Shown: positions 1 through 64,000 of the stretch, one piece after another | Position numbering within the stretch: the stretch's first letter is position 1 | Layout: each line of letters starts with the position of its first letter | NCBI GenBank assembly: GCA_029237775.1 | Contig: JAQZBR010000005.1 | Location: forward strand, 124,001 to 188,000 | From: Bacteroidota bacterium | GTDB taxonomy: Bacteria > Bacteroidota > Bacteroidia > 2-12-FULL-35-15 | Length of the DNA stretch: 64,000 nucleotides | Direction of reading: 5' to 3' | The notes under the pieces: generated by a model | Database searches by the model: none | Seen by the model: only the letters and a program-made list of their open reading frames with translations | Told to the model about the DNA's origin: nothing | Made by a program: the position numbers and the translations under genes

Positions 1-590
1 TCTTCCGGCTTAACCGATTTAGCGGTGAACTTCATTTCAAGCCCGAATTTTTTCATCTGATATTCCATCAGCACACCTTCTATTTTACAGAAAGGATTAG
101 CAAAATTTGGATCTTTTATATCAAGATCGTTCGTGTAAAAAATGTCGAATTCACTTGCCGTCTCATCGTTAACCTTAACGTGGGCCTTTTTACATTTATA
201 ACCTGCAATAACTTTCGTTTCCTTTAAAGGAGTGATCTCAACAGGAAAGGCGGAGTTTTCTTTTTTGATATCCGCTTCCGACTGGATCAGAGAAAACTTC
301 TTGTTAAGAAGCTTAACAAGCTGGATCATGGATTTAGTTTCAGGATCTGAGATAAAAGAAGTGCTGAATAGACCCATCCCTGCGCTCATTTCAGCACATG
401 ACTTGTTATTCTTAAACTTAATGGTCATTTTATTAGGAGCCATGCTGGCCATGGAGTTACTCTGGTCAACAGCCACTGCATCATATTCAATGATACCTTC
501 CGCGATGAACTTTTCATCGGTATTACCGCATCCCGTAAAACTTAATATATAAATACAGCTCGCAAAAGCTATGAGTAGTGACTTTTTCAT
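1..590 (-). CDS. Lipoprotein, DUF4412-like (3' end outside window)
   Basis: The reading frame opens at the ATG at 588-590 and runs off the left edge, so only about 196 N-terminal residues are seen. The protein starts MKKSLLIAFASCIYILSFTG followed by Cys, a lipoprotein signal with a G/C lipobox, so it should be acylated and sit in the periplasm or outer membrane. The mature part has 'MTIKFKNNK' and later 'VIAGYKCKKAHVKV', the pattern of DUF4412/GLPGLI-like Bacteroidota proteins, in which a Gly-Tyr-Lys-Cys motif precedes a beta-rich segment. No function is known for this family. The family call is inferred from motif resemblance only; the lipoprotein call is firm. Confidence 0.7.
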   Translation of the reverse strand, partial: MKKSLLIAFASCIYILSFTGCGNTDEKFIAEGIIEYDAVAVDQSNSMASMAPNKMTIKFKNNKSCAEMSAGMGLFSTSFISDPETKSMIQLVKLLNKKFSLIQSEADIKKENSAFPVEITPLKETKVIAGYKCKKAHVKVNDETASEFDIFYTNDLDIKDPNFANPFCKIEGVLMEYQMKKFGLEMKFTAKSVKPE

Positions 591-691
591 ATCGGTCATG
601 CGTACCGGATGCTCTGTGTAAACAACCGAAGGCACATATAATTACGATTAAGGTGCGAAAGGTAGCGATAAAATGAGATAAGTCAAAATAA

Positions 692-2089
692 TTAATATCC
701 CAGAGTTTTCAACATAGATTTAAAGCTCTGCTCCTTCGCAAACAGCCTTGTACTTACTTCGCCATCCTCATCACGGTCAATGATCACATGCTTTGGTGCC
801 GGAATCAGGCAATGCTGAATCCCGCCATAACCACCGAGTGATTCCTGGTAAGCCCCTGTATGGAAAAACCCTAAGTACTGCGGGATTTTCTGCTTTTCGG
901 TCACAATAGGCATATAAACCTGATTCAGGTGAGACTCCGCATTATAGTAATCCTCGCTGTCACATGTCAATCCCCCCAGATTCACGCGCTGATATTCTTT
1001 TTCCCAGTTATTAATGGCAAGGAGAATGAATTTCTGCTTTATTCCCCATGTATCAGGCAAAGTTGTGATGAATGAACTGTCGATCATATACCATAACTCA
1101 TTGTCATTCTGCTTCTTAACGTCCACGATCGAATATAGTGCTGCTCCGCTTTCTCCTACCGTATAGCTCCCGAATTCTGTAAAAATATTCGGCTCGTCCA
1201 CATCGCGTTCATCACAGATATTTTTGATCTTCTGGATGATCTCGTCAGCCATGTATGAATAGTCGTAACTGAATCCCAGGGATGTCCTGATCGGAAAACC
1301 ACCTCCGATATCAAGGGAATCCAGTGTAGGACAAACCTTTTTCAGATCACAGTATACATTGATGCATTTCGATAACTCCGACCAATAGTAAGTCGTGTCC
1401 TTGATACCTGTATTGATAAAGAAATGCAGCATTTTCAACTCACATTTTGAGCTTTCTTTGATGCTTGTGTTATAATAATCGATGATATCCGCTTCACGGA
1501 TCCCTAAACGTGAAGTGTAAAATTCGAATTTCGGTTCCTCATCTGTTGCAACACGGATCCCTACTTTGAACTTCTTCTTACAAAGTTTTTCCAGCGAGGG
1601 AAGCTCTTTCTTGTTATCAAGGATTGGAATTGCATTTACAAAACCATCATTGATAAGCTCTGAAATGTATTTAAGATACGTAGGGCGCTTATAACCGTTA
1701 TTGATGATATATGTATCCTTGTTGATTCTCCCTGAGCTGTAAAGGGAACGGATAACCGGGACATCAAATGCAGATGAGGTTTCGAGGTGAATATCGTTTT
1801 TAAGGGCTTCCTCCAAAACAAAAGAGAAATGGGAGCTCTTGGTACAGTAACAATATGTATATTTGCCCTTATAGTCAGCCCTTGCCATAGCCACGTTGAA
1901 TAATTTCTTGGCTTTCTGGATCTGAGCGCTGATCTTAGGTAAATAGCTTATTTTTAATGGAGTGCCATACTTTTTAATGATATCCATAAGAGGAATATCA
2001 TGAAAGTAAAGTTCATCATCAACAACATTAAACCCCTCTTGTGGAAAATCAAATGTTTGTTCAATGAGATCGCGGTATTTATTATCCAT
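692..2089 (-). CDS. speA: Biosynthetic arginine decarboxylase (PLP-dependent, fold type III)
   Basis: Converts arginine to agmatine, the first step of the agmatine route to putrescine and spermidine. At 465 residues it is the short Bacteroidota form; E. coli SpeA is about 660. The PLP lysine is probably in 'YCYCTKSSHF' near residue 83. The phosphate-binding glycine loop is 'LDIGGGFPI', and the C-terminal active-site segment reads 'GAYQESLGGYGGIQHCLIP'. It diverges from an arginase-family gene at 2228 across a 138-bp intergenic region with a TAnnTTTG promoter and a palindrome. The family is clear. Substrate specificity (arginine rather than another basic amino acid) rests on overall resemblance. 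Confidence 0.9.
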   Translation of the reverse strand: MDNKYRDLIEQTFDFPQEGFNVVDDELYFHDIPLMDIIKKYGTPLKISYLPKISAQIQKAKKLFNVAMARADYKGKYTYCYCTKSSHFSFVLEEALKNDIHLETSSAFDVPVIRSLYSSGRINKDTYIINNGYKRPTYLKYISELINDGFVNAIPILDNKKELPSLEKLCKKKFKVGIRVATDEEPKFEFYTSRLGIREADIIDYYNTSIKESSKCELKMLHFFINTGIKDTTYYWSELSKCINVYCDLKKVCPTLDSLDIGGGFPIRTSLGFSYDYSYMADEIIQKIKNICDERDVDEPNIFTEFGSYTVGESGAALYSIVDVKKQNDNELWYMIDSSFITTLPDTWGIKQKFILLAINNWEKEYQRVNLGGLTCDSEDYYNAESHLNQVYMPIVTEKQKIPQYLGFFHTGAYQESLGGYGGIQHCLIPAPKHVIIDRDEDGEVSTRLFAKEQSFKSMLKTLGY

Positions 2090-2124
2090 TTTATGGTTGA
2101 GATTAAGTTATTTAATTTATTAAA

Positions 2125-2132
2125 CAAATGTA
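2125..2132 (-). promoter_or_regulatory. Bacteroidota -7 promoter element for speA
   Basis: On the minus strand this reads TAcaTTTG, matching the phylum -7 consensus TAnnTTTG, 36 bp before the decarboxylase ATG. No good -33 TTTG is seen at the expected distance. Confidence 0.5.
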
Positions 2133-2170
2133 AGTAACTTACTTTGATAAATTTTATTGTAAGTAAGTTA
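2130..2170. promoter_or_regulatory. Candidate operator: palindrome GTAAGTAACTTAC plus a related copy
   Basis: GTAAGT-A-ACTTAC (2130-2142) is a 6-bp inverted repeat around one base, and it overlaps the speA -7 element. A similar GTAAGTAAGTTA lies at 2159-2170, 29 bp away. The site is in the divergent decarboxylase/arginase intergenic region, where a shared regulator could bind. The regulator is not identifiable from this window. Confidence 0.35.
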
Positions 2171-2227
2171 ATTGGTTTTTATTTTAATTGGGGCTGCGAA
2201 TTTAATTTATAATTAAAGAATTACGAG

Positions 2228-3178
2228 ATGAGTATGAAAACATTAAAGTTTATTGAAGTAAAATCTGAAATAGGCGCAGGAACACGCGGTGCAAGTATGG
2301 GGGTGGACGCCATAAAAATTGCTGCACTCGATTACGGAAGCAATATGTTCAAGCAGATTGAATCTGTGGAGATAAAAACGGAGAATCATCTGCTTTTTGA
2401 GGCATCAAAACGTCCGTATGCAAAAAGAATAGAGGGAATCCTGGCGATTTATGAAAGGGTTGCCAACCAGGTTGCTGCCACATTAAAAAAGAATCACTTT
2501 CCAATAGTTTTGGCGGGAGATCATAGTTCAGCAGGCGGTACCATTGCCGGAATTAAGATGGCTTATCCAAAACAACGTCTTGGCGTTATCTGGATCGATG
2601 CACATGCTGATATTCACAGCCCGTATACTTCACCTTCAGGGAACATGCACGGTATGCCAATCGCAGTTTCGCTTAATGAGGACAACATGGCGAGCAAAAT
2701 GAATAAGCCCGACAAAGAAACGGTTGATCTATGGAACCGACTTAAGAAAGTTGGAGGGATTGCACCGAAGATCAACTACAATGATCTGGTATATATCGGT
2801 GTTCGTGATGTAGAACCGGAAGAAACCTATTTACTTAAAAAGCATAAGATCAAAACATTCACTACAGCCGAAGTGAAAAGAAACGGTGTAGAGAAGATCG
2901 CAAGAGATGCCCTGGCTCATTTATCAGGTTGTACACATATCTATGTTTCTTTTGATGTAGATAGTATGGATTCTTCCATCTCTAAAGGAACAGGAACCCC
3001 TGTTCGTAACGGTATCACAGAAAAGGAAGCGGGAAGCTTATGTGTAAGGCTTATCCAGAATGAAAAAGTTTGCTGCTTTGAGATCTGTGAAGTGAATCCT
3101 ACACTTGACAAAGAAAACCTGATGGCGGAAAACACTTTTGAGATTCTGCAAAAGGTTGTCAGCCAGCTCACTTATTAA
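2228..3178 (+). CDS. Arginase / agmatinase-family ureohydrolase
   Basis: A 316-residue ureohydrolase using a two-manganese centre to release urea from a guanidino substrate. Metal ligands are visible in 'GDHSSAGG' (near residue 98), 'WIDAHADIHSP' (near 124-134) and 'SFDVDSMDSS' (near 238). The segment 'SPYTSPSGNMHGMP' keeps the Ser and Asn that arginases use to hold the alpha-amino and carboxyl groups of arginine, which points to arginase. The divergent arginine decarboxylase would instead fit agmatinase. Family is certain, substrate is open. The start is the first of two nearby ATGs (2228 and 2234). Confidence 0.85.
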   Translation: MSMKTLKFIEVKSEIGAGTRGASMGVDAIKIAALDYGSNMFKQIESVEIKTENHLLFEASKRPYAKRIEGILAIYERVANQVAATLKKNHFPIVLAGDHSSAGGTIAGIKMAYPKQRLGVIWIDAHADIHSPYTSPSGNMHGMPIAVSLNEDNMASKMNKPDKETVDLWNRLKKVGGIAPKINYNDLVYIGVRDVEPEETYLLKKHKIKTFTTAEVKRNGVEKIARDALAHLSGCTHIYVSFDVDSMDSSISKGTGTPVRNGITEKEAGSLCVRLIQNEKVCCFEICEVNPTLDKENLMAENTFEILQKVVSQLTY

Positions 3179-3189
3179 TTAGAGAGTTG

Positions 3190-3313
3190 GAGAAGGCAAA
3201 TGGAGAAATTGAGAAGTAGAGAAATAGAGAATTAAAAGTTGAAAGACGTAAAAATCTGAGGAGTTCCGAGAGAAAAAGAAAGGTTATTATAAATAACTAA
3301 TTCTCCATTTCTC
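3190..3313. repeat. 8-bp-periodic GAGAA repeats forming a long hairpin upstream of argS
   Basis: GAGAA recurs at 3203, 3211, 3219 and 3227 (period 8), with another copy at 3190. In inverted sense TTCTC lies at 3301 and 3309. GAGAAATAGAGAATTA (3219-3234) pairs with TAATTCTCCATTTCTC (3298-3313) with a single mismatch. The structure fills most of the gap between the ureohydrolase and argS. Confidence 0.55.
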
Positions 3314-3337
3314 CACCTCAACAATCACCAATTGATT

Positions 3338-5125
3338 ATGAACATTGAGCAAAAGCTTTCTGACAAAACTGTTGAAGCACTGGAAAAGCTTTACGGAGCA
3401 ACGATTGACAAAGCCTCATTTGAAAAGACAAATCCTGATTTTACGGGTGACTTAACTCTTGTAGTTTTTCCTTTCCTGAAAGTTTCTAAGAAAAAACCTG
3501 AAGATACCGCGAATGAAATAGGAAATTACCTGAAGGAAAATGTGGCGGAGATAGCCTCCTTCAATGTCGTGAAGGGCTTTCTTAATATTGTGATTGGAGA
3601 TACTTTCTGGCTTAATTACTTTAAATCAATCAACGGAAAATCGCTTCTCCACCCCGCTCCTGAGAATAATCAGGTGGTAATGGTTGAATATTCGTCCCCA
3701 AATACCAACAAACCGCTTCATTTAGGTCACGTAAGAAATAATCTTTTAGGTTACTCCGTTTCGGAGATCCTGAAAGCGGCCGGGAATAAAGTGATAAAGA
3801 CCAATATCGTTAACGACCGTGGTATCCACATCTGTAAAAGCATGCTTGCGTGGCAGAAATGGGGAAATGGAGAGACTCCTGAATCATGCGGAATGAAAGG
3901 TGATCACTTGGTAGGAAAGTATTACGTTGAGTTTGATAAGCATTACAAAGCGGAAGTAAAGGAACTGAAGGCCAAGGGTATTCCCGATGCGGAAGCGGAA
4001 AAGAAAGCGCCACTGATGCTTGAGATTCAGAATATGCTGTTGAAATGGGAGGCAAACGACAAAGAAGTGCGTTCCCTTTGGGAGATGATGAACGGTTGGG
4101 TTTACAAAGGCTTTGATGAAACATATAAAATGCTCGGAGTTGATTTCGATAAGATCTATTACGAAAGCAACACTTATATTTTAGGGAAGAACATTATTGA
4201 TGAAGGACTGGCCAAAGGTGTATTAAAAAGGCGTCCTGACAATTCGGTATATGCGGATCTTACGCCTGACGGCCTGGATGAGAAGACATTATTGCGAGCT
4301 GACGGAACGTCCGTGTATATGACGCAGGACCTGGGTACAGCACTTGAAAGAGCAAAAGAAACAGGATTTGATAAACATATTTATACGGTAGGAAACGAGC
4401 AGGATTACCATTTTAAAGTGTTATTCCTGATTCTAAAAAAGCTGGGTTATAAATGGGCTGATGGTTTATATCATCTTTCCTATGGAATGGTTGAGCTTCC
4501 GGAAGGCAAAATGAAATCACGTGAAGGGACTGTTGTTGATGCCGATGAGCTGATGGAAGAAATGATCGCAACTGCAAAGAAGACAGCCGAAGAACTTGGA
4601 AAGGCGCAGGATCTGGAAGAGGCCGACAAGCAACAGTTATATAGAACCATCGGCCTGGGGGCATTAAAATATTTTATTTTAAAGGTTGATCCGAAAAAGA
4701 AAATGCTATTCAATCCCGCTGAATCGATTGACTTCAATGGAAATACAGCACCGTTCATTCAGTTCAATTATGTCCGTATAAGAGCTCTGCTCCGTAAGGC
4801 GAAAGAAGGCATGCTCAATTTTGATGATATCAATGTTTTCATTCACAATGTTACTTTACTTCCAAAAGAAAAAGAGCTGCTTATAAAACTCTATAATTTC
4901 AACACAACGGTTCAGCAGGCTGCAGCGGAATATAGTCCTGCGGTTATTGCCAATTACGTTTATGATCTCGCGAAGGAATATAGTCAATACTATCACGATA
5001 CTCCTATTCTGAAAGAAGAGAAAAAAGACCTGATCCTTTTCCGTTTGCAGTTATCTTCAGATATCGGCAATGCAATTAAAACGGGAATGAGTTTATTGGG
5101 AATAGAAGTTCCGGAGAGGATGTAA
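3338..5125 (+). CDS. argS: Arginyl-tRNA synthetase
   Basis: Class I aminoacyl-tRNA synthetase charging tRNA-Arg in the cytoplasm; essential. The HIGH-type signature is 'SPNTNKPLHLGHVRNNLLG' (near residue 120) and the KMSKS-type loop is 'GKMKSREGTVVDADEL' (near 390). The protein ends with the typical DALR anticodon-binding helices ('FIQFNYVRIRALLRKA' onward). The length of 595 residues is normal. I chose ATG 3338 over an in-frame TTG at 3332 because it gives the conventional MNIEQ start. A GAGAA-type hairpin lies just upstream, and a strong bidirectional terminator follows at 5252. Confidence 0.96.
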   Translation: MNIEQKLSDKTVEALEKLYGATIDKASFEKTNPDFTGDLTLVVFPFLKVSKKKPEDTANEIGNYLKENVAEIASFNVVKGFLNIVIGDTFWLNYFKSINGKSLLHPAPENNQVVMVEYSSPNTNKPLHLGHVRNNLLGYSVSEILKAAGNKVIKTNIVNDRGIHICKSMLAWQKWGNGETPESCGMKGDHLVGKYYVEFDKHYKAEVKELKAKGIPDAEAEKKAPLMLEIQNMLLKWEANDKEVRSLWEMMNGWVYKGFDETYKMLGVDFDKIYYESNTYILGKNIIDEGLAKGVLKRRPDNSVYADLTPDGLDEKTLLRADGTSVYMTQDLGTALERAKETGFDKHIYTVGNEQDYHFKVLFLILKKLGYKWADGLYHLSYGMVELPEGKMKSREGTVVDADELMEEMIATAKKTAEELGKAQDLEEADKQQLYRTIGLGALKYFILKVDPKKKMLFNPAESIDFNGNTAPFIQFNYVRIRALLRKAKEGMLNFDDINVFIHNVTLLPKEKELLIKLYNFNTTVQQAAAEYSPAVIANYVYDLAKEYSQYYHDTPILKEEKKDLILFRLQLSSDIGNAIKTGMSLLGIEVPERM

Positions 5126-5251
5126 GTAGGTGTCGGGAAAAAGGAGTTCGGAGATCACCTCATTATTCGTTACAAAAAGATCCAAAAGAAGAACTCAAAT
5201 TATTAAAAAAGGTTTTACTACATTAATTGTATTGACCGTATAAGTAAAAAA

Positions 5252-5277
5252 GAAAGGCTGTCTCGCGACAGCCTTTC
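5252..5277. terminator. Bidirectional terminator between argS and the adhesin gene
   Basis: GAAAGGCTGTC / GACAGCCTTTC with a TCGC loop, preceded by a run of A and followed by TTTTTT. It can stop both convergent genes. Confidence 0.9.
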
Positions 5278-5298
5278 TTTTTTCGTGATAAGTAGTTT

Positions 5299-8200
5299 CT
5301 ATTTGCTTAGCAATTGTATGAATCCTTGCTTCTCTGTCGTCTTATCATTCAAAGCAGTAAAATTAAGAATGTAAAAATATACTCCGTCCGGTGCAGGATT
5401 TCCGGTTGTGGTTCTTCCATCCCATCCTTCATTCACCGAGCCCAGCTCGGCAACCTTTAATCCCCAGCGATCAAATATGCTGCATTTCAAAGATTTCAGT
5501 CCGCTTGAGCTGATCCTGAAAACATCATTATGTCCGTCACCATTCGGTGTGAAAATATTAGGAACCGAAACCACGGCATCATCAACAACCATTATACATT
5601 CTGAGGTGCTGTCGATACAACCGGAATTATTGGTGGAAACGAGTGTGATGCAATATGTCCCTGCACTGGAATAGGTGTGAGAGTCGGACGATAAGAACGA
5701 TGTATTATTCACCGAAGCTGTATCGCCAAAGTTCCAGAATTGGTTACCACCGGAAACCGATACATCGGTAAAGGTTACAGTTGTATTTGTAGGCAGAACC
5801 CCTGTAGGTGAAATATTTATTGCAGCAACAGGAACAGCTTGTACGTTTATGACAAGTGCAGATGAAGTCGTTCCTGTACATCCGTTCATGTCTGTACAGC
5901 TGATTGAAACCGGGAAACTTCCGGAATTGCTATAGCAGTGGTTTGGATTGGAAGAAGTTCCTGTGATCCCATCACCAAAGTCATAAGTTACACCCGTGCA
6001 TGCAGATGATGTTTGCTCCGTAAAATTAACGCAGACGGGAGCGCAACCTGATGTGATATCAGATGTTAATGCAGGAACCGGCAAAGCATTCACAACAATA
6101 TTTTGCGATGCGTTATTTCCGCAAGCACCCGCAATTGTATAAGTAACAGTGAATGTTCCCGAACCCGCAGGATCAAACGTTCCGGAATTTGCATCGGTAA
6201 TTCCTGTACCCGTCCATGTTCCGCCTCCAGGAGTCGCATTGATGTTAAACGTTGAAGAGCCCGCACAAACCGGAGAGACAGGGGTTAAGGTAATAATGAC
6301 AGGAGAGTTAACTGTGATCACTTCAGTATCAGAATTTCCGCAGCTTCCACTTATGGTGTAAGTAACCGTAAACGTTCCTGCAACAGAAGGATTGAAAGTT
6401 CCATTCGTGGTATTTGTAATTCCGGTACCATTCCAAGTTCCACCTGCTGTTGCTGCTGATAGATTAAATGGCGCTGAACCCACACATACCGGACTCACTG
6501 CCGATATGGTTGCATCGAGAGAAGATAGAACGGTTATAACGACTGTGTCGCTTGCCGGGCATGCGCCTGATAGAGCGTAGGTAATTGTATCCGACCCAAC
6601 ACCGCTTCCAGGGAAGAATGTCCCGTTGATCGCATCTGTAATTCCGGTCCCCGACCATGTTCCACCGCCTGTCACAGCTGAAAGGTTAAATGATGCAGCA
6701 CCCACACAAATGCTTGCGGGCTGAGTAATGGTAACATCAGGCGGTGCTGTAATTGTTACCGTGGTTGAATCAACAGATGGGCATGCACCTCCAACAGAAT
6801 TATAAACTGTGTATGTTCCCGCTGTACTTAATGAAACATCCAAAACTCCGGTGGTCGAATTAATTGCTAATCCCGAAGTAGATGAGAACGTTCCTGCAGT
6901 GCTTCCTGATGATAACACCGGAACTGGATCTGCAGCGCTCTGACAATAGGATGCCACACTATAAGAAAATGCAGCTGCAGGAACTGCATTTATTGTCACT
7001 GTTGTTGTAGCTGTTGCAGCAGCGCAACCACCGGAAGAGGCGATTGAATTGGTTACAGTATACGTTCCCGGTGTGCTTCCCGAAAGATCTATCAGACCTG
7101 TTCCTGATGCGATACTTAAGCCTGTAGTTGAACTGAAGACTCCGCTGGTACCGCCACCTGAGAAGACTGGCGCAGGGTCGGTTGCATTAATACAGTATGC
7201 TGTGGAGGCATATCCGAATGTGGCAACCGGAGCTGTGGTCACTGTTATACTGATTGTGCTATCATCTCCGCAAGGACCAAGAGTTGTATACGTTACACTG
7301 TAATTGTTCAATGCACTTGAGGCAAGGGTAATTACACCCGTTGCCGGATCGATCGTTAAACCGGCCGGTACAGAAGAGAAGACTCCTCCTGTTGTTCCTG
7401 AAATAACAGGTGTTGGATTAGTTCCTGACTGACAGAATGTGGAAGTTGAATAGCTGAATGCAGCGCTTTGAACAGGATTAATTGTTAGAGCGCTCGTTGC
7501 AGAAACAAGAGGACACCCGCCTGATGCAGCAATGGTATTAGTAACTGTATATGTTCCCGGTACGCTTGCAGATAAGTCTACTATTCCTGTTGAAGGATCA
7601 ATGTTCAATCCGGCTGTAGAGCTAAAAACCCCTGCCAGTCCTCCATTCGTAAAGACAGGTGACGGGTCCGCAACATCCTGGCAATACGGAGAAGCTGAAT
7701 AATTAAAATCAGCCGTCTGAGGAGCTGTGATGGTGATGTTAGCAGTTGAGCTGGCACTGGGACATCCTCCACTTGCTGCAATCGTATTTGTCACGGTGTA
7801 AGTTCCCGGAAGGCTGGCAGAAAGATCTACTGTGCCATTCGATGCATTGATACTTAACCCGGCAGATGAGGTAAATGTTCCTGCAGTTCCGCCTCCTGAA
7901 AATGTTGTTGAAGGATCAGATGCTGTTTGACAATACGGTGAAGCAGTATAGCTAAACGTTGCGACAGGTACCGGTGTAATTGTAATACTGGTCGTTGACT
8001 GTGATTGGGGACAACCGCCTGAAGCTGCAATTGTATTAGTCACAGTATATGTCCCAGCAGTACTTGCTGCAAGATCAACAACTCCGGTTGCAGAATTAAT
8101 TGTCAATCCGGCTGTCGAAGTAAAAACACCCGCAGTCCCGCCCCCTGTGAAAGCAGGTGACGGATTAGCTGCGTTCTTACAATACGGGCTTCCCGGATAA

Positions 8201-10767
8201 TTAAACGTTGTAACAGGAGGCGCAGTAATTGTAATGTTCGCTGTTGCAGTAACCTGCGGGCATCCGCCTGATGCCGCGATGGTATTTGTAACAGTATATG
8301 TTCCGGCAGTACTTCCTGATAAGTTTACCAATCCTGTGGTTGAATTAACAGTTAAGCCCACAGTGGATGTAAATACCCCAGCACTTCCTCCACCACTAAA
8401 AGTTGGAGAAGGGTTAGATGCCGTCTGGCAATAAGGAGACGCGGTATAACTGAACGTTGCAACAGGCAACGGAGTTATGGTTATCGAGGAAGTCGCAGTA
8501 ACTTGCGGACAACCACCAGATGCGGCTATTGTGTTTGTTACTGTGTATGTCCCTGCTGTACTGGCTGCGAGATCAACCACACCTGTTCCTGAAGTAATGC
8601 TTAAACCTGCGGTTGAAGTAAACACCCCGGGTGTTCCTCCTCCGGAAAATGTTGGAGAAGGATTAGCCGCATTCTTACAATATGGGGTACCTGTATAACT
8701 GAAGGTTGCAACTGGTGCTGAACCAACAGTAACCGTTGAAACTGCCGTACCTGAGCAGGAACCTGTGGTACCTGTAACGGTAAATGTTGCAGTGCTTGCC
8801 GGACTAACCGTAGCCGTGTTCACTCCCGTAGAAGTCGCACCTGCTGACCATGTGTATGAAGTTGCACCGGTAGCAGTAAGTGTTGTTGTAGAACCTGCAC
8901 AGATGGTTGGTGAGTTTACTGAAAGCGTCAACCCCGGATTTACTGTTACAACCACAGGTATTCTGAAAGTTCCCGGACATGTACCAACATAATAAGTGGC
9001 TCCTGAAGTGAGTACAGGAGTTGTAAAGGATGTACCGCTGCCTATGGAAGTTCCGCCTGTTTGAGCACTATACCACATTAATGTTGTTCCTGCAGGAGAA
9101 GTCCCTGATATAGAAGCAGTCAGCGTTGCTGTATTACCTGAACATATGGTAACATTTGAGGCTGTAATAGTAAAATTCGTTATTGATTGGCCGGTCAAAC
9201 CTGCGCCTCCCATGGTAGCTCCATTCGGGGTAAACTCGGTAACATGAGGTGATTGTGAAATCCCGTTAATTCCTCCATTTGCAACTTGTACCGGAGTTCC
9301 GTTCGATATTGCAATGTAGCCACCCCCGCCTCCACCACCAGGGCCTTCGGCCTCGGTAAGCGGAAAGAACCCGCTTGTGTTCTGAAGCTGGTGTCCTCCG
9401 ACTCCGCCATTTGCTTTGACAGCAACTCCGGAAACGGTACCGCTTGCATTTAAAATAATAGTTCCTCCGCCACCGGCTCCACCACCGGCATCTTTACCCG
9501 AATTTGAACCTGAGATCAAAGTGCTCCCGCCATTGGCACCATCACTAAGAATTGAATCGTTGCCCGTACCCGTGATATTTCCGTAGCTCACAAAATAAAT
9601 TATACCTCCGCCTTTTCCACCGGCACCCGCTTGCCCGTTATCCTGTTCACCGGCTCCGCCTCCTCCACCAAGAAATATTCTTCCGGAAGAGTAATCAAGC
9701 GGACGGCCTCCAAGACCTCCCAGGTTATAACGGTAAGCTCCTCCCCAGGCATTAGTCGATCCAGGTGTACCGGGTCCAAGAGTTAATGCGTTTTGGTTGG
9801 AGCCTGAAAAAGAATATCCTCCGCGGCCGCCCCCTGATGATGTTGATGTTGCAAACCCTGCAGATTCTAAATTCCATGCGGTTGACCAGGCTGCAAGACT
9901 TGTATTAGGATTTCCCTGCCCGGTCCAGCTTCCTGTGTTTCCTGCATTTGCACCTCCACCTCCACCGCAATTCCATACGTTTCCACCACCTCCGGCATTA
10001 GCAGCCGCAGCCCTGCAAAACTTTCCTCCAAACGGAGTATAATCAGTATCATACCCGGCAATTCCTTCACCTTTATTGGTTCCTACATCTAAACTTACAC
10101 ATGAATAAATAGTTGTTGTTGTTCTTCCGCTCGTGGTAAATAGTGCACCGCCCCGAAACCCAGTCCCTGAAGCACTGATCTTAGAGCCTGCATTCATCGT
10201 TGTATTGCCGAGAACTTCAACGGCAAGCACTCCACCTGTGGTCCCGTTCCATGCCTGACAGGTAAGTACACCCGGGGCAGTAAGAGTAAGCGTATTGTAG
10301 CGCTGAACACGGATCACCTGCACTTTTCCCGCTGAAGTATAACTGTTGGTTAAACCGCAATCCACTGTGATGCTTGTCGCATTCGGAACTGAAGCAACCT
10401 GAGCGTATTCATATCTTCCGCAGTTATTGTAATTTGTAACGGAGCCCCAGGTAGGATCATTAGGATTGCTGATGGTTGGAACTCCGGCATCAGGCTGTCC
10501 CAGAATTGTAGCTCCCTGCATCTGAATGATCATGATCAGATCACCGGCAGCCAGTGATGATGTAAAACGGGCATTAGTATTTAAACCACTGGCGGCAACA
10601 CTGATCGTTGTTGCACCGGCTGCCGCATTCGCAGTCAGCGTGGTATATTCATTTACGATCTTATTTGCCGTATTAATTGTAATATTTCCATCTTTTCCAC
10701 GCTGAGCGTATGATATGGTGGCTAACATCCCGAAAGTAAAACTCAGGTATCTGCTGAATAATTTCAT
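5299..10767 (-). CDS. Giant T9SS-secreted repeat adhesin with type B (gliding-associated) C-terminal domain
   Basis: An 1822-residue secreted surface protein. It has a signal peptide (residues 1-21, ending SYAQ), an N-terminal domain with 'AGDLIMIIQMQGA', and a glycine-rich region (about 200-525). Two Ig-like modules follow (about 535-683), then eight 80-83-residue repeats (about 685-1342), each with a 'YCQ/YCK...GGCP' cysteine pair. Next come three shorter 'VCxGxxxFNxxA' repeats (about 1343-1563) and two PKD-like domains ('YDFGDGITG', 'WNFGDTASV'). The last ~90 residues, 'VPNIFTPNGDGHNDVF...DGVYFYIL', are the type B sorting signal that directs export through T9SS. A role in adhesion or gliding is inferred from family knowledge. 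The gene is monocistronic, ending at a shared terminator. Confidence 0.92.
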   Translation of the reverse strand: MKLFSRYLSFTFGMLATISYAQRGKDGNITINTANKIVNEYTTLTANAAAGATTISVAASGLNTNARFTSSLAAGDLIMIIQMQGATILGQPDAGVPTISNPNDPTWGSVTNYNNCGRYEYAQVASVPNATSITVDCGLTNSYTSAGKVQVIRVQRYNTLTLTAPGVLTCQAWNGTTGGVLAVEVLGNTTMNAGSKISASGTGFRGGALFTTSGRTTTTIYSCVSLDVGTNKGEGIAGYDTDYTPFGGKFCRAAAANAGGGGNVWNCGGGGGANAGNTGSWTGQGNPNTSLAAWSTAWNLESAGFATSTSSGGGRGGYSFSGSNQNALTLGPGTPGSTNAWGGAYRYNLGGLGGRPLDYSSGRIFLGGGGGAGEQDNGQAGAGGKGGGIIYFVSYGNITGTGNDSILSDGANGGSTLISGSNSGKDAGGGAGGGGTIILNASGTVSGVAVKANGGVGGHQLQNTSGFFPLTEAEGPGGGGGGGYIAISNGTPVQVANGGINGISQSPHVTEFTPNGATMGGAGLTGQSITNFTITASNVTICSGNTATLTASISGTSPAGTTLMWYSAQTGGTSIGSGTSFTTPVLTSGATYYVGTCPGTFRIPVVVTVNPGLTLSVNSPTICAGSTTTLTATGATSYTWSAGATSTGVNTATVSPASTATFTVTGTTGSCSGTAVSTVTVGSAPVATFSYTGTPYCKNAANPSPTFSGGGTPGVFTSTAGLSITSGTGVVDLAASTAGTYTVTNTIAASGGCPQVTATSSITITPLPVATFSYTASPYCQTASNPSPTFSGGGSAGVFTSTVGLTVNSTTGLVNLSGSTAGTYTVTNTIAASGGCPQVTATANITITAPPVTTFNYPGSPYCKNAANPSPAFTGGGTAGVFTSTAGLTINSATGVVDLAASTAGTYTVTNTIAASGGCPQSQSTTSITITPVPVATFSYTASPYCQTASDPSTTFSGGGTAGTFTSSAGLSINASNGTVDLSASLPGTYTVTNTIAASGGCPSASSTANITITAPQTADFNYSASPYCQDVADPSPVFTNGGLAGVFSSTAGLNIDPSTGIVDLSASVPGTYTVTNTIAASGGCPLVSATSALTINPVQSAAFSYSTSTFCQSGTNPTPVISGTTGGVFSSVPAGLTIDPATGVITLASSALNNYSVTYTTLGPCGDDSTISITVTTAPVATFGYASTAYCINATDPAPVFSGGGTSGVFSSTTGLSIASGTGLIDLSGSTPGTYTVTNSIASSGGCAAATATTTVTINAVPAAAFSYSVASYCQSAADPVPVLSSGSTAGTFSSTSGLAINSTTGVLDVSLSTAGTYTVYNSVGGACPSVDSTTVTITAPPDVTITQPASICVGAASFNLSAVTGGGTWSGTGITDAINGTFFPGSGVGSDTITYALSGACPASDTVVITVLSSLDATISAVSPVCVGSAPFNLSAATAGGTWNGTGITNTTNGTFNPSVAGTFTVTYTISGSCGNSDTEVITVNSPVIITLTPVSPVCAGSSTFNINATPGGGTWTGTGITDANSGTFDPAGSGTFTVTYTIAGACGNNASQNIVVNALPVPALTSDITSGCAPVCVNFTEQTSSACTGVTYDFGDGITGTSSNPNHCYSNSGSFPVSISCTDMNGCTGTTSSALVINVQAVPVAAINISPTGVLPTNTTVTFTDVSVSGGNQFWNFGDTASVNNTSFLSSDSHTYSSAGTYCITLVSTNNSGCIDSTSECIMVVDDAVVSVPNIFTPNGDGHNDVFRISSSGLKSLKCSIFDRWGLKVAELGSVNEGWDGRTTTGNPAPDGVYFYILNFTALNDKTTEKQGFIQLLSK
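6742..8715 (-). repeat. Eight tandem ~249-bp repeats inside the adhesin gene
   Basis: Each unit encodes about 83 residues of the form (P)VATFSYTxSPYCQ...TYTVTNTIAASGGCP. Units 1-5 are 83 residues long, units 6 and 8 are 80, and unit 7 is 83. Units 1-5 are the most alike, and later units diverge. Copy number is a likely site of variation by recombination. Confidence 0.85.
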
Positions 10768-10862
10768 TAATGACGAATGGTTTTCTGAAACAAATAAAAA
10801 ATTAGTTAGCCAATGTAGGAGTAATTATTGGCTTTTCCAATACACGGAATATCCCGTTTCTA

Positions 10863-12113
10863 TCAGATGTTGATTTCCTTAAAAGGGTTGCGTGGAACCC
10901 ATTCTGAAGGTTTAAGAAAATCAATGAATGGCTTAATGATACGGTTCGAAAGTGGATTTCTGTGGCGCACATAACAGGTGAGCTCATAAGCTTCCGCACC
11001 CACGGTACTCTTTATTTCAGAAGCAGTCCTTCCCAGAAAAAGTTTCTTTTTGTTTTCACTGATGCTTTCTTTTACATAGTCGTAAAGAATATTCTGATAC
11101 AGCTCAACATCTTTATTCAGACTATAATCGAGGCCAACAAAGTGTGCTTCAATGGAATCCTTTAAAATAAATGAAGACCTGAAACCAACAAATTCACCCT
11201 TGATATAATAAGCTGTGAAAACGAATTTATCTCCTAACACTTTTTTCAATTCCGCGAAATAGGCCGGACTGGCTGAAACCATCCGAAATCTGGCTTTCAG
11301 ATGAACATTATTGAAAAGAGTCTGGATCTGCTTTGCATTTTTTAGAATATCCTTTTCAGTAAACTCTATTCTTTCAAGATCAGAACCTTTTTTTATGATT
11401 GACTTCGCACGGTTCCTGTATTTTTTACTCATTGCGTTCAGGTAGGCCTCAAATGTATCCCACTGAACATCCAGGATCATGTTAGGTTCTACCAAAAAAT
11501 CATGATATTTAAATTCTTTCAACTCAGAAGTGTGGTCGACTGATGTGTTGTAAAAATCCTTAACAAGAATTGCAGCTATTTTCCCCCTCAGCTTTTCAGC
11601 TCTCCCAATTCTGTAGATCACATCAGCAAGGGCATCTATCATTTCGGCTTTATCAATTCCGTCTACGCAAGCAAAACCATGTTCACCGCTCACATAAGAA
11701 TTCCCGCATATAAGAAGGCGCATATTTATTTTATCCGCAGTCCGAAGGATATGATTTGTAATATGCTTTTTAAGATAATCGGTGACGATGCAGGACATTT
11801 CTTTATTCTCCGGCTCTATAAAGCTTCCCAAACTTTCTGTGGAAAAATCGATTACCTGAAAATATGCAACTGCTACCGGTTCCTTTTTATCATAGATAAT
11901 TGCATAGTGATACCTCATATTATCCGGTCCTGCATTTTCCAGAACGGTAAGAAAAGGGATTTCCAAAAACTCGCTTCCAAAACTGACAACGTGATTCCAA
12001 TGATCCTTATTGAGCATGGAAACCGAATCATATAGCGCAAATGCGAATCCGGAGGATTTCTTTCCAGCACCCGACTTCTTCTTATTGGAAACTTTATCAC
12101 ACGCGATAAGCAT
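10863..12113 (-). CDS. GNAT / FemAB-like acyltransferase-fold protein
   Basis: A 416-residue cytoplasmic protein resembling the 'BioF2-like/FemAB-like' GNAT group. The C-terminal half contains 'FVFTAYYIKGEFVGFRSSFI' and 'EAHFVGLDYSLNKDVELYQN', the usual beta-strand/acceptor region, and then 'LFLGRTASEIKSTVGAEA'. Similar proteins transfer acyl or aminoacyl groups to cell-envelope molecules, but no specific substrate can be read here. Its ATG is only 7 bp after the stop of the DUF885 gene, so the two are probably co-transcribed. There is no signal peptide. The fold is moderately sure; the activity is not known. Confidence 0.65.
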   Translation of the reverse strand: MLIACDKVSNKKKSGAGKKSSGFAFALYDSVSMLNKDHWNHVVSFGSEFLEIPFLTVLENAGPDNMRYHYAIIYDKKEPVAVAYFQVIDFSTESLGSFIEPENKEMSCIVTDYLKKHITNHILRTADKINMRLLICGNSYVSGEHGFACVDGIDKAEMIDALADVIYRIGRAEKLRGKIAAILVKDFYNTSVDHTSELKEFKYHDFLVEPNMILDVQWDTFEAYLNAMSKKYRNRAKSIIKKGSDLERIEFTEKDILKNAKQIQTLFNNVHLKARFRMVSASPAYFAELKKVLGDKFVFTAYYIKGEFVGFRSSFILKDSIEAHFVGLDYSLNKDVELYQNILYDYVKESISENKKKLFLGRTASEIKSTVGAEAYELTCYVRHRNPLSNRIIKPFIDFLKPSEWVPRNPFKEINI

Positions 12114-12120
12114 ATCTTAA

Positions 12121-13887
12121 CTATTTTGTACTGTTCATTTCAGCAAGCATCAATTCTCTGATGTATTTAACGGGAGCGCTTCCATAGCTCAGGAATTTTT
12201 CATGGAACTTTTTCAGGTTGAAATTATCTCCCATTTGCTTTTTCAATTCTTCCCTGAAATCATAGATTTCCGTATAGCCTGTATAATAACAACATAACTG
12301 CACCTGAGTAACAGAAACACGCCTCCATTTGTTTTCTGCTTCTGTTTTTTGCTGAAATGCTTCGTCCACAAGAAGATGCATCGCTTCCCCCTTTGTCATA
12401 TCTTTCGTATGAACACTATAATCCAGAATGGTATTGCAAGTGCTTCTCATATTCCATTTATAATACATCAACCACATCTCATCCTCGTTGTTTCCGTAAC
12501 CATTCTCCAGCATCATTCTTTCTGTATAAACGGCCCACCCCTCAATCATTGCATTATTTCCAAACAACGATTTGATTAAACTCGGAGACTGATTGCTGTA
12601 AACGAGCTGAGTATAATGCCCCGGTATCGCTTCATGGATATTGAGTATCTGAAGAATGTAATGATTGTATTCACGAAGATAGCTTTCTGCCTTTGCTTTA
12701 TCCCATCCCGAAAGACTGCCCACATTGTAATAGGTATTACCATTCTTGTCGTAAGGCCCCGGAGCGGAAATTGAAGCACCCGCAACCCCGGCCATATAAT
12801 CCGGCTCTTTTCTTACAACCAGCGGCTTCGAGGGATCAATATAAATAAGATCTTTTTGCTTGATAAACTCCACAAGCATAGGGATCTGTTTGCTTATAGC
12901 TGATTGAAACGAATCTGCTTCAACATGCTTTTCAGATATTTTATCAATCATTAAGCGGATCGCCTGAAGACTATCTTCAGGAATATGTGTGCCTGAAAGA
13001 TATTTGTGCCACAACTTTTCTGTCAAGCCGTACATTTTACGATGCAAGTACGCCTTATGCTTTAGAGCCTTCTGATAAATCTGCTCCGCAGTATAACCTG
13101 ATTGAATATCAATCTCGAATTTCTTCGCGTACAGATCCTTTCCTAATCTGAAACTACGCGGTGTTTTGTTATCAAGCTCTTTTAACCATTTCGCGAAATC
13201 TCTGATTGCATCTGCCGATGCTTTTGCAGTAGCCTCCATCGCCTGCTTCTCATGCTCTCCGAATCTGGTTTTGTTTAATACATCGTGAAAATCTTTTTCA
13301 AACACAGAAACACCCCCTAAATTTTGCTCCATGGCAAGTTGGGTGTGCTCAACAGTAGGATTTTTAATATTCTTTTTCGCTGCTTCATAATACGCAGGGA
13401 CATTCGCCATTTTCAGGTAAAAACTTCTGAGTCTTACATCGAGGGAGTCATAATTACCATTCAGCAGCTCCGCGAAAGCACCGGAAACATTATATTCGGA
13501 CGGGTTCCATTCAAACGAGCGCAGTTCATTAATGCTCCAGATGATGGAATTCAATTGATTTTCAATCATCCGATGATCAGTCTTATTGTTATCTGACAAT
13601 GAATTCAGGTCATATACTTTTAAAGAATCCAGGTTAGCTTTTGCAAAAGACAGTTCTTTTTGGCGGGAAGCTTCATCGGGAATCACCAGCACGCTATCAT
13701 ACTTATGATATCCCTGCGAACTTGCCCAACCCGGATATATCTTCCATAGCTCCTCAACGAAGTTTTCTTTATAACTTTCAAAACCCGAATCACGGTTAGT
13801 CCTTGTATTTTCGCTCACTGACGATGAATTGTCGGAACAGGAGCATATAACAATTAGAATAAAGAAATGTAAAAAAGAATTTTTCAT
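12121..13887 (-). CDS. DUF885-family lipoprotein, probable metallopeptidase
   Basis: 588 residues from ATG 13887. A longer frame to 13950 exists, but a TAccTTTG promoter element lies inside that extension, and the 13887 start gives a clean lipoprotein signal (MKNSFLHFFILIVICSC). The defining DUF885 motif 'HEAIPGHYTQLVY' near residue 417 resembles an HExxxGH zinc site, and 'NAMIEGWAVYTERMM' supplies a likely third metal-ligand region. Members are secreted or periplasmic and are considered peptidases, with substrates undefined. It is the first gene of a two-gene unit with the GNAT-like protein and is divergent from the 14-kb cassette. Confidence 0.82.
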   Translation of the reverse strand: MKNSFLHFFILIVICSCSDNSSSVSENTRTNRDSGFESYKENFVEELWKIYPGWASSQGYHKYDSVLVIPDEASRQKELSFAKANLDSLKVYDLNSLSDNNKTDHRMIENQLNSIIWSINELRSFEWNPSEYNVSGAFAELLNGNYDSLDVRLRSFYLKMANVPAYYEAAKKNIKNPTVEHTQLAMEQNLGGVSVFEKDFHDVLNKTRFGEHEKQAMEATAKASADAIRDFAKWLKELDNKTPRSFRLGKDLYAKKFEIDIQSGYTAEQIYQKALKHKAYLHRKMYGLTEKLWHKYLSGTHIPEDSLQAIRLMIDKISEKHVEADSFQSAISKQIPMLVEFIKQKDLIYIDPSKPLVVRKEPDYMAGVAGASISAPGPYDKNGNTYYNVGSLSGWDKAKAESYLREYNHYILQILNIHEAIPGHYTQLVYSNQSPSLIKSLFGNNAMIEGWAVYTERMMLENGYGNNEDEMWLMYYKWNMRSTCNTILDYSVHTKDMTKGEAMHLLVDEAFQQKTEAENKWRRVSVTQVQLCCYYTGYTEIYDFREELKKQMGDNFNLKKFHEKFLSYGSAPVKYIRELMLAEMNSTK

Positions 13888-13905
13888 ATACTGATTATAG
13901 GAGCG

Positions 13906-13913
13906 CAAAGGTA
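13906..13913 (-). promoter_or_regulatory. -7 element for the DUF885 gene
   Basis: Minus strand TAccTTTG ends 19 bp before ATG 13887 and so decides that start codon. Confidence 0.6.
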
Positions 13914-13983
13914 AAAAACAATGCGCTCCGTTGAATTCTTTTGATACCATTTATGTAATATTTAAGCTTTCCATTTATTATTT

Positions 13984-13991
13984 TACCTTTG
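13984..13991 (+). promoter_or_regulatory. -7 element for the duplicated cassette
   Basis: TAccTTTGc on the plus strand, 42 bp before ATG 14034. It is identical in its core to the divergent element at 13906, so the two promoters are back to back about 70 bp apart. Confidence 0.55.
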
Positions 13992-14033
13992 CGGCCGAAA
14001 ACACAGAACTCTATACACCTTATTAGATAATTG

Positions 14034-14753
14034 ATGCCTATTCGCCAACTCACCGTTGTATTATTTACCCTTGTTTTACACTTCCAGAATTACGCACAGG
14101 ATGCAGGCTATTTGCGCTTAAAGATCCATGGTGTCAGAAAGCCAAAATTTGAGATAGATAACATCAGATATACAGCATCGGATACTGTTTTAAATTATTC
14201 TTCAGGCAGCCATCACCTGCAAATTAAAGTTCCTACAACAATAGCCATAGATACGACCATCTTTATAAAAGCTAATGATACCAGTCGTTACACTTTCAAG
14301 CTGCAGCATTCACCGGAGTATTTAACATATCTCGCAAAGTATAGTGATTACCGCTCGACCAGGAACAGACGATATTTCGTTTCTCCTATCTGGATGGGAA
14401 TCACAATAGGAACCGGTGCCCTGATAGGCCGGTATTTAGGGAAAAAACAATATGATCTGGCCATAGATGCGCGGGAACAATACGGGAGATTAGGTAATCA
14501 ATCACGAATGAATGAGGAAAAGCAGAAGTTTCAACTTCACAAAAAAAAGTATGACAGGCTGAAAACTGCAGAGCGTGGATTTTATGCTTTTTCCGGATTG
14601 ATTTTCGCAAATTATGTGAGGATCCTTATCAAACAGTATAAAACGCCTATTCCACAGTATAGTGAGAGTGGCTTTTTTTCAAAAATGCAATTCGATGTTT
14701 ATCCATTGATAGTAGATAAAAAAGTACAATGCGGCTTATCAATCCAGTTTTAA
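14034..14753 (+). CDS. Unknown PEGA-like two-transmembrane protein, cassette copy 1
   Basis: 239 residues; I use ATG 14034 rather than the TTG at 14031. There is a signal peptide to about residue 23 (ending NYAQ). A beta-rich segment follows (about 24-100), with the rhythm of PEGA domains ('FEIDNIRYTASDTVLNYSSG'). A transmembrane stretch ('FVSPIWMGITIGTGALIG') comes next, then a charged helical stretch rich in Lys/Glu/Arg, a second hydrophobic stretch ('GFYAFSGLIFANYVRILI') and a tail ending in 'VQCGLSIQF'. It is paralogous to the gene at 15158: both have 'EYLTYL/EYAAYL...YFV' before the first membrane segment. Function unknown. It is separated by 1 bp from the lipoprotein gene that follows. 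Confidence 0.75.
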   Translation: MPIRQLTVVLFTLVLHFQNYAQDAGYLRLKIHGVRKPKFEIDNIRYTASDTVLNYSSGSHHLQIKVPTTIAIDTTIFIKANDTSRYTFKLQHSPEYLTYLAKYSDYRSTRNRRYFVSPIWMGITIGTGALIGRYLGKKQYDLAIDAREQYGRLGNQSRMNEEKQKFQLHKKKYDRLKTAERGFYAFSGLIFANYVRILIKQYKTPIPQYSESGFFSKMQFDVYPLIVDKKVQCGLSIQF

Positions 14754-14754
14754 G

Positions 14755-15153
14755 ATGAAGAAAATTTTATTTTTAATTATAGCAACCGTTTTAGTCTCCT
14801 GTAAAAGCAGGCTTGAAGATATTCACCTTGATACTAACCCTTATGATGAAGAGTATAAAGGTTATAACGTGGTGGATATGCAGGATGCAAAAACCATCCA
14901 TTTGTCTGTCACTTCACGTCCTACGCGCATAAGCCTACGGGTGTTAACGGAGCTATATCAATCTGTCACATTATACCGCGATAACGTGGCATTTACAACC
15001 ATTACCAGAACTGCACACGGCAGTGATGGATTATATGAATATTTCTATGACCATACGGCAACCGTTGGTTCAACGCATGTTTACTCAGCTGCACTGCATC
15101 TCGATGCCGGCACTACACAGAGATCTCTTCCATTAACCTTTACCAAGCCCTGA
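14755..15153 (+). CDS. Small lipoprotein, FN3-like, cassette copy 1
   Basis: 132 residues with a lipoprotein signal (MKKILFLIIATVLVSC). The mature part is acidic at first ('LDTNPYDEEYKGYNVVDM') and then looks like one fibronectin-III-type beta sandwich ('VTLYRDNVAFTTI', 'VYSAALHLDAGTTQ'), ending in 'LPLTFTKP'. The lipoprotein at 15910 has the same plan and ends 'LPLTVTVH'. It begins 1 bp after the preceding gene and ends 4 bp before the next, so translational coupling is likely. The FN3 assignment is inference from strand pattern. The role is probably to partner the adjacent membrane protein. Confidence 0.75.
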   Translation: MKKILFLIIATVLVSCKSRLEDIHLDTNPYDEEYKGYNVVDMQDAKTIHLSVTSRPTRISLRVLTELYQSVTLYRDNVAFTTITRTAHGSDGLYEYFYDHTATVGSTHVYSAALHLDAGTTQRSLPLTFTKP

Positions 15154-15157
15154 TTAA

Positions 15158-15913
15158 ATGAATTTTACAAAATTCAACTATTGTTTTCTTATTGCTGCCG
15201 TCTTTTTTATCAGCAGTTTAAAATCGCAGAATATCCAGGGAAAAGGAACCGCGGTTATTTTTTTCGAACCGGCAGCATCTGCAACAGTGATAGTTGATTC
15301 GGTAAAGATCAACCAATCGAGAAATCCAATTCAGATGACAGAAGGAAAACACTTTGTATCTGCTTCTGCACCGAATAAAAAGACATTTAGAGATACAATT
15401 AAGATCATTGAAGGTAAAACTTCGATCCTTGTCAAAAAGCTAGAATACACTAATGAATATGCTGCCTATTTAAAAAGCATGAACATGTACAGGCTGAAAA
15501 AAACCGGAGCTTACTTTGTAATCCTGCCTGCCACTGTTATTTATGGTTGGGTTGCTTATTCAAAGCATTCGCAGAATAAAAAAGAAATAGCAAAGTATTA
15601 TGATAAGGCCCTTGAATCGCAGGCAAAATTTGAAAACTCAGTTAGTACCGCCAATCTGAATTTTTACAAGTCAGAATATGAGCAGAACAAGGAAAAGTAT
15701 GAAACTTATCTTGCCACAAATAACCGGATCGCCAAATCTGCGAGAATTATTATCCCTGCCGGGATTGTTGCTTCAGCCGCATTGATCTGGTTAGGCACAA
15801 AGATCAAAAAGCCCGAATTAAGCAATCATCCTGTTAGCTTTAACAGCCTTTCTTTATCACGGGACGAATCGGTTTTATGTTTCAACTTATCTCTTAACAT
15901 TAATTGCAGATGA
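15158..15913 (+). CDS. Unknown PEGA-like two-transmembrane protein, cassette copy 2
   Basis: 251 residues, paralogous to the protein at 14034. It has a signal peptide (ending LKSQ) and a beta-rich PEGA-like segment ('ATVIVDSVKINQSRNPIQMT', 'EGKHFVSASAPNKKTFRD'). A conserved 'EYAAYLKSMNMYRLKK' leads into a transmembrane helix ('YFVILPATVIYGWVAY'). A long charged, probably coiled-coil loop with many Glu/Lys/Tyr follows, then a second helix ('IIIPAGIVASAALIWLG') and a short tail ending in 'CFNLSLNINCR'. Its stop overlaps the next start as ATGA. Function unknown. Confidence 0.75.
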   Translation: MNFTKFNYCFLIAAVFFISSLKSQNIQGKGTAVIFFEPAASATVIVDSVKINQSRNPIQMTEGKHFVSASAPNKKTFRDTIKIIEGKTSILVKKLEYTNEYAAYLKSMNMYRLKKTGAYFVILPATVIYGWVAYSKHSQNKKEIAKYYDKALESQAKFENSVSTANLNFYKSEYEQNKEKYETYLATNNRIAKSARIIIPAGIVASAALIWLGTKIKKPELSNHPVSFNSLSLSRDESVLCFNLSLNINCR

Positions 15914-16323
15914 AAACGACCTTAAGCACCAAACTGCTTTTATTTATATTGTTATTTATAATGACTTCATGTACAAAAAAAAGTGAACTGGAACCTCTTG
16001 ATGCTGAAAGCAATTTTTTTTACTCACCCGAAGAAACCTACAACAACTATTTCATTTTTGATTCAACTTACAGCAGCCAGTACCCTTACGTACAATTATA
16101 TTATCACCTGAACCCGGAAGTTCCTGTTGCGTCCATTTACAAGATCTATATTTATAGGGACGGAGAAATAAGATTCAAGCTTCTTCCTTCTCAGGTTAAT
16201 GCATTCAATCCCAGAGACCTTAATGTTTCTCGTTTTCACACTTATAACTACACGTTTGCCATTGCAGAAAGTGATGAAACAATAACTAAAGTAAGTCTTC
16301 CGCTTACCGTTACGGTACATTAA
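15910..16323 (+). CDS. Small lipoprotein, FN3-like, cassette copy 2
   Basis: 137 residues from ATG 15910, which overlaps the previous TGA by 4 bp; a TTG at 15904 is a less likely start. Lipoprotein signal 'LLLFILLFIMTSC'. The acidic N-terminal part 'SELEPLDAESNFFYSPEE' is followed by one FN3-like unit containing 'YKIYIYRDGEIRFKLL' and 'YNYTFAIAESDETITKV'. It has the same position and plan as the lipoprotein at 14755. It is the last gene of the four-gene unit, about 90 bp before the prolyl oligopeptidase gene. Function unknown. Confidence 0.72.
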   Translation: MKTTLSTKLLLFILLFIMTSCTKKSELEPLDAESNFFYSPEETYNNYFIFDSTYSSQYPYVQLYYHLNPEVPVASIYKIYIYRDGEIRFKLLPSQVNAFNPRDLNVSRFHTYNYTFAIAESDETITKVSLPLTVTVH

Positions 16324-16416
16324 TACGTTGCCATTCATCTCTTCAAACTGCCGTTAATCAAAATACTGATTCTCATCCCTTTATTTTCATACTTTTGGTT
16401 ATCCAAATCAAAAACC

Positions 16417-18537
16417 ATGTTTAAAAAAATATCTCCATTTATTTTGCTTTCAGTTTTTGCATCTTGCACAAATAATGAAAAGCATACTGAAACAACCAAG
16501 ATGAATTATCCTGTAACCAGAAAAACCGATTCCATCGATACCTATTTCGGCACTAAAATTTCTGATCCATTCCGCTGGCTTGAAGATGATAAATCGGCAG
16601 AAACAGGTGAATGGGTTAAGGCTCAGAATAAAGTAACATTTGACTATCTGTCAACCATTCCATTCAGGGACAAGATAAAAGAAAGGTTAACAAAGATCTG
16701 GAACTTTGAAAAAGTAAGTGCTCCGTTTAAAAAAGGCAAGCGCTATTTCTTTTATAAAAACGATGGAATTCAAAATCAGAGTGTATTGTATGTTCAGGAT
16801 GGTTTGAACGGAACTCCCCGCATGTTGCTTGATCCAAACACACTTGCAGCTGATGGGACTGCGTCTCTTGGTGGACTTGGTGTGAGCAAAGATGGTAAAT
16901 ACCTTGCATACAGCATTAACCGTGCTGGCAGCGACTGGAGCGAAATTTACACCATGGAAATCGAAAACGGGAATAAGCTGAAGGATGAGATCAAATGGGT
17001 GAAATTCTCTGATATAGCCTGGAAAGATAATGGTTTCTACTACAGCGCTTATGGAGAACCAAAAGGCGGTAGCGAGCTTTCCAATAAAAATGAGTTCCAT
17101 AAAGTATTCTACCACAAGATTGGTGATGAACAAAAAAATGATGCACTTGTTTACGAAGACAAAGCTCATCCTTTGCGTAACTTCTCAGCTTCAGTCACTG
17201 AAGATGAAAAGCTTCTGATCGTCTACGGTTCCGAATCAACAAGCGGAACATCACTCACGGTGAAAGATCTGACAAAAGCTGATGAGTTCCATTCAGTCGT
17301 AAGTGATTTTGAGCATAACTACAATGTTATCCACCATGATGGCGACAACCTTTATGTGGTTACCGATAACGGAGCTCCAAAATATCAGCTGCTCCTGATC
17401 AATTTCAAGAACAAGCCGGATCCTGAAAACTGGAAAAAGATAATTCCAGAATCATCAGATCTTCTTGAAAGTGTTTCATTATCCAATGGAAAGCTTATAG
17501 CGACTTACCTGAAAGATGTCACTACGAGAATGTATGTTTATGACATGAACGGTAAGCAGGAAAAAGAAATAAAACTTCCGGGAATTTGTAAGGTGGATGG
17601 TTTAGACAGCGACAAGGATGACAGCCTCGCATTTTTCTCATACAATACATTTACTGCGCCTGCGAGTATCTATAAGTATAACATTGTGACTAATGAATTA
17701 AGCGTTTGGTTCAAACCGAAGATCGATTTCAAATCGGAAGAGTATGAAACAAAACAGGTATTCTATACAAGTAAAGATGGAACAAAGGTACCGATGTTCA
17801 TCACTCACAAAAAAGGGATTCAGCTTGACGGAAATAATCCATGCTTTCTTTTTGGTTACGGTGGTTTCAATTCATATTATTCTCCTGAATTCAGAATTGA
17901 CCGCGCTGTGTTCCTTGAAAATGGAGGAATATATGCTATCCCGGGACTTCGTGGCGGTGGAGATTACGGTGAGGACTGGCATAAAGCAGGAACAAAATGC
18001 CAGAAGCAAAATGTGTTTGATGATTTTATTGCTGCAGCAGAATATCTGATCAAAGAAAAATACACTTCTTCTCAAAAACTTGCCATTCATGGGCGTTCAA
18101 ACGGAGGATTGCTTGTAGGAGCAGTGATGACTAAGCGCCCGGATCTTGCCAAAGTAGCGATACCAACCGTTGGAGTTCTTGACATGCTGCGTTATCATAA
18201 ATTTACAATCGGATGGGCTTGGGCTTCCGATTATGGAACAAGCGCGGATGAAAATGAATTCAAATGTCTGATAAAATATTCACCTCTTCATAATGTTAAA
18301 GAGGCGGAGTATCCTGCGACACTTGTTACTACAGGTGATCATGACGACAGGGTTGTGCCGGCACACTCCTTTAAATTTATCGCAACACTTCAGGAAAAAC
18401 AAAAAGGATCAAACCCCGTTCTCGTTAGGATTGACACAAATGCAGGACATGGTGCCGGCAAACCAACTTCGAAACAAATTGAAGAGTATAGTGATATCTG
18501 GAGCTTTGTCTTCCATAACCTTGGAATGAAGTATTAG
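16417..18537 (+). CDS. Prolyl oligopeptidase family serine peptidase (S9A), lipoprotein
   Basis: Cuts short proline-containing peptides after Pro. 706 residues, the normal size. The N-terminal lipoprotein signal (LLSVFASC) places it in the cell envelope, unlike cytosolic homologues. A seven-bladed propeller fills the middle and an alpha/beta-hydrolase domain the C-terminus. The catalytic Ser is in 'HGRSNGGLLVG' (Ser ~561), the Asp is within 'GDHDDRVVPAHSFKF', and the His is in 'NAGHGAGKP' (~678). The substrate gate loop 'GGFNSYYSPEFRIDRAVFL' is also typical. All triad residues are present, so it should be active. A strong terminator follows. Confidence 0.94.
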   Translation: MFKKISPFILLSVFASCTNNEKHTETTKMNYPVTRKTDSIDTYFGTKISDPFRWLEDDKSAETGEWVKAQNKVTFDYLSTIPFRDKIKERLTKIWNFEKVSAPFKKGKRYFFYKNDGIQNQSVLYVQDGLNGTPRMLLDPNTLAADGTASLGGLGVSKDGKYLAYSINRAGSDWSEIYTMEIENGNKLKDEIKWVKFSDIAWKDNGFYYSAYGEPKGGSELSNKNEFHKVFYHKIGDEQKNDALVYEDKAHPLRNFSASVTEDEKLLIVYGSESTSGTSLTVKDLTKADEFHSVVSDFEHNYNVIHHDGDNLYVVTDNGAPKYQLLLINFKNKPDPENWKKIIPESSDLLESVSLSNGKLIATYLKDVTTRMYVYDMNGKQEKEIKLPGICKVDGLDSDKDDSLAFFSYNTFTAPASIYKYNIVTNELSVWFKPKIDFKSEEYETKQVFYTSKDGTKVPMFITHKKGIQLDGNNPCFLFGYGGFNSYYSPEFRIDRAVFLENGGIYAIPGLRGGGDYGEDWHKAGTKCQKQNVFDDFIAAAEYLIKEKYTSSQKLAIHGRSNGGLLVGAVMTKRPDLAKVAIPTVGVLDMLRYHKFTIGWAWASDYGTSADENEFKCLIKYSPLHNVKEAEYPATLVTTGDHDDRVVPAHSFKFIATLQEKQKGSNPVLVRIDTNAGHGAGKPTSKQIEEYSDIWSFVFHNLGMKY

Positions 18538-18553
18538 CGAATAGTTTTTTATT

Positions 18554-18593
18554 AAAAAGATCGCTTTGTTAACGCAAACAAAGCGATCTTTTT
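18554..18593 (+). terminator. Terminator of the prolyl oligopeptidase gene
   Basis: A 17-bp perfect stem AAAAAGATCGCTTTGTT / AACAAAGCGATCTTTTT with a 6-base loop and a T-rich end. Confidence 0.9.
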
Positions 18594-18663
18594 GTTTTAT
18601 GAAATTTAAGTATGATGTATTGTTCTAACGGGTACTCTCCTCTTTTCATTAAAATCTATTGAA

Positions 18664-18685
18664 CTTAGCGCCTTAGTGGTAAAAA
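18664..18685. repeat. Dispersed repeat family A, solo copy A1
   Basis: CTTAGCGCCTTAGTGGTAAA followed by AA; the reverse orientation of TTTTTACCACTAAGGCGC. It lies 50 bp before the MBOAT gene. Confidence 0.6.
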
Positions 18686-18735
18686 TAAAAACCTGTATAT
18701 TTAACACACAATTCATTCAGGTGCCGCTCAGATAA

Positions 18736-20178
18736 ATGGTTTTCAGTTCACCCTTTTTCATTTTCGTCTTTTTACCTGTCATACTCATTATGATCGCGTT
18801 GTTTCCGCAACGTTTTCATAACATTATTCTACTTCTTGGCAGCTTGTTCTTTTACGCCTGGGGTGGAGTTTCATACACTATCATATTTGTTGTATCGATT
18901 ATCTTTAATTATGTGTTCGGAATTCTTATTTCAGATGCCCCCGCAAAAAAATCTAAAACCTTTCTAATCGTTGCAGTCTGCTTCAATCTTTTGCTGCTTG
19001 GATATTTCAAGTATTTTAATTTTTTTCTATCAAATATCATTGCTCTTTTTCCGGATGATTCAAATTCAATTGAATTAAAGAAAATAGCACTGCCAATAGG
19101 AATCTCGTTTTTCACATTTCACGCTTTGTCATACGTGATTGATGTTTACCGTAAGAAGGTTATGGCCCAAAGAAATTTTATCAGCATGGGCTTGTACATG
19201 ATGTTGTTTCCTCAACTTATTGCAGGACCCATTGTCAGATACATCGACATCTCAGCCCAACTCACCAGGAGAACACTTATTCTTGAAAAAGCAAGTGCAG
19301 GTATCCAACGGTTCATTTTCGGCCTCGCAAAAAAAGTGATCATTGCCAATACACTGGCTTTACTTGCTGATCAGATCTTCGCCTTGCCCGCGGCACAAAT
19401 TTCCCCCGGACTTTCATGGCTTGGAATTCTTGCTTATACTTTGCAGATCTATTTTGATTTCTCCGGTTATTCTGATATGGCAATTGGACTTGCAGCGGTT
19501 TTTGGCTTTCACTTTCCCGAGAACTTTAATTATCCCTACATCGCGCGGTCCATTAAAGAATTCTGGAGAAGATGGCATATCTCACTTTCCACCTGGTTCC
19601 GTGATTTTTTATACATTCCCTTAGGTGGTAACAAACTTGGCGAGACCAGGACACTTGTCAATCTCATTATCGTATTCTTTTGCACAGGGTTCTGGCATGG
19701 AGCCAGCTGGAACTTCATTGTGTGGGGCTTATTTCATGGATCATTTCTTTTGCTGGAGCGTATCGGTCTTGAGAAAATTCTAAGTCGAACAGGAACCATT
19801 CCGGCCACTATATATACAATTATCGTTGTGATGGTTGGATGGGTGTTCTTCAGGTCGGATGATCTTACTCATGCAATTGATTATCTCGGAAGAATGTGCT
19901 TTTTGCCTTCTCATACAAAACTGGAGATTATGACCATCTCTCAGTTCATTGATCCGAAGATCATTACAATTCTCATCATTGCTGTATTATACTCACTTAG
20001 GGTTTTCAGAAAATTCATAGAAATGTTGCAAAGAAGATTTCCGGAAAGAAACGCAGATGATCAACTGATAATTTCCTTCCAATCTTCAAAATTTATCTTA
20101 AGTTCTGTATTGCTGTTTATTTCACTGCTTTATCTTGCAGCCGGCACGTATAACCCTTTTATATATTTCAGATTTTAA
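18736..20178 (+). CDS. MBOAT O-acyltransferase (AlgI/DltB-like)
   Basis: A 480-residue polytopic inner-membrane protein that passes acyl groups across the membrane to extracytoplasmic acceptors. Hallmarks are 'SFFTFHALSYVIDVYRKKV' (near 130), 'LFPQLIAGPIVRY' (near 160), 'EFWRRWHISLSTWFRDFLYI' (near 275) and 'FFCTGFWHGASWNFIVWG' with the catalytic His (near 318). About ten membrane segments fit the family. Its stop overlaps the start of an AlgJ/AlgX-like gene (TAATG), the usual partner for handing acetyl groups to a polysaccharide. The acceptor is unknown because no polymerase or glycosyltransferase genes are adjacent. A second MBOAT gene lies at 62996. Confidence 0.93.
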   Translation: MVFSSPFFIFVFLPVILIMIALFPQRFHNIILLLGSLFFYAWGGVSYTIIFVVSIIFNYVFGILISDAPAKKSKTFLIVAVCFNLLLLGYFKYFNFFLSNIIALFPDDSNSIELKKIALPIGISFFTFHALSYVIDVYRKKVMAQRNFISMGLYMMLFPQLIAGPIVRYIDISAQLTRRTLILEKASAGIQRFIFGLAKKVIIANTLALLADQIFALPAAQISPGLSWLGILAYTLQIYFDFSGYSDMAIGLAAVFGFHFPENFNYPYIARSIKEFWRRWHISLSTWFRDFLYIPLGGNKLGETRTLVNLIIVFFCTGFWHGASWNFIVWGLFHGSFLLLERIGLEKILSRTGTIPATIYTIIVVMVGWVFFRSDDLTHAIDYLGRMCFLPSHTKLEIMTISQFIDPKIITILIIAVLYSLRVFRKFIEMLQRRFPERNADDQLIISFQSSKFILSSVLLFISLLYLAAGTYNPFIYFRF

Positions 20179-21326
20179 TGGTAAGGGCCTCAAAGAAAAT
20201 ACAGATCCTCATGCTTATCGTCTTTGGCGGTTTGATCCTCTTGCCTGCCTTCAATCATTATTTCGAGTTTATATATAACGAGCCAGGAAATGAGAATCGC
20301 GCAAAATCAAAAAGACCGGAATTAAACCTTTCGAACCTTGATGCTTTTGTTAAAAACTATGATAATTACTATACAGATAACTTTTCACTAAGACAAAATG
20401 CGATAAGCCTTCATAACAGGTTTGAATATTTCACGTTTGGTGTATCCCCTGTTCCCGGAGAAGTAGTTGTCGGAAAAGATGGATGGTTCTACGACAAAGA
20501 TTGTATCGATAACTATAAAGGCTCGAATGTATTCACCCCAGAGCAACTGGGCGCATTGAAAAATGAACTGGCATATCGGTGCCGCTGGGCGAAAGAAAGA
20601 GGGCTACAATATTACACTGTTGTCGTTCCAAGTAAAATGAATGTTTATCCTGAATATCTGCCGGATAATATCATTAAGGTTTCCGAAACCTCGAGGTATG
20701 AGCAGATAGTTTCGTTAAATAATATTGAAGGAATCAATGTGGTGGATGTAAGACGAAATTTGCTAAAGAATAAAAACGCAAATTACGACCTCTTTCAGAA
20801 AACAGACGGACATTGGAATGACCTGGGTGCTTATTACGGTTACGAGGAAATAATTAACAGATTGGCGGAACAGATTCCAGAAATGAATGCGGTCCCTCTT
20901 TCGGATTACAATATCGGTATTGAAAAGCAAATGGGTGGCAGCATCGTTAAAATGATCAATCTTGAAAAAGAATATCCTGAAGAATTTGTCAGACTCACCG
21001 AGAAGGAACCTGTAAGTATTTATGATGGACCTAAACGAGCATATTCTTTGCCTGAAGGAATCTCAGCAGAAGACCATCAGATCATAAAGCTCAACGATAA
21101 AGCAAAATTAAAATGTCTCGTTATACGTGATTCGTTCACTTTACTTCTTGTTAAATTCCTGTCAAGGAACTTTCATGAGGCCGTATTCATCCATGATGCA
21201 TGGAAATACAGGATGCGTGAAGATTTAATTGAGACCGAAAAACCGCATGTGATACTTAACATTGTCTTTGAGACAGGCCTTGAAAAGCTGCTTCAGTATT
21301 CTTCTCATAAAGCAAAACGACAATAA
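20178..21326 (+). CDS. AlgJ/AlgX-like SGNH acetyltransferase partner
   Basis: 382 residues with one N-terminal membrane anchor ('ILMLIVFGGLILLPAFNHY') and an extracytoplasmic SGNH-hydrolase-like domain. The DxHW motif is seen in 'QKTDGHWNDLGAYYGY' (near residue 215), and the Ser motif appears as 'VIRDSFTLLL' (near 318). 'GKDGWFYDKD' near 97 is typical of AlgX/AlgJ proteins, which accept acyl groups from the MBOAT protein and transfer them to an exported glycan. It overlaps the MBOAT gene by one base and has no clear start other than the TAATG overlap. Function inferred from family and pairing; glycan unknown. Confidence 0.87.
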   Translation: MVRASKKIQILMLIVFGGLILLPAFNHYFEFIYNEPGNENRAKSKRPELNLSNLDAFVKNYDNYYTDNFSLRQNAISLHNRFEYFTFGVSPVPGEVVVGKDGWFYDKDCIDNYKGSNVFTPEQLGALKNELAYRCRWAKERGLQYYTVVVPSKMNVYPEYLPDNIIKVSETSRYEQIVSLNNIEGINVVDVRRNLLKNKNANYDLFQKTDGHWNDLGAYYGYEEIINRLAEQIPEMNAVPLSDYNIGIEKQMGGSIVKMINLEKEYPEEFVRLTEKEPVSIYDGPKRAYSLPEGISAEDHQIIKLNDKAKLKCLVIRDSFTLLLVKFLSRNFHEAVFIHDAWKYRMREDLIETEKPHVILNIVFETGLEKLLQYSSHKAKRQ

Positions 21327-21561
21327 ACTTGTAGAAAAAATTTCCCAACTTCTTTTCGGCCGAGATTGTTCACCTTTAAATTACCTAATGATTAAATCAA
21401 GCCCACACAAATAAAAACACTTGTCAGTCAAACAGTTAACACTACCCGCAATTAACGAGGTGTTTGACAAGCCTTTACCACACTTGCTTTTAAGATAAGG
21501 CATCCAATTTGAATCACTCCGATTCATATCATGAGATTAAACCCATAAAAAAACCACAATT

Positions 21562-22212
21562 ATGAAAAAGTCTATTCTTTCTATTTTCCTGATCACAATT
21601 CTTTCGTTTGGCCTACAGGCGCGAGACGGATTTGAAAATAAATCTTTGCTACAAGATAATTCAGGCACAAAATGTTTTAATGAAAACACAAAAGTATTAA
21701 ACGCTGGAGTTGGATTTGGATCGGGTTATTACAGATCTTACAAAGGTGCAGGTTACGTAAATAGAACCTCCCCGGCTATCAATCTTTCATATGAACAGGC
21801 TTTGCCAAAAAAATTAGGTCCCGGCTATCTTGGATTAGGCGCCTACCTTGCTTATCAGAGCTCGCGTTCACGTTACAACAACAGTAAATACAATGGTAAC
21901 TACTATTACTATGAGCACAAATGGAAGAATTTTATTGTTGCCGCACGTGGAGCCTACCACCTGGATTTCCTGAACAGCGAACGTGCTGAAATTTATGGAG
22001 GTGTTATTGCCGGTTTAAGGATTCAAACGTATAACTATGAAACAAATAACCCGGATCCATATACCTATTACGGATTGAAGCAGGGAAGCGTATACCCTGT
22101 TGCAGCTGCGTTTCTTGGAGCAAGATGGTATTTCCTCCCAAACATCGGAGTTTATGGTGAGGTCGGAAGTGGAATCTCCTATGCAACTGTTGGATTCAGC
22201 TTTAAATTATAA
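21562..22212 (+). CDS. Outer-membrane beta-barrel protein
   Basis: 216 residues with a signal peptide (MKKSILSIFLITILSFG, cleaved near LQA). The rest has alternating amphipathic strands rich in Gly and Tyr ('VLNAGVGFGSGYYRSY', 'GYLGLGAYLAYQSSRSRY', 'GGVIAGLRIQTY', 'AAAFLGARWYFLPNIGVYGE') and ends in 'ATVGFSFKL', a C-terminal strand with an aromatic residue as in BamA-folded barrels. It looks like a small eight-strand barrel. Ligand and role cannot be read. It is monocistronic with a strong terminator, 235 bp downstream of the AlgJ-like gene. Confidence 0.8.
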   Translation: MKKSILSIFLITILSFGLQARDGFENKSLLQDNSGTKCFNENTKVLNAGVGFGSGYYRSYKGAGYVNRTSPAINLSYEQALPKKLGPGYLGLGAYLAYQSSRSRYNNSKYNGNYYYYEHKWKNFIVAARGAYHLDFLNSERAEIYGGVIAGLRIQTYNYETNNPDPYTYYGLKQGSVYPVAAAFLGARWYFLPNIGVYGEVGSGISYATVGFSFKL

Positions 22213-22230
22213 TCGACTTCGATAACAAAC

Positions 22231-22270
22231 AAAAAAGCGCCCTTCTGAAATTTCAGAAGGGCGCTTTTTT
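22231..22270. terminator. Bidirectional terminator, 40-bp perfect palindrome
   Basis: The left arm (22231-22250) starts AAAAAAGCGCCC and ends CTGAAA. The right arm (22251-22270) is its exact reverse complement, with no separate loop beyond the central AAATTT. It serves the convergent beta-barrel and lipoprotein genes. Confidence 0.93.
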
Positions 22271-22284
22271 ATGAGCTGTAATTA

Positions 22285-23136
22285 TTATCTCAGTGTTACA
22301 TTGTAATTATGATTATTGATCATCACCATTGCTGTATTGTCACAGGCGCCCGTTCCGAAATCTACATGACGAACAGCTTTTCCGGAAGGTGTAAGATCGA
22401 ACTTACCGCTAACAAAATGACGGCAGGTTAATTCCTTCCTCAAAGCATCAGTAATATTAACAGTAAAAGATGTGGAAGATGTAGTGTTGGTGGAACTCGT
22501 ACCACTTGCGGTTCCTGTGATGAGATAAACATCGTCCGTCCAAACCATTGTGCTGTCTCCCAATATCCACTCACGGGTACGTGCAGAAGTCCATGTGATG
22601 ATACCACCCGATGCTTTTTCAATAGTTCCGTTCACATTCACAGAATACGTTAAATTGCCTGCAGTATTGTATCCATTATTGGTTACTGTTTTCGTACCCG
22701 TAACTTTGTTGTTATCCACGTAATAATTATTAAAAGTAAAAGTATGTGTTGACGCTGAATCACGGTAATTACCGGTATAGGTCACCACAATGATGCCTTT
22801 GCGGTAGCGGCCATCGCGACACAAGCAAAGGCTTGTTCCGAAATCAATTGTAAGTACACGGGGAACGCTTACTGTGTCGTGAGTTACGTTCGCGCAAGTG
22901 GCCATAAATGATTTAAAGTCCGACTCCTGAGGTATAAAATAGCTGCTTACAGTTCCGGTAGCAGCCTGATCCGCAATGTTTGCCACGTCATTATAAATAG
23001 TTTCTGCAACGGCATTATCGCGACTGGAGATAGTTTCAACATCTTCGTCCTTATCCTTTTTGCAGGAAACAATGGATATGCTTATAACAGCCACTGTTAA
23101 TAAGCATTTTGCTGCGATACTAAATTTAATTTTCAT
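22285..23136 (-). CDS. Lipoprotein of unknown function
   Basis: 283 residues; lipoprotein signal 'LLTVAVISISIVSCKKDKDE'. The mature protein is beta-rich, with two related segments: 'VLTIDFGTSLCLCRDGRYRK' in the middle and 'VRHVDFGTGACDNTAMVMIN' near the C-terminus. Both have an 'xDFGTxxC' core, which suggests two copies of one small domain. Many Bacteroidota carry similar lipoproteins without an assigned role. The gene is single and convergent with the beta-barrel gene across a palindromic terminator. Confidence 0.72.
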   Translation of the reverse strand: MKIKFSIAAKCLLTVAVISISIVSCKKDKDEDVETISSRDNAVAETIYNDVANIADQAATGTVSSYFIPQESDFKSFMATCANVTHDTVSVPRVLTIDFGTSLCLCRDGRYRKGIIVVTYTGNYRDSASTHTFTFNNYYVDNNKVTGTKTVTNNGYNTAGNLTYSVNVNGTIEKASGGIITWTSARTREWILGDSTMVWTDDVYLITGTASGTSSTNTTSSTSFTVNITDALRKELTCRHFVSGKFDLTPSGKAVRHVDFGTGACDNTAMVMINNHNYNVTLR

Positions 23137-23209
23137 GTTATGTTTTTGATTTTCTTACAGTTTTGTTCTTGACTGCTGGTTTTACAGAGCTAATATACAA
23201 TAACTTATT

Positions 23210-23800
23210 TTATTTACGAATAGGTATTACAGATCTCAGTATATCCATCTTACCGGGAGTAGCGGGCGTAAAAACACCCTGATTGGCATTTTTAATATCC
23301 TCTATAGAATAAAAAGCCGTTGGATTATGCTGTGCAATAAGCATTTCAACGGATCGCACATTTTTTCTTTTCATGATAGTGAAGATCATCTTCACCGGCC
23401 CGATTGCTCCATGCGCATCAACAATTGTCACACCGTGCTTTTTTTCGCGAAGTGCATTTATAAGTTCATCATGATTCTGATTGGTTATGATCCTGATCAC
23501 CTGCAAACCTAAAGCAAGCCTCTCTTCTATTCTCAAGCCCACATATGTTCCTGTTGCAAATCCACCGGCATATCCAAGATAACAGACCACGTTATTTAAA
23601 TTTTTCATCACCTGCCCTACGACAACTATCCATATCAACACCTCAAAGAAACCGAGTACAGGTACGATCTTGCGGTACCCCTTTGAAATAAAAACATGTC
23701 GCAACGTCCCTAAACTCACATCACAAACGCGGGATAAAAATATGATCAGGGGAAGAATGATCCAGCTGAAGTAGTCGAAGTCTGAAAAGAAAGAATGCAT
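23210..23800 (-). CDS. DUF2179/DUF5698 membrane protein (UPF0316-like)
   Basis: 196 residues from ATG 23800; a longer frame to 23872 would run through a terminator hairpin, so I reject that start. The N-terminal half has three membrane helices ('WIILPLIIFLSRVCDVSLGT', 'IVPVLGFFEVLIWIVVVGQV', 'VVCYLGYAGGFATGTYVG'). The C-terminal half is a cytoplasmic DUF2179 domain ('ALREKKHGVTIVDAHGAIGP', 'KMIFTIMKRKNVRSVEMLIA'), a small ferredoxin-like fold also found in YitT-type proteins. Function unknown; ligand binding by the DUF2179 part has been suggested for the family. Confidence 0.83.
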   Translation of the reverse strand: MHSFFSDFDYFSWIILPLIIFLSRVCDVSLGTLRHVFISKGYRKIVPVLGFFEVLIWIVVVGQVMKNLNNVVCYLGYAGGFATGTYVGLRIEERLALGLQVIRIITNQNHDELINALREKKHGVTIVDAHGAIGPVKMIFTIMKRKNVRSVEMLIAQHNPTAFYSIEDIKNANQGVFTPATPGKMDILRSVIPIRK

Positions 23801-23835
23801 TTTATAAATATTTACGTAAAAGTAAGGGCAAAAAA

Positions 23836-23860
23836 AATCCTCCGTTTGTCCGGAGGATCT
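23836..23860 (-). terminator. Terminator after the beta-propeller T9SS gene
   Basis: GATCCTCCG / CGGAGGATT stem (minus strand) followed by a run of T, about 20 bp after the stop at 23881. Confidence 0.8.
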
Positions 23861-23880
23861 TTTTAATAACAAGAGCCTGT

Positions 23881-26676
23881 TTATTTAACTATAACCATGC
23901 TACGCGTTTTTCTTTTATCATCCGCAATAAGCGATATATAATAAACACCCGGTTTCAGGTTTCCTGACGAGAAGTGAACGCTGTGATTTCCGGCAGACAT
24001 GTTCTCATTAATGAGAGTGCTTACTGCCCTTCCGCATTCATCCCAAACCTGCAAAATAACTTTCGATCTTTTTCCGATGTTAAAGCTTATTGTGGTAGCT
24101 TCTCTTACAGGGTTTGGATAATTATTAAGGTCTGGATCCTGCTTTTGTGAAAGTAAATCAGCCCCGGTAGTTATATCATTGATACTTGTCACATTCGCAG
24201 AATAAATTCCGCTGGCATGAGTTGCAACAACCAGCAAGCCGTCAGAATCGCGCGTTTCAATCATATCACAAACACTGTTGCCAATTGTTGTAGCACCCTG
24301 CTGAACCCAAACTGTAGACAGTCCGTTCAGTGAATCTGTTGCGTATAAGCCTGTACTTGTGGCTACAAAATATGCAGTACCGTCACTTACATGCATGATG
24401 CTTGCCCAGCGCACAGAAGGCCCTGCACCGGAACCGGAAGTTGTTGATTCAAGATTTCCTGCTGCCTTTGCCCATGTTGTTCCTCCATCTGTTGAATAAA
24501 AAATACTGTAGACAGCATAATTGGAAAACACAACCATGATCTTATCGCTGTCAAGCGGATCACTGGTAATACAGCTCACATAACCTGAGGTAGGAAAAAG
24601 TATTCCGGCAACAGGTGTAATATCAATTGGTGTTGGAGTTCCTATATTAGCGTTATCGATACGATACACTTTTTTCTTGTCTGTACCGTAATAGACCCTG
24701 TTAGGTGTTGCCTTACAGGCATGCACTGCTGTGATCTCAGATCCTGCCGTTGGCACAGAGTCAGCGAACCTTGTCCAGTTGGTGTTGATAGAATCCCAAT
24801 TATTGATCATAGGAATTCCTGAAAGATCATGATTTCTCCAGAGATATTTTCCTCCTGCCAGATACATGATATTGTTATTGTTTGGATCGAGCACAAACGG
24901 ATTAATGAATTGAGGATTCGCTAATCCGATAGGATCTATGCGCGCGTATGAAGTCAACGAGCCGGACGCATCCAATGTTGCTTTCATCATCTTCGCATTC
25001 TGAATGGAAAAATAATACGATGACTGATTATCTGCAATTGCACAGTATGATCCATCACCGCTTCTTGGCTGAACCCAGGGAGCCGTAGCATTTGCCGAGT
25101 TTGTGTACCAGGTGCCGTTATCCTGCGCTCCACCAATAATAATATTATTTCCCGGAGTCGCGTGATCGATTGCCACAGTATAAAACATGGTAGTGAGATA
25201 ACCATTATTCAGCGATTGCCATTGAACCGCAGAGGCTGTGTTGTCAAGAGTTTTAAACACCCCTCCATCATTCGAGCTAAGCATCATATCAGGATTGGAA
25301 TTATAAAACAGAACGCAATGCTGGTCAGGATGGTGATTTGGATAAGAATTTATCACAGGGAGTGCAGAGAACTGCTCATATCCTCCAATGAACGTGGTAT
25401 TTGTAGAATCCTGAAAAGCGCTTGTCGACCTATAAAGATTAGTACCTCCTATGAAAACTGTGTTAGGATCATTTGGTTTTACTTTAATCACCATATCATA
25501 AGATCCCTGCACCTGCCAGCGGTCAAATTGTCCTCCGGTATTTGGAAGATTCATAGAAAGATCCTGCCATGTTCCGTTGGCACCTGCGCCATCTCCACTG
25601 ATATAAGTGTATTTCCATAAGCTGTTCCACTCAGGATCACCTAAATAATTATATGTTACTTTACCAAAGCCGGGAGTGTTTGCAAGAAAATACACTTCAT
25701 TTTCATTGGAAGGATTTATTCCTGAAACAATGCGATTATAGGCAGTTCCAAAGGCGGCAGGCATGATGTTCACATAGTTGACCCCATCAACCGAGCGCCA
25801 GATCCCTTTTTGAGTACCGTCATCACTGAGTGTTGCATACACAACTCCGGAAGGGGAAACATTTACATCAGTGTAATATGATCCGCCACTGCGGACTGTT
25901 GTCCATGCTGTACCGCCATTAATACTCCTGTAAACAGCTCCATAAGTGGCAGCATAAACTTCATTGATCGTATCATTAGCAGTACTGTCAGTCGCCATAT
26001 TCCAAACCAGCTGCCAGTTCGTTGTAAACGATTGAGGGTTCCCACCTGCAGTTGAAGCGATTGGGTTCCAGGTCAGGCCGCCATCAATAGACTTGAACAC
26101 ACCATCACCCATATAATATCCGTTGGTACCGTGACTTGCAGAAGCACCATAAGCTTCACCACTTCCATAATACCATGTATTAGTGTGTCCCGGACGAGTA
26201 TCCTGTGTTATGCAGGTCACATTTTTTAACTGACCAGTAGTGTTGGTTTGTGTCCAGCTTGCACCTCCATCTGAACTCAGCCACATTCCACCTGAAGGGC
26301 TGCCTGCAAGGATCCTGTTTTCATTATTCACATCAATGGCCAACGCACGCGTTCTGCCTCCCACATTCCAAGGGCCACGATTTGTAAGATTGATGGAAGA
26401 TGCTCTTGAATTCAAATTCGCATCAGAAGGTAAGGTTGCAGCAAAAGCAAGTTCTTTCTGACGAATATTATCAGGAATCATTCCTGTTGCAGGATCCGCC
26501 AAACGTTTTATTTCCCATTCCAATCGCTCTAAGGCATCATCTTCCATTCCTTCATGCGCGCGTTCGGATTCTTCCGAAACTTTTTCTGAAGGAGTTTCTG
26601 GTTTGGTAAAAGCCATATATGATACGGCTGAAGCGGCTATGGCACAAGCCAGGCTGAAAGTGTATATTTTTGTCAT
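23881..26676 (-). CDS. T9SS-secreted BNR/Vps10-type beta-propeller protein (type A sorting domain)
   Basis: 931 residues. It has a signal peptide (to about residue 24), a charged spacer ('KVSEESERAHEGMEDDALER') and then many sialidase/Vps10-like blades: 'WLSSDGGASWTQT', 'FKSIDGGLTWNPI', 'YRSINGGTAWTTV', 'FYSTDGGTTWAKA' (Asp-box SxDGGxTW motifs). The C-terminus, 'NNYPNPVREATTISFNIG...GVYYISLIADD', is a type A T9SS sorting domain that is removed on export. No glycosidase catalytic residues can be assigned, so it may bind or cut surface polymers. It stands alone with its own terminator. Confidence 0.9.
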   Translation of the reverse strand: MTKIYTFSLACAIAASAVSYMAFTKPETPSEKVSEESERAHEGMEDDALERLEWEIKRLADPATGMIPDNIRQKELAFAATLPSDANLNSRASSINLTNRGPWNVGGRTRALAIDVNNENRILAGSPSGGMWLSSDGGASWTQTNTTGQLKNVTCITQDTRPGHTNTWYYGSGEAYGASASHGTNGYYMGDGVFKSIDGGLTWNPIASTAGGNPQSFTTNWQLVWNMATDSTANDTINEVYAATYGAVYRSINGGTAWTTVRSGGSYYTDVNVSPSGVVYATLSDDGTQKGIWRSVDGVNYVNIMPAAFGTAYNRIVSGINPSNENEVYFLANTPGFGKVTYNYLGDPEWNSLWKYTYISGDGAGANGTWQDLSMNLPNTGGQFDRWQVQGSYDMVIKVKPNDPNTVFIGGTNLYRSTSAFQDSTNTTFIGGYEQFSALPVINSYPNHHPDQHCVLFYNSNPDMMLSSNDGGVFKTLDNTASAVQWQSLNNGYLTTMFYTVAIDHATPGNNIIIGGAQDNGTWYTNSANATAPWVQPRSGDGSYCAIADNQSSYYFSIQNAKMMKATLDASGSLTSYARIDPIGLANPQFINPFVLDPNNNNIMYLAGGKYLWRNHDLSGIPMINNWDSINTNWTRFADSVPTAGSEITAVHACKATPNRVYYGTDKKKVYRIDNANIGTPTPIDITPVAGILFPTSGYVSCITSDPLDSDKIMVVFSNYAVYSIFYSTDGGTTWAKAAGNLESTTSGSGAGPSVRWASIMHVSDGTAYFVATSTGLYATDSLNGLSTVWVQQGATTIGNSVCDMIETRDSDGLLVVATHASGIYSANVTSINDITTGADLLSQKQDPDLNNYPNPVREATTISFNIGKRSKVILQVWDECGRAVSTLINENMSAGNHSVHFSSGNLKPGVYYISLIADDKRKTRSMVIVK

Positions 26677-26788
26677 CGGGGGATTTTATTCTCTCAAATA
26701 TACTGATTTTCCCTAAATTTTAAAAGGAGAAAACAAATCCGCCATGTGAATATATTTGATCTCACCTTCCAAAAACGCCTGTTTTTAC

Positions 26789-27400
26789 TTACGTTCGGTT
26801 AAATTTAGGAAGACTCAGATTCTTCTTTACAGCAATTATGCGGATAGTTATGATAATGAAAGCAGAAAGCAAAAAATTAACATTTCGTTCGAGTCCTGCA
26901 TAATCCAATGTAAGATAGGTTACTGCGCCAGTCAGACAAGCAGTTGCATAGATTTCTTTTTTGAAGATGATCGGGATCTCATTAGTCAGTACATCGCGGA
27001 TCACGCCTCCCATAATCGCGGAGAACATTCCCATGATAGCAGCAATAACAGGATGTACACCAAGACTTAAGGCTTTTTCGGTACCTACAATTGTAAACAT
27101 AGCGATACCAACCGTATCAAATAGAAAGAAAGTTTTCCGTAAACGAATGAGCACTTTAAAGAACATACTTGCGAGGATAATTCCAATGAATATAGCATAC
27201 ATGAAATTAATATCGTGGACCCAGACAAGGGGATAACTTCCTAACAGGATGTCTCGCAGACTACCTCCACCAATGGATGTAATAAATCCGATGAAGCTTG
27301 CCCCGAACCAATCAGGCTCTGCTTTATCGTTTGCAGCCAGCGCGCCTGAGATTGCGAAAAAGCCTGTTCCTATAACTTCAAGGATATATTGGATCTGCAT
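26789..27400 (-). CDS. TRIC-type (YicG/UPF0126) membrane channel
   Basis: 203 residues with about seven membrane helices. Two internal repeats carry the glycine motifs 'SIGGGSLRDILLG' (near residue 46) and 'IMGGVIRDVLTNE' (near 130), the signature of trimeric intracellular cation channels, which conduct K+ (and Na+). Bacterial members are thought to balance charge across the inner membrane. A TAacTTTG promoter element lies 22 bp upstream of the ATG. The gene is monocistronic. Confidence 0.9.
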   Translation of the reverse strand: MQIQYILEVIGTGFFAISGALAANDKAEPDWFGASFIGFITSIGGGSLRDILLGSYPLVWVHDINFMYAIFIGIILASMFFKVLIRLRKTFFLFDTVGIAMFTIVGTEKALSLGVHPVIAAIMGMFSAIMGGVIRDVLTNEIPIIFKKEIYATACLTGAVTYLTLDYAGLERNVNFLLSAFIIITIRIIAVKKNLSLPKFNRT

Positions 27401-27421
27401 AGTTTATTCTAAATCTGACAG

Positions 27422-27429
27422 CAAAGTTA
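27422..27429 (-). promoter_or_regulatory. -7 element for the TRIC gene
   Basis: Minus strand TAacTTTG, ending 21 bp before ATG 27400. The -33 region is weak. Confidence 0.5.
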
Positions 27430-27614
27430 TAGGATTAAATCATTGATAAATTAACTATTAAAATTCCTTTCTATAATCCTACAGCATTTTTCTGGTGCTA
27501 TGTGTTTGTTTATCCTATTCAGTCATCTTGCGTATGCTTATGTCTGAATAGCATTATCATATATTTATTTATATTTGAAATAAGAATAGTAATGTATCCG
27601 TCAACGCGTAAATC

Positions 27615-28271
27615 ATGATAAGCCTTATAATAGCTGACGACCACCCCCTTTATCTTGAGGGTCTCGAAATGCTTCTTAACAAAACGAAGCGGATCAGAAT
27701 AGAGGCTAAGTGCAGCAGAGGAGCTGAAGCGATAAGTGTTCTGAAAGAAAAGAATTGTGACGTGCTGCTCCTTGATCTGCACATGCCTGATATGAACGGA
27801 CTTGAAGCTGTTGAAGAGATCCGGAAGTTCAAGCCTGAGCAAAAAATCATAATGCTTACACACCAGAAAGGAAGCCGTTATCTTTCAAAACTTGAAAAAC
27901 TTGGGATCAACGGTTATGTACTTAAGAATGTAAATAAGGAAGAATTGCTGCAAGCCATAGAAACTGTGAATGAAGGGAAACCATATTTTACAGAGGGCAT
28001 TCACCACATTTCAAAAGAAGACAATTTCTATATGAAATCTTCAATTATTGTGAATGATAATGATCCGGATGTTCTTTTAACACCAAGAGAACAGGAAATT
28101 CTCATACGTGTTTGCAATGAAATGAGTAGCTCTGAAATTGCGAAAGAGCTTTTTATCAGTGTAGGAACTGTTGACACTCACCGAAAGAATATTCTTCAGA
28201 AGCTCGGGATCTCAAATACAGTCGGATTGGTAAAATTCGCACTTAAACATAATCTGATCAAGCCTGATTGA
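27615..28271 (+). CDS. NarL/LuxR-family response regulator
   Basis: 218 residues. The receiver domain has acidic residues 'ADDHP' (8-9), phosphoacceptor Asp54 in 'LLLDLHMPDMNG', a Thr in 'IMLTHQ' and Lys in 'YVLKNV'. The C-terminal LuxR helix-turn-helix is 'LTPREQEILIRVCNEM...VGTVDTHRKNILQKLGI' (about 150-200). Its last 14 bp overlap the end of the convergent histidine kinase gene, its probable partner. It should act as a phosphorylation-dependent transcription factor; targets unknown. Confidence 0.94.
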   Translation: MISLIIADDHPLYLEGLEMLLNKTKRIRIEAKCSRGAEAISVLKEKNCDVLLLDLHMPDMNGLEAVEEIRKFKPEQKIIMLTHQKGSRYLSKLEKLGINGYVLKNVNKEELLQAIETVNEGKPYFTEGIHHISKEDNFYMKSSIIVNDNDPDVLLTPREQEILIRVCNEMSSSEIAKELFISVGTVDTHRKNILQKLGISNTVGLVKFALKHNLIKPD

Positions 28272-30156
28272 GCAGCAGAACTACTTCGGCCCCGCCTTCT
28301 TTTTTATTACTGAATTTCAGTTCTCCGTTCAACAAATTCACAAATCTTCTGCTCACTGCCAGACCAATACCGCTGCCCTCAGAATGAACGGACGTGTGAA
28401 GATCTTTGTCATTCAATAGTTCCAACTTTTTCTCCGAAAAACCTTTCCCCTCATCAGAAATAATCACCATCAAGCCCGTATTAATTTTCTTTATTTCTAT
28501 GCTGATCTTTTTTTGCGGCAAGGAGAACTTCACAGCATTGTTAATTAAATTTCTTAGTATAAATGATATCATCAGGCTATCGGTGCTGATCACATTATTA
28601 TCTTCGTGCTTCAGTGCAATAGTTATCCCTTTAAAGGAGGCGGATGGCCGATACAATGTAATGATATCCTCCGTTATAGTTTTGATATCAGTAACTTTTA
28701 AACGAGGCTGAATGCTATTTTTCTCAATTCTTGCCCATTGTAAAATGTTATCTAAAAGATCTTTCAAAGGGATAATGGCATTACCAGTCATTTCAAGAGA
28801 ATTCACCAGCTCCTCCTTACTTAACTCTTTGCTTTTATCTATAATACCTGTAGTATAATTGATAACAGATGTTACAGGATTATACAAATCATGTGAGATC
28901 ATACTGATAAGCTCATCTTTGGTTTCGTTGGCCTGAGTGAGATCCTCTTCCGACTTGATGAGTTCAACATTCAGCTGCCGTAACGTATTATTCTGATTAC
29001 TTACTTTTTCGTTTATCCTCTTAAGCTCGCTGTTAAGTTTTTGTTTATTTCTGAATTGAAAGTAAACAAGTAACGCAGCAAAAAACACGATTACGAAAAG
29101 CGCTGCGAAAAGCAATTTCATTATTCGTTCCTGATGAATTTTTGTGAGCTGCAATTCATTATCTTTTTTCAACACGATATTCTCCGATTCTTTTTTATCA
29201 GAATCATATTTCACTTTCATGTCTGCCAGATCCTTATTAAACTTTTCGGAGATTATAGAATCTTTAAGCAAAGAATACAGTTTATAGTTCTCCAACGACT
29301 TTTTAAGATTTCCCTGCATTTCGAAAGCGCGTGAAAGATCCAAATGAATATCTTTTTGGCGACCGACCGCTCGTTGCTCTTTTGAGAGTTGCAGCGCCAT
29401 CTCATAAAATTCAAGAGCTTGTCGCGGATTATTTCTACCTAAGTACACATCGCCTATATTAGAATATGTCATGATCAACCCGAACATGTCCTTCAATTTT
29501 ATTTTCAGATCACGGGAGACCATAAAATGGTCAAGAGCTTCATCATACTTTTTAAGGTCCTTGTATATATTCCCGAGATTATTCTCAACTCTCGAAAGAT
29601 TCCTTTCATTTTTATCACGGATATAAAAGTCCCTTACTTTAAGATAAGCATCCAATGCTTCTTGCAAACGATTGGTATTACGATAGATCATTCCAAGGTT
29701 AGAATTTACCATAGCCTCACCTGCCTCATCTTTGATCGCAATATATGTTTGTTTCGCACGATCCATATAATTAATCGACTCAGTGGCCTTACCCTGATGG
29801 AAATAGTTGAGACCCATAAACAGCAGATCCATCCCAACTCCATCATGGTTCGACAACCTCTCGTCCTCCTTTAGAGCCTTAAGCAAATATTCCATTGAAC
29901 GCACATATTCACTGCGTTCACTGTAAAACAAGCCTTTCTGCCGGAGAGCTGAACTGACACCTTTGGGATAATTTATTTTCCTGGCCAGATTTTCTGCCGA
30001 GTCCAGGATACGAAGGGCGGAATCAGGATCATTGTATGTAAGGTCATAATAGGTTTCAATCAACGCGTCTGTTTTTTTGATCAAAGCTGAATCCACCTGC
30101 CCCTCAAGGAAGCTGATCTTAAAAATGAAAAACAGAAGAATTGGAAAGCACCTCAT
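28258..30156 (-). CDS. TPR-containing sensor histidine kinase
   Basis: 632 residues. It has a signal sequence (1-20) and a periplasmic tetratricopeptide-repeat sensor (about 30-300). A membrane helix follows (about 347-368), then a short coiled coil and the kinase core: phosphorylated His422 in 'SHDLYNPV', N box 'LRNLINNAVKFS' (535-545), G1 'SDEGKGFS' (567-574) and G2 'GSGIGLAVS' (594-602). The dimerisation region with 'SHDLYNP' is HisKA-like. It is convergent with, and overlaps, the NarL-type regulator; this pairing is typical for Bacteroidota TPR kinases. The stimulus is unknown. Confidence 0.93.
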   Translation of the reverse strand: MRCFPILLFFIFKISFLEGQVDSALIKKTDALIETYYDLTYNDPDSALRILDSAENLARKINYPKGVSSALRQKGLFYSERSEYVRSMEYLLKALKEDERLSNHDGVGMDLLFMGLNYFHQGKATESINYMDRAKQTYIAIKDEAGEAMVNSNLGMIYRNTNRLQEALDAYLKVRDFYIRDKNERNLSRVENNLGNIYKDLKKYDEALDHFMVSRDLKIKLKDMFGLIMTYSNIGDVYLGRNNPRQALEFYEMALQLSKEQRAVGRQKDIHLDLSRAFEMQGNLKKSLENYKLYSLLKDSIISEKFNKDLADMKVKYDSDKKESENIVLKKDNELQLTKIHQERIMKLLFAALFVIVFFAALLVYFQFRNKQKLNSELKRINEKVSNQNNTLRQLNVELIKSEEDLTQANETKDELISMISHDLYNPVTSVINYTTGIIDKSKELSKEELVNSLEMTGNAIIPLKDLLDNILQWARIEKNSIQPRLKVTDIKTITEDIITLYRPSASFKGITIALKHEDNNVISTDSLMISFILRNLINNAVKFSLPQKKISIEIKKINTGLMVIISDEGKGFSEKKLELLNDKDLHTSVHSEGSGIGLAVSRRFVNLLNGELKFSNKKEGGAEVVLLLNQA

Positions 30157-30338
30157 ACTGAATGATTATTGCTGATTTGAAGCAGACTAAAATAAGTATT
30201 TTAAAAGATAATCAGAACCGATGCTTTTACTTTCCTGATTTATCAAATTTTGAATATACCCAATCACAGGATTGTGCAGCATAAAGTGATGAGCGAATTT
30301 TGTTTTCAATAAAGTTGATATAAACTTAATCCAACCAC

Positions 30339-30824
30339 ATGAGAAACAAAAAAATCAAATCATTTGCGCTCCTTCTGGGCATAGGCCTTTCCGGCTTGCA
30401 GGCACAGAATGCTGCGACCGCTTCGGGGGGTGATGCTTCCGGGACAGGAGGGTCACTGAGTTATTCAATAGGCCAGGCTGTGTACACCACCGCTGTAGGA
30501 AGCAGCGGTTCAGTTGCGCAGGGTGTTCAACAACCCTATGAAATTTCTGTCCTGACATCAATTGAACATGGCCAGGAGATAGATCTTCAGTTAAGCACCT
30601 ATCCGAATCCTACAACCGATTTCCTTAATCTCAGAACTGGAAATCTAAGGGTGTCCGGAATTTCCTATCGTTTATCTGATATAAACGGGAAGCTTTTTAA
30701 AAGCGGCAAAGCTGAAGGTTCCGAGACAAAGATCCTTATGGCTGATCTAAGGGATGCCGTTTATTTATTGGAAGTAATGGAAAACAATAAAGAAGTTAAA
30801 ACATTTAAAATCATTAAAAATTAA
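30339..30824 (+). CDS. Small T9SS type A sorting-domain protein
   Basis: 161 residues: a signal peptide (ending LQAQ), about 60 residues with 'SGGDASGTGGSLSYSIGQAV', then an almost complete type A sorting domain ('STYPNPTTDFLNLRTG...YLLEVMENNKEVKTFKIIKN'). There is hardly any passenger between signal and sorting domain. The collagen-like gene starts 3 bp downstream, so the two are one operon; similar pairs occur in other Bacteroidota. It may be a surface-exposed helper or anchor for the collagen-like protein, which itself lacks a sorting domain. Confidence 0.85.
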   Translation: MRNKKIKSFALLLGIGLSGLQAQNAATASGGDASGTGGSLSYSIGQAVYTTAVGSSGSVAQGVQQPYEISVLTSIEHGQEIDLQLSTYPNPTTDFLNLRTGNLRVSGISYRLSDINGKLFKSGKAEGSETKILMADLRDAVYLLEVMENNKEVKTFKIIKN

Positions 30825-30827
30825 CAT

Positions 30828-32351
30828 ATGAAAAAGATAGTTACAATCGTTGCCGCACTTTTATTTACCGCAAACGTGTGGGCACAAAGTCCTCAAAAAA
30901 TGAGTTACCAGGCAGTGGTCAGAGATGCCAGCAGCCAGCTTTTAACTAATTCTTCAGTGGGAATGCAGATAAGCATCTTACAAGGATCGTCTACAGGTAC
31001 AGCAGTATATGTTGAAACCCATTCAGCGACAACCAACACAAACGGACTCGTTTCATTGGAATTAGGAAACGGAACTATTGTTTCAGGAACTTTTGCGGGT
31101 ATTGACTGGTCAAATGGGCCGTACTTCGTTAAAACAGAAACGGATCCTGCGGGAGGAACAAATTACACCATCACCGGAACTAGTGAATTTATGAGTGTTC
31201 CTTATGCATTATATTCGCTTAATGGTCCGGCAGGTGCGCAAGGTGCAACAGGCCCGATGGGTCCAATGGGCCCTCAGGGTCCTGCAGGAGCAGACGGTAC
31301 CAATGGAACTGATGGTGCTACGGGCGCGCAGGGACCACAAGGGGCAATGGGGCCAATGGGGCCAATGGGGATGCCGGGAACTAACGGAGCAACGGGAGCT
31401 ACAGGAGCTACGGGAGCAACAGGAGCAACAGGAACGCAGGGAATTCAAGGTATCCAGGGGCCTCAGGGACCACAAGGGCCACAAGGAGCTCAAGGTTCAG
31501 TTGGAGCTACTGGCGCGGTAGGCGCGACAGGAGCACAAGGGATTCAGGGTGTTGCCGGAGCGACAGGGGCGACCGGTGCCACGGGTGCAACAGGGGCAAC
31601 TGGTGCAACAGGAGCAACAGGATTTCTTGCAAGTGGATCAGCTGCCGGGAATACTCCATACTGGAATGGTTCTGCATGGGTAACAAACAGCAATAATTTG
31701 TTTAATAACGGTGGTAACATCGGGATAGGAGCTAACTCACCTACAAGAATGCTACACATTAACAGTGCAGATGCAAACACTGAAACAAGTGTCTTGTTCA
31801 GCAGAGAAGCAAGCTCTCAAATGTTATTTATGGGAGTTGCGGCTGATAATGACGCAACTGTTGGTGGAGGTACTCTGCTCGGAGGAAAAGCATTTTTAAA
31901 TTCTGCCAACACCTCTCTTCAAATTGCAGCCCTTGGTGCAAATAACCTGGAGTTCGCAACCAACGGTGTAAACAGGATGTATATTAACAGCACCGGTGAT
32001 GTAGGAGTTGGTACCGCAGCACCTGCTGCCAAACTAGATGTGAACGGCTATACCAAACTTGGTTTTTTCTCTCCTAAGGTCCAAATGGTGAAACTTGGCG
32101 GAGTAACAGCTTCAACCCAGGGAGGTCTTTCCGGCATCAGCTATCCGTTTGATCCAACTAAGATCATTTCCTTTACTGTCCTCATCGAGACCGTTCCGGG
32201 AGTCGAATATATTTCGATCAACTCGAGCTATTCAGGATATGAAGTTGATGCTTACATCAGCGGCAGCAACATTGTATTGGAGAACAGAGCAGGAAACAGT
32301 GCTGCAGTATTGAACAAAACCGCTAAAATACTAGTGACGTACGAACAATAA
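30828..32351 (+). CDS. Collagen-like surface protein
   Basis: 507 residues. A signal peptide (ending VWAQ) is followed by a beta domain of about 110 residues ('[20 protein letters not shown]', '[10 protein letters not shown]'). Then come 44 uninterrupted Gly-X-Y triplets (132 residues), with many GAT and GPM/GPQ triplets. The C-terminal trimerisation-like region has the phage-tail/'[15 protein letters not shown]' and '[16 protein letters not shown]' patterns and a terminal beta domain. Threonine is common at the Y position. It probably forms a trimeric stalk outside the cell. It has no T9SS sorting domain of its own and is coupled to the small sorting-domain gene before it. Confidence 0.9.
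31224..31619 (+). repeat. Low-complexity Gly-X-Y coding repeat
   Basis: 44 nine-base units starting with a Gly codon. The last seven units and units 19-23 all encode Gly-Ala-Thr with near-identical codons (GGAGCAACA and close variants), which favours slippage and length change. Confidence 0.85.
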
Positions 32352-32373
32352 CACATACAGATTATAATGACGA

Positions 32374-32405
32374 TAAGCCTCTGGAAGTAAATTTCCGGGG
32401 GCTTA
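32374..32405 (+). terminator. Terminator of the collagen-like gene
   Basis: TAAGCCTCTGGAA / TTCCGGGGGCTTA stem (two G-T pairs) followed by TTTATTTCT. Confidence 0.8.
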
Positions 32406-32450
32406 TTTATTTCTATCAAAGGAAAAGCAAGTTATATAAAAATATATTTT

Positions 32451-32468
32451 TATTATGCTTGCATAATA
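32451..32468. promoter_or_regulatory. Candidate MarR operator over the -33 element
   Basis: TATTATGC-TT-GCATAATA, an 8-bp perfect inverted repeat. Its centre holds the TTG (32459-32461) expected as the -33 element for the -7 element at 32482. Binding here would block RNA polymerase, so autorepression of marR and control of the fad operon are likely. Confidence 0.6.
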
Positions 32469-32481
32469 TTATTATTTATTA

Positions 32482-32489
32482 TACATTTG
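32482..32489 (+). promoter_or_regulatory. -7 element of the marR-fad operon
   Basis: TAcaTTTG, 20 bp after the TTG at 32459-32461, which is the classic Bacteroidota spacing. It ends 7 bp before ATG 32497. Confidence 0.65.
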
Positions 32490-32496
32490 GTACCCT

Positions 32497-32958
32497 ATGG
32501 CAAAAAAGCATACCGAAACAGTCGATTCAAAGCTTAAGACATCATGGCAGATCATCAGCCGGATGTATAATGCTCAGGCTGCACAGTATGGGGGGAGCAT
32601 TGCTATCGGACATTTTTTATTGAACATAGACAGTGATGACGGTGCCTACGCGTCCGAGATAGCCCCGATGCTTGGGATGGAGAGCACTTCGCTTTCCAGG
32701 ATCATCAAAACACTGGAAGAAGAGAAGATGATCATTCGCAAAACCGATAAAAACGACAAGCGAAAAGTTAAGATTATCTTAACAGAAAAAGGCAAAGAAA
32801 ATAAAGAGCTCGCTAAGAATATTGTACGTAATTTTAATTCAGAATTAGAAAACAAGATCGGTAAAAGCAGGCTTGAGGATTTTATAAAAACATTATCTGA
32901 GATCACGCTTTTCGCTGAAGAAAAACATAAAACAATAAAACAGGGCTTCGTGCTTTAG
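32497..32958 (+). CDS. MarR-family transcriptional regulator of the fad operon
   Basis: 153 residues, a winged helix-turn-helix dimer. The recognition region is 'EIAPMLGMESTSLSRIIKTL' (about 53-72) and the wing is 'KTDKNDKRKVKIILTEKG' (about 82-99), the usual MarR D-R/K pattern. It is the first gene of a unit with fadN, fadA and fadE (22 bp before fadN). A palindrome in its promoter overlaps the -33 element. It probably represses beta-oxidation until acyl-CoA or a fatty acid binds; the ligand is inferred only from context. Confidence 0.9.
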   Translation: MAKKHTETVDSKLKTSWQIISRMYNAQAAQYGGSIAIGHFLLNIDSDDGAYASEIAPMLGMESTSLSRIIKTLEEEKMIIRKTDKNDKRKVKIILTEKGKENKELAKNIVRNFNSELENKIGKSRLEDFIKTLSEITLFAEEKHKTIKQGFVL

Positions 32959-32980
32959 AAATTAATTCATAAATAAATAT

Positions 32981-35356
32981 ATGAACAGATCAATTAAAAA
33001 GGTTGCAGTGCTTGGCTCCGGAGTGATGGGAAGCCGCATCGCCTGTCATTTTGCAAACATCGGTGTTGAAGTTTTGCTTTTGGACATTGTTCCGAAAGAC
33101 GCGACTGCTGATAAAAAATCACGGAACAAAATTGTTGACGATGCTCTTGCATTTGCATTGAAATCGAATCCCTCTCCTATTTATCGCAAATCATTCGCGA
33201 AAAGAATAGTTACGGGAAATTTTGATGACAACATGAAAGACATCGCGAACTGCGACTGGATCATTGAAGTTGTGATCGAAAGACTTGACATTAAAAAGCA
33301 GGTCTTTGAAAATGTGGAGAAATACAGAAAGCCGGGAACACTTATCACATCAAATACTTCCGGGATCCCGATCCATTTAATGAATGAAGGGCGAAGTGAA
33401 GATTTCCAGAAACATTTCTGCGGATCACACTTTTTCAATCCTCCAAGATATTTAAGATTACTGGAAATAATTCCAACTCCAAAAACTTCACCTGAAGTAA
33501 TTGACTTCTTGATGCATTATGGTGAATTGTATTTAGGAAAAACTACCGTTTTGTGTAAAGATACACCTGCCTTTATCGCCAACAGAATTGGTGTTTATGG
33601 CATTATGAGCTTGTTCCATACAGTTGAAAAAATGGGACTGACAATAGATGAAGTTGATAAATTGACCGGCCCCGTTCTGGGCCGGCCGAAATCTGCAACC
33701 TTCAGAACCTGTGATGTTGTAGGATTAGATACACTCGTTCATGTAGCGAATGGAGTTTCACAAAGCTGTCCGAAAGATGAAGCCATTGATGTCTTCAAAA
33801 TTCCGGGATATGTCTCGAAGATGGTGGAAAATAAATGGCTTGGAAGTAAAACCGAACAGGGCTTCTTCAAAAAAGTAAAAGGCGCTAATGGAAAATCAGA
33901 GATCCACTCTCTTGATCTGAAGACATTGGAATACAAGCCCTCAGTAAAAGCGAAATTCGCAACACTGGAGCAAACCAAATCAATCGATAATTTACGCGAG
34001 CGCATGAAAGTGTTGCTGGCGGGGAAAGATAAAGCCGGGGAATTTTACAGAACTTCTTTTTACGGCTTGTTCGCTTATGTAAGCAACCGCATTCCTGAGA
34101 TCACCGATGAACTTTTCAAAATAGATGCTGCAATGAATGCAGGTTTTGCGTGGGAGCTTGGCCCTTTCGAAGCGTGGGATGCATTAGGTGTTTCTGAAAC
34201 AGTAAAAGCTATGGAAGCTGCCGGAAACAAACCCGCACAATGGATCTACGATATGCTTGCAAGCGGAGCATCCACATTCTATAAAGTGGAAGACGGCAAG
34301 AAAAAATATTATGATATTCCTTCTAAATCATACAAAGTAATTCCGGGAACCGAATCATTTATCTTACTGGATAATATCCGCGGAAACAAAACTGTATGGA
34401 AAAATTCCGGAGCTACGCTGACCGACATAGGTGATGGCATTGTGAATTTAGAATGGAATACGAAAATGAATTCGATCGGTGCCGAAGTAATTGAAGGCAT
34501 CAACAAATCGATCGCAATCGCGGAAAAGGATTTCAGAGGATTGGTGATCTCCAATGAAGGCGCTAATTTTTCTGCAGGAGCAAATGTCGGGATGATCTTC
34601 ATGATGGCCGTTGAACAGGAATATGACGAGCTGAACTTCGCAATCAAAACTTTCCAGAATACAATGATGCGTGTACGTTACTCTTCCATCCCGGTGGTTG
34701 TAGCACCTCACAATCTCGCCCTTGGCGGAGCATGTGAGATGAGCTTACATTCCGATCGTGTTGTTGCCCATGCAGAAACCTATATGGGATTGGTTGAATT
34801 CGGTGTCGGATTGATCCCGGGTGGAGGCGGAACTAAAGAGTTCGCGGTAAGATTATCGGACGAGTTGCAGGAAGGTGATATTGAGTTAAATAATTTCCGT
34901 GATCGCTTCCTAACGATCGGACAAGCAAAAGTCGGAACTTCCGCTTACGAGGCATTTGACTTGGGTTATTTGAGAAAAGGAAAAGATGTTGTTGTCATAT
35001 CGCGCAACCGTTTACTGACCGAAGCAAAATTAAATTGTATCGAATTAGCTGAAGCAGGTTACACAAGACCCGTTGAGCGCAAGGATATCCGCGTGCTTGG
35101 AAAACAGGCTCTGGGATTGGCTTACCTTGGCGCTAACTCTATGCAGGTCGGACATTATATCAGCGAGCACGATACAAAGATCTCCCAGAAACTAGCTTAC
35201 GTATTATGCGGTGGTGATCTTTCTCAGCCGACAATGGTAAGTGAGCAATATTTACTTGATCTTGAACGAGAGGCTTTCTTGAGCCTTTGCGGAGAAAAGA
35301 AAACATTGGAGAGATTACAATCGATCATAACTGGAGGAAAGATCTTGCGGAATTAG
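32981..35356 (+). CDS. fadN: 3-hydroxyacyl-CoA dehydrogenase / enoyl-CoA hydratase fusion
   Basis: A 791-residue two-function enzyme catalysing the middle steps of fatty-acid beta-oxidation. The NAD-binding dehydrogenase comes first ('VAVLGSGVMGSRIACHFANI' near residue 7, 'HFCGSHFFNPPRYLRLLEII' near 147). The crotonase domain is C-terminal ('GLVISNEGANFSAGANVGMI' near 515, 'EFGVGLIPGGGGTKEFA' near 607). This order and length match Bacillus FadN; E. coli FadB has the reverse order. It precedes the thiolase and acyl-CoA dehydrogenase genes as in fadNAE. A repeat pair (B then A) fills the gap to fadA. Confidence 0.94.
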   Translation: MNRSIKKVAVLGSGVMGSRIACHFANIGVEVLLLDIVPKDATADKKSRNKIVDDALAFALKSNPSPIYRKSFAKRIVTGNFDDNMKDIANCDWIIEVVIERLDIKKQVFENVEKYRKPGTLITSNTSGIPIHLMNEGRSEDFQKHFCGSHFFNPPRYLRLLEIIPTPKTSPEVIDFLMHYGELYLGKTTVLCKDTPAFIANRIGVYGIMSLFHTVEKMGLTIDEVDKLTGPVLGRPKSATFRTCDVVGLDTLVHVANGVSQSCPKDEAIDVFKIPGYVSKMVENKWLGSKTEQGFFKKVKGANGKSEIHSLDLKTLEYKPSVKAKFATLEQTKSIDNLRERMKVLLAGKDKAGEFYRTSFYGLFAYVSNRIPEITDELFKIDAAMNAGFAWELGPFEAWDALGVSETVKAMEAAGNKPAQWIYDMLASGASTFYKVEDGKKKYYDIPSKSYKVIPGTESFILLDNIRGNKTVWKNSGATLTDIGDGIVNLEWNTKMNSIGAEVIEGINKSIAIAEKDFRGLVISNEGANFSAGANVGMIFMMAVEQEYDELNFAIKTFQNTMMRVRYSSIPVVVAPHNLALGGACEMSLHSDRVVAHAETYMGLVEFGVGLIPGGGGTKEFAVRLSDELQEGDIELNNFRDRFLTIGQAKVGTSAYEAFDLGYLRKGKDVVVISRNRLLTEAKLNCIELAEAGYTRPVERKDIRVLGKQALGLAYLGANSMQVGHYISEHDTKISQKLAYVLCGGDLSQPTMVSEQYLLDLEREAFLSLCGEKKTLERLQSIITGGKILRN

Positions 35357-35371
35357 AAGTTTTTGCGGAAG

Positions 35372-35430
35372 CGTCATCCTGAACTTGTTTCAGGATCCGC
35401 GCGCAGATTCTGAAATAAGTCCAGAATGAC
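35372..35430. repeat. Dispersed repeat family B, copy B1
   Basis: GTCATCCTGAACTTGTTTCA continues into GGATCCGCGCGCAGATTCTG and ends CCAGAATGAC. The ends (GTCATcCTG / CAGAATGAC) are inverted to each other, and the core CCTGAAcTTGTTTCAGG is itself palindromic. Confidence 0.75.
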
Positions 35431-35462
35431 CAACACACAACTAAAGACAAAATTTAAATAAA

Positions 35463-35492
35463 CTAAGTGTTCTAAGTGCCTTAGTGGTAAAA
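35463..35492. repeat. Dispersed repeat family A, copy A2
   Basis: CTAAGTGTTCTAAGTGCCTT continues into AGTGGTAAAA. It ends 11 bp before the fadA ATG and 33 bp after repeat B1. Confidence 0.65.
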
Positions 35493-35503
35493 AAAATAAT
35501 CGT

Positions 35504-36682
35504 ATGAACGCATATATAGTAGCAGGTTTCAGATCCGCAGTAGGCAAGGCCAACAGAGGCGGATTCCGTTTTACTCGTCCGGACGATATGGCATCGGATG
35601 TCATCAAACATCTAATGGCAAGTGTGCCGAATGTAGCACACGACCAGGTCGATGATCTTATTGTAGGTAACGCGATGCCTGAGGCAGAGCAGGGACTAAA
35701 CATGGCAAGATTAATTTCGCTGATGGCATTTAACACTGATAAGGTTTCCGGCATGACCGTGAACCGGTATTGCGCGTCAGGTTTGGAAACCATAGCAATC
35801 GCGGCAGCAAAGATCCATGCAGGAATGGCCGATTGTATTGTAGCAGGAGGTGCAGAAAGCATGAGCCTGATCCCGATGGGCGGATGGAGAATTGTTCCGC
35901 ATGCAGGTGTTGCACTTGCACACCCTGATCATTATTGGGGAATGGGTTTGACAGCAGAAGCAGTTGCATCAGAATATAAAGTGAGCCGTGAAGACCAGGA
36001 TGCATTTGCATTCAATTCTCACATGAAGGCGATGAAAGCCATTAAAGAAGGCAAGTTCAAACAGGAGATCGTTCCGGTGAAAGTGACTGAAACGTATCTT
36101 GATGAAAATGAAAAAAAGAGAACAAGAGACTTTATTGTCGATACAGATGAAGGTCCGCGCGCTGACACAACTCTCGAAGCACTGGCAAAACTAAAACCCG
36201 TATTTGACGCAAAAGGCAGCGTGACAGCAGGAAATTCTTCCCAGACAAGTGACGGTGCTGCTTTCGTGATGATCGTGAGTGAAAAATTCCTAAAAGAAAA
36301 TAATCTTACTCCGATCGCAAGAATGGTAAGCTTCGCGGCAGCGGGTGTTCCTCCACGTATTATGGGAATTGGTCCGGTTGCCGCTATTCCAAAAGCACTA
36401 AAGCTTGCCGGATTGAATCAGAATCAGATCGACCTTATTGAATTGAATGAAGCCTTTGCATCGCAATCCTTAGCAGTGGTAAGGGAATTAAACCTTAATC
36501 CTGATATCGTTAATGTCAATGGTGGTGCTATTTCACTTGGACATCCACTTGGCTGTTCCGGAGCGAAATTATCGGTTCAGCTGTTCGGGGAACTAAAACG
36601 CCAGAAGAAAAAATATGGTATTGTAAGTATGTGCGTTGGAACCGGGCAAGGCGCTGCCGGCATTTTCGAAATGTTAAATTAA
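35504..36682 (+). CDS. fadA: Acetyl-CoA C-acyltransferase (3-ketoacyl-CoA thiolase)
   Basis: 392 residues; splits 3-ketoacyl-CoA into acetyl-CoA and a shortened acyl-CoA, the last step of beta-oxidation. The nucleophile Cys is in 'VNRYCASGLETIAIAAAKI' (near 87). The catalytic His is in 'NGGAISLGHPLGCSGAKL' (near 349), and the second Cys in 'SMCVGTGQGAAGIFE' (near 379). Length is normal. It follows fadN with the B1/A2 repeat pair in between and is 56 bp before fadE. No break in the frame, so the repeats have not damaged the gene. Confidence 0.95.
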   Translation: MNAYIVAGFRSAVGKANRGGFRFTRPDDMASDVIKHLMASVPNVAHDQVDDLIVGNAMPEAEQGLNMARLISLMAFNTDKVSGMTVNRYCASGLETIAIAAAKIHAGMADCIVAGGAESMSLIPMGGWRIVPHAGVALAHPDHYWGMGLTAEAVASEYKVSREDQDAFAFNSHMKAMKAIKEGKFKQEIVPVKVTETYLDENEKKRTRDFIVDTDEGPRADTTLEALAKLKPVFDAKGSVTAGNSSQTSDGAAFVMIVSEKFLKENNLTPIARMVSFAAAGVPPRIMGIGPVAAIPKALKLAGLNQNQIDLIELNEAFASQSLAVVRELNLNPDIVNVNGGAISLGHPLGCSGAKLSVQLFGELKRQKKKYGIVSMCVGTGQGAAGIFEMLN

Positions 36683-36738
36683 GCTGGCGCATTTTTTTAA
36701 TAGAAATAATGCTTTAAATTTTAAAAACCAAAAATCAC

Positions 36739-38547
36739 ATGGAAACTGTTCAAAACCCAACTAATACTATGACATCAACCAAAGGAGGAGAATTCCTCAT
36801 TAAGGAAACACAGGCTAAAGACGTATTCATCCCTGAAGAATGGAATGAAGAGCAGCAGATGATAGCTCAAACCTGCCATGATTTTCTTGCACAGCATGTG
36901 TGGAATAGCCTTGACCGTATTGATGCTCAGGAAGAAGGTTTGATGGTGGATCTTCTGAACAAGGCCGGTGAGCTTGGCTTATTGGGAATTTCAGTCCCGG
37001 AAGAGTTTGGCGGATTCGGTAAGGACTTCACAACTTCAATGCTGGCAACTGAAATTTTAGGAGCGGGGCATTCGTTTGCGGTTGCAATCTCAGCACATAC
37101 AGGAATCGGTACATTACCGATTTTATATTATGGTAATGCAGAACAAAAAGCTAAATACATCCCGAAACTGGCGACAGGCGAATGGAAAGCAGCATATTGC
37201 TTAACAGAACCTTCTGCAGGATCAGATGCAAACTCTGGGAAAACAAAAGCTGTGTTATCCGGAGATGGCAAACATTATATTCTGAACGGACAAAAAATGT
37301 GGATCACGAACGGTGGATTCGCAGATATCTATACAGTATTCGCGAAGATTGATAACGATGAAACTCTTTCTGCATTCATTGTTGAGAAATCTTTCGGTGG
37401 AATATCATTGAACCCTGAAGAGCATAAAATGGGTATCAAAGGAAGCTCTACCCGCCAGGTGTTCTTTAATGATTGCAAAGTACCGGTTGAGAATCTTTTA
37501 TCGGAAAGACAAAACGGATTCAAGATCGCGGTGAACATTTTAAATCTTGGACGTATCAAGCTTGCAGGTGCAGCTATCGGAGGAAGTAAAGAAACAACAA
37601 CTAAATCGATTCAATACGCTAACGAGCGTCAGCAATTTGGAAGATCTATCTCCAAATACGGAGCGATCAGATACAAACTTGCTGAGCAGGCAACCCGTAT
37701 CTACGCTGCTGAATCTGCAATTTACCGTGCGAGCCAGAACATCGAGGATGCAATCAAATCATTGATCGCAGGCGGAATGGATGAAGCTAAAGCAAAATTA
37801 AAAGGAGTTGAGCAATTCGCAGTTGAAGCTGCAATTGTAAAAGTACATGGCTCAGAAGTTCTGGATTATGTTGTTGATGAAGGAGTTCAGATCTATGGTG
37901 GAATGGGCTACAGCGCTGAGGCTCCAATGGACAGAGCTTATCGCGATGCGCGTATCAATCGTATCTTTGAAGGAACGAACGAGATCAACAGAATGTTGAC
38001 TGTGGATATGATGCTGAAGCGTGCAATGAAAGGTGAACTGGACCTTATGGGCCCTGCACAAAAAGTTGCATCTGAATTAATGAGTATTCCTGATTTTAGC
38101 GCTACTGCTGAAACCGGAACATTATCAAATGAGAAAAAGGTTGTTGATGGATTCAAAAAGGCTGTCCTGATGGTTGCCGGAGCTGCCGTTCAAAAACTAA
38201 TGATGCAGCTTGGTAAAGAGCAGGAGATCTTAATGAATGTTGCCGACATGATCATAGAAACATACGTTTGCGAATCCGTTTTACTTCGCGTGGAAAAATT
38301 AATTTCTCTCAAAGGTGAAGAAGCTTGCAAAGAACAGATCGCGATGATGAAAGTTTATATCAATGATGCAGCTGACCGTATACATAAATCAGGTAAGGAA
38401 GCTGTGAACACTTTTGCAGAAGGTGATGAACAACGCGGAATGCTGATGGGCATGAAACGTTTCACTAAAACAGAACCTATCAATACTACTGAATTGAGAA
38501 GAACTGTTTCGGCTAAATTAATTGCTGAGAACAAGTATTGTTTTTAA
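36739..38547 (+). CDS. fadE: Acyl-CoA dehydrogenase (FadE/VLCAD-like)
   Basis: 602 residues; FAD enzyme for the first step of beta-oxidation. Typical motifs are 'AYCLTEPSAGSDANSGKTKA' (near 154), 'MWITNGGFADIYTVFAKI' (near 187) and, near 402-418, 'DARINRIFEGTNEINRML'. The catalytic Glu is probably in 'IYGGMGYSAEAPMDRAYRDA', within this last region. An extra ~170-residue C-terminal domain resembles the very-long-chain type and the 594-residue Bacillus FadE. It completes the marR-fadN-fadA-fadE operon. Electron-transfer flavoprotein genes are not seen in the window. Confidence 0.94.
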   Translation: METVQNPTNTMTSTKGGEFLIKETQAKDVFIPEEWNEEQQMIAQTCHDFLAQHVWNSLDRIDAQEEGLMVDLLNKAGELGLLGISVPEEFGGFGKDFTTSMLATEILGAGHSFAVAISAHTGIGTLPILYYGNAEQKAKYIPKLATGEWKAAYCLTEPSAGSDANSGKTKAVLSGDGKHYILNGQKMWITNGGFADIYTVFAKIDNDETLSAFIVEKSFGGISLNPEEHKMGIKGSSTRQVFFNDCKVPVENLLSERQNGFKIAVNILNLGRIKLAGAAIGGSKETTTKSIQYANERQQFGRSISKYGAIRYKLAEQATRIYAAESAIYRASQNIEDAIKSLIAGGMDEAKAKLKGVEQFAVEAAIVKVHGSEVLDYVVDEGVQIYGGMGYSAEAPMDRAYRDARINRIFEGTNEINRMLTVDMMLKRAMKGELDLMGPAQKVASELMSIPDFSATAETGTLSNEKKVVDGFKKAVLMVAGAAVQKLMMQLGKEQEILMNVADMIIETYVCESVLLRVEKLISLKGEEACKEQIAMMKVYINDAADRIHKSGKEAVNTFAEGDEQRGMLMGMKRFTKTEPINTTELRRTVSAKLIAENKYCF

Positions 38548-38548
38548 G

Positions 38549-38650
38549 TTTTACCACAAAGGCGCTAAGACGCTAAGTGAAACCCATAGCTCAAGCTATG
38601 GGTTTCTTTTTTTGCTTCTTCTTCGCGCCTTTGCGCCTTCGTGGTAAAAA
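38549..38650. repeat. Gene-less 102-bp element with inverted family A ends (A3/A3')
   Basis: Left end 38549-38579 reads TTTTACCACAAAGGCGCTAA and on to GTG. The right end 38621-38650 is its inverted form (CTTCGCGCCTTTGCGCCTTC then GTGGTAAAAA). About 27 bases pair with four mismatches. Between them lies a terminator-type hairpin (38581-38604). It fits a MITE-like unit that has become the fadE terminator and ogt promoter region. Confidence 0.7.
38581..38604. terminator. Hairpin/terminator after fadE
   Basis: AACCCATAGCT / AGCTATGGGTT with a 2-base loop, followed by TTCTTTTTTT. It is nested inside the A3/A3' inverted repeat. Confidence 0.8.
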
Positions 38651-38652
38651 TT

Positions 38653-38660
38653 TATCTTTG
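38653..38660 (+). promoter_or_regulatory. -7 element of ogt
   Basis: TAtcTTTGc, ending 4 bp before ATG 38665, and starting 2 bp after the family A repeat. It fixes the start codon and suggests an almost leaderless mRNA. Confidence 0.6.
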
Positions 38661-38664
38661 CATC

Positions 38665-39159
38665 ATGGAACTCTACTACGCATACTACTCCTCTCCTATC
38701 GGACTCATTGAAATCAGTGGGAATGAAGATGGTATTGCAAGCTTGTATTTTGTTGACGAAAGAAAGAGCAATTCTTCAAAGGTTCATGCATCTTTAAAAG
38801 AATGTTTACTTCAGCTGGAAGAGTATTTCAAAGGCCTGCGAAAAGAGTTTGGATTAAAACTTAATCCCAAAGGAACTGATTTCCAGAAAAAGGTCTGGGA
38901 TATATTATATACTCTGCCTTATGGCAAAACTGTTTCCTACCTGGATATCTCAAGAGTACTCGGGGATGTGAACGCAACACGCGCGGTAGGAAATGCTAAC
39001 GGAAGCAATCCTATTTCGATCATTGTCCCTTGTCACCGCGTTATTGGCGTGAATGGAAAGCTTGTCGGCTACGGTGGCGGATTGTGGCGTAAAGAATGGT
39101 TGCTGAATCACGAGCGTGGTGCTACTGTGGGACAACAAACCAATCTGTTTGCTATATAA
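38665..39159 (+). CDS. ogt: Methylated-DNA--protein-cysteine methyltransferase
   Basis: 164 residues from ATG 38665; an earlier in-frame start at 38641 would include the repeat and the -7 element and is rejected. It repairs O6-methylguanine by taking the methyl group onto the Cys of 'IIVPCHRVIG' (Cys ~122). 'GDVNATRAVGNANGSNPI' and 'YGGGLWRKEWLLNHE' are the usual flanking motifs. It is a stand-alone Ogt type, without the Ada N-terminal domain. Its promoter touches the A3' repeat. Confidence 0.94.
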   Translation: MELYYAYYSSPIGLIEISGNEDGIASLYFVDERKSNSSKVHASLKECLLQLEEYFKGLRKEFGLKLNPKGTDFQKKVWDILYTLPYGKTVSYLDISRVLGDVNATRAVGNANGSNPISIIVPCHRVIGVNGKLVGYGGGLWRKEWLLNHERGATVGQQTNLFAI

Positions 39160-39167
39160 ATTTAAAT

Positions 39168-39635
39168 TCAGGGCGTATTGATAGTTTCAAGCTCTTCAAA
39201 AGAATCGATCTTCAGCTTTTTACGTTTATCTTTTACTGAGTAGTGGATCACAACTCCTCCTTCAATATTTGTTGTGTCTACCATTGTATTCTGTGGTGCT
39301 CCGGGTCTGCCCCCACCTCTTTGTTTTGTTTTACTGAAACTGATGCGGTAATCACCTGTTCCTAAATTCTTAAAGGAAGATAGCTTCTTATTAATGGTAT
39401 CTTTTTTTTCAACCTTAGATACGTAAAAAGTGACAGGCTGTCCGGCCGAAATGCTAACAACTGAATCAAGGCTCCACTTTGCTTTTTTACAATTACACAC
39501 CAATACCGAATAAGTTGTGGTTGAGGTTGGCGAAGCACCATGATTAACCGTCTGCATCGTAGCTTTTTTCAATGTGATCTCCTGCGCATCCGCAAACGAA
39601 GATAATAGCAGAAATAAAAACACAATTTTCTTCAT
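39168..39635 (-). CDS. Secreted protein of unknown function
   Basis: 155 residues with a signal peptide (MKKIVFLFLLLSSFADA). The mature part has a 'VLVCNCKKAKWSLDSVVSIS' cysteine pair and then a Lys-rich region with 'KQRGGGRPGAPQ', ending in 'KKLKIDSFEELETINTP'. No known domain is recognised. It is divergent from paiB (37-bp gap) and convergent with ogt (8-bp gap). Confidence 0.6.
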   Translation of the reverse strand: MKKIVFLFLLLSSFADAQEITLKKATMQTVNHGASPTSTTTYSVLVCNCKKAKWSLDSVVSISAGQPVTFYVSKVEKKDTINKKLSSFKNLGTGDYRISFSKTKQRGGGRPGAPQNTMVDTTNIEGGVVIHYSVKDKRKKLKIDSFEELETINTP

Positions 39636-39671
39636 AATTATTAATTTAGCTTAAAGTTAAGAATTAAACAA

Positions 39672-40280
39672 ATGTACATACCATCCTATTACCGCGAAGA
39701 AGACGAGCCCAAGCTTTTGGACTTCATGCGTGCACATAATTTTGCTAACCTGGTAAGCAGTGTAAATAATGTGCCGCTGGCTACTCATCTCCCTTTTGTT
39801 ATTGAAAAACGCGAAGAAAAGATCTTTCTTGTATCTCACATGGCGAAAGCAAATCCGCAATGGCAGAGCTTTACCAATAATTCTGTGCTGGTTATTTTTC
39901 AATGGCCGCACGCTTATATTTCTCCTTCTAATTATGAGAAGCAGCAAAATGTTCCAACCTGGAATTACGTTGCAGTGCATGCCTACGGTATGCCAAGGAT
40001 AATTGACGAGCCTAAAGAGGTGTGGAGCCTAATGGAACGTACAATTGAAAACTTCGAAGAAAAATTCATGTCGCAATGGAAAGACCTTTCACCTGAGTAC
40101 GTGAATGGTATGCTGAAAGCCATTGTAGCATTCGAGATCGAAGTGACCAAGCTGGAAGGGAAATTTAAGTTAAGCCAGAATAAAACAAAGAACGAGCAGA
40201 AAAACATCATTGAGAGTTTGGAAAAAAGTGAGGATTCGGTTGAAAGGGGAATTGCGGAGGAGATGAGGAAGAAGCTGTGA
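39672..40280 (+). CDS. paiB: PaiB-type FMN-binding protein
   Basis: 202 residues matching PaiB-like FMN-binding split-barrel proteins: 'MYIPSYYREEDEPKLLDFMR', 'NVPLATHLPFVIEK', 'FQWPHAYISPSNYEKQQN', 'PTWNYVAVHAYG'. In Bacillus PaiB is described as a negative regulator of sporulation and protease genes, but in Bacteroidota the role is not known and an enzymatic flavin role is possible. No PaiA-like acetyltransferase is adjacent, although a GNAT gene lies about 1 kb downstream. Divergent from the secreted unknown gene. Confidence 0.88.
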   Translation: MYIPSYYREEDEPKLLDFMRAHNFANLVSSVNNVPLATHLPFVIEKREEKIFLVSHMAKANPQWQSFTNNSVLVIFQWPHAYISPSNYEKQQNVPTWNYVAVHAYGMPRIIDEPKEVWSLMERTIENFEEKFMSQWKDLSPEYVNGMLKAIVAFEIEVTKLEGKFKLSQNKTKNEQKNIIESLEKSEDSVERGIAEEMRKKL

Positions 40281-40282
40281 TG

Positions 40283-40310
40283 TTTTTTACCGCTAAGGCA
40301 CCAAGGGCAC
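40283..40310. repeat. Dispersed repeat family A, copy A4
   Basis: TTTTTTACCGCTAAGGCACC then AAGGGCAC, directly after the paiB stop and 44 bp before repeat B2. Confidence 0.6.
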
Positions 40311-40354
40311 AATGAACCAAACGTTATTATAATATTCGGTAGCGGTGTGTGGCC

Positions 40355-40398
40355 GTCATCCTGAACTTGTTTCAGGATCCGCGCGAAGATCCTGAATC
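40355..40398. repeat. Dispersed repeat family B, copy B2 (shorter)
   Basis: GTCATCCTGAACTTGTTTCA continues into GGATCCGCGCGAAGATCCTG. It lacks the final CAGAATGAC found in B1 and B3, so it may be truncated. Confidence 0.7.
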
Positions 40399-40415
40399 AA
40401 TACATAAATATAAAC

Positions 40416-41309
40416 ATGAAAAAACTACTTCTATATTTCACTCTTTTCACTCAAACACTCTTCGCCCAACTCCCGAACACAGACATCTGGCTTTTAGATA
40501 TCACTGTTATGAAGGATTCGGTGAGCCTGACGAACCCTGTTAATATTACTAACCGACCAGGATATGATAATCAGCCTACATTCTCACCTGATGGCAAATA
40601 CATATTATTCACTTCTATTCGTGATGAAAAACAAAGCGATATTTATAAATATGATCTGAACACAAAACAAACAACCCAGTTTACAAAAACCGAAACGAGT
40701 GAGTACTCTGCGACTTTTATGCCTGACGGAAAAAACATTTCTGTTGTAATGGTAGAACCCGACAGCACACAAAGGCTTTGGAAATTTCCGCTAAAAGGCG
40801 GTAAACCTTCCCTTATTATGGATAAGGTAGATTCCATCGGATATCATTGCTGGATAAATAAAGATAGTCTCGCATTGGTAATGATCACAGAACCTTCTAC
40901 CCTTTCAATAGCTGATCTTAGGACTCAAAAAATAAAATTGTTTGCAGAAAATGTAAGCCGCTGCATTATTCCATCGTCTGAGAAGCATGGCTTTTGGTAC
41001 ATGGATAAAAGCGGGCAGCAAAAAGATGAATGGATCCTGAAAAACAGTTTGATCAGATATTCAAGCATTGAAGTTTCAGCAGAACCCATTAAATTACCAG
41101 AGGATACACAAGACTATAACCTGCATACCTATAACAAAAGGCAGATTATTTTTGCAGGAATAAAAACCGAGATGCTATGCACTGATTTCACACAAAGTCT
41201 ATACTCTCATATTCCATTGGGAAAGCTGGGAATGAAGATCAGTCGTGTAGCAATAAGTCCTGACGGCTCTAAAATGGCGGTGGTCATGGAAAGTCTGGAT
41301 GCGCATTAA
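40416..41309 (+). CDS. TolB-like WD40/PD40 beta-propeller protein, secreted
   Basis: 297 residues with a signal peptide (ending LFAQ). PD40-type motifs are 'NQPTFSPDGKYILFTSIRD', 'YSATFMPDGKNISVVMVE' and 'ISRVAISPDGSKMAVVME', each with the 'FSPDGK' loop, giving a small propeller. No enzymatic residues are visible, so a binding or scaffold role is likely. It heads a three-gene set with a GNAT protein (11 bp) and a membrane lipoprotein (6 bp). The B2 repeat ends 17 bp before its start. Confidence 0.8.
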   Translation: MKKLLLYFTLFTQTLFAQLPNTDIWLLDITVMKDSVSLTNPVNITNRPGYDNQPTFSPDGKYILFTSIRDEKQSDIYKYDLNTKQTTQFTKTETSEYSATFMPDGKNISVVMVEPDSTQRLWKFPLKGGKPSLIMDKVDSIGYHCWINKDSLALVMITEPSTLSIADLRTQKIKLFAENVSRCIIPSSEKHGFWYMDKSGQQKDEWILKNSLIRYSSIEVSAEPIKLPEDTQDYNLHTYNKRQIIFAGIKTEMLCTDFTQSLYSHIPLGKLGMKISRVAISPDGSKMAVVMESLDAH

Positions 41310-41320
41310 TAATTAAAACA

Positions 41321-41776
41321 ATGGACAAAGAAAAATTCACAAGAGATCAATACACAATCAGTACAGATCATTCATTACTTGACATTGATTTTATCCATTC
41401 TTATCTTAGCCGCTCCTATTGGGCAGAAGACATTCCAAAAGAAATTGTCAAAAAGAGCATCGAGAATTCTCTCTGCTTTGGAATTTATAAAAATAACACG
41501 CAGGTTGGTTTTGCGCGTGTGGTCTCGGATTATTCCACCTTCGCTTATCTGGCTGATGTTTTTGTGATTGAAGAAGAGCGGGGCAAAGGACTTTCAAAAT
41601 GGTTAATGGAATGCATCTTGAAACACAAAGAGCTGCAGGGCCTCAGGAATTTTTCTTTGCTGACAAGGGATGCACATACTTTGTACGAACAATTTGGATT
41701 TAAGAATCTGGAGAAGCCTCATAATTTTATGGCAATAAAAAAAGACAACTTTTACAAAAAACACAAGCTGCAATAA
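41321..41776 (+). CDS. GNAT-family N-acetyltransferase
   Basis: 151 residues with the acetyl-CoA motif 'LADVFVIEEERGKGLSKWLM' (V-x-x-x-x-R-G-x-G-x-x) near residue 84 and the C-terminal 'THTLYEQFGF'-like strand 'DAHTLYEQFGFKNLEKP'. The N-terminal 'DIDFIHSYLSRSYWAEDIPK' is typical of a widespread GNAT subgroup. It acetylates an unknown amine; cytoplasmic. Probably co-transcribed with the propeller gene before it and the lipoprotein after it. Confidence 0.9.
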   Translation: MDKEKFTRDQYTISTDHSLLDIDFIHSYLSRSYWAEDIPKEIVKKSIENSLCFGIYKNNTQVGFARVVSDYSTFAYLADVFVIEEERGKGLSKWLMECILKHKELQGLRNFSLLTRDAHTLYEQFGFKNLEKPHNFMAIKKDNFYKKHKLQ

Positions 41777-41782
41777 GTAAAA

Positions 41783-42889
41783 ATGAAGAAGTACATTTCT
41801 CTCAGCCTGTTGATATTGGTCCTGATATCGTGCGATTCCATTCGGATAGAAAAAAGAAGGTACATGAAAGGGCTTTATGTAAATGCTTTAACAAGACATA
41901 AAGAGCCTGAGCGATTCTCTCAACCTTTGACTCTTCTTCCAAAAAGAACCCATACTTTTTTTATTGCAGACAGTTTAGCTTCCTCTCCATTGCAAGTAAA
42001 AGCTGCTGATATTCAGTCACATACAAGAACAAGCTTCCGGACAAAGAAACAAACAGGTACTTCAACTATTGCCTTACACTTAAAAAAAGCGAAGGCCCGA
42101 AATACACAACTGCATTACAGTAAGCAGTCGCTCAATAACTTTTCCTGGAGCTGGATCTTCTTTTTAGCCGGATTTAGTGCGGTTTCATTTATTGGAATGA
42201 ATTATTTCTTCAGCACACAGTTGATGAAAATCAAATCCTGGGCTTCCCGAAACAAAGCCGGAGCAAGACTGATAATGATATTCACAAAAATTGCACTGGG
42301 CTTTTTTTCATTCATAATCGGCTATAAATTTTTTGAGCTTGATGTCCGGTTCCCGGATTATGCGGGTACGATCTTTTCACTTGCTTATATAACGGGCATT
42401 CTGATATATCCTTTTAGAAGGTCCTATCTTGAAAAAGGGTTTTCCATTATCAGAAAAAAAGCATGTGAACTAGCTCTCAGTGTGGCAGGCTTGCTTATGT
42501 GCCTCAACTTCGGAAACCATATCGCGCAGGATAATTTTTCCGATAAAAAAGATCATAACATTATCCGTACACTGACTGCCAGATATCTTGATCACACGAA
42601 AAATATAAAAGATGATGGAACGGTGAAAAAGCACTTTTCCATTCTTGATGATACAGACAAAGCCGATACCGTTACATTAAAGGTAACTTTAAGCGTACTT
42701 ACTATTTTATTTTCTATCCTTCTTCAGATAGCAATTATCTATTTCAGCTGTATGCTTGCCTGCAGTGGGGCCGAAGGCCTGGCGCAATTGGTATTATATG
42801 GAGGTTCCGCGCTTTTGATCGCAGGCTGCGTCTTTGCTTTCATAGGCATTAGTAAAATTGAGGTCAAACACAAAGAAACTACAGAGTAG
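41783..42889 (+). CDS. Lipoprotein with several membrane helices, unknown function
   Basis: 368 residues. Lipoprotein signal (SLLILVLISC), then 'DSIRIEKRRYMKGLYVNAL', a stretch seen in other Bacteroidota lipoproteins of no known function. Several hydrophobic helices follow: 'WIFFLAGFSAVSFIGMNYFF', 'IFTKIALGFFSFIIGYKF', 'AGTIFSLAYITGILIYPF', 'VTLSVLTILFSILLQIAIIY' and 'LYGGSALLIAGCVFAFIGIS'. A lipoprotein that is also polytopic is unusual. Its last 11 bp overlap the convergent YkgJ-type gene. Confidence 0.7.
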   Translation: MKKYISLSLLILVLISCDSIRIEKRRYMKGLYVNALTRHKEPERFSQPLTLLPKRTHTFFIADSLASSPLQVKAADIQSHTRTSFRTKKQTGTSTIALHLKKAKARNTQLHYSKQSLNNFSWSWIFFLAGFSAVSFIGMNYFFSTQLMKIKSWASRNKAGARLIMIFTKIALGFFSFIIGYKFFELDVRFPDYAGTIFSLAYITGILIYPFRRSYLEKGFSIIRKKACELALSVAGLLMCLNFGNHIAQDNFSDKKDHNIIRTLTARYLDHTKNIKDDGTVKKHFSILDDTDKADTVTLKVTLSVLTILFSILLQIAIIYFSCMLACSGAEGLAQLVLYGGSALLIAGCVFAFIGISKIEVKHKETTE

Positions 42890-43361
42890 ATTTCATCTTT
42901 TCTACAATGCTGTATACGGCAGGACAAACAGCTGTATTCTTGATCGTGAGGTCAAGGATCTGATGGAAACGTTTACGGTTGGTGTGAGGGTATTCGCGGC
43001 ACGCTGTTGGGCGGTCTTCGTAAACCAGACAATAATTTTCCGAATCTAAGAAAGGACAGGGAGCTGCGTTAAGTACGTAATCTTTGTCTTCGTCAATGTG
43101 AAGATATTTAGCAATAAAGTCTGAAGGGCGCATCCTTAAACGCTTTGCAACACGGTCGATATCACGTTCATAAAAAATGGGGCTTGTCGTTTTGCAACAA
43201 TTCGCGCACTTTAAGCAATCCGTAGTTTCAAACGCCTCATCATGCAAACGATGAACAACATCATCCAGAGTATGAGGCTTTTTACGTTTTAATTTATCAA
43301 ACAGCTTTTTAGTGGAAGGCTCTGCTTTCTGCGCCAGCTGCTTTAATTGATCCGGTTGCAT
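42879..43361 (-). CDS. YkgJ-family cysteine cluster protein
   Basis: 160 residues; 'DCLKCANCCK' (near residue 48) and later 'PCPFLDSENYCLVYEDRPTACREYP' cysteines (here cited as Cys near 102, 111 and 121) form the Zn/Fe-binding cluster typical of the YkgJ family. Cytoplasmic, with no signal. The function of the family is not established; roles in metal or Fe-S handling are suggested. It overlaps the preceding lipoprotein gene tail to tail by 11 bp. Confidence 0.9.
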   Translation of the reverse strand: MQPDQLKQLAQKAEPSTKKLFDKLKRKKPHTLDDVVHRLHDEAFETTDCLKCANCCKTTSPIFYERDIDRVAKRLRMRPSDFIAKYLHIDEDKDYVLNAAPCPFLDSENYCLVYEDRPTACREYPHTNRKRFHQILDLTIKNTAVCPAVYSIVEKMKSTL

Positions 43362-43391
43362 AATGTAAAGGTACGGAAAAAAGCATAAAAA

Positions 43392-44057
43392 TCACTTCAA
43401 CATCTCCTCCGCCACCTTAAATATCTGCTCTTCCCATACCTTATACCCTTTTGCCGAAGGATGCAACCCGTCATCAGAAACCAATGTTTTATCGGTGCCC
43501 ATTTTTTTTGAGATGGTATAAAGGTCCGCGGTTTTGAGTCCGTGCTTCTTTGCTTGCCTTTCAACTATAATATTGAACCAGGCAATGCCCTCCGAAATAT
43601 TTCTTCCATTGCTGAAGATCTTTCCGTTTTCTGTCACACCGAAATCAGGAATGGTGATTAAAAGAAAATTGTTTTTGTCACTCAACTTCGACTGCACATG
43701 TTCAATGATGTGCTCAAGATTCTTTTCAAAAGTTTCCGGTTTCATACCTTGTACCCAGTCATTCACACCAATTAAAAGTGTTACAAAATCCGGGTTCGAT
43801 TTATCAAGCACAGGCAGCTCGCGTTCGATAACATCGGTGGTTGTCCATCCGTTATGTGCAGGATTTGCGACCAACTCTATCTTGATATTTCTCTCCTGTA
43901 AATGTTTCGTCAGGACGGTAGGCCATGCATTTTCCTGCGTAGTGCCTGTACCAATAGTGTAGGAATCACCAAGGGCTACATACCTGATGGTTTTCTCTTG
44001 CGTGAAGGAATAATTGCTCAGCATAGCTCCGAAAAGTAAAAGGAATAAATATTTCAT
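43392..44057 (-). CDS. Secreted SGNH/GDSL hydrolase
   Basis: 221 residues with a signal peptide (ending SFTQ). The nucleophile Ser is in 'VALGDSYTIG' (near 32), the oxyanion Asn in 'LIGVNDWVQG' (near 98), and the catalytic Asp/His in 'VSDDGLHPSAKGYKVW' (near 200). It resembles TesA-type esterases/lysophospholipases acting in the periplasm. Its start codon and upstream region sit in the first copy of an 85-bp tandem duplication, so its promoter is duplicated. Confidence 0.92.
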   Translation of the reverse strand: MKYLFLLLFGAMLSNYSFTQEKTIRYVALGDSYTIGTGTTQENAWPTVLTKHLQERNIKIELVANPAHNGWTTTDVIERELPVLDKSNPDFVTLLIGVNDWVQGMKPETFEKNLEHIIEHVQSKLSDKNNFLLITIPDFGVTENGKIFSNGRNISEGIAWFNIIVERQAKKHGLKTADLYTISKKMGTDKTLVSDDGLHPSAKGYKVWEEQIFKVAEEMLK

Positions 44058-44220
44058 ATGTGAATATTAGTTTTTTGAAGGTCATATGGTATACGCCATT
44101 ATTTCCATTCTGATTTGTTTCTGAAGGTAATGGCTATTTCATATGTGAATATTGGTTTTCTGAAGGTCATATGGTATACGCCATTATTTTCATTCTGATT
44201 TGTTTCTGAAGGTAATGGCT
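44051..44220. repeat. 85-bp tandem direct duplication covering the GDSL gene start
   Basis: Copy 1 is 44051-44135 and copy 2 is 44136-44220, with three differences over 85 bp. Both contain the CATATG and GTATAC palindromes and a minus-strand ATG; in copy 2 it starts a two-codon frame (Met-Lys-stop). A seven-base third start (TTTCATA) follows at 44221. Confidence 0.95.
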
Positions 44221-44305
44221 TTTCATAGGCCTAATTAAATATACGAATTCGACATCCGGCAGGATTGATCTTAAAATTACTTACTTTGTATTGATATGAA
44301 ATTCA

Positions 44306-45199
44306 ATGTTTAAATACTTTATCATAGGATTGTGGATCATCATTCCACTTAGCCTGAAAGCGCAAAGAACTGATTTGAGTAAAGGAGTTGAGATACACGG
44401 ACACAGGGGTTTCAGGGCAAAGTATCCGGAGAATACGCTCATTTCCTTTAAAGAAGCAGTAAAAGCCGGTGCCAATGCTCTCGAAATGGATATAATCATC
44501 TCTGCTGATTCTCAGGTGGTGGTTTCGCACGAACCCTGGTTCAATTATAAGATCTGCTCCGAACCCAACGGTGAAAGAGTTAAAGCACTGAAGCAGCATA
44601 ATCTTTATAAAATGACCTATGCGGAGATCAAAGCTTATGATTGCGGCAGCAGAGGAAATAAAGAATTTCCCGAACAGGAACCCTTCAAAGCCTACAAGCC
44701 TTTATTAAGCGAAGTGATCGAATACATTGACGAATTTTGCCGCGCCAACCGGTTCCCTTTAATGACTTATAATATTGAGATCAAGAGCGGGAAGATCGGT
44801 GACGCAAAATGGCATCCTGAACCGGCAAGGATCGCTCAACTGGTTTATGAAGTGGTGAGTAAGTATAACATCAATGAACGGATCCTAATCCAGAGCTTTG
44901 ATACGAGAAGTCTTCAGGCACTTCACAAGTTAAATCCGGAGTTGAAATTAGGCCTGCTCATAGCCAACACAGGAACAGTCGATAATAACATCCGTAAGCT
45001 CGGTTTCACGCCTTACATGTATAATCCCGCAGTGAAGCTTACCAGGGAACATACGATCAAACAGGCGCATGATCATGGCTGCAAAATTTTTCCGTGGACG
45101 GTCAACCATGTGGAAGATATGGAAAGGCTTATCAGCTGGGGCGTTGACGGAATTATTACGGATTATCCTGACGTAGCCCATAAACTGATCAAAAATTAA
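44306..45199 (+). CDS. Glycerophosphodiester phosphodiesterase, secreted
   Basis: 297 residues; hydrolyses glycerophosphodiesters to glycerol-3-phosphate and an alcohol. It has a signal peptide (ending LKAQ) and the GDPD signature 'EIHGHRGFRAKYPENTLISF' (near 30-49) and 'ALEMDIIISADSQVVVSHEP' with the metal-binding E-x-D and the catalytic His. Late motifs are 'IFPWTVNHVEDMERLISWG' and 'VDGIITDYPD'. It is a periplasmic GlpQ/UgpQ type. The start at 44306 overlaps a five-codon upstream frame at 44296. Confidence 0.93.
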   Translation: MFKYFIIGLWIIIPLSLKAQRTDLSKGVEIHGHRGFRAKYPENTLISFKEAVKAGANALEMDIIISADSQVVVSHEPWFNYKICSEPNGERVKALKQHNLYKMTYAEIKAYDCGSRGNKEFPEQEPFKAYKPLLSEVIEYIDEFCRANRFPLMTYNIEIKSGKIGDAKWHPEPARIAQLVYEVVSKYNINERILIQSFDTRSLQALHKLNPELKLGLLIANTGTVDNNIRKLGFTPYMYNPAVKLTREHTIKQAHDHGCKIFPWTVNHVEDMERLISWGVDGIITDYPDVAHKLIKN

Positions 45200-45345
45200 G
45201 CTTTTTTTCGCCCAAAACGCCTGATTCACTAGTGTTGCAAGTGTCCGGCAAATTCCAATCTTCATTTTGGCTTATTACCATTATTTTACTACTTTCGGGA
45301 CGCTAAAATTGGTTCTCAAAAACACGTAAATAATATAGCTTAATT

Positions 45346-46893
45346 ATGAAGGTAGGCATTCCAGCGGAAATTTTTCCAAATGAATTAAGAGTTGCTGCAA
45401 CTCCTAAAACGGTCAAACGATTGCAAAAGCAAGGGTTTGACGTTTATATTCAGCACAATGCAGGTATAAAAGCAAACTTTTCTGATAAGGAGTTTGAAGA
45501 AGCCGGTGCTAAGATTGTTGGTACAGCTGAAGATATATATGGCAAATCAGACATTGTACTGAAGGTTAAAGAGCCTGCAATGAATGAAGTTGACATGATG
45601 CGAGAAGGCCTGGTAACACTTAGTTATCTCTGGCCGGCACAAAATCCGGCTTTACTACAGAAATTAGCCGAAAAGAAAGTGAATGCTATCGCGATGGACG
45701 CAATTCCCCGCATTTCCAGAGCACAAAAGATGGATGTTCTGTCTTCAATGGCAAACATTGCAGGATACAGATCGATCATCGAGGGTTCCTTCCATTTTGG
45801 AAGATTTCTTAACGGACAGATCACGGCTGCAGGTAAAGTAGAGCCGGCAAAAGTATTGGTCATCGGTGCGGGTGTAGCAGGACTTGCTGCAATCGGAGCG
45901 GCTCATTCATTAGGTGCGATCGTAAGAGCATTCGATACACGCAAGGAAGTTGCTGAACAGATCCAGTCGATGGGTGCCCAATTCTTAACAGTTGAAATCG
46001 AAGAAGACGGAGCGACATCATCAGGTTACTCAAAAGAAATGAGCAAGGAGTTCATCGAAGCAGAGATGAAGCTCTTTTTAGAACAGGCAAAAGAAGTTGA
46101 TATCGTTGTTACAACGGCACAGATCCCGGGAAAACCAGCACCTAAATTGTGGATGGATTACCACGTGGCTGCTATGAAGCCGGGCTCAGTAATTATAGAT
46201 TTAGCAGCATCCACAGGTGGAAACTGCGCATTGACAAAAGACGGAGAAGTTTACACAACCGACAATGGAGTAACCATGGTTGGTAAGCTAAATCAGTTAC
46301 CACAACAAGCTTCACAGCTTTACGGGAATAACTTATGTCATTTACTTGATGACATGGGCAAAGCGGAAAAATGGAAGATCGATATGGAGGATGCCGTTGT
46401 TTCACGAGCAATGGTAACCCACAATGGCAAGATCAACTGGCCTCCTGCCCCACTTCCTGTCAGCCCGACAGCAGGCGGAGGAGCTAAAAAAGTTGTCGCG
46501 CCTACAGCAGAAGAAATAAAATTATCAGACGCTGAAAAATCGAAAAAAGCTACAACGTCCATGTTCATTCGCTTAGCGATTGTAGGAGCGTTATTACTGC
46601 TTGTCGGACGTTACGCTCCGGCTGCCTTCATTCAGCATTTCACAGTATTTATATTAGCTGTGTTTGTTGGCTGGCAGCTGATCACTAACGTTGCACATTC
46701 ATTACACACTCCGTTGATGGCTGTAACAAATGCGATCAGCGGAATCATTGTAGTAGGCGGATTGTTACAAACTACAAATGACCTTTCAAACCCAATGACA
46801 ATTCTTGCCTTTATCGCGATCTTAGTTGCGAGCATTAATATCGTTGGTGGTTTTATGGTGACGTACCGTATGTTGAACATGTTTAAAAAATAA
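45346..46893 (+). CDS. pntA: NAD(P) transhydrogenase subunit alpha (proton-pumping)
   Basis: 515 residues, like the full-length E. coli PntA. The NAD-binding domain I comes first: '[20 protein letters not shown]', '[20 protein letters not shown]' (Rossmann loop near residue 168), then '[14 protein letters not shown]'. Four C-terminal membrane helices follow (from '[19 protein letters not shown]'). With PntB it transfers hydride from NADH to NADP+ using the proton gradient, supplying NADPH for biosynthesis. Some bacteria split this subunit; here it is fused. pntB follows after 47 bp. Confidence 0.96.
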
Positions 46894-46940
46894 TAATCAA
46901 TCTCTTTCCGCGGATGCGGTAAGCTGAAAAAAAATATATT

Positions 46941-48338
46941 ATGACAATAGGAATTCAAACAGCAGCATATTTATTTGCAAGTATTCTCTTTATTTTAAGT
47001 CTTGGTGGTTTGTCCTCACAAGAATCTGCTAAACGCGGTGTGTTCTACGGAATCATCGGTATGGCAATCGCAATCTTAGCGACAGTTCTTGGAGAAGGTG
47101 TTTCAGGACAGGTCTACATCATTGCGGCTATTGCAATCGCATCAGTGATCGGTTTAATGCTTGCGCGAAAAGTGGAAATGACAGCAATGCCTCAGCTGGT
47201 TGCGATCCTTCACAGCTTCGTGGGATTAGCAGCAGTGCTTGTTGGTTTCGGTTCTTATCTGGATCCTAAAACGCATACCCTTGAAGGTGCCGAACACATT
47301 ATTCACTTAACGGAAGTGTACATCGGAATTTTTATCGGAGCAATCACGTTCACAGGATCTATTATAGCTTGGGGGAAACTGGAAGGAAAGGTTCGTAGCA
47401 AGGCTTTACTGTATCCCGGCAGACATGCAGTGAATATTGTTTTAATCATCATTTGCGTTGTGCTTGGTGTTTTGTTTGCGCAGCAGCACGGCACCAGCGG
47501 TTTACCTCATTTACTGATCATGACCGCAATTGCTTCCTTCATCGGTGTAATGCTGGTAATGGCAATCGGTGGTGGAGATATGCCGGTTGTTGTGAGTATG
47601 CTTAACTCTTATTCAGGATGGGCAGCATCAGCAGCAGGATTCATGTTAGGAAACGATCTTTTGATTGTTACCGGTGCTTTGGTTGGTAGCTCGGGTGCTA
47701 TCCTTTCCATCCACATGTGTAAGGCGATGAACCGCTCTTTCTTCTCCGTTATTTTAGGAGGTTTTGGAAATGCTCCTGCAGCCAAAGGTGAAGCGAAAGC
47801 AATGGAAGGGGAAGTAACTGCACTGAATCACGAAGAAGTTGCAGTGTTACTGAAAGAGGCAAAATCGGTTGTGATCGTTCCGGGTTACGGTATGGCTGTG
47901 GCGAAAGCACAGTATCCAATTTATGAAATGGTTCAGGTTTTACGCAAAGAAGGAAAAAATGTACGTTTCGCTATTCATCCTGTCGCAGGTCGTTTACCCG
48001 GACACATGAATGTGTTACTAGCCGAAGCCAGCGTTCCTTACGACATAGTTCTTGAAATGGACGAGATCAATGATGATATGCCTGATACAGATGTTGTAAT
48101 GGTAATTGGGGCGAATGACGTGGTAAACCCAAGTGCTCAGGATGATCCTGCAAGCTCTATTTATGGAATGCCGGTTATTGAAGTGTGGAAAGCTGAAAAA
48201 GTGATAATTATGAAACGCTCGATGTCGGCAGGTTACTCTGGAGAAGATAATCCTTTATTCTACAAGCAGAATTCAGAGATGTTGTATGGTGATGCGAAGG
48301 ATAGTGTGATTAAGATATTGGATTATTTGAGGGGATAA
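46941..48338 (+). CDS. pntB: NAD(P) transhydrogenase subunit beta
   Basis: 465 residues; the N-terminal half has about nine membrane helices that form the proton channel, and the C-terminal half is the NADP-binding domain III. Landmarks are '[14 protein letters not shown]' (near 91), '[20 protein letters not shown]' (near 212) and, for domain III, '[16 protein letters not shown]' (near 311) and '[18 protein letters not shown]' (near 385). Partner of pntA in one operon, ended by a strong terminator at 48498. Confidence 0.96.
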
Positions 48339-48497
48339 AACTCTGGCTTTACGACCCAGGTACGGGAACGCAGATTTACTAAGATCTTTATACTGGAATT
48401 TTGATGCCCTTCGGCCATTTATGATAAAATTATGATCTGATCTTCTTCAGGATTTACCGAAAGATTTTTCGTCACCGAGATTATTATAAAACAATTA

Positions 48498-48524
48498 AAA
48501 AACGTCCCAAAAGGACGTTTTTTT
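48498..48524 (+). terminator. Terminator of pntAB
   Basis: AAAAAACGTCC / GGACGTTTTTT with a 5-base loop (CAAAA), then CTTTA. Confidence 0.9.
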
Positions 48525-48644
48525 CTTTACCCAGAATGGGAACAATATCCTCGCGGTGTTGCGCAGGTTAAACCTCAGCGATTCTACCGCTTTTGCTAAG
48601 ATTGTCATGATTACCCGATGTGTTCTTTAACTACCATCAATACC

Positions 48645-48734
48645 ATGAAAGAAAACAGGAGTAATAACTCAAGTATTTCTTTGTTAAAAGGTGTTTTGCT
48701 GCCGCTCATGATTATTTTCCTTTCTATATTTTAA
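48645..48734 (+). CDS. Possible small membrane protein (29 residues)
   Basis: Frame MKENRSNNSSISLLKGVLLP followed by LMIIFLSIF and TAA. A charged N-terminal start and a hydrophobic C-terminal helix give the look of a single-span micropeptide. Its stop ends 1 bp before the stop of the convergent YihY gene. No clear promoter or ribosome site is seen, so it may be chance. Confidence 0.25.
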   Translation: MKENRSNNSSISLLKGVLLPLMIIFLSIF

Positions 48735-48735
48735 T

Positions 48736-49713
48736 TTAAGCTCCGGACCAGTTTCGTCTGCCGCCTAGTTTGTTAACTGCTTCTTTTTTATCTTTTACCA
48801 CTTTTTCGTTTTGAGTTGCCTCAATACGAACAGCTTCTTTCGTAGGTTCAATATCCCTGCCGAAGTGTAATGCCACCTGTTTTGTGTATTCTGCTCCCAA
48901 AAACACGATCATGCTGGAATAATTTACCCACAACATGATCAGAATGATGGAACCTGCTGCCCCATACGCAGAACCCGGATTTGCTTTTCCGAAGTATAAT
49001 CCCAGGGCAAATTTCCCGATAATGAACAAAACTGCTGTGATCATTGCACCTACCCATACATCCCTCCATAAAATTTTTACGTCAGGAAGGATTCTGAACA
49101 TCAGGGCGAACAAACATGTAATAACCGCAAAGTTGATCACGAAACTGATGATCCAGAAAACAACCATCATAAAATCGGGTAAGCTCGCTTTGATCCATTC
49201 GCTGAAAGCAGATAATCCAGCAGAAAGCATTAGTGAAACAAGAAGTAAAAAACCAATTGAAAGAATCAATCCGAAAGAAAACAGACGATCCTTGATAGTC
49301 TTCAGCCATGCTTTCTTCATTTTTTTCACTTCAACTTCCCAGATCAGATCAAGGGATTTCTGAAGCTGAACAAATACCCCTGTTGCACCCATAATAAGGG
49401 TAATTACACCAATAATGGACGCGATCACCGTATTTTCACTTTTTGCTGCATGGGCAACAATTTCTTCTAATTGTGCCGCTGTGTCCTCACCCATCGCTGC
49501 AGTGATCTGATTGGAAATGTGTCCGCTAACCGCTTCTTTTCCGAAGACAAAGCCGGCCGCTGAAATTATTATTACCAACAAAGCAGGAATTGAGAAGATC
49601 GCGTAATAGGATATGATTGCACCTTCACGGAATGGATCTGCTTTCATCCATGCCGTAAATGATTTTTTTGAGATCTGAAAAAAATTACCAATATGAGTTT
49701 TGATTGAAGCCAT
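48736..49713 (-). CDS. YihY/BrkB (UPF0761) inner-membrane protein
   Basis: 325 residues with six membrane helices. Characteristic segments are 'DPFREGAIISYYAIFSIPAL' (near 25), 'GVITLIMGATGVFVQLQKSL' (near 100), 'RDVWVGAMITAVLFIIGKFA' (near 223) and 'YGAAGSIILIMLWVNYSSMI' (near 252). The ~50-residue C-terminal tail is charged and cytoplasmic. The family was once called ribonuclease BN by mistake; the true role is unknown and transport has been proposed. Monocistronic. Confidence 0.92.
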   Translation of the reverse strand: MASIKTHIGNFFQISKKSFTAWMKADPFREGAIISYYAIFSIPALLVIIISAAGFVFGKEAVSGHISNQITAAMGEDTAAQLEEIVAHAAKSENTVIASIIGVITLIMGATGVFVQLQKSLDLIWEVEVKKMKKAWLKTIKDRLFSFGLILSIGFLLLVSLMLSAGLSAFSEWIKASLPDFMMVVFWIISFVINFAVITCLFALMFRILPDVKILWRDVWVGAMITAVLFIIGKFALGLYFGKANPGSAYGAAGSIILIMLWVNYSSMIVFLGAEYTKQVALHFGRDIEPTKEAVRIEATQNEKVVKDKKEAVNKLGGRRNWSGA

Positions 49714-49838
49714 AAATTATCTTAATAAGTGAATACACACCTGTCAGACAAACTTTATGCTTTCGGAAAAAAGGGGATTTTTTGAGGAATTTTGACCACG
49801 AGAGATACTCTGACGCTGGTCGGAAGGTACTAAAAATA

Positions 49839-49868
49839 AAAAAACGCTTCCTGGAGAAAGCGTTTTTT
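49839..49868 (-). terminator. Terminator of mqnE
   Basis: AAAAAACGCTT / AAGCGTTTTTT stem with an 8-base loop, 22 bp past the mqnE stop. Confidence 0.85.
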
Positions 49869-49889
49869 ATTTTATTTATTCTCCAGAAA

Positions 49890-51062
49890 TTAGGCCGTTA
49901 CGCCCTCTTTGCTGAAATCATAATTCATATAATCGGTAACAGTATTATAAACAGTATCGCGTTCTATCGGATGGCGACCAACCTGCTTAACCATTTCCAC
50001 AAGCTGCTGCGTAGTTAACGCAGGGTTCTGCTCCTCAGAACCTGCCATTGTATAGATCTTTGTAGAATCATCAATGGTTCCGTCAATATCATCAACACCG
50101 AATGCAAGTGATAACTGCGTTGTGGTGCGGCCGATCATTGGCCAGTATGCTTTAACATGATTGAAATTATCCATGTAAATGCGTGACACAGCATAATTAC
50201 GGAGATCTTCAATAACAGTACTTTCCTTGATATGGCTCATCTGATTTCCTTTGTTACGGAATTTCAGCGGGATGAATGTATTGAAACCGCCCGTTTTGTC
50301 CTGCAATTCACGTAAACGGTTCATGTGGTCTATTCTGTGTTCGAACTTTTCAATATGGCCGTAAAGCATGGTTGCATTTGACGGCATTCCAAGCTTATGT
50401 GCAGCCTCGTGTATCGCAAGCCATTCTTCACCCGTACATTTATCTTCACAAATCTGTTTGCGGATATCTTCATGGAATATCTCAGCTCCACCACCCGGCA
50501 AAGAATCCTGACCGTGCTCTTTTAAAATTCTCAATCCTTCTTCAAAGCTTACTTTCGCCTTCCTGCACATATACTCCAGCTCCACTGCGGTGAAAGCTTT
50601 AACGTGAATATCAGGACGAATCTCTTTTACTTTTTTGATGAGGTTAGCAAAATACATCAATCCCATTTTCGGGTGGACACCACCAACAATATGCACTTCA
50701 GTTACAGGTTTGCCATTGTAACTTCTGACAAGGTCAAGGATCTGCTCTTCGGAAAGTTCCCATGCAGCTTCAGAATCCTTTTGTTTTAACAAACGGGAGT
50801 ATGAACAGAATTTACAATCAAACACACAAATGTTGGTCGGCTCAATATGAAAATTACGATTGAAGAAAACATAATTTCCATTCTTCTTTTCACGAACATA
50901 ATTTGCAAGCGAACCTAAAAAGCCCAGCTCCCCTTTTTCGTAAAGGAATACACCTTCATCAAAAGTGATACGCTGATTATTGTAAACCTTCTCCGCTATG
51001 TTTTTGAGTTCTCTTGAAATGTTTGAATTCAATAAAACCGTTGAATTATCCTGAGTTTGCAT
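49890..51062 (-). CDS. mqnE: Aminofutalosine synthase (radical SAM)
   Basis: 390 residues from ATG 51062. A longer frame to 51110 is rejected because a full -33/-7 promoter lies inside it. The radical-SAM cluster is 'CVFDCKFCSYS' (CxxxCxxC, near residue 80). Family motifs are 'VHIVGGVHPKMGLMYFANLI', 'DSLPGGGAEIFHEDIRKQIC' and 'MSHIKESTVIEDLRNYAVSR'. It joins 3-[(1-carboxyvinyl)oxy]benzoate with SAM to give aminofutalosine, so menaquinone is made by the futalosine pathway. MqnC is related, but the GGGAEIF motif and length fit MqnE. Other mqn genes are not in the window. Confidence 0.92.
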   Translation of the reverse strand: MQTQDNSTVLLNSNISRELKNIAEKVYNNQRITFDEGVFLYEKGELGFLGSLANYVREKKNGNYVFFNRNFHIEPTNICVFDCKFCSYSRLLKQKDSEAAWELSEEQILDLVRSYNGKPVTEVHIVGGVHPKMGLMYFANLIKKVKEIRPDIHVKAFTAVELEYMCRKAKVSFEEGLRILKEHGQDSLPGGGAEIFHEDIRKQICEDKCTGEEWLAIHEAAHKLGMPSNATMLYGHIEKFEHRIDHMNRLRELQDKTGGFNTFIPLKFRNKGNQMSHIKESTVIEDLRNYAVSRIYMDNFNHVKAYWPMIGRTTTQLSLAFGVDDIDGTIDDSTKIYTMAGSEEQNPALTTQQLVEMVKQVGRHPIERDTVYNTVTDYMNYDFSKEGVTA

Positions 51063-51079
51063 GTTCTGAAATTGAAATA

Positions 51080-51111
51080 CAAAGTTAAGCTTTGCCTTTA
51101 GTAATAACAAA
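51080..51111 (-). promoter_or_regulatory. Full promoter of mqnE (TTTG-N20-TAacTTTG)
   Basis: On the minus strand TTTG (51108-51111) is followed after exactly 20 bp by TAacTTTG (51080-51087), the textbook Bacteroidota sigma factor site. It is 17 bp before ATG 51062. Confidence 0.75.
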
Positions 51112-51198
51112 CACAGGGCAATTTTGTTTCACATTGAGCTATGTCCACACATCTCCAATACTGGTCATATATTTTTACGTGTTCATATATCAAAAAGC

Positions 51199-51206
51199 TA
51201 TCTTTG
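51199..51206 (+). promoter_or_regulatory. -7 element for the OmpR-type regulator
   Basis: TAtcTTTGc, ending 5 bp before ATG 51212; it fixes that start over an upstream one at 51092. Confidence 0.6.
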
Positions 51207-51211
51207 CAGCA

Positions 51212-51913
51212 ATGCATCAGAAACATATATTACTGGTTGAGGACGAAGAACACCTTCTGAAAATCATCCGCTTGAATCTTGAGCTGGAAGGATATTCTGT
51301 GGTTTCGGCAGTTACAGGAATCGAAGCTCTGAAGGAATTCAGAAAAGGTACCTATGATATCATTCTGCTTGACGTGATGCTTCCGGAAATGAATGGATTT
51401 GATGTTTGTGAAGAGATCAGAAAAGAGAACAAAGAAGTTCCTGTATTATTCCTGACTGCTAAGGGCTCCGGTGAAGATCGCATTCAGGGCCTGAAGCTTG
51501 GGGCAGACGATTACCTGACCAAACCTTTTAACCTTGAAGAATTATTATTAAGAATACAGATCCTGTTAAAACGAAGCAACAATAATCGTTCGACAGCCCC
51601 CGCGGTTCCTGACATTTTTAAAATTGGCAACAATGAGATCAACTTTATCACTTACGAGATCGTTGATGTAAATGGAGACAAAACGCAGATCAGTAAGCGG
51701 GAAATCGCATTATTAAAATTACTGATCGAAAGAAAAAATGAAGTGATCTCACGTGAAGAGATCCTGGATAAGGTCTGGGGAACTGATGTGTATCCATCCT
51801 CCCGCACCATCGACAATTACATACTTGCTTTCAGAAAATATTTTGAAAAGAACCAGCGTGAGCCGGAACACTTCCATTCGATAAGGGGTGTTGGGTATAA
51901 ATTCACGGAGTAG
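51212..51913 (+). CDS. OmpR/PhoB-family response regulator
   Basis: 233 residues. Receiver domain with acidic 'VEDEEH' (10-12), phosphoacceptor Asp54 in 'LLDVMLPEMNGF', Thr in 'LFLTAKGSGEDR' and Lys in 'YLTKPFNLEELLLR'. The winged-helix DNA-binding domain ends in 'RTIDNYILAFRKYFEK' and 'SIRGVGYKFTE'. No kinase gene is adjacent, so it is an orphan in this window. Its promoter region is shared with divergent mqnE. Family certain, targets unknown. Confidence 0.94.
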   Translation: MHQKHILLVEDEEHLLKIIRLNLELEGYSVVSAVTGIEALKEFRKGTYDIILLDVMLPEMNGFDVCEEIRKENKEVPVLFLTAKGSGEDRIQGLKLGADDYLTKPFNLEELLLRIQILLKRSNNNRSTAPAVPDIFKIGNNEINFITYEIVDVNGDKTQISKREIALLKLLIERKNEVISREEILDKVWGTDVYPSSRTIDNYILAFRKYFEKNQREPEHFHSIRGVGYKFTE

Positions 51914-51914
51914 C

Positions 51915-51947
51915 TTTTTACCACTAAGCACTGAGAAAGCACTAAGA
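51915..51947. repeat. Dispersed repeat family A, copy A5
   Basis: TTTTTACCACTAAGCACTGA followed by GAAAGCACTAAGA, 1 bp after the regulator stop and 34 bp before B3. Confidence 0.65.
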
Positions 51948-51981
51948 ATTTTTGTATAAAAACGGCATGGCGAGCGTTAGA

Positions 51982-52039
51982 GTCATCCTGAACTGGTTTC
52001 AGGATCCGCGCGCAGATTCTGAAATAAATTCAGAATGAC
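51982..52039. repeat. Dispersed repeat family B, copy B3
   Basis: GTCATCCTGAACTGGTTTCA continues into GGATCCGCGCGCAGATTCTG and ends CAGAATGAC; nearly identical to B1 over about 58 bp. Confidence 0.75.
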
Positions 52040-52061
52040 CTTCACACAGACCCCGGGTATT

Positions 52062-53549
52062 CTAGATGATAAAACTCCCCCTCTTAATAAAATCAACACT
52101 CTTCTCAATCTCCGTATACATGATCTTATCTACATCCACAAAAGGAACTTCATTTCTAAAGTCATCGACAAATTTTTCTATGAAAGGTGATGATTTTGCA
52201 GGCCTTCTGAACTCCAATGCCTGAGAAGCATTGAACAGCTCGATCGCAATAATTCGCTGAACATTCAGCACAACCTTATAACATTTAGTTGCCGCGTTTG
52301 CGCCCATTGAAACGTGATCTTCCTGTCCGTTCGAGCTCACTATCGAATCAACTGAAGCAGGTGAGCACAATTGTTTGTTCTGACTCACAATGCTCGCTGC
52401 TGTATACTGCGGGATCATGAATCCGGAGTTAAGTCCGGGCTGGGCAACCAGAAATGGCGGTAAACCACGCAAACCGGAGATCAGCTGATAAGTCCTTCTT
52501 TCCGAAATGTTCCCCAATTCCGCTAAAGCGATGGCTAAGAAATCGAGCGCCAATGCAAGCGGCTGACCATGGAAATTTCCTCCGGAGATAATTTCATCTT
52601 CATCCGGAAAAACGGTCGGGTTGTCGGTAACAGAATTTATCTCAGTAAGAAAAACATTACTCACGTATTCAAACGTATCCTTCGAAGCTCCATGTACTTG
52701 CGGAATACAGCGAAATGAATATGGATCCTGTACATGTTCTTTATGCCTTGTAATAAGCTCACTTCCGCTTAATAGTTTGCGCATGTTATTGGCAGTATCT
52801 ATTTGTCCTTTGTGCGGACGAATTGCATGTATATGCGGTTTGAAAGGATCGATCCTTCCATCAAATGCTTCTAAAGAAACAGCCGCAGTAATATCCGCTG
52901 CGTTGCTTAAATTCTTTGTTTGCAGTAAACACCAGATCCCATAAGCACTCATGAACTGTGTTCCGTTAAGCAAAGCTAAACCTTCCTTCGATTTCAGCTG
53001 AATAGGTTTCCAGTTCATTTCCTTTAACACCCATGAAGCATCTTGTCTCACATCGAGATGATACACTTCGCCCATTCCCAGCAATGGCAAACTTAAATGT
53101 GCAAGAGGCGCCAGATCTCCTGAGGCACCCAATGAGCCCTGCTGATAAACGATTGGTAAAATATCATTATTGAAAAAATCAACAAGCCGCTCAACAGTCT
53201 GTAACTGCACAGCGGATTTACCGTACGCAACTGCCTGAATTTTCAGCAGCAACATGATCTTTACAATTTCCTGAGGCACTTCATCACCGGTCCCGCAGGC
53301 ATGAGACATCACGAGGTTTGTCTGTAACTGCTCCAGTTCATTATCCGGAATGATCACATTACACAAAGAACCGAACCCTGTGTTGATCCCATAAATTGGG
53401 CTCTCCTGAGATTCCATTTTTTTATCGAGGTACTCGCGGCAGCGGGTAATATTATTTTTAGCTTCATCCGAAAGGACAAGCTTTTTGTTGTTTGATATGA
53501 TCTCGGAGATTGTGTTGAGATCAAGGAGCTGGGTTGTTATTTGATGCAT
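52062..53549 (-). CDS. hutH: Histidine ammonia-lyase
   Basis: 495 residues; deaminates histidine to urocanate, the first step of histidine use. The MIO cofactor forms from Ala-Ser-Gly in 'GSLGASGDLAPLAHLSL' (near 143). Other landmarks are 'YGINTGFGSLCNV' (near 53) and 'SGGNFHGQPLALALDFLAIA' (near 313). Length is typical. No other hut genes are nearby. The gene is bracketed by repeats: A5 and B3 downstream, and the inverted-repeat GxxExxY element beginning 2 bp upstream of its ATG, so its promoter must lie in that element. Confidence 0.95.
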   Translation of the reverse strand: MHQITTQLLDLNTISEIISNNKKLVLSDEAKNNITRCREYLDKKMESQESPIYGINTGFGSLCNVIIPDNELEQLQTNLVMSHACGTGDEVPQEIVKIMLLLKIQAVAYGKSAVQLQTVERLVDFFNNDILPIVYQQGSLGASGDLAPLAHLSLPLLGMGEVYHLDVRQDASWVLKEMNWKPIQLKSKEGLALLNGTQFMSAYGIWCLLQTKNLSNAADITAAVSLEAFDGRIDPFKPHIHAIRPHKGQIDTANNMRKLLSGSELITRHKEHVQDPYSFRCIPQVHGASKDTFEYVSNVFLTEINSVTDNPTVFPDEDEIISGGNFHGQPLALALDFLAIALAELGNISERRTYQLISGLRGLPPFLVAQPGLNSGFMIPQYTAASIVSQNKQLCSPASVDSIVSSNGQEDHVSMGANAATKCYKVVLNVQRIIAIELFNASQALEFRRPAKSSPFIEKFVDDFRNEVPFVDVDKIMYTEIEKSVDFIKRGSFII

Positions 53550-53551
53550 TT

Positions 53552-53597
53552 GTTTACCACTAAGGCGTTTTCACCACAAAGGCGCAAAGACGCGAAG
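53552..53597. repeat. Dispersed repeat family A, copy A6 (double unit)
   Basis: A partial unit (TTTACCACTAAGGCG) is followed directly by a second unit (TTTTCACCACAAAGGCGCAA then AGACGCGAAG). Confidence 0.65.
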
Positions 53598-53668
53598 ATT
53601 TTTCTTTTTAATATGTAGTTCAAAAAATGTTTGTTCACTTCACAATTGAAATTACGCTTTTAGAGACA

Positions 53669-54073
53669 TTAATTGCTGTATGTTTTATAATATTTGTTTA
53701 CAAACCGTTGAATTCCTTGTTTCATTAGAGGCACATTAAAATTAACAAGAAAACCGAAACGTTTATCAGTTAATTTTAAATACGAAATTGTTTGTGCAAT
53801 ATAAACGGGAGGCACTGTTTCGGCTGATTTTAATTCAAGGATGATCTCGTCTTCAACAAGTATGTCGATTTTAAATTCTTTAGATAACTGAAACGACTTA
53901 TACATTAACGGGATGACTACCTGATTTCTAGCCTTGATACCTCTTAGCTCAAATTCCTTCATCAAACATATTTCATAAACCGATTCCAGCAAGCCAGGCC
54001 CCATCTCCTTGTGAACTGCAACACAAGCGTCCACTATTTCCTTCGCCAGACATTCAAGCTTTTCTCTTTCCAT
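53669..54073 (-). CDS. GxxExxY protein (PD-(D/E)XK-like)
   Basis: 134 residues. The family motif is 'GPGLLESVYE' (G-x-x-E-x-x-Y, near residue 26), and a nuclease-like core follows in 'FKIDILVEDEIILELKSAET' (D...E-x-K, near 68-87). The C-terminal 'AQTISYLKLTDKRFGFLVNF' is also family-typical. GxxExxY proteins are common in Bacteroidota with no proven role. The D/E-x-K pattern suggests a nuclease fold, which is inference. It is the only gene between two inverted family A repeats. Confidence 0.88.
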   Translation of the reverse strand: MEREKLECLAKEIVDACVAVHKEMGPGLLESVYEICLMKEFELRGIKARNQVVIPLMYKSFQLSKEFKIDILVEDEIILELKSAETVPPVYIAQTISYLKLTDKRFGFLVNFNVPLMKQGIQRFVNKYYKTYSN

Positions 54074-54180
54074 CCATTAAGTGATTAACCCTTTATGCTT
54101 TAAACGTAATTTTGACTATTTACAATGTGTATTCTTTGTGAACAAACATCAACGAAGCAATCACTTCAATAACTTTTTTC

Positions 54181-54209
54181 TTTGCGCCTTTGCGCCTTAG
54201 TGGTAAAAA
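54181..54209. repeat. Dispersed repeat family A, copy A7 (inverted)
   Basis: TTTGCGCCTTTGCGCCTTAG then TGGTAAAAA; the inverse of A6, 13 bp past the end of hisS. Confidence 0.7.
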
Positions 54210-54222
54210 CCTTTCTCGTGAT

Positions 54223-55581
54223 TTATTTTAATTTTTGAATTATATCTTCGATTCTTATTTTCTCCTGCTCCCCGCTGCTCATATTCTTCAACGTCAGCAT
54301 ACCGCTTTGCATTTCATCACTTCCTACTATGCAAACAAAAGGGATCTTTTTATCATCAGCATATCCCATTTGTTTTTTCATTTTCGCTCCGGCATCGGGA
54401 TAGATTTCTGAATTAATTCCGGCTTTGCGGACCTGCGCCAATAGTGGTAAGCAATAATTCTGTTCGGCTTCACCGAAAGTGACAAACAAAACTTTTGTGC
54501 TTGCAGCAACCGATTCCGGGTATAAATTCATTTCATTCAACACATCGTAGATACGATCTGCACCGAAAGAGATCCCGACTCCACTCATATTTGGCAATCC
54601 GAAAATGCCTGTGAGGTCATCATATCGTCCGCCACCGCAAATACTGCTGCTGAGAGTTCCGACATTTGCTTTGACCTCGAAGATAGCACCTGTGTAATAA
54701 TTTAATCCGCGCGCAAGTGTAATATCCAGCTCGACTTCAGCAGTGTTCAGTTTTAAAGCTTCGACAGTTTTGAAAATATATTCAACCTCTTCAATTCCTT
54801 TCACACCAATCTCAGATGATGATAATAATCCTTTCAGAAAATTCACTTTTTCCAGTATTGTTCCCTTGAATTCAATAAGCGGCTGTAATTTTTGAATTGC
54901 TGCTTCACTTATCCCATTCTCCTGCAACTCCTTAATTACGCCATCAGCACCGATCTTATCAAGCTTATCAATAGCAACCGTGATCGTGATTATTTTTTCC
55001 TTCTCACCGATAACTTCCGCGATTCCTCCTAGGATCTTTCTGTTGTTGATCTTTATAACAACAGGAACTTTCAATGTTGTAAAAACATCATCGATCATCT
55101 GTGTTAATTCAACTTCGTTGATCAATGCATTACTTCCGATGACATCTGCATCACACTGATAAAATTCGCGGTAACGGCCTTTCTGCGGACGATCTGCACG
55201 CCATACGGGCTGTATTTGATAACGCTTGAAAGGGAAGGTTATTTCACTTTGGTGTTGAACAACGTAACGTGCAAAAGGGACTGTCAGATCATATTTAAGG
55301 GCTTTCTCTGAGATCTTATTTGTAAGCTGTTTTGCTTCCAGGTTCATATCAACTCCGGATTTAAAATCCCCTGAATTCAAAATCTTAAAAATCAACTTGT
55401 CTCCTTCATCCCCATACTTACCCATTAGCGTAGAAAGATTCTCCATTGCCGGAGTTTCAATAGGCAAATAACCAAAGCGTTGAAAAACCTTTTTAATAGT
55501 ATCAAAAATATAGTTCCTTCTCACCATTTCCTGTGGTGAAAAATCGCGGGTTCCTTTAGGGATTGAAGGTTTTTGTGCCAT
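54223..55581 (-). CDS. hisS: Histidyl-tRNA synthetase
   Basis: 452 residues; class II synthetase charging tRNA-His. Motif 1 is near '[20 protein letters not shown]' at the N-terminus, and motif 2 is '[20 protein letters not shown]' (near 121). The histidine-specific loop is '[15 protein letters not shown]' (near 284), and motif 3 is '[17 protein letters not shown]' (near 333). A C-terminal anticodon-binding domain is present ('[20 protein letters not shown]'). Length is slightly above the 420-430 common in other phyla. Family A repeat A7 lies just past its stop. Confidence 0.96.
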
Positions 55582-55739
55582 ATTTTATTCCAGAATTTTC
55601 GAATCCTGAATCCTGGATCCGCTCGCGAATATCGGCATTTTTTCCCTTCTAAGCTTGCCGTTAGTCCTCAAATATCCTATGCTCGTCCGCCATATTTCTG
55701 TGTTCCTATAAAAGCCTGATAATGATAGCCTAAGAATGT

Positions 55740-55747
55740 TATTTTTG
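55740..55747 (+). promoter_or_regulatory. -7 element for the S46 peptidase
   Basis: TAttTTTG, ending 29 bp before ATG 55777. Confidence 0.45.
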
Positions 55748-55776
55748 TACCTCTCTAAACAAGAAAAACTCTCTTA

Positions 55777-57951
55777 ATGAAAAAGATATTTACAATCATT
55801 TCCGCCCTGTTTGTAACAGGAGCAACAATTGCAGATGAAGGCATGTGGTTGCCTGCACTATTGAAGAATAATTATGCTGAAATGCAAAAGCTCGGATTAA
55901 AATTAACTCCGGAGCAATTGTACGATGTTAACCACAGCAGCCTGAAAGACGCCATAGTCTGGTTCAACGGAGGCTGTACTTCTGAGATCATCTCCGAGCA
56001 AGGGCTTCTTTTGACAAACCACCATTGCGGTTACGAGGCTATCGCGAATCACAGCACTACCGGTGATAACATCCTTGACAACGGTTTCTGGGCTAAATCT
56101 TTCGCTGAAGAAAAACCTAATGAAGGCATGTGGGTTTCTTTGCTTGTCCGCATGGATGATGTGAGCGACCGCGTAAACAAAGCTCTTGCGGGTGTTGACC
56201 CTAAAATGGCTGATGCAAAAAAGAGCGAGATCTTCAAAGAGATCGAAGGAGAGATCAAGAAAACAGGTTACGATGCTCAGGTGAAATCAATGTTCAAAGA
56301 CAATGCTTTTTATCTTTTTGTTTTTGAAAAGTTCACTGACGTTCGTCTGGTTGCTGCTCCTCCGCAATCGATCGGGAAATTTGGTGGCGATACTGACAAC
56401 TGGATGTGGCCTCGTCACACGGCTGATTTTTCTATGTTCCGTATCTACGCGAACAAAGACAACAAGCCCGCTCCATATTCAAAAGAAAATATTCCTTACA
56501 AGCCGAAGAAGTCATTACCGGTTTCTCTTAAAGGTTTAAATGAAGGTGATTATACAATGATCTTCGGTTACCCTGGAAGAACGAACCGTTACGAAACTTC
56601 ATACGGGATCCAGCTAGCTATTGAAAAGATCAATCCAACGATCGTTGCTCTGCGTGATGTACGTTTAAGTGCATGGAAAGAAGAGATGGACAAGTCTGAC
56701 AGCGTTCGTTTATTAATGTCATCTCAGTATGCCAAGATCTCCAACTACTGGAAATATTATATCGGCCAGACCGAGCAGTTAAAGCATTTGAAAGTTCTTC
56801 AGGAAAAGCAGGAAGCTGAAAAGAAGTTTGCTGACTGGAGTAAAAACAAAGCGGAATACGCTTCTATTCTTAGCAATTTCGAAAAGGCTTACAAGGATTA
56901 TAATAACTATGCTTTACATGCAACATATTTCCGTGAAGGTGTATTGGGTTCAGCGATTATTTCATTTGCTTCAAATTTCACTACACTTGAAAAAGCGTTG
57001 AGCGGTGATTCTAAAAATGCTGAGGAGATCACAAAGACAGTTGAGAATATAAAAAAGGCGGAAGCTAATTTCTATAAATCATTCAATCCAAAAGCGGAAG
57101 AAAAAATCCTTGCGCGTTTCACACAAATGTTCTATGAAAACGTTGCGCAGAGGCAGCATCCTCAATACTTAACTGATCTCGCTAAAAAGAGCAAGGGAGA
57201 GAATAACACTTCGAAATTCAATGCATTTGCAGCAAAAACATTTGAAAAGAGCTTCCTTTCTTCTAAAGAAAAAACAGATAAATTCCTTGCAAACCCGGAT
57301 TTGAAGAAACTTCAATCGGATCCTGCTTATGCTTATTTCAAAGCCTTTTACGATAATTACATGACCAATGTAAAATCTCATATCGATGACTTTAATATCA
57401 TCAATAATGAAGAAGGAAAGAAATATGTTAAGGCTTTGATGGAGATCAACGCAGGAAAGAACTTCTACCCTGATGCAAACAGCACAATGCGTATGACTTA
57501 CGGAACTGTTAAATCATACCAGCCGAAAGATGGTGTGGATTATAATTACTTCACAACATTGAACGGGGTAATGGAAAAAGAAAATCCGAATGAATTTGAG
57601 TTCCGCGTTCCTGCTAAACTAAAGGAACTTTACAAAGCGAAAGATTACGGTCAGTATGCAAATGCCAAAGGAGAGCTTGATGTTGCGTTTATCAGCAACA
57701 ACGACATTACCGGTGGTAACTCCGGAAGTCCGGTTATCAACGGTAACGGAGAGCTTGTAGGTTTAGCTTTTGACGGTAACTGGGAAGCAATGAGCGGGGA
57801 TATATATTTCGATCAGAAATACAAACGTACGATCAGTGTTGATATCCGCTATGTATTGTTCCTTATCGACAAGTTCGGTGGCGCAAAGAACCTGATTGAC
57901 GAGATGAATATTGTGAGAGGTGATTCTTCTCCGGTAAAAGGCACGAAGTAA
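55777..57951 (+). CDS. S46-family dipeptidyl-peptidase, DPP7-like
   Basis: 724 residues with a signal peptide (ending TIADEG). It removes dipeptides from the N-terminus of peptides in the periplasm. The triad is His ~82 in 'LLLTNHHCGYEA', Asp in 'DTDNWMWPRHTADFSM' (near 206) and Ser 649 in 'ITGGNSGSPVING'. The residue 18 after the Ser is Gly ('LAFDGNWEAMSGD'). That position is Gly in DPP7 (broad, hydrophobic P1) but Arg in DPP11 (acidic P1), so DPP7-like specificity is inferred. The length matches the family (about 710-720). Confidence 0.93.
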   Translation: MKKIFTIISALFVTGATIADEGMWLPALLKNNYAEMQKLGLKLTPEQLYDVNHSSLKDAIVWFNGGCTSEIISEQGLLLTNHHCGYEAIANHSTTGDNILDNGFWAKSFAEEKPNEGMWVSLLVRMDDVSDRVNKALAGVDPKMADAKKSEIFKEIEGEIKKTGYDAQVKSMFKDNAFYLFVFEKFTDVRLVAAPPQSIGKFGGDTDNWMWPRHTADFSMFRIYANKDNKPAPYSKENIPYKPKKSLPVSLKGLNEGDYTMIFGYPGRTNRYETSYGIQLAIEKINPTIVALRDVRLSAWKEEMDKSDSVRLLMSSQYAKISNYWKYYIGQTEQLKHLKVLQEKQEAEKKFADWSKNKAEYASILSNFEKAYKDYNNYALHATYFREGVLGSAIISFASNFTTLEKALSGDSKNAEEITKTVENIKKAEANFYKSFNPKAEEKILARFTQMFYENVAQRQHPQYLTDLAKKSKGENNTSKFNAFAAKTFEKSFLSSKEKTDKFLANPDLKKLQSDPAYAYFKAFYDNYMTNVKSHIDDFNIINNEEGKKYVKALMEINAGKNFYPDANSTMRMTYGTVKSYQPKDGVDYNYFTTLNGVMEKENPNEFEFRVPAKLKELYKAKDYGQYANAKGELDVAFISNNDITGGNSGSPVINGNGELVGLAFDGNWEAMSGDIYFDQKYKRTISVDIRYVLFLIDKFGGAKNLIDEMNIVRGDSSPVKGTK

Positions 57952-57968
57952 ATCAATCTTATAAAATG

Positions 57969-58000
57969 AAAATCCCTGCTGATGCTTCAGCAGGGATTTT
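57969..58000. terminator. Terminator shared by the S46 peptidase and GAF genes
   Basis: AAAATCCCTGCTGA / TCAGCAGGGATTTT, loop TGCT, then TTATTTTT; it can act on both strands. Confidence 0.85.
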
Positions 58001-58018
58001 TATTTTTCGGTCGTTCTA

Positions 58019-58585
58019 TTATTCTTTGTTAAAAACATTAAACTCATCCTTTTTCGCATTTTCTAAAAATTCGTTTTTTTGAGCGGCTCTTAATTTGAGT
58101 TCTTTCATAATTGTTTCAGCAAATTGCTTTAACAGGTCAGTTTCTTTGTCTGAAAAGCTGCGTGGCTCTTTATCAACAATACAAACCGTACCGATATGGT
58201 TGCCTTTACTAGTTGTAATGGGAACACCTGCATAAAAACGCAAACCGAACTCACCGGCAATAAGGGGATTATTAAGCAGACATGGTTCTTTTAATGCATC
58301 TTCAAAAATCGTTGGATCAGGATCCAGTACTGCGAGCGAACATAAACTCATTCCGCGGTCAACAACGTTGACGCCTTCCATCCCCGCGTTGCCCTTAAAT
58401 TCCACATGTTCTTTTGCAACCATTGAAATCAAAGCAATAGGTGTATCGAAGGTTTCCGCAATTATTTTCGCGATAGTAGTAAAATATTTATCAGGTAATC
58501 CATTGAGTTCCACATAGTAGGCAAGCTCCTCTAGCCTTTCCTCATCATTCTGCGGGACAATAGGCTTTCCAAAAGTATTATTCAT
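58019..58585 (-). CDS. GAF-domain protein
   Basis: 188 residues from ATG 58585 (a TTG one codon earlier is less likely). One GAF domain spans about residues 30-165: 'FTTIAKIIAETFDTPIALIS', 'EHVEFKGNAGMEGVNVVDRG', 'LRFYAGVPITTSKGNHIGTV'. A short helical, Lys-rich tail follows. GAF domains bind small ligands or chromophores; here no output domain is attached. The 'FYAGVPI...G..IGTVCIVD' pattern is the common cytosolic sensor type. Its partner is unknown. Confidence 0.88.
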   Translation of the reverse strand: MNNTFGKPIVPQNDEERLEELAYYVELNGLPDKYFTTIAKIIAETFDTPIALISMVAKEHVEFKGNAGMEGVNVVDRGMSLCSLAVLDPDPTIFEDALKEPCLLNNPLIAGEFGLRFYAGVPITTSKGNHIGTVCIVDKEPRSFSDKETDLLKQFAETIMKELKLRAAQKNEFLENAKKDEFNVFNKE

Positions 58586-58734
58586 CAAATTATTCTTTCC
58601 CGTTAATCATAAAAAGTCGTACCAGAACCTTCCAGATAGAGCTGTTCACGAGCCAATGACCAACTAGCTCAATACAATTAAGATCTGTATTATTATTTGG
58701 ATAAGAACCTCACAAGGCTGGATAGAAAAAAAAG

Positions 58735-58758
58735 CGGCCTGCTGATGTCAGCAGGCCG
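58735..58758 (-). terminator. Terminator of ettA
   Basis: CGGCCTGCTGA / TCAGCAGGCCG with a 2-base loop; on the minus strand it is followed by CTTTTTTTT. Confidence 0.85.
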
Positions 58759-58782
58759 TTTTCTTTTAATTCATTTGCCGTA

Positions 58783-60468
58783 TTAAACCGTTAGCTTTTT
58801 ATACCTCACACGCTTCGGCTCAACATTACCCAAACGTTTCTTTCTGTTCTCCTCGTATTCGGAATAACCTCCCTCAAAATAATAAACGGTTGAATCACCT
58901 TCGAATGCAAGAATATGAGTACACACGCGATCCAGAAACCATCTGTCGTGGCTGATGATCACAGCGCAACCGGCAAAGTTGTCCAAGCCTTCCTCCAGTG
59001 CACGTAATGTATTTACATCAAGGTCATTGGTCGGCTCATCCAGCAACAATACGTTTCCTTCTTCTTTTAACGCCATCGCTAAATGCAGACGATTACGCTC
59101 TCCACCGGAAAGGATCCCGCATTTTTTTCCCTGGTCTGATCCTGCAAAATTAAAACGTGAAATATAAGCCCGGGCATTCATTGATTTACCACCCAGCATA
59201 ATATTTTCAGAACCTCCGCTTAATACATCATAAATTGATTTGTTAGGATCGATGCCTGAGTGAGACTGATCAACATAAGCGATCTTAACAGTCGGGCCTA
59301 CTTTAAATTCACCCGCGTTTGGCGTTTCCTGGCCCATGATCATGCGGAACAAGGTCGTTTTACCCGCACCATTCGGCCCGATGATTCCAACGATTCCCGC
59401 AGGCGGTAATTTAAAATTCAGGTGTTCATACAACAATCTTTCTCCGTAACCTTTCGCTACATCAACCGCTTCGATTACTTCATTACCCAAACGAGGCCCG
59501 TTAGGAATATACAATTCAAGCTTATCTTCTACTGCTCTGGCATCTTCACCAAGCATCTTTTCATAGTTCTGTAAACGGGCTTTGGATTTCGTCTGACGGC
59601 CTTTTGCGCCCTGGCGAACCCACTCCAACTCACGCTGTAAAGTTTTCTGACGCTTGCTTTCAGTTTTCTCTTCCTGTGCCAGACGTTTTTGTTTCTGATC
59701 CAACCACTCCGAATAATTTCCTTTCCATGGAATACCTTCTCCCCTGTCAAGCTCAAGGATCCAGCCAGCAACGTTATCAAGGAAATAACGATCGTGGGTC
59801 ACAGCGATAACAGTTCCTTTGTAATGTTGTAAATGCTGCTCTAACCAATCTACCGACTCAGCATCCAAGTGATTGGTTGGCTCATCAAGTAATAAAATTT
59901 CAGGCTCCTGGATCAATAAACGGCATAATGCAACGCGTCTTCGCTCACCACCTGATAAATTCTTGATCGGTGTATCGCTTTCCGGACAACGCAACGCTTC
60001 CATCGCCTGCTCCAGCCTGTTATCTAAATTCCATAGATCCAGCTGATCGATCTGCTCCTGTAAATATGCTTGTCTGTTGATAAGCTTATCCATTTTATCA
60101 GGATCATTCAGGTACTCTTCTTCACCGAATTTATTATTTACATCATCATACTCTTTAAGAATATTCACGTGTTCTGCAGCACCTTCACGAACTACTTCCA
60201 ATACTGTTTTGGAATCGTCAAGATGTGGTTCCTGCTCTAAATATCCTACACGGTATCCCGGAGAAAAATGGATATCACCCTGGTAATTTTTTTCGATCCC
60301 AGCGATGATCTTCATCAACGTTGATTTTCCGGAACCGTTCAATCCGAGGATCCCGATCTTTGCACCATAATAAAATGATAAATAAATATCTTTTAATATG
60401 GTTTTACCTGTTGGCAACGTGCGACTCACGTTTACCATTGAAAAAATTATTTGTCTGCCTTCTGACAT
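58783..60468 (-). CDS. ettA: Energy-dependent translational throttle protein EttA (ABC-F)
   Basis: 561 residues with two ATP-binding domains and no membrane helices. Walker A: 'GLNGSGKST' (near 41) and 'GPNGAGKTT' (near 361). Signature motifs: 'LSGGERRRVALCRLL' (near 171) and 'LSGGERNRLHLAMAL' (near 451). The linker holds the PtIM-type helices ('EEKTESKRQKTLQRELEWVR'). EttA binds the ribosomal E site and slows the first elongation step when ADP/ATP is high. Close relatives are Uup and YbiT, but the length and 'MSEGRQIIFSMVNVSRTLPT' start fit EttA. Confidence 0.94.
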   Translation of the reverse strand: MSEGRQIIFSMVNVSRTLPTGKTILKDIYLSFYYGAKIGILGLNGSGKSTLMKIIAGIEKNYQGDIHFSPGYRVGYLEQEPHLDDSKTVLEVVREGAAEHVNILKEYDDVNNKFGEEEYLNDPDKMDKLINRQAYLQEQIDQLDLWNLDNRLEQAMEALRCPESDTPIKNLSGGERRRVALCRLLIQEPEILLLDEPTNHLDAESVDWLEQHLQHYKGTVIAVTHDRYFLDNVAGWILELDRGEGIPWKGNYSEWLDQKQKRLAQEEKTESKRQKTLQRELEWVRQGAKGRQTKSKARLQNYEKMLGEDARAVEDKLELYIPNGPRLGNEVIEAVDVAKGYGERLLYEHLNFKLPPAGIVGIIGPNGAGKTTLFRMIMGQETPNAGEFKVGPTVKIAYVDQSHSGIDPNKSIYDVLSGGSENIMLGGKSMNARAYISRFNFAGSDQGKKCGILSGGERNRLHLAMALKEEGNVLLLDEPTNDLDVNTLRALEEGLDNFAGCAVIISHDRWFLDRVCTHILAFEGDSTVYYFEGGYSEYEENRKKRLGNVEPKRVRYKKLTV

Positions 60469-60583
60469 CGTTAATTAGAGATTTGTTGAAATAGTGAATT
60501 GGTGAATTATTAAAAATTCAGCTCGCAAATATCGTAAAATATCATGAAAGATATACCTGAAAACATGAGATAAATGCTGAAAC

Positions 60584-61351
60584 TCAGGACATGTAAAGCC
60601 CGCCATTTACAGCAATGTCAGCACCTGTTATAAATTGGGCTTTTTCGGAAACAAGATAAGCCACCGCGGCTGCAACTTCTTCTGGCTTTCCGAGCCTGCC
60701 TGCTAGGGTCTGACCGATGATTTTGTTTTTGAGATCTGCTCTGACTGCTTCTGACATCGGAGATTCTATATGTCCCGGAGATACAGTATTTACAGTAATT
60801 CCACGGGAAGCAACTTCAGCAGCAAGCGATTTGGTAAAACCGTAAATACCTGCTTTTGAAGCAGAATAATTAGTTTGCCCCGCCTGCCCTTTCTGCGCAT
60901 TAACACTGGAAATATTTATAACTCTTCCCCAGCATTTTTCGAGCATCCCTTCAATTACAAGCTTTGTACAGATAAAAACTCCGTTAAGGTTTGTATTGAT
61001 CACATTAGACCATTGTTCGAAACTCATTTTATATAATGCCGCATCATCTGTGATCCCCGCATTGTTAATCAATACATCAACAGAACCATATTGTTTGTTT
61101 ATACCTCTGATCATTTTCTGAATCGATATATAATTAGCTACATCACCCTCCGCAATGCTGATTTCAATACCTGATTTCAACTGCTGTTTTTGCCATTTTT
61201 CAGCTGCTTTTCTCCATTTTTCACTTTTATCAAAAGCTTTGTAATTTGCAATAACCTGATAACCATCTGCGTGTAAAGCACGGCAAATAGCGGTTCCAAT
61301 ACCACCCGTACCACCTGTAACCAAAGCAATCCTTTCTCTCTTATTCTTCAT
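60584..61351 (-). CDS. phaB: Acetoacetyl-CoA reductase-like short-chain dehydrogenase
   Basis: 255 residues; NADPH-dependent reduction of acetoacetyl-CoA to (R)-3-hydroxybutyryl-CoA is the best fit. The nucleotide loop is 'TGGTGGIGTAICRAL' (near 13), 'NNAGI' is near 98, the Ser is in 'NISSVNAQKGQAGQTNYSAS' and the catalytic Tyr-x-x-x-Lys is 'YSASK' (near 165). 'TVSPGHIESPM' and 'GADIAVNGGLYM' resemble PhaB rather than FabG. No phaC or phaA is adjacent, so FabG-like activity cannot be excluded. It starts 1 bp after the preceding gene's stop. Confidence 0.82.
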   Translation of the reverse strand: MKNKRERIALVTGGTGGIGTAICRALHADGYQVIANYKAFDKSEKWRKAAEKWQKQQLKSGIEISIAEGDVANYISIQKMIRGINKQYGSVDVLINNAGITDDAALYKMSFEQWSNVINTNLNGVFICTKLVIEGMLEKCWGRVINISSVNAQKGQAGQTNYSASKAGIYGFTKSLAAEVASRGITVNTVSPGHIESPMSEAVRADLKNKIIGQTLAGRLGKPEEVAAAVAYLVSEKAQFITGADIAVNGGLYMS

Positions 61352-61352
61352 A

Positions 61353-61979
61353 TTATTTTACAGGTAGGTATAGCGGATGTTTTTCGTTAAAAGACCGGAG
61401 GTAAATAAAGATAGATTCTGCTTTTTTTCTTCTTTTTAGTTTCATGAATTCCGCATACAATTGAGGATCATCTTTTAATATCAATTCCATATTTGTTACA
61501 TTGAAATCAACCACCTTATTTGTTTTAGTATTCAGAATAAATTGCCGCACCTCGCTCTGAGTGTTAATTCCATAAGTATTCATCGGATCCTGATAACCGC
61601 CTTGTACGAGCACCGCTGCAGTAAAATGCATTAACGTTCCAATTACATTAACGCGATTAAAATCTTTATTGAAGTTTACATAAATAGTTCTGTTTTGACA
61701 ATATCCCCATAAACTCAGTGTTTCCAATCGTTGTTCTTTGCCGGCTGAATCTTTATAGACCACATCTTTATACTCCATCACATCCTTCATAAAATCAACA
61801 CTGGACCTTGGCAGGCTCGATCCGATGGAGGCTTTTGGAATTGGATCATTGCGCTTAAAATCTTCTAAAGTGCGAAATATACCTTCTTTAAATTCATAGT
61901 CGCGCGAATAAGCAACAGAATCCTGGCCATTCAAAGCAACAGCAAAAGAAAAAAAGAAAATCAATAATAAATATCGCAT
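61353..61979 (-). CDS. Secreted protein of unknown function
   Basis: 208 residues with a signal peptide (ending ALNGQ). 'KEGIFRTLEDFKRNDPIPKA' near residue 31 resembles a motif shared by several Bacteroidota secreted proteins. The remaining sequence has 'LSLWGYCQNRTIYVNFNKDF' and ends with a Lys/Arg-rich helix ('MKLKRRKKAESIFIYLRSFN'). No enzyme motif is recognised. It lies between the SGNH-like gene (23 bp) and the SDR gene (1 bp) in one minus-strand unit. Confidence 0.65.
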   Translation of the reverse strand: MRYLLLIFFFSFAVALNGQDSVAYSRDYEFKEGIFRTLEDFKRNDPIPKASIGSSLPRSSVDFMKDVMEYKDVVYKDSAGKEQRLETLSLWGYCQNRTIYVNFNKDFNRVNVIGTLMHFTAAVLVQGGYQDPMNTYGINTQSEVRQFILNTKTNKVVDFNVTNMELILKDDPQLYAEFMKLKRRKKAESIFIYLRSFNEKHPLYLPVK

Positions 61980-62002
61980 AGATAAATTATGGCTAATGCA
62001 AT

Positions 62003-62953
62003 TTACTTATTTACATTCAGATTTTTTATAAAATGCCCAAGAGAATCGGTAAATATTCTTGAACCTTTAAGATTCGTGTTCAGTGTTGACATATAATATT
62101 CACGTGACTCCGCTATTTTCATACCCTCAAACTGAACAAAGTTTATTTTATAATCATCAGCTACCTGTCTGATCTTTCTAATTATCTCCTTACGGTTAGG
62201 CTGATATGGTAAAGCTTCTTTTAAAACAGGTGATTCGAAGAGCCATACCTCAGTGCCCTTCTGCTGAGCAAGCTCAATTAACTTCCTGAAATACTTTTCC
62301 CTCAAAGCATTCCATTCAAATAAATATCCATGAGGATAAAGATCAATAAATTCTTCCAGGTGGTTATCCCATTTCACTTCGAAGGGAGGCTCGTAACCAT
62401 CTGCAAAATGAGGCAGTTTGCGGCCCGCGATAAAATGTTTCATCCCCTGGAGAGCTTCAAAATTGATCTTATTGCTGTAATATGCATACTTCATAAATGG
62501 CAAGCGAACCCACTTGTAATAAGCGGGATCACATTCATTTAATACAGTGTCGACAACGGGATCACCCACAAAAGCTGCAAAATGATACGTATTGAAAACA
62601 TTATACTGAGGATCCATTGACTCCGGGGTAACGTAATAGAAGAGATATTTGGGCGCTTTATTATTTTTCAGATAGAAATATAAATGAAGATAGTTATCAG
62701 CGAAATCGGAATGACTGAGGGCGAGGTTATAAGATTTCATTCCGGTAATTTTGTCCAATGCCGCAGGTGCAATCATCCAGAAAGGTTCGCAGGGCCCGTG
62801 AATAAGAACATCAGCATCAATTTTTGCTTTTTGCACATATGCCGCCTTCAGATTACAGTTCTGACGTAAAGCAAAGTCGTAAAGCTTCTCAAGGCCAAAC
62901 AGGACCATGAAAATTATGATTATTGAAACTATTATTTTACCAATCAATTTCAC
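62003..62953 (-). CDS. SGNH-like partner of the second MBOAT protein
   Basis: 316 residues with one N-terminal membrane helix ('KIIVSIIIIFMVLFGLEKLY'). The domain behind it follows the plan of MBOAT-linked SGNH/DltD-type proteins: 'DADVLIHGPCEPFWMIAPAA', 'SYNLALSHSDFADNYLHLYF', 'LFYYVTPESMD', with a final 'DSLGHFIKNLN' like the D-x-x-H end motif. The usual GSSR/GDS nucleophile is replaced by 'HGPCEPFW', so catalysis may use Cys or be lost. It follows the MBOAT gene by 42 bp. Confidence 0.65.
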   Translation of the reverse strand: MKLIGKIIVSIIIIFMVLFGLEKLYDFALRQNCNLKAAYVQKAKIDADVLIHGPCEPFWMIAPAALDKITGMKSYNLALSHSDFADNYLHLYFYLKNNKAPKYLFYYVTPESMDPQYNVFNTYHFAAFVGDPVVDTVLNECDPAYYKWVRLPFMKYAYYSNKINFEALQGMKHFIAGRKLPHFADGYEPPFEVKWDNHLEEFIDLYPHGYLFEWNALREKYFRKLIELAQQKGTEVWLFESPVLKEALPYQPNRKEIIRKIRQVADDYKINFVQFEGMKIAESREYYMSTLNTNLKGSRIFTDSLGHFIKNLNVNK

Positions 62954-62995
62954 ACCAATCCTAATTAACTATTTAACAATTGCCTATTTACTAAA

Positions 62996-64000
62996 TTAGA
63001 ATTGCATATAAATAAAGCGCGTACCGCTATCGAATATTCCAAAGGTCATTATCAGCAGAATACATGCAACAACATATTTAACATTAAAACTCACACTCTC
63101 TGAGATCCTGTTGATCTTCCTTTCAAAAAGCAAAAACACCAATAACAAAATGATAGTTGAAAAAAAATTGAACTTATCGAGTTGGTGCCCACCAACAGCA
63201 AGCGGAGCTATAAAATCGCGAAGCCAGTCACCCGGAATAAAATCGGAGAATTCGTTTTTTATTAGCTCGAAAGCCCTTCCGATTGAATCGGAGCGGAAGA
63301 ATATATTACTGAAGCAGACCGCATTAAAAACGATAAATACGCCTACACATTTAAAAAGCTTATCATTTATTTTTTCGGATAGATCTTGTCTGTATCTTTT
63401 TGTAAAGACCTCAATGCTCAAATAAATAGCGTGACAGATCGCCCATGCAAAAAATGTTATCCCTATTCCATGCCAGATCACAGAGACAAAAAAAGTAAGA
63501 GAAAGTCCAATGACTGCAGCCATCTTCTTCAAGGATCGCAAACGATAAGCAACCGGATAAAAGACATAGGTGGTGAACCAGGAGATCAGCGAAATATGCC
63601 ATCTGCGCCAGTAATCTGAAACCGAAGCAGAGCGAAACGGCAAATTAAAATTTTCCTTCAATTCATATCCGAGCATCCTGCCTATCCCTAAAGCCATATC
63701 GGTATAACCGGAAAAATCAAAATAAAGCTGTATGGTAAAAAGATAGCTTGCGACTAAAGTCGTTAAGCCGCTGTACTCATTCGAGTGGTCAAAGATGGAA
63801 CTGACAGCCGGAGCAAGCCTATCGGCTATCACCATTTTCTTCAAAAGGCCAAGAAGCAGCCTTTGAAATCCTGAAACCAGTTTTTCTTTTGTAACAACTG
63901 TATTGTCGATCTGCGGAAGAAATTCCTTTGGAAACATAACTGGACCGCTGATGATCTTTGGAAAGAAGCTATTGTATAGAGTGAACCTGAAAATATTCTT
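62996..64000 (-). CDS. MBOAT O-acyltransferase, second copy (5' end outside window)
   Basis: The frame is open across the right edge, so about 334 C-terminal residues are seen, beginning 'KNIFRFTLYNSFFPKIISGP'. Family motifs are 'FPKIISGPVMFP', 'LYFDFSGYTDMALGIGRMLG', 'DYWRRWHISLISWFTTYVFY' and 'VSVIWHGIGITFFAWAICHA' with the catalytic His. It differs clearly from the MBOAT at 18736 ('LIAGPIV', 'GFWHGASW'), so it is not a recent duplicate. It leads an operon with an SGNH-like protein, an unknown secreted protein and the SDR. Confidence 0.92.
   Translation of the reverse strand, partial: KNIFRFTLYNSFFPKIISGPVMFPKEFLPQIDNTVVTKEKLVSGFQRLLLGLLKKMVIADRLAPAVSSIFDHSNEYSGLTTLVASYLFTIQLYFDFSGYTDMALGIGRMLGYELKENFNLPFRSASVSDYWRRWHISLISWFTTYVFYPVAYRLRSLKKMAAVIGLSLTFFVSVIWHGIGITFFAWAICHAIYLSIEVFTKRYRQDLSEKINDKLFKCVGVFIVFNAVCFSNIFFRSDSIGRAFELIKNEFSDFIPGDWLRDFIAPLAVGGHQLDKFNFFSTIILLLVFLLFERKINRISESVSFNVKYVVACILLIMTFGIFDSGTRFIYMQF

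Follow-up and report, generated by a model that had tools for sequence, protein, structure and literature searches.

Inverted heptad arrays around a GxxExxY gene in a Bacteroidota genome: a probable REPtron-like unit with a predicted PD-(D/E)XK nuclease

Why a small gene of the GxxExxY family should lie between inverted copies of a dispersed repeat, and whether gene and repeats form a single mobile unit, are the questions raised by a locus in the 64,000-nucleotide stretch of Bacteroidota DNA analysed here, referred to as the window. The gene (53669-54073, minus strand) encodes a 134-residue protein assigned to the PD-(D/E)XK nuclease family, and profile searches identify it as a clear member of PF13366 (8.5e-37, 126.5 bits against a cut-off of 22) and of TIGR04256 (1.3e-38, 131.9 bits against a cut-off of 35), family names which give no biological role and for which no description of arrays was found. 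It is intergenic, being bordered on the left by the host gene hutH (52062-53549, minus strand, ATG at 53549) and on the right by the host gene hisS (54223-55581, minus strand), with all three genes on the minus strand in the order hutH / GxxExxY / hisS. Its enclosure by inverted dispersed repeats, noticed in a first-pass annotation, was confirmed: the arms at 53567-53598 and 54179-54210 are inverted with respect to each other over 32 nt and are 88% complementary. The element begins 3 bp upstream of the hutH start codon, where 2 bp had been given.

The arms are not copies of one fixed terminal sequence, as had been thought, but short arrays of a degenerate heptad, CRCNRAG, separated by spacers of approximately one to four bases. 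The left array (53568-53598, plus strand) reads inward through three heptads, CACAAAG-g-CGCAAAG-a-CGCGAAG (53575-53597), and is preceded by an extra outer array unit, TTTACCACTAAGGCG (53553-53567, plus strand), which contains the heptad CACTAAG at 53558-53564. The right array (54179-54210, minus strand) is the inverse of the left one and also comprises three heptads, CACTAAG-g-CGCAAAG-g-CGCAAAG (54180-54202). Symmetry was also claimed for the interior, and the 12-mer ATGTTTGTTCAC (53627-53638, plus strand) indeed has an exact inverse at 54138-54149; an exact match of this length was obtained in 3 of 2000 shuffles and an equal or better alignment score in 45 of 2000. Because this inner symmetry is marginal with respect to chance and none of its type was seen, by eye, in the other copies at the hutH locus, it is given no weight here.

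Copies of the arrays are dispersed through the window and the source genome. Allowing up to two mismatches, TTTTTACCACNAAGGCGC has 8 matches in the 64-kb window where 0.01 are expected, and ACCACNAAGGCGCNAAG has 84 matches in the genome, whereas the reversed control pattern has 10. A gene-less pair reported at 38549-38650 and several solo copies were found as described: the pair (L296) consists of a left array at 38555-38577 (plus strand) and a right array at 38621-38643 (minus strand) with a terminator-like hairpin in its interior, while solo arrays of two heptads are located at 18664-18685 (minus strand) and 40284-40305 (plus strand), a degenerate solo copy at 35476-35493 (minus strand), and a solo array of three heptads (CACTAAG, CACTGAG, CACTAAG) at 51922-51946 (plus strand), between a response regulator gene and hutH, beyond the hutH stop codon. 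Neighbouring copies 61-1500 bp apart in the source genome face each other in nine cases, face away in one and point in the same direction in two. A point missed by the first-pass annotation is that all seven GxxExxY genes of the source genome lie within inverted arrays whose word differs from gene to gene, and these words include CGCAGAG, CACGGAG, CACNAAG, ACGCTGAT and ACGAAT. The commonest solo word of this genome, CACTAAGGCACTAAG, is an exact match to no resident GxxExxY arm. One GxxExxY copy of the source genome (L036) is interrupted by an in-frame TGA and is apparently broken, its arrays still being present.

GxxExxY is a predicted nuclease with conserved active-site residues. The nuclease-like D...ExK pattern recognized earlier holds in 62 homologues, in which D70, E80 and K82 (E80-x-K82) and Q94 are invariant and Y98 (Q94xxxY98) is at least 90% conserved, no cysteine occurring among the conserved columns, and an AlphaFold2 model (pLDDT 93.5) exhibits a PD-(D/E)XK core. 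The nearest fold is that of the Cas4 protein SSO0001 (4ic1; Z 9.0 over 103 residues, 15% identity), and the next structural neighbours, at Z 5.5-7.8, are many nucleases, Holliday junction resolvases included. GxxExxY resembles PD-(D/E)XK enzymes of the Cas4 and lambda-exonuclease type in its fold and in the D...ExK...QxxxY pattern, yet it is minimal in size and has no conserved cysteine; as seen in this model, the shared fold alone indicates neither a function nor which nucleic acid would be cut. Searches with the window protein against the PDB sequences, with GxxExxY against PHROGs and with seven loci against Rfam returned no match, and no anti-phage defence family of PADLOC-DB was found for GxxExxY at E 0.01.

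The arrangement at the window locus recurs widely. An inverted-pair score was defined as the best local alignment between the 350 bp upstream of a gene and the reverse complement of the 350 bp downstream. In a first set of 119 loci, drawn from the source genome and its relatives, from species across many phyla and from a small number of viral contigs, 91 reached a score of at least 30, as compared to 11 of 248 control genes on the same contigs; the median score was 39 for the two flanks of one locus and 20 for cross pairs, i.e., upstream and downstream flanks of different loci, a control free of the weakness that control ORFs could have non-intergenic flanks. Forty further loci, taken from the as yet unfetched part of the match list, yielded 33 at this score. 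Across all loci the enrichment of inverted repeats around GxxExxY genes, which had been anticipated, amounts to 126 of 162 (78%) against 7 of 138 size-matched control ORFs (~5%), a rate that may be lower in distant members of the family since the sample is biased to near ones, the 80 species loci being those nearest to the window protein and the loci of relatives favouring the Pfam consensus. The score cut-off, like the two class labels used below (CRCNRAG and GAT), was set after the first arms had been inspected, and the contrast between GxxExxY and control genes changes little between cut-offs of 28 and 40. Positive loci are distributed over 13 named phyla and SAR324, methanogenic archaea among them. 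The geometry of the unit is directly observable in these loci: the arms lie ~45 bp from the GxxExxY domain, and double heptads point only inward in 69 upstream and 79 downstream flanks and only outward in 8 and 3, respectively.

When inverted pairs 400-700 bp apart were considered at the listed positions of seven genomes, all five were found to contain GxxExxY (hand count), and a forward test on six additional pairs of this spacing in other phyla identified the gene in five, or in three of the four new pairs when two on contigs already used are subtracted. GxxExxY was absent from all of the wider (819-1313 bp) and narrower inverted pairs that were fetched, one wider pair enclosing a host gene named ArsC-like from reading its sequence. 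Among related genomes, 78 of 99 carry at least one GxxExxY gene, with a maximum of 19 in a single genome. The gene occurs in 7 of 72,556 plasmids, always at less than 60% identity, in only a few copies on viral contigs, and in none of the phage records.

The class of array was found to follow the protein subfamily. Proteins of the VYNxLGYGFLEKVYENA type are associated with GAT-type arrays (ACGCAGAT...TATGAT), and most GPGLLESVY proteins with CRCNRAG arrays, a split which was spotted in the first arms, 40 further loci being fetched afterwards. Placed on the protein tree, repeat class changes 3 times, as against 27.8 times with shuffled labels (0 of 500 shuffles); the full tree of 164 proteins requires 4 changes against 27.7, and a set with one locus per flank context (51 loci) requires 3 against 9.3, the latter test being conservative since too many loci were merged, 71 of them into one group, when flanks were clustered by single linkage. 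Furthermore, among loci with unrelated flanks the median arm similarity is 14, 14, 16, 19, 23, 36 and 47 for protein identities increasing from the 20s to the 80s %, and two loci from different families (L134 and L144) encode proteins of 87% identity with no shared neighbours detected. The class match and the way in which arm similarity tracks protein identity indicate that the gene and its arms travel or evolve in concert. Co-inheritance of a linked unit gives part of this correlation, and recognition of the arrays by the protein does not follow from the correlation alone.

Further information comes from the differences between the two arms of a locus. At CRCNRAG loci the arms differ in 34% of columns at N and in 19% outside the heptads, as compared to 0-1% at C1, C3, A6 and G7, where the fixed positions are somewhat favoured by the placement of heptads on one arm, N being measured in the same heptads. 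Transversions, which break pairing, constitute 244 of the 463 differences. Since the fixed positions are kept, N is variable and transversions are many, it is the word that is conserved rather than the stem, and this points to a protein that would read the sequence. Pairing of the arms was considered as the main constraint and rejected, as the word positions are kept and over half of the differences break pairing.

Dispersed arrays also accompany the gene across genomes. In 63 genomes outside the genus, representing ~54 families, at least five exact copies of CCRCNRAGRCRCNRAG are present in 12 of 42 that possess GxxExxY and in none of 21 that do not, the largest count in the latter being 3, near the control rate. 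This association has a Fisher p of 0.0055 at a cut-off chosen after the counts had been seen and, free of any threshold, a Mann-Whitney p of 0.0013 and a Spearman coefficient of 0.62, exclusion of the genus being the only phylogenetic control. Twelve carrier genomes of other phyla hold up to 356 copies of CCRCNRAGRCRCNRAG, with none in one archaeon, and several carriers are without dispersed arrays of the one class that was searched. In one genome (G008) the gene-less arrays share both heptads and spacer lengths with the resident GxxExxY element (L297).

Empty sites, the presence of which in related genomes had been raised as a point to check, were found at two orthologous positions, and turnover is directly visible at both. 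The hutH and hisS genes adjoin in most congeners; a GxxExxY gene separates them in four (the window, L161, L172 and L176), the site is empty with a spacer of ~5 bp in L182-L184, and other congeners possess gene-less pairs (L160, L162, L164 and L167) or a solo array (L181). Similarly, a GxxExxY gene is located between korA and korB in three congeners (L229, L233 and L248), these genes overlap or are separated by 3 bp in L250, L253 and L254, and ACGAAT remnants occur in L230, L234 and others. The hisS-linked proteins of five congeners, i.e., the four above and L221 of genome G033, form one clade (95 SH-aLRT), and for this reason an old insertion with losses is preferred to repeated insertion at hutH-hisS, which was rejected: the window copy is an old insertion, retained and lost by descent. 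Among the protein pairs listed, those of at least 88% identity share flanking genes, and pairs without shared neighbours start at 87%. Together with the hisS clade, this indicates that losses of the unit are frequent, that over a period of roughly the age of the genus it has mostly been static, and that its movements take place over longer times. Neither a transposition event nor a target duplication or an exact junction was observed, the hutH-hisS spacers of the congeners not being alignable to the junction. The hutH-hisS spacer also accumulates different repeat types: that of L165 (genome G025) contains ~8 tandem copies of a ~60-nt unit with a GAT-type array inside, and L169 and L170 carry unrelated CGTCATTGC palindromes exactly where other congeners have arrays.

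The explanation that we consider somewhat probable is that GxxExxY and its inverted heptad arrays make up one heritable, slowly mobile, REPtron-like unit, the nuclease of which recognises, cuts and spreads the arrays of its own subfamily. Array binding, cutting and protein-driven spread are steps that we infer. In this scheme the heptad arrays, probably as DNA in single-stranded or hairpin form, would be recognised and cut by the nuclease of the matching subfamily; through the repair or copying that follows, new arrays may arise between other genes, some solo and some as gene-less inverted pairs, and the whole unit might occasionally be carried to a new locus or genome. REPtrons consist of a TnpA-REP/RAYT gene with REP and inverted REP sequences (PMC8266576, PMC3733652). 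The likeness includes a small nuclease gene bordered by inverse repeats, the intergenic dispersal of the same repeats, often as inverted pairs with variable linkers, the coexistence of several repeat-specific types in one genome, and the tendency of close GxxExxY copies to stay in place. In contrast, the GxxExxY enzyme is of the PD-(D/E)XK type whereas that of REPtrons is of the HUH (Y1) type, its repeats are spaced degenerate CRCNRAG-like heptads and not a palindrome tagged GTAG or CGTC, and one genome may hold as many as 19 GxxExxY genes while a given tnpAREP is mostly single-copy. The architecture is that of a REPtron-like system, for which both the enzyme and the design of the repeats are new. 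Heptamer arrays of TAACTGA are likewise dispersed and intergenic in distant phyla, including Bacteroidetes and Cyanobacteria (PMC4679880), but these are direct repeats of one exact heptamer, with no linked nuclease reported and no inverted pairs.

Of the other explanations the one that survives best, although we consider it unlikely, regards the arrays as control sites and not as transposition ends: GxxExxY would bind or cut them, as DNA or as transcript, thereby regulating itself and the genes near dispersed copies, and the pairs would be hairpins at gene ends. It is in keeping with this that gene-less pairs sit between genes, that four of them, all in the source genome, bracket hairpins resembling intrinsic terminators (shuffled rate 0.001), and that conservation is stronger for the word than for the pairing. 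A stable regulon is harder to reconcile with a copy number of 0 to 162 among congeners, with empty sites and with unrelated palindromes at one spot, which correspond rather to the turnover of selfish repeats.

Another reading that is also unlikely makes GxxExxY a passenger or helper, with a third factor, common to PF05635 elements, moving any small gene that lies in short-unit inverted arrays. PF05635 is the family of the S23/IVP protein, the small ORF of the selfish intervening sequences of 23S rRNA (PMC4990558), and is unrelated to GxxExxY, the window element moreover being intergenic and not within rRNA. Free-standing PF05635 genes, which encode four-helix-bundle proteins (L038-L043 and L259-L288), nevertheless lie in inverted arrays of other words in 27 of 31 cases (score of at least 30), those of the source genome among them, with units of 7-8 nt such as TAGTTNT, GAGATNT, GTATCAG and AAAGTTT; as their architecture is the same, a shared third factor could be the mover. 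A common mover, however, leaves unexplained that the words are specific to the protein subfamily, and the dispersed copies follow the presence of GxxExxY, a comparison that was made for GxxExxY only.

The classical interpretation put forward in the first-pass annotation, that of an autonomous transposon with terminal inverted repeats, GxxExxY as its transposase and MITE-like derivatives, appears very improbable. A recurrent unit with inverted repeats does exist, as do gene-less pairs, solo copies and empty sites, but the derivatives are not MITEs in the strict sense. From 17 gene-less pairs that were parsed, 14 had interiors of at least 25 bp, and in the resulting 91 comparisons the median score was 18 and the maximum 29, where shuffled sequences gave 16 and 24, with none reaching 30; the pairs have only their arrays in common, and their identity as MITEs was rejected as no interior similarity is shared between copies. 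They resemble BIMEs, in which a variable linker joins two inversely oriented repeats (PMC8266576), more than internally deleted transposons. Furthermore, arms vary within one element and between orthologous copies where conserved, shared terminal repeats would be expected, near copies share their flanks, and no target duplication was seen. Site-bound homing or selfish retention, in which the nuclease cuts alleles devoid of the unit and so restores it at the same locus, is highly unlikely too, for although the same loci are occupied in scattered congeners with empty relatives and the hisS-linked copies are one clade, vertical descent with loss would produce this pattern as well, the sites are intergenic, and hundreds of dispersed arrays are left unaccounted for.

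With the REPtron-like unit as the preferred reading, a broader proposal can be made, tentatively and with rather less confidence: a class of prokaryotic selfish elements, found in many phyla, each encoding a minimal PD-(D/E)XK nuclease, or a sister four-helix-bundle protein, within inverted arrays of spaced heptads that the protein specifically recognises and through which it seeds up to hundreds of gene-less arrays, with protein and word having co-diversified. GxxExxY genes are common orphans, for which a subfamily-specific DNA word provides a testable function; the link also explains a conspicuous group of dispersed repeats and supplies a natural series in which each nuclease comes with a candidate recognition word, and the PF05635 parallel could point to a more general principle, perhaps extending to the rRNA intervening sequences. 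No paper on the link between GxxExxY and arrays was found, which is weak evidence of absence given that preprints and most subscription journals lay outside the search, and no relevant paper containing the repeat strings was found.

A number of individual loci depart from the simple arrangement. In L107 and L034 the GxxExxY open frame extends back into the array, and annotated starts may include array-encoded residues, e.g., TTEARRT. In L114, L058, L063 and L121 each arm is itself an inverted array pair, such that the gene is located between two gene-less pairs. Finally, the viral contigs L127 and L128 carry divergent GxxExxY genes with long inverted flanks of another kind, composed in L128 of TTTAAAATT units.
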